A DNA stretch of 21,787 nucleotides, from positions 1-21,787 of the IMG/VR virus record IMGVR_UViG_3300006737_000263; one strand, written 5' to 3'. Origin of the DNA: a virus. Below, one piece after another: positions 1 through 21,787 of this stretch. Both the position numbers and the translations under genes were made by a program. The notes under the pieces are model-generated. The model was given only the letters and a program-made list of their open reading frames with translations, ran no database searches and had not been told where the DNA came from. Each line of letters starts with the position of its first letter. The stretch's first letter is position 1.

Positions 1-759
1 GATGCGCACGCCCACAAGTACCCCGATGGCCTGTGCTTCGTGCTCGACCACGACAACGGTGGCCTCTCGTGCAAGTTGGCGCACTACGACAACTCGCCCA
101 TGTTCCGGGTCTTCGAGCCTTGGGTCATGCAACAAGAGAACCGCACGGCGTACAACTACCTTGCATCGTACAACCGCGTCATGGACATTGCCAAGTTCGC
201 CGTGGAGTATGCACAGAATCAACAGCAGCCCGGATTCGAGGGACCGCTTCTGCGCTCCTTCATCGTGACCGGGCTTGACCAGTTCGACGGTATGTGCATC
301 AACGTGATGAAGATTCACGACCTCGACATGGATGCCACTGACGCTGTCGCTGCGAGCGCTGCGAAGTTGAACAAGGAGATTGGGTGGAACTGGAGCATCC
401 GCGCCACCCGCTTCAAGCAACTGACCGCACAGTGCCAGAAGTTGAACCGGTTGGGTGTCGACGTCTACTGGGAGACGCACCTCAAGGAGGACAAGGAAGG
501 CAAGGTCGGCTTCGACGGCTGGAAGTTCGCATGGCACAACAGCGCCAATCAGGACCTGTTTCAGGTGCTCTGGTGCAAGCGCAAGGTCATTCGCAACGCC
601 GAGGGCGCTCGCACGGGCGAGACCCGCTACAGCGCCGAGTTCTTCAAACAGAAGACCAACTCCAACCTGCTGAATCAACAGCGCGATTACTTCGTCACCA
701 ACACGGGCGAAGAAGCGCAGTGGTACGGCATGGCTGAACTGCGCGACGGTGCCATCTGA
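1..759 (+). CDS. RadA/Sak4-like RecA-fold ATPase, C-terminal part (5' end outside window)
   Basis: The reading frame is open from the first base, so the start and the expected Walker A loop lie upstream. In the visible 252 residues, an early segment (LCFVLDHDNGG, about 11-21) resembles the strand after Walker A in Sak4/RadA-type phage ATPases. A hydrophobic strand ending in Asp (SFIVTGLDQFD, 86-96) fits Walker B. A strand ending in a polar tip (LGVDVYWETHLKE, 151-163) fits the region just before the DNA-binding loops. Such ATPases act with single-strand annealing proteins or as recombinases in viral replication and repair. It heads the visible replication block and is followed 9 nt later by the clamp-like gene. 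Its Walker B lacks the usual Asp-Ser ending. The family call rests on fold-like spacing rather than a full motif set; another P-loop ATPase is possible. Confidence 0.55.
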   Translation, partial: DAHAHKYPDGLCFVLDHDNGGLSCKLAHYDNSPMFRVFEPWVMQQENRTAYNYLASYNRVMDIAKFAVEYAQNQQQPGFEGPLLRSFIVTGLDQFDGMCINVMKIHDLDMDATDAVAASAAKLNKEIGWNWSIRATRFKQLTAQCQKLNRLGVDVYWETHLKEDKEGKVGFDGWKFAWHNSANQDLFQVLWCKRKVIRNAEGARTGETRYSAEFFKQKTNSNLLNQQRDYFVTNTGEEAQWYGMAELRDGAI

Positions 760-768
760 GGTGAGCCC

Positions 769-1530
769 ATGGCATCCTTCACGCTGAGCACGGAGAACTT
801 CGTCAACTTCCTGACGTCGTTCGGCAACGACCTGATGGACATCACCATCAAGGTCGAGGCGGCAGCCATTTCTGCCGCTGTCGGCAAGACGACCCACTAC
901 GTCTCGCGCCGCATGGATTGTGGTGCTGAAAAAACGGGTTACGTCCACATCACCGACCTGCCGAAGTTGAAGGCTTTCCTGAAGAAGGCCAAGGTCTCCG
1001 ACCTCCGACTCAGCCAAGAGGGCAATACGGGCACCCTGCACGTGCGTGGCGGGAAGATGAGCCTCCAGTTGCCTACGGCAGCGTTCGTCGAGTCTCAGAA
1101 GCGCGTCGGCATGATGCAGAGCGCCATCGACCGCTCGCGCGATTCGATGTGGCAATCGTGGTTCGACGCACCGTTGACCCACCATGGTCGAGTCTCATCT
1201 GAATCGCTGAAACCTGTGACGGCGTTCAAGTCCGTCCTCGGTGACCAATACGGCTGCAAGACCGAGTTCGATGCAGACGGCTCAGAGTTCGTCGTGCGCG
1301 GCGGCAAGCAGTCCACGGGCAAGATGTTCGTGCGTGCTCCGCTGACGCAAGTTGAAGCGCCGGGCAACAACGCTCGCTCTGCCTTCGACAAGTGGCTCCC
1401 TGAGTTGCTGAACAACTTGCCATCGGGCGACGTCGACATCCACACGGGAGACGAGACCGTGCTCATCATCGAGCAGGCTACGACGCAGTTCCTGATGGTC
1501 GTCATCGACCAGCAATACGAGGAGGACTGA
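769..1530 (+). CDS. Probable sliding clamp (PCNA-like DNA polymerase processivity factor)
   Basis: The product has 253 residues, the usual size of a PCNA subunit, with a clamp-like mix of alternating hydrophobic strands and amphipathic helices and no catalytic motif. The N-terminus (helix, then a DITIKVEAAAISAAVG segment at about 24-39) and the C-terminal strand pair (ETVLIIEQATTQFLMVVID, about 231-249) look like the first and last parts of a two-domain clamp protomer. A ring clamp would tether the PolB encoded 330 nt downstream to DNA. Sequence identity to cellular PCNA is low by eye, so the call rests on size, strand pattern and position between a RadA/Sak4-like gene and PolB. A GAGGTGAG ribosome-binding stretch overlaps the end of the previous gene and sets the ATG. 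A structure prediction would settle it. Confidence 0.55.
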   Translation: MASFTLSTENFVNFLTSFGNDLMDITIKVEAAAISAAVGKTTHYVSRRMDCGAEKTGYVHITDLPKLKAFLKKAKVSDLRLSQEGNTGTLHVRGGKMSLQLPTAAFVESQKRVGMMQSAIDRSRDSMWQSWFDAPLTHHGRVSSESLKPVTAFKSVLGDQYGCKTEFDADGSEFVVRGGKQSTGKMFVRAPLTQVEAPGNNARSAFDKWLPELLNNLPSGDVDIHTGDETVLIIEQATTQFLMVVIDQQYEED

Positions 1531-1532
1531 GC

Positions 1533-1700
1533 GTGAAGACTCCAGACAAGGTGCAGTGCGCCGGCTGTGGGGACACGTTGGTCGTTCACGAGCACGACAT
1601 CTACATGACGATGGACCTCCACGAAGACGAGACCATCGACCTTGATACCGTCAAGTTTCGATGCCAAGCCTGCGCAAGTGCTGCGGGGGTGGCTCAGTGA
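1533..1700 (+). CDS. Tiny two-knuckle zinc-ribbon protein (55 aa, GTG start)
   Basis: A GTG two bases after the clamp-like gene's stop opens a 55-residue frame. It carries CAGC near residues 9-12 and CQAC near residues 44-47, the paired CxxC knuckles of a zinc ribbon, separated by an acidic stretch rich in Asp, Glu and Met. No catalytic motif is visible and the function is unknown. Zinc ribbons of this size often bind DNA or act as adaptors to polymerases or nucleases. It ends with a 4-nt GTGA overlap with the next zinc-ribbon gene, which indicates translational coupling inside the replication block. Confidence 0.7.
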   Translation: MKTPDKVQCAGCGDTLVVHEHDIYMTMDLHEDETIDLDTVKFRCQACASAAGVAQ

Positions 1701-1861
1701 CGCGACGTGACGTCTGCTGGTACTGCGGCGGTCGCCTCATCTGGGGCAACGACTGGAACCCAGAAGACTGGGGTCTGGACGGTGAGGGCATCGTGTCCAC
1801 GCTGACTTGCAGCGATTGCGGTGCAGAAGTCCAGTACGTGCTCATCAACGAGGAGGAGTGA
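1697..1861 (+). CDS. Tiny zinc-ribbon protein (54 aa, GTG start coupled to previous gene)
   Basis: The frame could be extended to an ATG at 1661, but the GTG at 1697 forms a GTGA overlap with the preceding stop and is the better start. The product has CWYCG near residues 7-11 and CSDCG near residues 38-42, a two-knuckle zinc ribbon, with an acidic Trp-rich linker between them and an acidic EEE tail. It is similar in size and layout to the gene just upstream, but the linkers do not align, so they are not an obvious recent duplicate. Its stop lies two bases before the PolB start, and the last codons contain the PolB ribosome-binding site. Function unknown. Confidence 0.7.
   Translation: MTRRDVCWYCGGRLIWGNDWNPEDWGLDGEGIVSTLTCSDCGAEVQYVLINEEE
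1851..1858 (+). promoter_or_regulatory. Shine-Dalgarno site setting the PolB start
   Basis: AGGAGGAG lies five bases before the ATG at 1864, inside the last codons of the preceding zinc-ribbon gene. It decides the polymerase start: the frame stays open further upstream to 1807, but only the ATG at 1864 has this spacing and avoids a long overlap. Confidence 0.7.
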
Positions 1862-1863
1862 AC

Positions 1864-4191
1864 ATGATTGTCGATACCTTCCGACCGGACCCCGAGGGTC
1901 CCGACCACCTGTACCTCAGGTGGCGTGATGCGGAAGGTAACCTCATCGAGCGCACGGTTGACGACTACCGACCCTACTTCTGGGTCTCAGCCGACACCGA
2001 CCCCCGCTACATGAGCAGGGTTCTCGACGATTACTTCGGCTCAAGCGTTGACTGGAACGATACGGCAGTTGGCCTTCGAGACAACGAGCGGCTCGTCAAG
2101 GTCTACGCCTACCGAGAAAGCGACCTGCGCGACATGTCGCGCCGTTTCCGTCAGACTTGGGAGGCCGACATCCCGCTCGCCGACAAGTACCTCATCGACC
2201 ACTACCCACGCATGCCCAAGTGGAAGCCCCGTGTCTGGCACTTCGACTTGGAGTGGGACCCTGAAACGAACGAGACCACCGTCATGGCCGTCGCGGACAA
2301 CTACAACCACCGGCATGTCGCATTCTGCTGGAAAAAAGGCAACCCCACCGGCCTCTACGACATGGACCATCACATCGAGACTCGGCATGTTTCATATGAG
2401 GTGCGCGGTGAACAGGTGGAGTTCACCTACGAACGCCACCTGTACGGCTGTGAATCCGACATGCACCGCGCGTTCCTCGACTACATGGACGAGTGCGACC
2501 CCGATGTGTTCGTGGCGCACGCTCTGATGTGGGCCGACCTTCCGCACCTCACTAAGCGACTCAAACAATTCCGACGACTCAGTCCACTAAAGCGCGTCAT
2601 CGGGACGCGCAAGGGCTACGACTACACCGACCAACCCATCCTCGGTCGGCTGTGCTTCGACACGGCGTCACCCCTGCGCAGCGGTAGCGGCTTCGAGCGC
2701 GTCTGGAAAGACAGTGGCAAGCCCCAACTGAAGAACCTCAAACTGGACACCATCGCGCAGGCCTGCGGCCTCGGCGGCAAGTTCGACATGGACGTGTTCA
2801 CCGGCTGGACCGAGCGGTTCGACGAATACGTCGACTACTGCATGCAGGACACCATTCTCCTCAAGCGCATTGACGAGGACAACCACGTCCTCGACTTCTT
2901 CTTCTCTCTGCAGGAACTCTGCGGCGTGTCGTTCGCTTCCTGCCACAACGTCACCCGTTTCGCCAAAGGTCTGCTCAACCGCAGGACCGAGTGGAAGGCT
3001 CCCAGCCGCTCCACTCAGGAGAAGCAAGACTACGAAGGAGCGTTCATTCCTCCGCCTCGACCGGGTCGCTACGAAGGCGTGGCCTGTGTCGACTACAAGG
3101 GCCTATACCCATCACTCATCCTCAGCCACAACCTTTCGTGGGAAACGCAGGTCCCCAAGGACCAAGCGTGGCGTGACGACGTCCGCCAATTGCCCGACGG
3201 CACCTGTTGGGTACAGGGCGTTGACGCGCTCTTGCCGACCATCGTCACTGAGATGTTCGAGAAGCGCGACGAGTATAAGCGAAAGATGCGCGAAGCCGAC
3301 ACCGAATCTGAGCGAAACGGATGGAACACGCTGCAACTTGCCGTAAAGCGGGTCATGGCGTCGTTTTACGGCATGACTGCCAGCGCTCACTGGGGTTGGG
3401 CGGACTTCGACATCGCCAGCGCCATCACAGCCTGCGGGCGACAGGCTATTCGGTTCCTGATGAGCGAATCAGAGGCGCAGGGCTACGATGCTCTGTACGG
3501 TCACACCGACTCTGCGTTCGTCAAGGTCCCACTCGACGAGGCAGATGCGCTCGCCAAGCACCTGACCGCTGAAGTCCAGCGCCGGTTGGAAGCAAGTCAT
3601 CTCATTGTCGAGTTGGAGGCCTACATGCCCTACTGGATTGTCGGAGGCAAGAACCTCTACTACGGCATCTGCTCTTTCCCGCCCGAAGACGACGGCAAGG
3701 TCAAAAGCGCGCGCTGGGGCAAAATCAGCACGCTCTCTCCCATTTCCAAGGACCTCGAAAACGATGTATTGACCGCCATCTGCAACGGTGCAGATGAGAA
3801 TCAGGTCATCGACATGGTCCGTCCTATCTCGAAGCGCATTCTGCGCGGCGACTTCAATCTCAAGGATGTCGCTTCTACCACCCGCTTGCAGAAGCATCCG
3901 TCCAAGTACGAAAAGGTCGGAGGAGGAATCAAGGCGGCCATCTACTATAACGAGCACGTCAAGAACGCTTACGGCGAAGGCTCCAGCGTTGACTGGGTCT
4001 ACGTCCGCGACAACCGGACGCCGGTCATGGCGTTCGAGGATGAGTCTGATTTGGACGGCTACGAATTGGACGTCGACCTGATGGTGGACAAACTGGTGAA
4101 AGCCAAACTGAAGCCGATTTTCAAGGCCCTTGACTGGGACTTGGATGCAGCAGCGGGCGCCGCCCGTCCCAAGAACTACTTCGAGGTGTGA
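1864..4191 (+). CDS. polB: Family B DNA polymerase with 3'-5' proofreading domain
   Basis: The replicative polymerase, 775 residues, a typical single-chain archaeal/viral length. Exonuclease motifs: Exo I FDLE (D128, E130), Exo II with D225 in ADLP, Exo III YCMQD (Y325, D329). All four metal-binding acids are present, although the Asn of the usual NxxxFD is Ala220. Polymerase motifs: A DYKGLYPS (D410), B KRVMASFYG (K495, Y502, G503) with Ala where Asn is usual, C YGHTDS (D549) with His for the first Asp, and a later KNLYYG (about 596-601). The catalytic Asp pair D410/D549 is intact, so activity is expected despite these changes. The ATG follows a strong ribosome-binding site. It stands between the zinc-ribbon pair and a MazG-like gene (2-nt gaps). 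No intein or frameshift was seen. Confidence 0.96.
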   Translation: MIVDTFRPDPEGPDHLYLRWRDAEGNLIERTVDDYRPYFWVSADTDPRYMSRVLDDYFGSSVDWNDTAVGLRDNERLVKVYAYRESDLRDMSRRFRQTWEADIPLADKYLIDHYPRMPKWKPRVWHFDLEWDPETNETTVMAVADNYNHRHVAFCWKKGNPTGLYDMDHHIETRHVSYEVRGEQVEFTYERHLYGCESDMHRAFLDYMDECDPDVFVAHALMWADLPHLTKRLKQFRRLSPLKRVIGTRKGYDYTDQPILGRLCFDTASPLRSGSGFERVWKDSGKPQLKNLKLDTIAQACGLGGKFDMDVFTGWTERFDEYVDYCMQDTILLKRIDEDNHVLDFFFSLQELCGVSFASCHNVTRFAKGLLNRRTEWKAPSRSTQEKQDYEGAFIPPPRPGRYEGVACVDYKGLYPSLILSHNLSWETQVPKDQAWRDDVRQLPDGTCWVQGVDALLPTIVTEMFEKRDEYKRKMREADTESERNGWNTLQLAVKRVMASFYGMTASAHWGWADFDIASAITACGRQAIRFLMSESEAQGYDALYGHTDSAFVKVPLDEADALAKHLTAEVQRRLEASHLIVELEAYMPYWIVGGKNLYYGICSFPPEDDGKVKSARWGKISTLSPISKDLENDVLTAICNGADENQVIDMVRPISKRILRGDFNLKDVASTTRLQKHPSKYEKVGGGIKAAIYYNEHVKNAYGEGSSVDWVYVRDNRTPVMAFEDESDLDGYELDVDLMVDKLVKAKLKPIFKALDWDLDAAAGAARPKNYFEV

Positions 4192-4193
4192 AC

Positions 4194-4379
4194 ATGAGCA
4201 GAGTTGAGGAAGAAGTCATCGCCAAGATTCGACAGCGCGCAGAGGTTGGCAAGGCCAAGTACGGCGTTACGATGGAGCGCGGTGACCTTGGACTGCTTGA
4301 CTGGCTCCAGCACCTGCAAGAAGAACTCATGGACGCCGCCGTCTATGTGCAGCGGCTGATGGAGGAGGTGGCAGAATGA
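4194..4379 (+). CDS. Small all-helical MazG-like protein (61 aa)
   Basis: A 61-residue, almost entirely helical protein. The stretch KYG at 22-24, a DWLQHL helix at about 36-41 and then EE at 43-44 with D47 (QEELMDAAVYVQ) recall the EExxD helix of all-alpha NTP pyrophosphohydrolases (MazG/dATP-dGTP diphosphohydrolase-like proteins), which are common in phages and cleanse or bias nucleotide pools. It is much shorter than full MazG enzymes and carries only one acidic helix, so it would have to multimerise or may have lost catalysis. ATG 4194 is preferred to GTG 4188, which overlaps the PolB stop. It overlaps the next gene by ATGA. Placement right after the polymerase fits a nucleotide-metabolism role, but this is inference. 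Confidence 0.5.
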   Translation: MSRVEEEVIAKIRQRAEVGKAKYGVTMERGDLGLLDWLQHLQEELMDAAVYVQRLMEEVAE

Positions 4380-4386
4380 GCAAGTG
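4363..4386 (+). repeat. 24-bp direct repeat, copy 1 (gene junction)
   Basis: This 24-bp stretch is identical to 4515-4538, 152 bp downstream. It spans the end of the MazG-like gene (EVAE and stop), a GGAGG ribosome-binding site, the ATGA overlap and the first codons (MSK) of the next gene. Together the two copies bracket the 51-residue gene at 4376-4531. Confidence 0.95.
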
Positions 4387-4531
4387 CACTGCAATCATCA
4401 AGAGCGGCAAGCGCAAAGGCCAAGTCTGCGGGAGGAACGCCATTGCAGGCGTTGGTGTCTGTGGTCCCCATTGGAGGCAGGCTCCGCCCGAATGCCTTCA
4501 CCCATCCGCTCGGAAGGAGGTGGCAGAATGA
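4376..4531 (+). CDS. Tiny Cys/His zinc-binding protein with KGxxCGR motif (51 aa)
   Basis: The 51-residue product has C4, the motif KGQVCGR with C18, and CGPH with C29 and H32. This C...KGxxCG...CxxH layout is a small zinc-binding signature met repeatedly in viral proteins (known for large eukaryotic DNA viruses and some phages, from memory). Function is unknown. It overlaps both neighbours by ATGA and is bracketed by a perfect 24-bp direct repeat, so its last residues (EVAE) repeat the end of the gene before it, and its start repeats the start of the gene after it. This looks like a cassette that can be gained or lost without disturbing the neighbours. Confidence 0.6.
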   Translation: MSKCTAIIKSGKRKGQVCGRNAIAGVGVCGPHWRQAPPECLHPSARKEVAE

Positions 4532-4538
4532 GCAAGTG
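4515..4538 (+). repeat. 24-bp direct repeat, copy 2 (gene junction)
   Basis: Exact second copy of 4363-4386. It holds the end of the 51-residue gene, the ribosome-binding site, the ATGA overlap and the first codons of the gene at 4528. Recombination between copies would delete 152 bp and join the MazG-like gene directly to the 4528 gene with both frames intact. Confidence 0.95.
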
Positions 4539-4719
4539 GATGTTCTGGAAGAAGGTCGTGCAATCGACCCCTCGCGTGAGCACCCGTCCGTTCTGGAAGC
4601 GTGGCAAGCGCTGCCCAACCTGCGGCCACTACGACAAAATACCCACGCGTCAGACGCAACTCGCTGAGTTCTTCGACGCGGGCCAAGGAAAGCAATCAAA
4701 ACTGGAGGAATACGCATGA
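4528..4719 (+). CDS. Small basic protein with a single CxxC knuckle (63 aa)
   Basis: A 63-residue protein with a strongly basic, Trp/Phe-rich N-terminal half (MSKWMFWKK) and one CPTCGH knuckle at about residues 33-38, followed by a polar helix. One CxxC alone supports at most half a zinc site; His38 or dimerisation could complete it. No homology is recognised. It starts in the second 24-bp repeat and overlaps the following Cas4/RecB-like nuclease gene by ATGA, so its translation is probably coupled to the nuclease. Confidence 0.6.
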   Translation: MSKWMFWKKVVQSTPRVSTRPFWKRGKRCPTCGHYDKIPTRQTQLAEFFDAGQGKQSKLEEYA

Positions 4720-5717
4720 GCAAGCGGAACTGGGAAGCGTACAGCAAGTCGACCTACGACTGGAAGCCGGGTCACGAAAAGCGACTCAGACTGACCAAGT
4801 CGAGCCTGACCAGCGACTTCGACTTCTGCCCCAAGCAGTACGAGTACAAGCGCATTCACCGATTGCCTGAGCCCGGCACCGAGGCCATGACGCGCGGGAC
4901 CAATGTCCACGACGCAGTTGAGCACTACTACGACCACGTTGCACCTCATCTGGACGAACTCTACACGCTGATGCAGCGCGGCAAGCGCGATGAGGCGTTG
5001 GCACTGGCGCTTTCCGCTATGCCAGAGGAAGAGTACGAACTTGGGGAGGAGCCCATTATCGAGGTCAGGCTCCGGTGGGACTTGGAGCGATTGCTCTCTG
5101 GAGGCAAGGAGGATTACCTACCCATCATCAACGAGACTGAGATTCACGCCTACAGCGACGAAGAGTTCACACTCAACGACGAGACTGTTACCATTCCCGT
5201 TCACTGGGCAGGCAGCATTGACCGTGGCTTCGCTGAGGCTGACGGCGGCGTCGCCCTCATGGAACTGAAGACCGGTAAGTGGGTACAGACCCGCAGGGAC
5301 GATGACCAACCATGGGAGGACCCGAAGTTCAAGGTGCAGAGCATGCGCACAGAAATGGCCTTCTACAAGCACCTGCTCAAGGTGGCCGACCACCCCCTAC
5401 AGAACGTGACTCACTGGGGATGGGTCTTCCCCGGCGGAGAAGTCGCAGGACTGGACCCACTCAACAAGTACGGTTACGAACAACGCAGCATCAACCGTAT
5501 TTTCTACGAGCCAGTCACCAAGCGCAGGGATTCTGATTACACCAAGCGGAAGATTCGACGCCTCATGGAAGCGCTCTTTACGGCCTACCTGACCGAGCAA
5601 TGGGAGACCAAGCCCAGCCAAAATAAATGCGCTTGGTGCAACTTCAAGTCGATTTGCCCCTCATGGGAGGGTAGCGACAACCCACAAGAATACCGAGACA
5701 ACTACGCGGAGGCCTGA
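4716..5717 (+). CDS. Cas4/RecB-like PD-(D/E)XK nuclease with probable 4Fe-4S cluster
   Basis: A 333-residue nuclease of the Cas4/AddB/RecB superfamily. Visible in order: C38 in DFCPKQY; RGTNVHDAVEHYY (R60-Y71, with the RGTxxH helix and H65); AGSIDRG with D169; MELKTGK with E183 and K185, the catalytic D...ExK set; and a C-terminal cluster CAWCNFKSIC (C305, C308, C314). One early Cys plus three late Cys is the known 4Fe-4S arrangement of Cas4 and AddB. The expected activity is 5'-3' or 3'-5' ssDNA exonuclease or end-processing during replication or recombination. There is no CRISPR array or other cas gene here, so a role in viral DNA metabolism is far likelier than CRISPR adaptation. It is coupled by overlap to the small CxxC gene upstream. 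Confidence 0.88.
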   Translation: MSKRNWEAYSKSTYDWKPGHEKRLRLTKSSLTSDFDFCPKQYEYKRIHRLPEPGTEAMTRGTNVHDAVEHYYDHVAPHLDELYTLMQRGKRDEALALALSAMPEEEYELGEEPIIEVRLRWDLERLLSGGKEDYLPIINETEIHAYSDEEFTLNDETVTIPVHWAGSIDRGFAEADGGVALMELKTGKWVQTRRDDDQPWEDPKFKVQSMRTEMAFYKHLLKVADHPLQNVTHWGWVFPGGEVAGLDPLNKYGYEQRSINRIFYEPVTKRRDSDYTKRKIRRLMEALFTAYLTEQWETKPSQNKCAWCNFKSICPSWEGSDNPQEYRDNYAEA

Positions 5718-5719
5718 AG

Positions 5720-5989
5720 ATGCAAACACCCACCAAACAAGACATGAGAACGCTGACCATGGTCATGGAGCGACTGCTACATCCCATCATTGGTCGACCC
5801 GTCCACGTGTCGTTCGCCTTGCTCGGAGATGTCCCTTTCACCACTGCGGTGCAGACTTCACTGTATGAATTCGACGAGAGTCAGACCGGTCCCAAGGGGC
5901 CGATGTACATCACCCTGAACGCCTTGCTCGTCCACGATGTTGAGGAACTGCTGGAAGTGCTGGAGAGAATCATCGACGCAGGACAGTGA
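5720..5989 (+). CDS. Hypothetical protein (89 aa)
   Basis: I do not recognise this gene. It begins two bases after the nuclease stop and encodes 89 residues with no cysteine. A first amphipathic helix (about 6-20) is followed by short strands (PVHVSFALLG, MYITLNALLV) and an acidic C-terminal helix (VEELLEVLERIID). This alpha/beta layout would suit a small adaptor or anti-host protein, but there is no motif to support either. It lies between the nuclease and the primase in the same operon, with a 4-nt gap to the primase start. Base composition and codon use look like its neighbours. Confidence 0.75.
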   Translation: MQTPTKQDMRTLTMVMERLLHPIIGRPVHVSFALLGDVPFTTAVQTSLYEFDESQTGPKGPMYITLNALLVHDVEELLEVLERIIDAGQ

Positions 5990-5993
5990 ACGC

Positions 5994-7109
5994 ATGCAAC
6001 TGGTCTTCGATTATCCGAGAGAGGTCATGGAACTCGGGGCAGAGAAGGGTAGAGGTTATCGTAAAATTGTGCGTAGCAATACGGACTTGGAGCGATATTG
6101 GGAAGGGAAGAATGGTGTGTCCAACGCTTACATGACTGTGTACGGCTATCGGGCTACCGTTCCGCCGTTCAACAAGCGCGTGGACCTGATAACGCCGATT
6201 GTCCGACATTTCGTCATGGACTTCGACCCGAAGGATTTCCGTCAAAGGGGCTCACCTGACGTCAGCCCTGAGAAGGCTCTGCATCAGACGCAGCGCCTTC
6301 ACCATCATCTGCTGTCTGAAGACATCTCTCACGGCGTCTGGTACAGTGGCGGAGGCTTCCACGTCTGGGTGGCCCTCGACAAGCCCTACATGCCGTCGAG
6401 CGGCGGTCACCTGTCCGACGTCAAGGAAGCAGGGATGCGCGTGGTCAACGAATGGATTCACGACATGAACTTGTTCTGCTCTGACCCTGCTGTTCCGTTC
6501 GATACCAGCGGTATGATTCGCATTCCAAACTCGTACAACTCCAAGCGCGGGCTGTGGTCTATTCCCCTGAGTTCCAAGGACTTGGAGGAAGGTCTCGACT
6601 ACATCATGCTCAAGGCGCTTGATGCCCACTCTGGTATGATTCCCTATGGTTCAAAGGGCCTCGCGCTGGACGTCAAGCGCACCAAAGCCAAGCGTGCTGT
6701 CTTCGACCCCAACGCCGCTCCTATCGACTTGCCCACGGCCTCGATGGATGGCGTCATCATTCTCCCCTGCCTTAACTCGGCCGCGTGTCGTGTCGGCAGC
6801 AACCCCAGCCATGACGCTCGCGTCCAGTTGGTCAAATACCTCTCCAAGCGCTTGCGCAATTTCATTCCCGTTCAGCGTATCGACCGCGAAAAGTTGGAAG
6901 AACATACCGAAACCATTGTCGACTACATCCAACGGCTCGACTGGGCTGACTTCAACGAGCGAACTACTCGATACCAAGTAGGTACTATCGTAGGTACGGA
7001 ATATCCTCAAACGTGCTCAATGCTTCACAAGAAGGGTATGTGCCTTGGGAAGTGCAGGTATTGGGACAAGACTGGTGCGATTGACGAAGAGGTGACCGCT
7101 GATGAGTGA
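5994..7109 (+). CDS. Archaeo-eukaryotic primase: PriS-type core fused to PriL-like Fe-S domain
   Basis: A 371-residue primase. The catalytic core has the three AEP motifs: FVMDFD with D76 and D78 (metal site), SGGGFHVW with S118 and H123 (nucleotide binding), and D170 with R176 in FDTSGMIRIPNSYNSKRG. The C-terminal third (about 255-355) reads like the C-terminal domain of the large primase subunit PriL: LPCL with C259, then a helix with SHDAR, a YQVGTIVG strand, and a QTCSMLHKKGMCLGKC cluster with C341, C350 and C354. These four cysteines could hold the 4Fe-4S cluster needed for primer initiation. Catalytic and initiation domains in one chain resemble the plasmid pTN2-type PriS-PriL fusions. 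The frame is open upstream to 5937, but ATG 5994, just after the previous stop, is the natural start. It overlaps the next gene by 8 nt. Confidence 0.9.
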   Translation: MQLVFDYPREVMELGAEKGRGYRKIVRSNTDLERYWEGKNGVSNAYMTVYGYRATVPPFNKRVDLITPIVRHFVMDFDPKDFRQRGSPDVSPEKALHQTQRLHHHLLSEDISHGVWYSGGGFHVWVALDKPYMPSSGGHLSDVKEAGMRVVNEWIHDMNLFCSDPAVPFDTSGMIRIPNSYNSKRGLWSIPLSSKDLEEGLDYIMLKALDAHSGMIPYGSKGLALDVKRTKAKRAVFDPNAAPIDLPTASMDGVIILPCLNSAACRVGSNPSHDARVQLVKYLSKRLRNFIPVQRIDREKLEEHTETIVDYIQRLDWADFNERTTRYQVGTIVGTEYPQTCSMLHKKGMCLGKCRYWDKTGAIDEEVTADE

Positions 7110-7344
7110 GAGTTACGCGATGGTCGAGTGGACTGGTCGACGTAAGGGCACCAAGCCCCATCATCTCGTTCCTAAGCGTAGGGATGGCTCAGTCCGAAAG
7201 GGCGATATGTCGTTCTGCGGCATGGTCGGCGTTGGCGACAGCGACTGGACTGTCGTTAATAATCCAGAAAACCGAGCATGTCGAAGATGCGTCCGGTTCT
7301 CCAAGCGGTACGAGAGTATGAAATCGAGGAGGAAGATGAAGTGA
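7102..7344 (+). CDS. Small basic Cys/His protein, probably zinc-binding (80 aa)
   Basis: An 80-residue basic protein with H20/H21, C39 in MSFCG, and CRRC at 60-63, followed by a Lys/Arg-rich tail (SKRYESMKSRRKMK). The H...CG...CxxC layout resembles small zinc-binding proteins common in actinophage and archaeal virus genomes; no function is known. A GAGGTGA ribosome-binding site lies about seven bases before ATG 7102, inside the primase gene. Its stop forms a GTGA overlap with the ERCC4 nuclease start, and its last codons carry that gene's ribosome-binding site. The basic tail suggests nucleic-acid binding, which is inference. Confidence 0.65.
   Translation: MSESYAMVEWTGRRKGTKPHHLVPKRRDGSVRKGDMSFCGMVGVGDSDWTVVNNPENRACRRCVRFSKRYESMKSRRKMK
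7326..7333 (+). promoter_or_regulatory. Shine-Dalgarno site deciding the GTG start of the ERCC4 nuclease
   Basis: GAGGAGGA lies seven bases before GTG 7341, which also forms a GTGA overlap with the previous stop. The frame is open back to an ATG at 7278, but that would give a 67-nt overlap and a non-conserved N-terminal extension, so GTG 7341 is preferred. Confidence 0.7.
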
Positions 7345-8072
7345 AGCGAGGTCCTCTGGTCATCGACTCTAACGAGCGTGGCCCTCTCCACGATGCCGTG
7401 GTGCGTGCCGCAGCACGTGAGGGCTTCGATGTCGTCAAAGAGCACCTTCAGGGTATGGGCGACTATAAGGCAGGTAACGCCAACATCGAATGCAAGAGCC
7501 TGCCCGACCTACTCTCTTCATCCTACAGCGGCCACCTGATGCGTCAAATCGAAAACCTCGATGCCAACTGCGAGCGCGTGTTCCTCGTCGTCCACGGCGA
7601 CGTAGCCAAATACGTGGCCATGTCCAAGCGACAGGGCCGCAAGACTTCATTTTCCAAGGTGATGAACCAGATGCTGGGCCTATTCGCACGCCTCTCGGCA
7701 GACTTTGACTGCCACATCTACCGCGCCAAAGACCACACTGAGGCAGCCATGTTCATTGCCAAACTGCACAGCAAGATGCACAAGCCCGCCAGTCGACACG
7801 GCGCGCGGGCCGTCACAAGGACCAGCACGAACGACGTGCGGGCCGATATGCTCATTACCGTCCCCGGTTTCGGACCGGAGTTGGTCAACAAGACTCTGGA
7901 GGCATGCGGGTCAATTGAAGAGATGCTGTACCCGGAGTCATTGAAGCAAGTAAGAGGAATGGGAACCACGCTACGCAAGCGATTGCTCGACGTTTTGACG
8001 TCAGAAGAGCCTGTGCGCGTCCAGAAAACTTACGGGAGAGGAGGAAACGAACATGATGGAGCACAGGGCTGA
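7341..8072 (+). CDS. XPF/ERCC4-family nuclease with C-terminal helix-hairpin-helix domain
   Basis: A 243-residue structure-specific nuclease from the GTG at 7341. The ERCC4 fold is marked by VIDSNERG (D9, E12, R13), then the active-site pattern G40-D41 ... E50-C51-K52 ... D56, the GD(x)nERKxxxD signature with Cys in place of Arg. The C-terminal part has two helix-hairpin-helix elements (ITVPGFGPEL at about 172-181 and VRGMGTTLRK at about 204-213), the DNA-binding half of XPF/Mus81/Hef enzymes. These cut branched or flapped DNA at stalled forks or recombination intermediates and usually act as dimers. Short forms lacking the helicase are typical of archaea and their viruses. The gene overlaps the next by 20 nt. 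The ERK to ECK change is worth noting, but the acidic and Lys residues remain. Confidence 0.88.
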   Translation: MKRGPLVIDSNERGPLHDAVVRAAAREGFDVVKEHLQGMGDYKAGNANIECKSLPDLLSSSYSGHLMRQIENLDANCERVFLVVHGDVAKYVAMSKRQGRKTSFSKVMNQMLGLFARLSADFDCHIYRAKDHTEAAMFIAKLHSKMHKPASRHGARAVTRTSTNDVRADMLITVPGFGPELVNKTLEACGSIEEMLYPESLKQVRGMGTTLRKRLLDVLTSEEPVRVQKTYGRGGNEHDGAQG

Positions 8073-9477
8073 AAACTACGAATGCGTGAAACAATACCCG
8101 GTGCTGCGAGGCTACTTGGAACACTTCAATCAGTACAGCCGGAACAATGAGATTCCGGGCTTGCTGTCGTTCTTTTTCATCCTCGGGCAAGCGGCTGTAC
8201 CCTACGTCCGCATCCCCGTGGGTGGAAGCAACCTCGACCCCCGCGTCAGCATGTTCTGGATTCAAGACACGCGGACAGGAAAGTCAGCCGCATATCAGGT
8301 CATTGAGCAGGTCCTCAACGAGGCAAACATGCGCAGTGAGGACTACAACTCCGGCAACGACGCTGCTTTGGTCGGTACACTCGTACCTGACCCAGACTCA
8401 GAAGACCGTCGCAACCCGGACATGATTGTTCGTCCCGGCCTCCTCGCAGGTCGCAAGGGACTGAACTTCGACGAAGGGAGCGTCGTACTCAAGACCGGGC
8501 AGCACAACGAGAACACTACGCTGTTCCTTCAGTCTGCTCTCAACGCGGCAGGGACCGGTCGGAACATCCTGACCAAGCACATGGCCCGCGACACCTTCAG
8601 CGTCAAGTCTGAGGTGTCTCTGTGGATTACGACTTACCCGCCAAAGGGTATCAAAGAACACGTCCTCGACAAGGGCATTTTCCAGCGCGTGCTGACCTAC
8701 TGGCGCCATTGGACGCTGGATATGAAGCGCACCATCAACCACGAACTGGCCGAAGCCGTGCACCATAAGCCTGAGTTTGAGGTGCCGTTCGACAACGTGG
8801 TCGACTTCTTCAAAGAGGCTCAGAAGCGGCTCAAGCGACGCGTGCAAGAACTGGCAGATATCCCTCCGATGGAGTGGGACGACATGCGCGAGGACGACCA
8901 AGAAGCCGTTGTGATGAGTCTCATGCACCGCATGTTCACGGTTGACGAGTCCTACATCCCGGCCCTGATGTCGGCAATTGACGAATACTATTCCATCGTC
9001 GAGCCACTGGGGCCAGACAAGCAGGGCATCTGTTCGTCCTTTATCATGGGGCTTCAGAACTACACCAACGTACTGGCTCACCACATGGCCATGGTCGAAG
9101 GTGTCTGGGTAGTCACCGGAGACCACATCGACATGGCACGAGAAATCCTGTTTGACCTGTATGGCAACTTGATTCAGTGGCTTGAGTCGGAAATCAACAT
9201 TGGGGCGGGTAACGCTGAGAAGAAGAAGATGCAGGGTCTATGGCGCAAAGCATTCAACCAGTGCGAAGTGTTTGACTTCGACGACGCGCGTGGGCAAGGA
9301 TGGGCGAAAAAGAAGGACATGCTGTCTACTTTTGGCCGATTGGCGAACTACGCCAGCCGTGGCACCATCAACTCCAAGTTCAACGAGTACGCAGGTCCGA
9401 TGTTCCAAGATACGCGCGAAGGTGTCGGCATTTACGTCCGCCTGCGCGCAGAACACCGAAAGGGGAAGGAGGCATGA
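8053..9477 (+). CDS. P-loop ATPase, candidate replicative helicase
   Basis: A 474-residue protein with a P-loop in strand context: WIQDTRTGKSAAY, with GKS at 76-78 and Gln71 where the first Walker A Gly is usual. A Walker B GLNFDEG follows (D140, E141), then a sensor-like strand ending TTYPPK at 193-198 and a GIFQR arginine motif (about 208-212). The C-terminal third looks like winged-helix DNA binding (about 355-474). This order fits ring-forming helicase-type ATPases such as the DUF3987/primase-helicase group, and no MCM or DnaB is visible here. Placement after primase and nuclease genes supports a fork role. It could instead be a packaging or partition ATPase, which is less likely in this neighbourhood. 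A GAGAGGAGG ribosome-binding site precedes the ATG; it overlaps its upstream neighbour by 20 nt and its downstream neighbour by ATGA. Confidence 0.6.
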   Translation: MMEHRAENYECVKQYPVLRGYLEHFNQYSRNNEIPGLLSFFFILGQAAVPYVRIPVGGSNLDPRVSMFWIQDTRTGKSAAYQVIEQVLNEANMRSEDYNSGNDAALVGTLVPDPDSEDRRNPDMIVRPGLLAGRKGLNFDEGSVVLKTGQHNENTTLFLQSALNAAGTGRNILTKHMARDTFSVKSEVSLWITTYPPKGIKEHVLDKGIFQRVLTYWRHWTLDMKRTINHELAEAVHHKPEFEVPFDNVVDFFKEAQKRLKRRVQELADIPPMEWDDMREDDQEAVVMSLMHRMFTVDESYIPALMSAIDEYYSIVEPLGPDKQGICSSFIMGLQNYTNVLAHHMAMVEGVWVVTGDHIDMAREILFDLYGNLIQWLESEINIGAGNAEKKKMQGLWRKAFNQCEVFDFDDARGQGWAKKKDMLSTFGRLANYASRGTINSKFNEYAGPMFQDTREGVGIYVRLRAEHRKGKEA

Positions 9478-9635
9478 CGTTTTGGTGTACCGAATGCGTT
9501 ATGTGCGACACGCCCGTGGGTGCGGATATAGGTGGCTGGATTCTCGGCAAACACCACGGAAAGGAGGTTGCGTTGTGCGATTGGTGCCATCACTGCATGG
9601 AGGTATGCTTCAATGAGAAAAATGCTGGCTCTTGA
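9474..9635 (+). CDS. Tiny seven-cysteine zinc-finger protein (53 aa)
   Basis: The ATG overlaps the previous stop as ATGA. The 53-residue product has C5, C8 and C11 (CxxCxxC) and then C35, C38, C41 and C45 (CxxCHHCxxxC) with His27, His28, His39 and His40 available. That is enough for two zinc ions in a LIM-like or cross-braced knuckle layout. No enzymatic motif is seen and the family is not recognised. It overlaps the exonuclease start by 23 nt, and its last codons carry the GGAGGT ribosome-binding site for that gene, so the two products may be co-expressed or act together. Confidence 0.68.
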   Translation: MTFWCTECVMCDTPVGADIGGWILGKHHGKEVALCDWCHHCMEVCFNEKNAGS

Positions 9636-10221
9636 TATCGAGACTGGAAACTACTCGCATGAAATCGGTGGCTGGGGGCAAACGCACCTGTTCGAGCCCA
9701 CTGTCGTTGCGACGTGGGACGGCGACAATGGCGTAGTCTACACCAACGAAGCGGTGTCCAAGCATTTGCCCGAGGGCACGGTCGTCAAGAAGTTGCACCC
9801 CAAGGTCATTGGCGAGGACCTCGCCAAGCACGTGTCCGAGGGCGGTCTCGTCTTGGGTCACAACCTAAAGAAGTTCGACCTTCCCATCATCCGCGACGCA
9901 CTGGACTGCTGGACGGCAGGCGAAATTCTCACCAAGTCAGACGAGCAGGTGTTCGATACGTCTGCGCTCTTGCGTTCCATAACAGGGCACGCTGTGCCGC
10001 TGTCCGACGCCTGTCTGCACACGCTGCAGAAGGGGAAACTGATGACCAGTCACGACGCGCCCATCGAATGGCGCAAGGGTAACTATGGCAAGGTCGCCGA
10101 ATACTGCCTGAAAGACGCTGAACTCACCTACGAACTGTGGAAGCACGGGATGGAAGAGGGCTTCGTAAAGGCCCGCTGCCGTCACACCGGCGAAGTGAAG
10201 GAGTTCGAGGTTGACTGGTGA
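9613..10221 (+). CDS. Stand-alone DEDDy 3'-5' exonuclease (DnaQ/RNase H fold)
   Basis: A 202-residue exonuclease of the DEDD superfamily. Exo I is LALDIETG (D8, E10), Exo II is HNLKKFD (N84, D89) and Exo III is YCLKDAE (Y164, D168), so the Tyr-type (DEDDy) subclass is complete. There is no polymerase domain. It would trim 3' ends, serving proofreading, primer or recombination-end processing, or nucleotide recycling. Its Exo II motif is canonical, unlike that of the virus PolB. The frame is open upstream to 9532, but ATG 9613, eight bases after a GGAGGT site, gives the natural start; ATG 9622 is also possible. It overlaps the tiny Cys-rich gene and is followed by the chaperonin after 15 nt. 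Confidence 0.87.
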   Translation: MRKMLALDIETGNYSHEIGGWGQTHLFEPTVVATWDGDNGVVYTNEAVSKHLPEGTVVKKLHPKVIGEDLAKHVSEGGLVLGHNLKKFDLPIIRDALDCWTAGEILTKSDEQVFDTSALLRSITGHAVPLSDACLHTLQKGKLMTSHDAPIEWRKGNYGKVAEYCLKDAELTYELWKHGMEEGFVKARCRHTGEVKEFEVDW

Positions 10222-10236
10222 TGAAGAGGGAATGCC

Positions 10237-11727
10237 ATGAATGAAAACGAAGCAAACACAAGTGCAGTTGTCCACAACATCCGAGCCGCAAAACGCGCGG
10301 TCTCGACCGTCAAGACGACGTTGGGGCCGATGGGAATGGACAAGATGATGGTCGACGGCGGCGGAAACGTCATCGTCACCAACGACGGAGCCACCATCCT
10401 CCAGCAACTGGACATCACACATCCGGCAGCCAAGATGGTCGTCGAGGCGGCCAACACGCAGGAAGACATGTGCTACGACGGAACGACAAGCACGGTCGTG
10501 CTTGCAGGTGAACTGTTGGGCAACAGCGAACTGCTGTTCAGCAAGGGTCTGCACGCCAACATCATTTGTCGTGGCTACCGTAAGGCAGCCAAGTGGGCCA
10601 CAGAGCACTTCGAGACTCTGACCGTCGACGCTCCTCTGTCCAAAGTGGCACGCACGTCCATCACCGGTAAGGCGTTGGAGTCCAGCATGGAGCACGTCAG
10701 CGAACTGTGCGTGACTGCTGCAGAGAACGCCAATGGTGATTACTCGCGCGTTCGCGTGCTGTCCCAGCCGGGCGGCTCACTCGATGACTCGTACTGTTTC
10801 CCCGGCGTCGTACTCCACAAGGAGTTCATGCTCCCGGCGATGCCTGATGAGCCTGCGCCCAAGGTGCTGCTCATCAACACTGGGCTCGGTGAGGGCAAGA
10901 AGGACGACAACGTCCAACTCAGCCTGTCCTCAGCGCAGGAATACACCCAGTATCGCAAGCAGTCCAGCCGCGATGAGTGGGTCGAAAAGGCCCAAGCCAT
11001 CGTGAGCGTGTTGCCCGACGGCGGCACCGTGTTCTGCAGGGACACCGTGAACGAGGTCGTAGCGGCCAGTCTGGCCCGTCACAACATCGCCGTGGTCCAC
11101 CGTGTCCCAGAGAGCGACATGACTGCCCTGTCCCGCCTTCTCGACGCCAGCGTCGGTCACAGCATCGAAGACATCACCGTGGCGTCGGACGGCGACGTGA
11201 CGTGCCAGACCATTGGCGACATGCGCTACGTGGTCGTCAAGGGCGAAGGCGAAGTGACCACACTCGTTCTTCGCGGTGCAACGCGACAGACCCTCGACGA
11301 GACTGAGCGCGGCTTCGAGGACGCCCTCGGTGTAGTTTGTCTCGCTCACAACAGCGGTCAATCCGTGGCCGGGGGTGGCTCAGCCTACCTCAACGCAGCG
11401 CTTCATCTCCGCTCTCGTGCGGCCGAAGCCGGTGGACGTGAGCAGATGGCCATCGAAGCCTTTGCGGAGGCGCTGGAAAGCATCCCTTCCACCATTGCGG
11501 AGAACGCGGGTCACAACCCACTCGACACCGTTCTGGCACTGCGCAACGAGCACATGCAAGGCAACAGCGACGCTGGACCCGACATCGAAGGTGGCGGTGC
11601 CTGCTCCATGGTCGAGCAAGGCGTGTTCGAGCCGCTCGACTTGGTCCGCCAAGCCGTTCAGTCGGCCAGCGAGGTCACCATCAGCATCCTGCGCATCGAC
11701 GACATCATCGGCAAGCGTGGCGAGTGA
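10237..11727 (+). CDS. Group II chaperonin (thermosome subunit-like)
   Basis: A 496-residue homologue of archaeal thermosome/CCT subunits, which form double-ring ATP-driven folding chambers in the cytosol. Diagnostic stretches: TTLGPMGMDKMMVD (27-40), TNDGATILQQLDITHPAAK (48-66), DGTTSTVVLAGELL (81-94), a GVVLHKEFMLPAMP apical entry (190-203), ERGFEDALGVV (357-367) with D362, GGG 379-381, IPSTIAENAGHNPLD (416-430) and SEVTISILRIDDII (478-491). It is shorter than typical subunits (about 540-550), with reduced N- and C-termini and no Gly/Met-rich tail. Odd points: the invariant first Gly of GDGTT is Tyr80, the TLGPKG Lys is Met32, and the Glu after GGG is replaced (GGGSAY). It is last in the replication operon, next to the structural block, so folding of virion proteins is a reasonable inference. 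Confidence 0.95.
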   Translation: MNENEANTSAVVHNIRAAKRAVSTVKTTLGPMGMDKMMVDGGGNVIVTNDGATILQQLDITHPAAKMVVEAANTQEDMCYDGTTSTVVLAGELLGNSELLFSKGLHANIICRGYRKAAKWATEHFETLTVDAPLSKVARTSITGKALESSMEHVSELCVTAAENANGDYSRVRVLSQPGGSLDDSYCFPGVVLHKEFMLPAMPDEPAPKVLLINTGLGEGKKDDNVQLSLSSAQEYTQYRKQSSRDEWVEKAQAIVSVLPDGGTVFCRDTVNEVVAASLARHNIAVVHRVPESDMTALSRLLDASVGHSIEDITVASDGDVTCQTIGDMRYVVVKGEGEVTTLVLRGATRQTLDETERGFEDALGVVCLAHNSGQSVAGGGSAYLNAALHLRSRAAEAGGREQMAIEAFAEALESIPSTIAENAGHNPLDTVLALRNEHMQGNSDAGPDIEGGGACSMVEQGVFEPLDLVRQAVQSASEVTISILRIDDIIGKRGE

Positions 11728-11734
11728 CGCATAA

Positions 11735-11989
11735 TCATCGCATTTTCTCAGCCCTACGCTTGAGAAAGGTGGAGAATCGGCCACCGGCTCGCCTTGAGAC
11801 AGGCTCAGCCCTACGCTTGCGGACGCCCTTGAAGCCCAACTGACCGTGAAATCGGGTGTAGGAGCAGAAAGGACACTCGTGCAGCACGACAGGCTCACCA
11901 CTGATGTAGCGCCCTGAGATGCTGCGCGGGAGCATAATGCGGTTGCAGTTCTCGCACTGCTCTTTCAGCAGGTCGATGAAGCGGCCCAT
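11735..11989 (-). CDS. Basic zinc-ribbon protein at end of late operon (84 aa)
   Basis: An 84-residue minus-strand protein with CENC near residues 12-15 and CPFC near residues 39-42, a two-knuckle zinc ribbon, then a very basic tail containing KRRAE twice. The frame could extend to 12055, but the ATG at 11989 forms a TAATG overlap with the stop of the 58-residue gene upstream, which fixes the start. It is the last gene of the minus-strand block and converges with the chaperonin, leaving 7 nt between stops. The basic tail suggests nucleic-acid binding; a late regulator or packaged DNA-binding protein is conceivable but unsupported. The two KRRAE segments share an identical 16-nt DNA stretch (11747-11762 and 11804-11819). 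Confidence 0.7.
   Translation of the reverse strand: MGRFIDLLKEQCENCNRIMLPRSISGRYISGEPVVLHECPFCSYTRFHGQLGFKGVRKRRAEPVSRRAGGRFSTFLKRRAEKMR
11743..11768. terminator. Hairpin at the convergent junction, possible bidirectional transcript end
   Basis: TTTCTCA at 11744-11750 can pair with TGAGAAA at 11761-11767 around a 10-nt loop, 16 nt past the chaperonin stop. The site lies in the last codons of the minus-strand gene. There is no clean T-tract on either strand, which archaeal termination normally uses, so a terminator role is weak; the hairpin might shield 3' ends instead. Confidence 0.25.
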
Positions 11990-12165
11990 TAAGCAGCCAT
12001 CCAAGTCTGCACCTGCGCAAGCGTGGGTGCGGAGCCAAAGCCCGACGGAGGCCATTGGTCGGCATGATATGTCTGCCCTGATGAGGACGATGTGACTACC
12101 GCGTACTCAGCAAAGTCAAGCGTAGGGTATTGGCCTTGAATGGCCTCTTGCATCGTTTTGCTCAT
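11989..12165 (-). CDS. Small protein downstream of tail fibre (58 aa)
   Basis: A 58-residue frame that is easily overlooked. Its ATG overlaps the tail-fibre stop (TGATG), and its TAA overlaps the next ATG (TAATG), so it sits in perfect register between two genes and is very probably real. The sequence starts MSKTMQEAIQGQYPTLDF, with a short helix, then a Ser-rich polar stretch and a WPPSGFGSAPTLAQVQTWM end. Several tailed phages carry a small protein of this kind straight after the fibre gene (XkdW-like, from memory), often with a segment built as P-T-x-x-x-x-Q/E-x-W. A tail-fibre accessory or assembly role is therefore suggested by position and length, not shown. Confidence 0.7.
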   Translation of the reverse strand: MSKTMQEAIQGQYPTLDFAEYAVVTSSSSGQTYHADQWPPSGFGSAPTLAQVQTWMAA

Positions 12166-14780
12166 CAGGAATCACCAATCCTTCGCACGGCCCATCGACA
12201 GTATTCTCCACCGCGTAGTTGCTGAGTACCACTATTACCAGTATCATCTTCTTTGCGAACGAAGAAGTAAATTTCAACGTAGTCTGAATCAGCCAAGACA
12301 ATTTCCGTCGAAACCGGCGCGGTCTTCGCGGAAGGGCTTCCAACAGTCGCAGTTCCTTGCCTCACCACAACAGAACCATTGACGTAAATGGCAACGTGAA
12401 GTTGATATGGGCTTGTGGCGACTGATGGAAGCGTCGAGTTTGAAGCCACCCAGCCAACCTGTGCGTGAATGGAGTACAACCCGCCTTGTCCTGAACCCAC
12501 AGTGAACTTTTCACCGTCCGTGGCGCTGTCCAACGTAAGCGTCTCGTTGTTGATGATGTCCCAATACTCGACTTTATGCCACGTTCCTGCCGTGTGACCT
12601 GAATCGTTGGTATTGGAGCCGACCTTAGCGGTGAAGTAGAGGGGGTCGGGGCTGCCAAGGTCGGCGATGGCTTGGGTGGTCACCGTCTTCAGATTGTCTG
12701 AGTCGTTGGTGTCTTGAATGAGCACTTTGTCGTCCGTAGCAACAGTTGCTCCAGTCAGCGATGCCCCGCTGATTGCTGACGCGACGTTGGTTGCGTCCGT
12801 CACGTCCGCGCTTGCTTCGATGGCGTCGAGTTTGGTCTTGTCCGCGCCGGACATCGAGCCTGCTGCACTCGTTGTGGCCGCGCTGATGCCGATTGTGCCT
12901 GACCCTGTGATGGTGCCGCCGGTGATGGGTGCCGTCGTAGCGACACTCGTGACTGTACCTGCGTTTGCAGTCGCACCATCCGCTACGTTCAAATCACCCC
13001 TCATCTCAGCAGCAGTTCGACCTTCGACGGATGTTCCGTCGATTTTCAAGAAGTCATTGTCTGCTACTGCTGCGTTGGCGACCAGCACATTCCCGTTGGA
13101 AACGCCACCAGTCAGCCCCTTCACAAACGCAAGATTGGTCACCTCGCTGTCCATCAGCGCACCTGCGGCGGTCACATTGGTTGCATCAGTTACATCTGCA
13201 TTTGCCTCAATGCCGCTCAATTTGCTGCGCTCGGAACCAGTGATGATGGCACCAGAGCCAACGTTGCTCACGTCGCTCAGTTCAGTGACGCTGTCCGTGG
13301 CATGAATGACCTTCTTGTCGGTCCCTGCATCGTCTGTGAAATACAGTCGGTTCGGAGCGTCGTTCTTGACCCAGAGCAGGCCCTTTCCAGCAGCAGTGCT
13401 GTGACCAGTGCCCGCTACGTTCGCTTTCTCGTCAATGACCAGTCCAGTAGGGTCAATGAGTCCAGTGACGGTAAGTTTGCCATCTACCGTCAGCGTTGAA
13501 GAGCCGCTGGCCCATGCTAACTTCGTGTCGCTCGTGAAGCCACCAGAGCCATTCGATAACTGCACAAGGCCAGTCGCGCCGCTGGAAGAAGGGAAACTGG
13601 ACGGAGCGGCGATAACCTGATGCCAGTTGTCCCCATCGTACACAAATCGAGCAGATTCCCCTGATGCAATGTTGACGTTGATGGGCGTGCTGCTGTGCCC
13701 TCCACTGGTGGAGTCGAAATGTAGGTTGTGCGCACCTGCCTTGTGGAAGATGTCCACGACGTGACCGGCGGAGAAAACTCCTGTCGGATTGATGGTTCGC
13801 GCGGCATCGGTCGTGATGACCCAGATATTGGCTTCGTCGAACGTGAACGTGACGTTGCCTGATGTAGTGATGACTTCCAACCTGTCTGGACCAAGCACGT
13901 AGGTGCCAGTCACAGGCGTGGTGTTGAGATTCTTCGGTAAGGCCGTTAGGATGACTCCGTGCTTGGCACCAGCAACGTCCTCCCGGTGCGTCTGCCAGAT
14001 GGCTCCGAACGTGCTTCCAGTAAGGTCGCCTTCTTCTGGCGATGCAAAGAAAGAGTCTGGGTTAGTCAGTGCATTGGCGGCATCGACGTTCCCAATGGCA
14101 CCCTTGGTCATCGGCGTCAGATAAAGCGGCGACTTGCGCAAGAACGTGCGTCGGTCGTGGATGACTGGGCTGCCGAGGCTGGCAGTCACGTTGGCCGCTC
14201 CTCCCGACATCGTGTAGCGAATGACTCCGAGCACGGTGGTCTGATGATTCAAGTCAGTATTACCTGTGACGCTCGGGCTGGAAAGGAACCGGTTGGGGAG
14301 CAGCGGTGTTCCACTCGTCGCCGCAGCAGGCGTACCCATCTCGTACATCAGATGTGCTTCTGGGGTGCTCCTACCGACAAGGTACACGACGACAAAGACG
14401 TCGCTGTTACTGCCCGGAACGCTGGGCAAATCACCGCTGTGACTTGCGCCGCCTCCAGTGGTGCCAACGATGAACGTCTCGTGCGAGCCCGGACCGTTGG
14501 CGAACTTATACAGGACGCCGTCGAGGGTGCAAAAGCCACCGTAGACCTTGACCTCGCCCTGAGACGAGCCAATCTGGATGAAACCGGGCGTGTTGGCGAC
14601 CACGCTGTTGCGCAGCGAGTCACCTTTGGCACCGTCGCCGAGGCGCATGATACCGTTACCGTGCAGGCCTTCGTACAGATTCGTCAGGCTCGGACTGGTC
14701 AGTCCGTCGCCATCTCGTAGACCCTGTGCATCAGAGCCCATGCCAGTTGCGCTGGTGTGTCCTGCTGTTGGATTGGTCAA
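12165..14780 (-). CDS. Long tail fibre with C-terminal C1q/TNF-like receptor-binding tip
   Basis: An 871-residue Gly/Ser/Thr/Ala-rich protein with fibre-like composition. The N-terminal 200 residues look like a structural attachment domain. A central part has beta-rich linkers and two copies of a KLxxIExxADVTDATNV motif (residues 518-536 and 648-666), a repeat typical of phage tail fibres. The last 160 or so residues resemble a C1q/TNF-like jelly roll: GGLYSIHAQVGW, HVAIYVNGSVVVRQG, TEIVLADSDYVEIYFFV and a final aromatic/basic strand. Such a trimeric tip would bind the host surface. The start is a TTG at 14780 overlapping the previous stop, with GAGGTGGG just upstream; the next ATG (14741) has no ribosome-binding site. 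Fibre genes evolve fast, so only the fold class is claimed. Confidence 0.88.
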   Translation of the reverse strand: MTNPTAGHTSATGMGSDAQGLRDGDGLTSPSLTNLYEGLHGNGIMRLGDGAKGDSLRNSVVANTPGFIQIGSSQGEVKVYGGFCTLDGVLYKFANGPGSHETFIVGTTGGGASHSGDLPSVPGSNSDVFVVVYLVGRSTPEAHLMYEMGTPAAATSGTPLLPNRFLSSPSVTGNTDLNHQTTVLGVIRYTMSGGAANVTASLGSPVIHDRRTFLRKSPLYLTPMTKGAIGNVDAANALTNPDSFFASPEEGDLTGSTFGAIWQTHREDVAGAKHGVILTALPKNLNTTPVTGTYVLGPDRLEVITTSGNVTFTFDEANIWVITTDAARTINPTGVFSAGHVVDIFHKAGAHNLHFDSTSGGHSSTPINVNIASGESARFVYDGDNWHQVIAAPSSFPSSSGATGLVQLSNGSGGFTSDTKLAWASGSSTLTVDGKLTVTGLIDPTGLVIDEKANVAGTGHSTAAGKGLLWVKNDAPNRLYFTDDAGTDKKVIHATDSVTELSDVSNVGSGAIITGSERSKLSGIEANADVTDATNVTAAGALMDSEVTNLAFVKGLTGGVSNGNVLVANAAVADNDFLKIDGTSVEGRTAAEMRGDLNVADGATANAGTVTSVATTAPITGGTITGSGTIGISAATTSAAGSMSGADKTKLDAIEASADVTDATNVASAISGASLTGATVATDDKVLIQDTNDSDNLKTVTTQAIADLGSPDPLYFTAKVGSNTNDSGHTAGTWHKVEYWDIINNETLTLDSATDGEKFTVGSGQGGLYSIHAQVGWVASNSTLPSVATSPYQLHVAIYVNGSVVVRQGTATVGSPSAKTAPVSTEIVLADSDYVEIYFFVRKEDDTGNSGTQQLRGGEYCRWAVRRIGDS
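12783..12839 (-). repeat. Fibre repeat unit, KLDAIEASADVTDATNV copy
   Basis: Encodes residues 648-666 of the tail fibre. It matches the copy at 13173-13229 at the protein level but uses mostly different codons, so it is an old repeat kept by selection on the protein. Confidence 0.8.
13173..13229 (-). repeat. Fibre repeat unit, KLSGIEANADVTDATNV copy
   Basis: Encodes residues 518-536 of the tail fibre, the partner of 12783-12839. The motif is a common coiled or beta-stabilising unit of phage fibres. Confidence 0.8.
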
Positions 14781-15133
14781 ATGCCCACCTCGATGAGTGC
14801 TGAAAACTGAATCTCGTTGTTACTGGTCTTCTCAATTGCGTTATAGGTGTAGCGCATGAAGTCCGTCGTGTCTGTCGAATCACTCGGATTTTTATAGCGA
14901 ATGACGACCTCTCGCAAAGGCCGCGTGAACGCCGTGCTTAGAGGCACGCTGGCCTCAACCATCAAGGTGTTGTCGTCAATGACCTTCACACTCGGCGTAA
15001 CAACCACTGCTGGGTTGCCAATGCCGCCGTCTTGCTGCGTAGCCAACGTGCCGTCAAATCCGAAAACAACCTCGTTGATGCGGTCCTTCAGCGTGTCGAC
15101 CAAAAATCGAGTCCCTTCGTTCAACAATGGCAT
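14777..15133 (-). CDS. Small tail-fibre connector/baseplate-like protein (118 aa)
   Basis: A 118-residue protein placed directly before the fibre gene. An N-terminal helix (TRFLVDTLKDRINEVVFGFDG) leads to beta strands, an REVVIRYKNPSD segment (about 74-85), then FMRYTYNAIEKTSNNEIQFSALIEVG (about 92-117). This end resembles the strand-Lys-Thr-strand close of small phage baseplate/fibre-attachment proteins, where an E-x-G-L turn is followed by R-x-T-F..I.K and a beta strand. No cysteine or catalytic motif is present. It starts one base after the preceding stop with an AGGAGAGG site, and its stop overlaps the fibre start. A connector between baseplate and fibre is the best reading, from position and fold pattern only. 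Confidence 0.55.
   Translation of the reverse strand: MPLLNEGTRFLVDTLKDRINEVVFGFDGTLATQQDGGIGNPAVVVTPSVKVIDDNTLMVEASVPLSTAFTRPLREVVIRYKNPSDSTDTTDFMRYTYNAIEKTSNNEIQFSALIEVGI
14784..14791 (-). promoter_or_regulatory. Shine-Dalgarno site supporting the TTG start of the tail fibre
   Basis: On the minus strand GAGGTGGG precedes TTG 14780, with GAGGTG ending five bases before the start. It supports the uncommon TTG over the downstream ATG at 14741, which lacks such a site. Confidence 0.55.
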
Positions 15134-15134
15134 A

Positions 15135-16790
15135 TCATCCTCTCCTATTCTTCAGGTAGCGACTGTGCACAGCGCCCAGTTTGAGATGGTTGCTACGCGC
15201 CTCTGGGTTGGAAGCGGTAGACAACACGAACAATTCCTCGTCGTCGACGACGGCGTGGACGCTGGCTGACTTGATGACGACAGTGGTCGCACCGACAGAC
15301 GCAGCGTGAATGTGACCTAATTTGTTTCCGTTGCGCTTGTACACGGCTTGGTTGTCGGTTCCAAAGATTGTGGTCGCATTGACCCCATCCACCGTGTACG
15401 ACGTCGTCCCTGCAGCATAACCAGCACCGTTGTTGATGAGCACGCCAGTGCTTTGGAGCAGTAGTGCTCCGTTGATGTTGTTTCGATGCACGGAGCCAAG
15501 CGTGTAGCCTACACCCCGGTTCATGTCCACGCGCTCAGCGATTTGCCACGACACGCGGAATTTGAACCCGAACGAGGTAGAGAACTCTTCTACGGCAAAC
15601 TGTCGATTGCGTTCCTCGTTTGCCTCAACGCTGCCGCTAACGTCAATCTCTTGGAAGCGCTGAAGCACATCTTCGAGCGCAACATCGACCGAATTGACGT
15701 GCAGTTCAGTTCTGCGGGAGTTCAAGTCAAGCCGACTACCGAGGATGATGTAGCGTTCGTTGTCGACGCGAGTCTGGTGAGAAATCATGTCGCCGGGGTG
15801 CATGTTGCCAGCACCAATAACGTCGAGCAACTTCTTGGAGCCAGTGGCGTTCTTCGCCATCCGAAGCATACGCCTACCAATGGCTCGTGCACTGGCTTTG
15901 GTTACAGCCGTCGGAGCGTGAATACCTCCCGGCACCTCGACAATACCAGTCTCCTGACGCCCGAAGTCATCGACTTGCACCACGTTCGAGTGGTTGTTTG
16001 CTCGTGGCTGGCCGCGGACAACTACGCGATTCGGCGCACTTTCGCTGTCGTCATCGAGGGTGCCACCCATGACTCGGCTTTCATTGACCAAGTATTCGCG
16101 CTCGATGTTGGACTGCGGGAAGTAGCACACGTTGCCAAATCGGTCACTGCGTGGGCTGTAGCCATCATGCTTGGCCAAGAAGCGTAGTGCTGTGAACGCT
16201 TCAACCCCGTAGAAATCTTGAGCCAAAAACGTCGAAGAAGGCTGCTTGGCTCGCACACCGTTGATGCTGCTCGTGTTGGCTTTGGCTACACGCCCAGCGA
16301 GGTCAGAAGTCCGCATCCCCACTCCAACTTTCTGAGCAAAACGAATCGTTTTATCGGTGAAACCGATTTCGGATAGCGACCTGCCTTTCAGATTTTCCAG
16401 CCTGTAACGCGTTCCCTTCACCGCATCTTGGATTTGCGAGGTCACCAGCGCCTGCGTGTGGTCTTCGGCGCCAACCACAAGAGCAGGTAACTGCGTAGAC
16501 GTAGTGACTTTGTCCACGTCGTAAAACAGTGCACCCTCGTAGCGCACGCTTTCCGTCGGGTTGTGAAGCAAACGAATGGTGTCCTCCTCTTCAATGAGGC
16601 GATACTTGCGCTCAGCCGTAGGCACGAAGTCTGTTGCAGTTGGCTTTTCGACAGTGAAGCCCGCCTGCTTGCGCGTGTATTCACCATGGCGGACGGCGTT
16701 GTCGACGAATCGTGGCTTACGCACGCGCTTCATCACGGTGCTCTGGGCTGCATCAGCGCGCCCAGTCACGGTGTTCTTGCCAAGCGCCAT
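15135..16790 (-). CDS. Structural protein, probable baseplate-hub-like (551 aa)
   Basis: A 551-residue protein between the giant structural protein and the fibre-connector gene. The middle part, a helix rich in Ala/Arg (KASARAIGRRMLRMAK, about 301-316) followed by DVIGAGNMHPGDMISH and a YIILGSRLDLNSRRTELHV strand pair, matches the pattern of tail-hub proteins (gp27/late-control-D type). In these, a helix precedes a beta barrel with an L-x-PGD loop and an H/S-L repeat strand. The C-terminal portion is beta-rich with two HxH or nearby His residues. No signal peptide or membrane segment is seen. The ATG lies six bases after the upstream stop, preceded by GAGTGAGGT. Function by position: tail tip or baseplate. 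The hub assignment is moderate, and a structure prediction would decide. Confidence 0.5.
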   Translation of the reverse strand: MALGKNTVTGRADAAQSTVMKRVRKPRFVDNAVRHGEYTRKQAGFTVEKPTATDFVPTAERKYRLIEEEDTIRLLHNPTESVRYEGALFYDVDKVTTSTQLPALVVGAEDHTQALVTSQIQDAVKGTRYRLENLKGRSLSEIGFTDKTIRFAQKVGVGMRTSDLAGRVAKANTSSINGVRAKQPSSTFLAQDFYGVEAFTALRFLAKHDGYSPRSDRFGNVCYFPQSNIEREYLVNESRVMGGTLDDDSESAPNRVVVRGQPRANNHSNVVQVDDFGRQETGIVEVPGGIHAPTAVTKASARAIGRRMLRMAKNATGSKKLLDVIGAGNMHPGDMISHQTRVDNERYIILGSRLDLNSRRTELHVNSVDVALEDVLQRFQEIDVSGSVEANEERNRQFAVEEFSTSFGFKFRVSWQIAERVDMNRGVGYTLGSVHRNNINGALLLQSTGVLINNGAGYAAGTTSYTVDGVNATTIFGTDNQAVYKRNGNKLGHIHAASVGATTVVIKSASVHAVVDDEELFVLSTASNPEARSNHLKLGAVHSRYLKNRRG

Positions 16791-16796
16791 GATACC

Positions 16797-19700
16797 TCAC
16801 TCTCCGCTGTGGTCTCCGGTGTTGAAGGAGGTGTCGCCTTTGCTGCCTTTGGGGTGCAGAGTTTGACTGTGCCGCGGCTGCACGCTGAAGTCGCCCTCGT
16901 CGTCATCAGCAGAGCGACGACTCGCGTCGGCGCGGAAATGCTCCAACGTGTTCTCGGACATCACCATGCGGGCGACCGGAGAGCGAACGTCGGTCTTGTC
17001 GAAGCCGGCGACATCGGCGCCCTGAATCTTCGGACCGTTGCTGTCGGCAGTGGTCGGAGAAGCAGGGTCTACGTCGTACACGGGGGCGTAAGGAGGGCTG
17101 CTCGGAGTGCCAGTGCGAGCGCTGGGCGCGTCGCTGGTGAACAGCCCATACTTGCCGCCAGCCGTGGCACGATAGAAGTTTGAACCAGCCTGTCGTCCGC
17201 CTGTGTTGAGGAAGGCTCGGAACAGTTGACTGTGCTTGGCGTCGAGTGTATGCGCTGGTCGATACAGGAACTCGATGGTGCTGTCTGTATAGTTCACGTT
17301 CTCCTTGATGGGGTCGTGGTTGCTGTCTTGATACGGGTTGGATGAGGTCGAAGCGCCAGCCTTGCCCCAACCCTTGACGTCGAGGACGCCCGCGTGCTTG
17401 CTCCATTCCATGACGTAAGTGCCGCCAAGCGGCCACATGGCATGAGCATCAGAGTGCTTGACGACACCAGACACAGGCTTGTCTGACCAGTTGAGAGCAG
17501 TCATGTCGAGGTCCTTGAGAGTGCGACTACCCACGTCGTAGGCACCGCGGATGTTTGTCCGTTGCCCCACTGCACGGTCCGTGTGCAGGCTGGATGCCTC
17601 TGTGGACATGACGACGTACTCCCGGCTCACGCCATCGTTGAGTTCAGCAATAGTGTCCACGTCAAGACCCAGACGCACGTCGTTGCGACTGACTGGCTCT
17701 GCACCTCGCGTGTCGGCGTTGACCGTCTCGACACCCTCGCCCACGTGCGCGGAAGGCTTGAGCAAGCCGTCATCGCTGTTGAGGTCCACGCGGTCGCTGA
17801 TGCCGCGCTCAATCTCACCGACCTGCAGCGTTGCGTTGCTTGGTCGCACAAGTCCTTGGCCAAACGCAGGCTCGGCGGTGCTATGGCTGAGGACCAGTCC
17901 AGTTGCATCGTGCGGCTCACTCACAGCCATCAGCAGGCTTTCGTTGAACACGGTGGGCCAGCGAACACCACGGCCATCTCCACGGTCGCCCACACGCAGC
18001 GCACTGGCTGGGTTGAACCAATCAGCCGTGCCCATGTTGCTGGCAGCGTTGTTACCGCTGTTGTCGTTGCCGCTATAGCGGTCGTTTCCGTCGCCACCGA
18101 ATAGACCGTTGACCGCAGGGCGGTGCGTGACGTTGGTGTCTGCGTATGCGTCTTCAGGGTCCCACGATGGCCGCAACCCGAATCCACGCACAGGGAAACG
18201 CCTGACTTCTTCGCCACGCGTGTTGCCCCACCAGTCGACCATGTAGTGGCGATGAGCGCGAGCCAAGTCTTCAGTGCCTTGCCCTGCCTCATCGTTGGGG
18301 AACAGACGCGTGGTCGTGGATGCGTTGCGCATGGTGCGGACCGGGCATCCGAACGGCCCAGTCATGCGGCGCCCGTCACTGTAACGCACCTGCCGACCAA
18401 TCTGGTCCTGACCAAGCAGACTGGAGACTTGCGTGATGCGTTCAAGGATGCCGACGTAGAGCGCGTCGAATGTCCGGTCACTTTGTCCAGAATCCGAGCC
18501 AACGTAGTCCCATCCATTTGTCTTGGAATCTTGCTGAATGAGTGGTCCGTGGTAGTAGCCAAGCATCGCGTTACTGTTCGCCACCTCAAGCCAGCCGCGC
18601 ACATACGGCGACCAGCGAGGACGATTGAACAATTGGCGCACTGCCATTCGGTAACCGAAGCAACGATTGCGGTCATTGGGTAGTGAGAGCGTAGCGATGC
18701 CTGTCGAGTCTTGGTACGTCTCGCAATCCATGCCAAAGGTGTCGCTTCCCCATCCAATCAGCGCGTGGCCATAAGATTCCATCCGGCTTACTGCACCGCC
18801 GCCGTGGCTGCCGCCGGGCCAGAAGCCAGAGAAGTTGTACTTGTTGGAGCCAACCGTACCGCCCTGATGATTCAGTGTACCTGCCCCGTCAACCTTAGCG
18901 TCGATGTCGGAGGCGGTGGTCAGTGTGCCGTCGTGACTGAGTGCAGTACCCGCGTTGTTGTCGTGGTCATGAGGCGGAACAACCCACTTCATCGCCAGAC
19001 CGAACGGCCCCTTGCTGGCAACGTAGTTGAAATCGTGGTAGTGAATGGTCTCGAAGTGCTCTGGTACGTGGTTGAGCGGTTTCTGGTCAACCGGCGTGTC
19101 CGCGGTCCCGGCGTTGGTGTAGAACGCTCGGCTGCTGTCGTCACTGTACCACGTGAATGGACGCCCGAGGTTCGGATGCCACATGCACAGGAACGCATCA
19201 GGTGCGTGCAGTGAGTTGGTGTCCCGACTACCGTTGGCGTATTGTGGCAGGTTGCGCGTCATGATGCTGACTTCGGAGCGGGTGAACAAGTCGTCAGACG
19301 GACCGTTGTCGTAGGGTCGGCTGAGGCGGAGAATCGTATTCGCACCGATGTTGGCCCAGAATGCAGCACTGCCAGATACGCCAGAGAACGTGTCGCTTTC
19401 GCCCAGCGTAGCGTGGGCAAGCGTTCCCGTGCGGTTGGTGTAGGTAGCCGTGTACCGCACACCGTTCTTCGTGTATTCCAACACCTCACCAAAGTAGGGC
19501 TTGACGGGGAACATTGCGTTGTCGTCGACCGTGATGGTGGACGAGCCGTTGTCGCTGATGACGACGCAGTTTGGATTGAGGCTGCGCAGCCGCTTGTGCG
19601 GCTCATACAGGTCCAAGAATGACGTTGGGTAGCCTGCCAGCGTCATTTGTGCGCCGACAGCACCATAACCCACTCGACAGAACTCGTAGTAGTTATCTGG

Positions 19701-21787
19701 CCTATGCCACTCCAGATGTCGGAACTTGGCTGCGCCTGCTGCGTCAGCACCGTCTTTGTGCAAGATACCCCACCACGGGATAGTCAGCGTTCGACCCGGC
19801 GTTGCACTTTGGAACATGCCCGGTCGATAAGGTAGGCTTCTACGGGTGAAGGCTGGACTGCTGCTCTCTTGCACGCCCAGTGGGTTATAGAGCGCCAGTG
19901 GAGGCAAGTTCGTGAACTGACTACTCGCGTCCGGCTCGATGTCGAGTATAACTTCGTTGAGAATCACCTCGCATCCACGCACGTCAGCCATCATTGCCTC
20001 GGCAAGGATGAGGGCGTAAGCCCCACGAGTGGACACGTTCTTCTCGATGGCAATGACGGTGTTGACTTGCTGCCCCGTCAACTCGGTGACCTTGGTTCCC
20101 GACTCACTGGGTGCCTTGTTCTCAGTCGCGTGGTTTTGATGAAAGCCCTGCAATTGCTGCTTGAACACGTTAGGCTGGATGATGATTTGGTATGCGCCGA
20201 CCTCCAGCGGGTCAGGGAAGTGGTTGTTCATCGTGTAGGTGTTGGCTGCCTCTAAGACGAGCGTGTGCCCACCTTGAGCGTTGATGGTGCCTGCGTTCGC
20301 ACCTGCACTCGCCGCAATGCCGTAGCCTTCGTACTTCAGTTTGGTTTCAGTCAGGAGTGTGAACGCTCCGCCGTGAATGTCGCTCGGTCCGAATGGAGCC
20401 GTTGGTGTTGAAAACCAAACAAGCGGGTCACGTCCGTTGCCGTGCGTGAGCACCGTTGACGTCACGCTGGTGCGTGTACCCTCTCTGTTCCCAATCAGCG
20501 AATCTTCGTAAGGTGCATGGTTAGAACTGGCGCAAGCCCGGTTCAGGCTATAGAGTCGCTGATATGCAGGATGCGCGTAGTGTCCGGGCATCATCGCCAT
20601 GGTAGGTGTGACGTAGTGATGGCCCATGCGAGGAATAGGCATAGGCGTCATTTTTGGCGTCGTCATTCGCGTGTAAGGCGCAGACGGATTGGCCATCGCT
20701 CCCGTGCTTCCGGGCAGGTCACTATAGATGTCGAACCAGTCGAGTTTGACCATGTCGGGGCTGGCACCGCTGTATTCACTGTGGTCACGCAAGCGACGGG
20801 CTGCGAACATGCGCGTGCTACCAGCAGGCATGTAGTACGATGGGACGACCTTCAGACCTGTCTTACCCAAGACAAAGGATGCGAAGTCTGGGCTATAGAC
20901 CACGCCAGTGAATTTGTTTGTGGACACGCCCGTGTAGGAGGCGAGCACGCCCTTGTCCGTGGCGGGGTCATAAACGCGCAGGAAGTAGCGACCACCGCTC
21001 TGCTCTGTAGTGTCGGTCCAGACCGCGGCCTCAGGTGTAGAGGTAACGTTGATTTCTGTGCCACTATGACTCGAATAGGTAAGTTCGTCGAGGTCAAAGC
21101 GGTGCGTCATGCTTACGCCCATACGGGTAATGTGGAAAAACAGATTACGGTCATGAGGCTCGTAAGCCGATTCCAGCGGCGCGTTACTTGTGTGGTCCGT
21201 CCAACCTTCACTGGTGGATGCAGGGAACTTGAGGCGAGAGTCGCTCTTAGTAGTCGAAATGTCGACGGCGTCTTGGCTAAGGTGCTCCCAGCCGTTGTTT
21301 TCCCACGTCGGCCAGAGACGCGGGCCACTGTATTCGTTGTTGAACATCTGCCGAATCTGGGTGATATTTTGGGCGGGGTGCTGCAATCCACCCGAGCCAA
21401 TGGTCTCGGTCTGGTACGCCTGAATCCGGTCAAATCCACTACGAATAATGATGTTCCCCGGAATCTCATCGGCATCTGGGAGGCGAATGCGGAGGTTGGG
21501 ATTTACGCCTGCACCCGCAAGAGCAGGAGCAAGTCCCTCGATTTCACGGTCGCTGATATGGCGGAAGTCGAGAATGACTGTGCCGAGCGGAGAGCCGCCG
21601 TCCAAGTGGTGTTCCTGACCCGTGTCGTCAACAACTTGCATGCTCTTGAACTGCTGGTCTTCGTTAGGGATGAGCAGTGCGTTCCTCACTTCAAGCGGGT
21701 GTTGTTCAGCCAGTTGGGGGTGACCCAGTTCCTGTGCTTGGATGATAGGGAACATTGCAGCGTTGGTCGTCTCGAAGGAGAAGCGCA
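16797..21787 (-). CDS. Giant virion structural protein, tail/baseplate region (5' end outside window)
   Basis: More than 1,650 residues with no stop. The first ATG in view (21755) has no ribosome-binding site and the frame stays open to the window edge, so the gene probably begins beyond it. The protein is rich in Gly, Asn, Asp, Thr and aromatic residues, with many short beta-strand patterns and no enzyme motif recognised. Features seen: a Met/His/Pro-rich stretch (about residues 364-397 counted from 21755), a LamG/lectin-like pattern (STIEFLYRPAHTLDAKHSQLFRAF) in the last quarter, and a polar His/Asp/Gly tail. It precedes the hub-like and fibre genes, so it most likely forms part of the tail, baseplate or a large spike. 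No family is recognised; size and position fit a tail-tip scaffold. Confidence 0.65.
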   Translation of the reverse strand, partial: RFSFETTNAAMFPIIQAQELGHPQLAEQHPLEVRNALLIPNEDQQFKSMQVVDDTGQEHHLDGGSPLGTVILDFRHISDREIEGLAPALAGAGVNPNLRIRLPDADEIPGNIIIRSGFDRIQAYQTETIGSGGLQHPAQNITQIRQMFNNEYSGPRLWPTWENNGWEHLSQDAVDISTTKSDSRLKFPASTSEGWTDHTSNAPLESAYEPHDRNLFFHITRMGVSMTHRFDLDELTYSSHSGTEINVTSTPEAAVWTDTTEQSGGRYFLRVYDPATDKGVLASYTGVSTNKFTGVVYSPDFASFVLGKTGLKVVPSYYMPAGSTRMFAARRLRDHSEYSGASPDMVKLDWFDIYSDLPGSTGAMANPSAPYTRMTTPKMTPMPIPRMGHHYVTPTMAMMPGHYAHPAYQRLYSLNRACASSNHAPYEDSLIGNREGTRTSVTSTVLTHGNGRDPLVWFSTPTAPFGPSDIHGGAFTLLTETKLKYEGYGIAASAGANAGTINAQGGHTLVLEAANTYTMNNHFPDPLEVGAYQIIIQPNVFKQQLQGFHQNHATENKAPSESGTKVTELTGQQVNTVIAIEKNVSTRGAYALILAEAMMADVRGCEVILNEVILDIEPDASSQFTNLPPLALYNPLGVQESSSPAFTRRSLPYRPGMFQSATPGRTLTIPWWGILHKDGADAAGAAKFRHLEWHRPDNYYEFCRVGYGAVGAQMTLAGYPTSFLDLYEPHKRLRSLNPNCVVISDNGSSTITVDDNAMFPVKPYFGEVLEYTKNGVRYTATYTNRTGTLAHATLGESDTFSGVSGSAAFWANIGANTILRLSRPYDNGPSDDLFTRSEVSIMTRNLPQYANGSRDTNSLHAPDAFLCMWHPNLGRPFTWYSDDSSRAFYTNAGTADTPVDQKPLNHVPEHFETIHYHDFNYVASKGPFGLAMKWVVPPHDHDNNAGTALSHDGTLTTASDIDAKVDGAGTLNHQGGTVGSNKYNFSGFWPGGSHGGGAVSRMESYGHALIGWGSDTFGMDCETYQDSTGIATLSLPNDRNRCFGYRMAVRQLFNRPRWSPYVRGWLEVANSNAMLGYYHGPLIQQDSKTNGWDYVGSDSGQSDRTFDALYVGILERITQVSSLLGQDQIGRQVRYSDGRRMTGPFGCPVRTMRNASTTTRLFPNDEAGQGTEDLARAHRHYMVDWWGNTRGEEVRRFPVRGFGLRPSWDPEDAYADTNVTHRPAVNGLFGGDGNDRYSGNDNSGNNAASNMGTADWFNPASALRVGDRGDGRGVRWPTVFNESLLMAVSEPHDATGLVLSHSTAEPAFGQGLVRPSNATLQVGEIERGISDRVDLNSDDGLLKPSAHVGEGVETVNADTRGAEPVSRNDVRLGLDVDTIAELNDGVSREYVVMSTEASSLHTDRAVGQRTNIRGAYDVGSRTLKDLDMTALNWSDKPVSGVVKHSDAHAMWPLGGTYVMEWSKHAGVLDVKGWGKAGASTSSNPYQDSNHDPIKENVNYTDSTIEFLYRPAHTLDAKHSQLFRAFLNTGGRQAGSNFYRATAGGKYGLFTSDAPSARTGTPSSPPYAPVYDVDPASPTTADSNGPKIQGADVAGFDKTDVRSPVARMVMSENTLEHFRADASRRSADDDEGDFSVQPRHSQTLHPKGSKGDTSFNTGDHSGE

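Follow-up and report, generated by a model that had tools for sequence, protein, structure and literature searches.

Small gene cassettes at repeated translation-coupling joints of a viral replication operon and their likely exchange by short-homology recombination

The 51-codon gene at positions 4376–4531 of the window, by which we mean the whole 21,787-nucleotide stretch of DNA analyzed here (IMG/VR record IMGVR_UViG_3300006737_000263, positions 1 to 21,787), appears to be an optional cassette within a replication operon whose genes are tightly coupled. Our main reading, to which we assign a probability of about 0.78, is that such cassettes come and go by short-homology recombination at translation-coupling joints, although the recombination step itself is inferred. 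In this view, the joint, consisting of the end of one ORF, a ribosome-binding (SD) sequence, an overlapping ATGA or GTGA, and the first codons of the next ORF, is alike enough between genes to act as homology, and whole ORFs would be inserted, removed, or exchanged while each neighbor keeps its stop, ribosome-binding site, and start. The cassette would have entered the native joint between its two neighbors, gene 1 and gene 3, on the branch of the window virus, leaving the joint in two copies, and recombination between these would restore an empty site like that seen in the relative L002. The same logic in related viruses would yield arrays of up to seven tiny genes with a common linker.

The window is part of a virus contig that encodes a family B DNA polymerase (PolB), a PD-(D/E)XK nuclease, an ERCC4 nuclease, and a thermosome-type chaperonin. 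By gene content, its virus group is likely magrovirus-like, its members probably being archaeal marine viruses. Magroviruses are head-tailed viruses linked to Marine Group II/Poseidoniales (PMC10160649, PMC5628999), and PolB and an ERCC4 nuclease have been described in the replication module of almost all of them (PMC10160649), a combination shared by the window virus. The thermosome, which the window virus also encodes, has likewise been linked to magroviruses. The placement rests on gene content, without comparison to a named magrovirus reference genome or of the major capsid protein. On the plus strand, PolB (1864–4191; PF00136, 1.3e-31) is followed by gene 1 (4194–4379), whose 61-residue product belongs to family F0 and matches PHROG families of unknown function, and which most close relatives retain between their PolB and nuclease genes; by the cassette gene (family F8); by gene 3 (4528–4719), which encodes a 63-residue CxxC protein of family F2; and by the PD-(D/E)XK nuclease, an exonuclease-like protein (4716–5717; PF12705, 7.8e-16; phrog_69 exonuclease, 3.7e-9). 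Positions 1–759 on the same strand encode the C-terminal portion of a P-loop ATPase that weakly matches Sak4-like ssDNA-annealing proteins; the ATPase is present at full length (2977–4044) in L001, which is the same virus as the window (PolB 100%, overall 99.9%). The Sak4-type match (phrog_124) was obtained for 8 of 21 relatives and is weak, with a best value of 5.1e-6.

Several side observations concern this operon. Behind its CxxC pair, gene 3 has two motifs resembling PIP boxes, QTQLAEFF and QSKLEEYA (the PIP-box reading was made by eye), and an ORF of L001 (1733–2980) ends in TSLNQFGGKKE; it is conceivable that small binders of the replication clamp are common in operons of this type. A 20-bp junction repeat, 85% alike between its copies at 1517–1536 and 1848–1867, bounds two small ORFs before PolB, and the ORFs at 1517–1867 could represent a second cassette block. 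In L030, L032, L116 (G007), and L151 (G010), two ORFs encode PolB, with the break at about residue 433/440.

The cassette gene is bracketed by two identical copies of the 24-bp direct repeat AGGAGGTGGCAGAATGAGCAAGTG, located at 4363–4386 and 4515–4538 on the plus strand, 152 bp apart from start to start and separated by a unique part of 128 bp (4387–4514, plus strand). Copy 1 holds the last codons of gene 1 (EEVAE-stop), the SD-like GGAGGTGG, the overlapping ATGA at 4376, and the codons for MSK that open the cassette gene, while copy 2 holds the end of the cassette ORF (KEVAE-stop), the same SD, the ATGA overlap at 4528, and the MSK head of gene 3. A preliminary description had claimed two identical 24-bp copies 152 bp apart around a 51-residue gene, each made up of a gene end, a ribosome-binding site, an ATGA overlap, and the next first codons, and both claims held, with exact coordinates. 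It had also claimed that recombination between the copies would remove the gene exactly and leave the neighbors unchanged. This follows directly from the sequence, in which a crossover between the copies would delete exactly 152 bp and leave both neighbors intact; excision itself was never directly observed.

The 24-bp repeat is by far the longest direct repeat in the window. In 100 third-order Markov simulations, the longest repeat averaged 14.25 bp and reached 19 bp at most, and no 24-bp match in register occurs in any of the 13,160 start/stop junction pairs called in related genomes. The latter set lacks the window's own pair, which the automatic caller missed; for the simulation, and for the permutation test of joint likeness given below, the window junctions were set by hand, the caller having missed some starts in this GC-rich stretch. 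Function alone would make about 10 of these 24 positions agree, since they belong to the SD core and the ATGA; it does not account for the likeness of the remaining joint positions.

The site is empty in several relatives; 36 relatives were found through the nuclease, and further loci were centered on PolB. In L002, whose PolB is 99% identical to that of the window over the part present and whose flanks are 97–98% (left) and 90% (right) identical, the 51-codon gene is absent and gene 1 leads directly to gene 3 via a single AGGAGGTGGCAGAGTGAGCAAGTG (L039, 977–1000). The L002 joint is one base off, with GTGA for ATGA, and L002 is therefore not a literal deletion product of the window genome. Ahead of gene 1, L002 has another gene, of 111 codons, whose two ends share only CATGA. 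All other F0–F2 viruses (L041, L044, L063, L068, L069, and L078; six in total) are empty between F0 and F2, and in the PolB tree the empty L041 is the window's sister among the rows included. Because this sister and the other F0–F2 relatives are empty, the shortest history involves a single gain on the window branch, and such a gain is likelier than a loss in L002, the direction of the event being inferred. In the PolB-centered loci, the interval between PolB and the nuclease contains zero to four small genes; the core order in the window clade is PolB–F0–(F2)–nuclease, and the extra genes vary from virus to virus.

Homologs of the 51-residue protein, a putative zinc finger of the form C-x13-C-x10-C-x2-H, were identified in an ORF scan of the fetched relative loci. 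In distant relatives they occupy two further coupled junctions, one between PolB and F0 (L069, 12354–12557) and one upstream of PolB, after a repeated GAGGTGGACGAATGA joint (L094, 1150–1341). The motifs CTAIIKSGKxKGQxC and C-x2-H are common to all; the homologs begin with M(DGF)RCTA or MRCTA and extend further at the C terminus, through a region missing from the window copy. The MSK start and KEVAE end of the window copy instead correspond to the duplicated joint, and since the 24-mer is the native gene 1 tail plus gene 3 head, this suggests that the joint was duplicated as the gene arrived, a step that remains inferred. Mobility is not restricted to this family, as F8, F7, and F4 are all found at different junctions in different viruses. 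A search of viral contigs with the 51-residue query returned the same virus only, phage records gave insignificant matches only, and searches of Pfam and PHROGs assigned no family. Structure prediction reached modest confidence (pLDDT 72.5), with the tail (residues 39–51) predicted to be disordered.

Repeats at coupled junctions accompany small inserts throughout the virus group. All-against-all comparison of related loci gave 202 clustered small-insert events; those inspected typically consist of a single ORF placed at a start/stop junction and flanked by repeats of roughly 0–38 bp, the longest being imperfect, and exact joints of 24, 20, and 16 bp occur among them. For 24 mapped events, including the window pair, the junctions flanking inserts match at 15.0 of 29 positions, compared to 12.3 of 29 for random coupled junctions from the same genome and with the same start codon. 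This value was reached in none of 5000 permutations, and the outcome was unchanged when the EVTA linker described below was left out. Furthermore, both copies fall at start/stop junctions for 50 of the 166 exact repeats of at least 14 bp within 3 kb, where the area covered by such junctions predicts 0.04, and dinucleotide-model sequences of the same size contain only 17 repeats in total. Separately, a variable ORF position without a clear joint repeat lies directly 3′ of the thermosome gene (L032, 14695–15132; also L033, L086, and L088).

A single linker, GTGGAGGTGACGGC(A/G)TGA, accounts for many of the junction repeats; it encodes VEVTA-stop, holds the SD GGAGGTGA, and overlaps the next start. 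At a sister locus, after an anchor gene and upstream of a clamp-loader gene, near-identical copies of this linker join zero to seven tiny genes head to tail, with the order K5-K33-K12-K1-K15-K13 in L102 and K32-K11-K12-K13-K14 in L099, seven cassettes in L073, and four each in L066 and L068. Where there is no cassette, one linker joins the anchor gene and the clamp loader (L026, L034), and where there is one cassette, there are two linkers (L033); in other viruses, further genes also lie between the anchor gene and the clamp loader. The linker-to-linker cassettes include 90 distinct ones in 57 families, several with CxxC pairs; one, encoding a 209-residue C5 cytosine methylase-like protein, is much larger than the others (L159, 993; L200, 2636, reverse strand). 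The spacer CGGC is present in 48 of 60 junctions that have a perfect SD at the linker distance, which indicates that the linker does not merely provide an optimal ribosome-binding site. The 73-kb record of the window's virus lacks the EVTA linker, and the array evidence consequently comes from relatives only. A window-type PolB at 38–75% identity is present in 24 of the 28 linker records, three have weaker matches, and one has none, while a partial scan of cellular genomes gave only single scattered matches. As a further observation, homologs of K24 are found both in a linker array (L057, 1137–1283) and at a different operon junction with a ATGAGCGA joint (L089, 14670–14822).

The exchange of cassettes is lateral, with breakpoints at the linkers. 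The DNA of shared cassettes reaches 99.1% identity in L073 and L116, 96.4% in L033 and L066, and 90.1% in L059 and L115, pairs whose PolB identities are 74%, 69%, and 50%, respectively. In 13 shared cassette pairs, identity is close to 1.0 in the 12-nt linker core and about 0.25–0.3, the level of chance, just outside it on both sides in nearly all cases. The value in the core arises partly from the way the pairs were selected, and K14 is an exception in that the downstream side stays identical, the neighbor being shared. Some cassette homologs outside linkers have a different tail, and the EVTA tail therefore belongs to the joint rather than to the protein family.

These comparisons also bear on the broader suggestion of the preliminary description, namely that small accessory genes are gained and lost in a modular fashion with the coupling junction as the homology. 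The gene is not always kept, since L002 has a single-joint empty site and six more viruses are empty; similar repeats do exist at other junctions; and forms with none, one, and several cassettes are all found, at the sister locus in relatives. The suggestion is thus supported, with two qualifications: at the window locus, parsimony favors a gain in which the recipient joint was apparently duplicated, rather than an excision, and long homology is not always present, as many events share only 4–8 bp (ATGA plus little).

The enzymes responsible, whether viral or host, the short-homology or single-strand-annealing nature of the recombination, the direction of the window event, and any benefit of the cassette are all inferred. 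No tyrosine (PF00589) or serine (PF00239) recombinase was found in 18 records of 73–109 kb; all 14 control genomes yielded PF00589. The folding of five joints was no stronger than that of shuffled sequences, giving no indication of an attC-like foldable site, and no inverted repeat surrounds the window joint. The replication operon does encode the exonuclease-like protein and the P-loop ATPase with its weak Sak4-like match, and, given the absence of a detected recombinase and of folding, short-homology or single-strand annealing is the most economical mechanism. No reads or mixed population showing excision support it, and for the many gain and loss events with only 4–8 bp in common, illegitimate recombination together with selection for coupling would give the same result.

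That alternative, in which insertion occurs anywhere, only coupling-preserving products survive, and the joint plays no part in exchange, is the strongest rival, but we consider it unlikely. It is favored by the many events that share only ATGA or 4–8 bp, and by the fact that all junctions need an SD and a start/stop anyway. Against it stand the exact joints of 24, 20, and 16 bp, the CGGC spacer, which neither the SD nor coding requires, and the excess likeness of insert-flanking joints over other joints. The last two argue against illegitimate recombination as the sole process, although the short-joint events may be its product. A second alternative is dedicated, integron-like site-specific recombination, in which a recombinase recognizes the linker and moves the cassettes. 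The arrays of single-ORF cassettes with a common joint and with contents and orders differing between viruses would fit, but it is very unlikely in view of the negative search for tyrosine and serine recombinases in the 18 records, with positive controls, joints that fold no better than chance, the lack of an inverted repeat at the window joint, and joint sequences that differ between loci; an enzyme supplied by the host, or one of unknown type, could still act at the linker. Tandem duplication and divergence would make the repeat what is left of a duplicated stretch of gene. Such an origin would produce direct repeats lined up with gene ends, but it is all but ruled out by the 51-residue protein being unlike either neighbor (by eye) and having homologs elsewhere in other viruses, and by the 57 families of array cassettes; duplication of the joint itself remains possible, whereas for the gene body the homologs elsewhere count against it. 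A transposon with target-site duplication was rejected, the 128-bp unique part containing one 51-residue ORF and no inverted repeats.

Short-homology recombination at the joints thus remains our preferred reading. The gain and loss of small genes in viruses is a long-standing open question, and here the unit, the joint, and the breakpoints are directly readable. The joint predicts which genes are interchangeable from sequence alone, and the 57 families of cassette proteins with fixed linker bounds offer a searchable handle on the accessory proteins of viruses known only from metagenomes. A bolder reading, towards which the balance tips only slightly, is that the system is a recombinase-free counterpart of the integron, with the joint (stop, SD, and start; ~18–24 bp) serving as both expression signal and universal recombination site. 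If so, any tiny gene carrying the joint could be plugged in or removed as a working coupled unit and traded across distant viruses, possibly via the virus's own annealing protein and exonuclease from the same operon.

Three known systems invite comparison. The PeSL promoter/stem-loop cassettes of T4-type phages (Arbiol et al. 2010; Comeau et al. 2014; cited in PMC4177764, PMC4503421) are reported to be similar in that a repeated short element at gene junctions mediates the shuffling of small accessory genes between related phages. However, PeSLs are intergenic and consist of a promoter and a terminator, whereas the viral joint lies wholly within the stop/SD/start overlap and codes for the last residues of the protein upstream; a PeSL-type promoter and stem-loop terminator are absent from it, the 4-bp overlap leaving no intergenic space and no hairpin being found beyond chance. 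The nearest start-linked repeats are the SAS/ESAS of cluster K mycobacteriophages, a short conserved sequence just upstream of starts with the consensus GGGATAGGAGCCC (PMC3203893), which likewise occurs at genes of different families in one phage group. The joints GGAGGTGGCAGAATGA and GGAGGTGACGGC(A/G)TGA do not meet this consensus, and the relevant passages of PMC3203893 describe neither a tail-coding overlap nor gene exchange at SAS. Integron arrays consist of head-to-tail single-gene cassettes in variable order, with a common joint, that are exchanged between genomes. Single-gene cassette arrays of variable content and order are met in the relatives, but not in the window, and the joint differs from that of integrons in being a translation-coupling overlap, with no integrase found and no folded attC-like site. 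The magrovirus study (PMC10160649) does not mention cassettes, repeats, or recombination, and we found no description of such arrays in the literature searched, a search that left out most subscription papers. The cassette system thus resembles both PeSL shuffling and an integrase-less cassette array, yet meets the membership tests of neither, and the viral joint cassettes are likely a variant, not described in the literature searched, of an already known type of gene shuffling.
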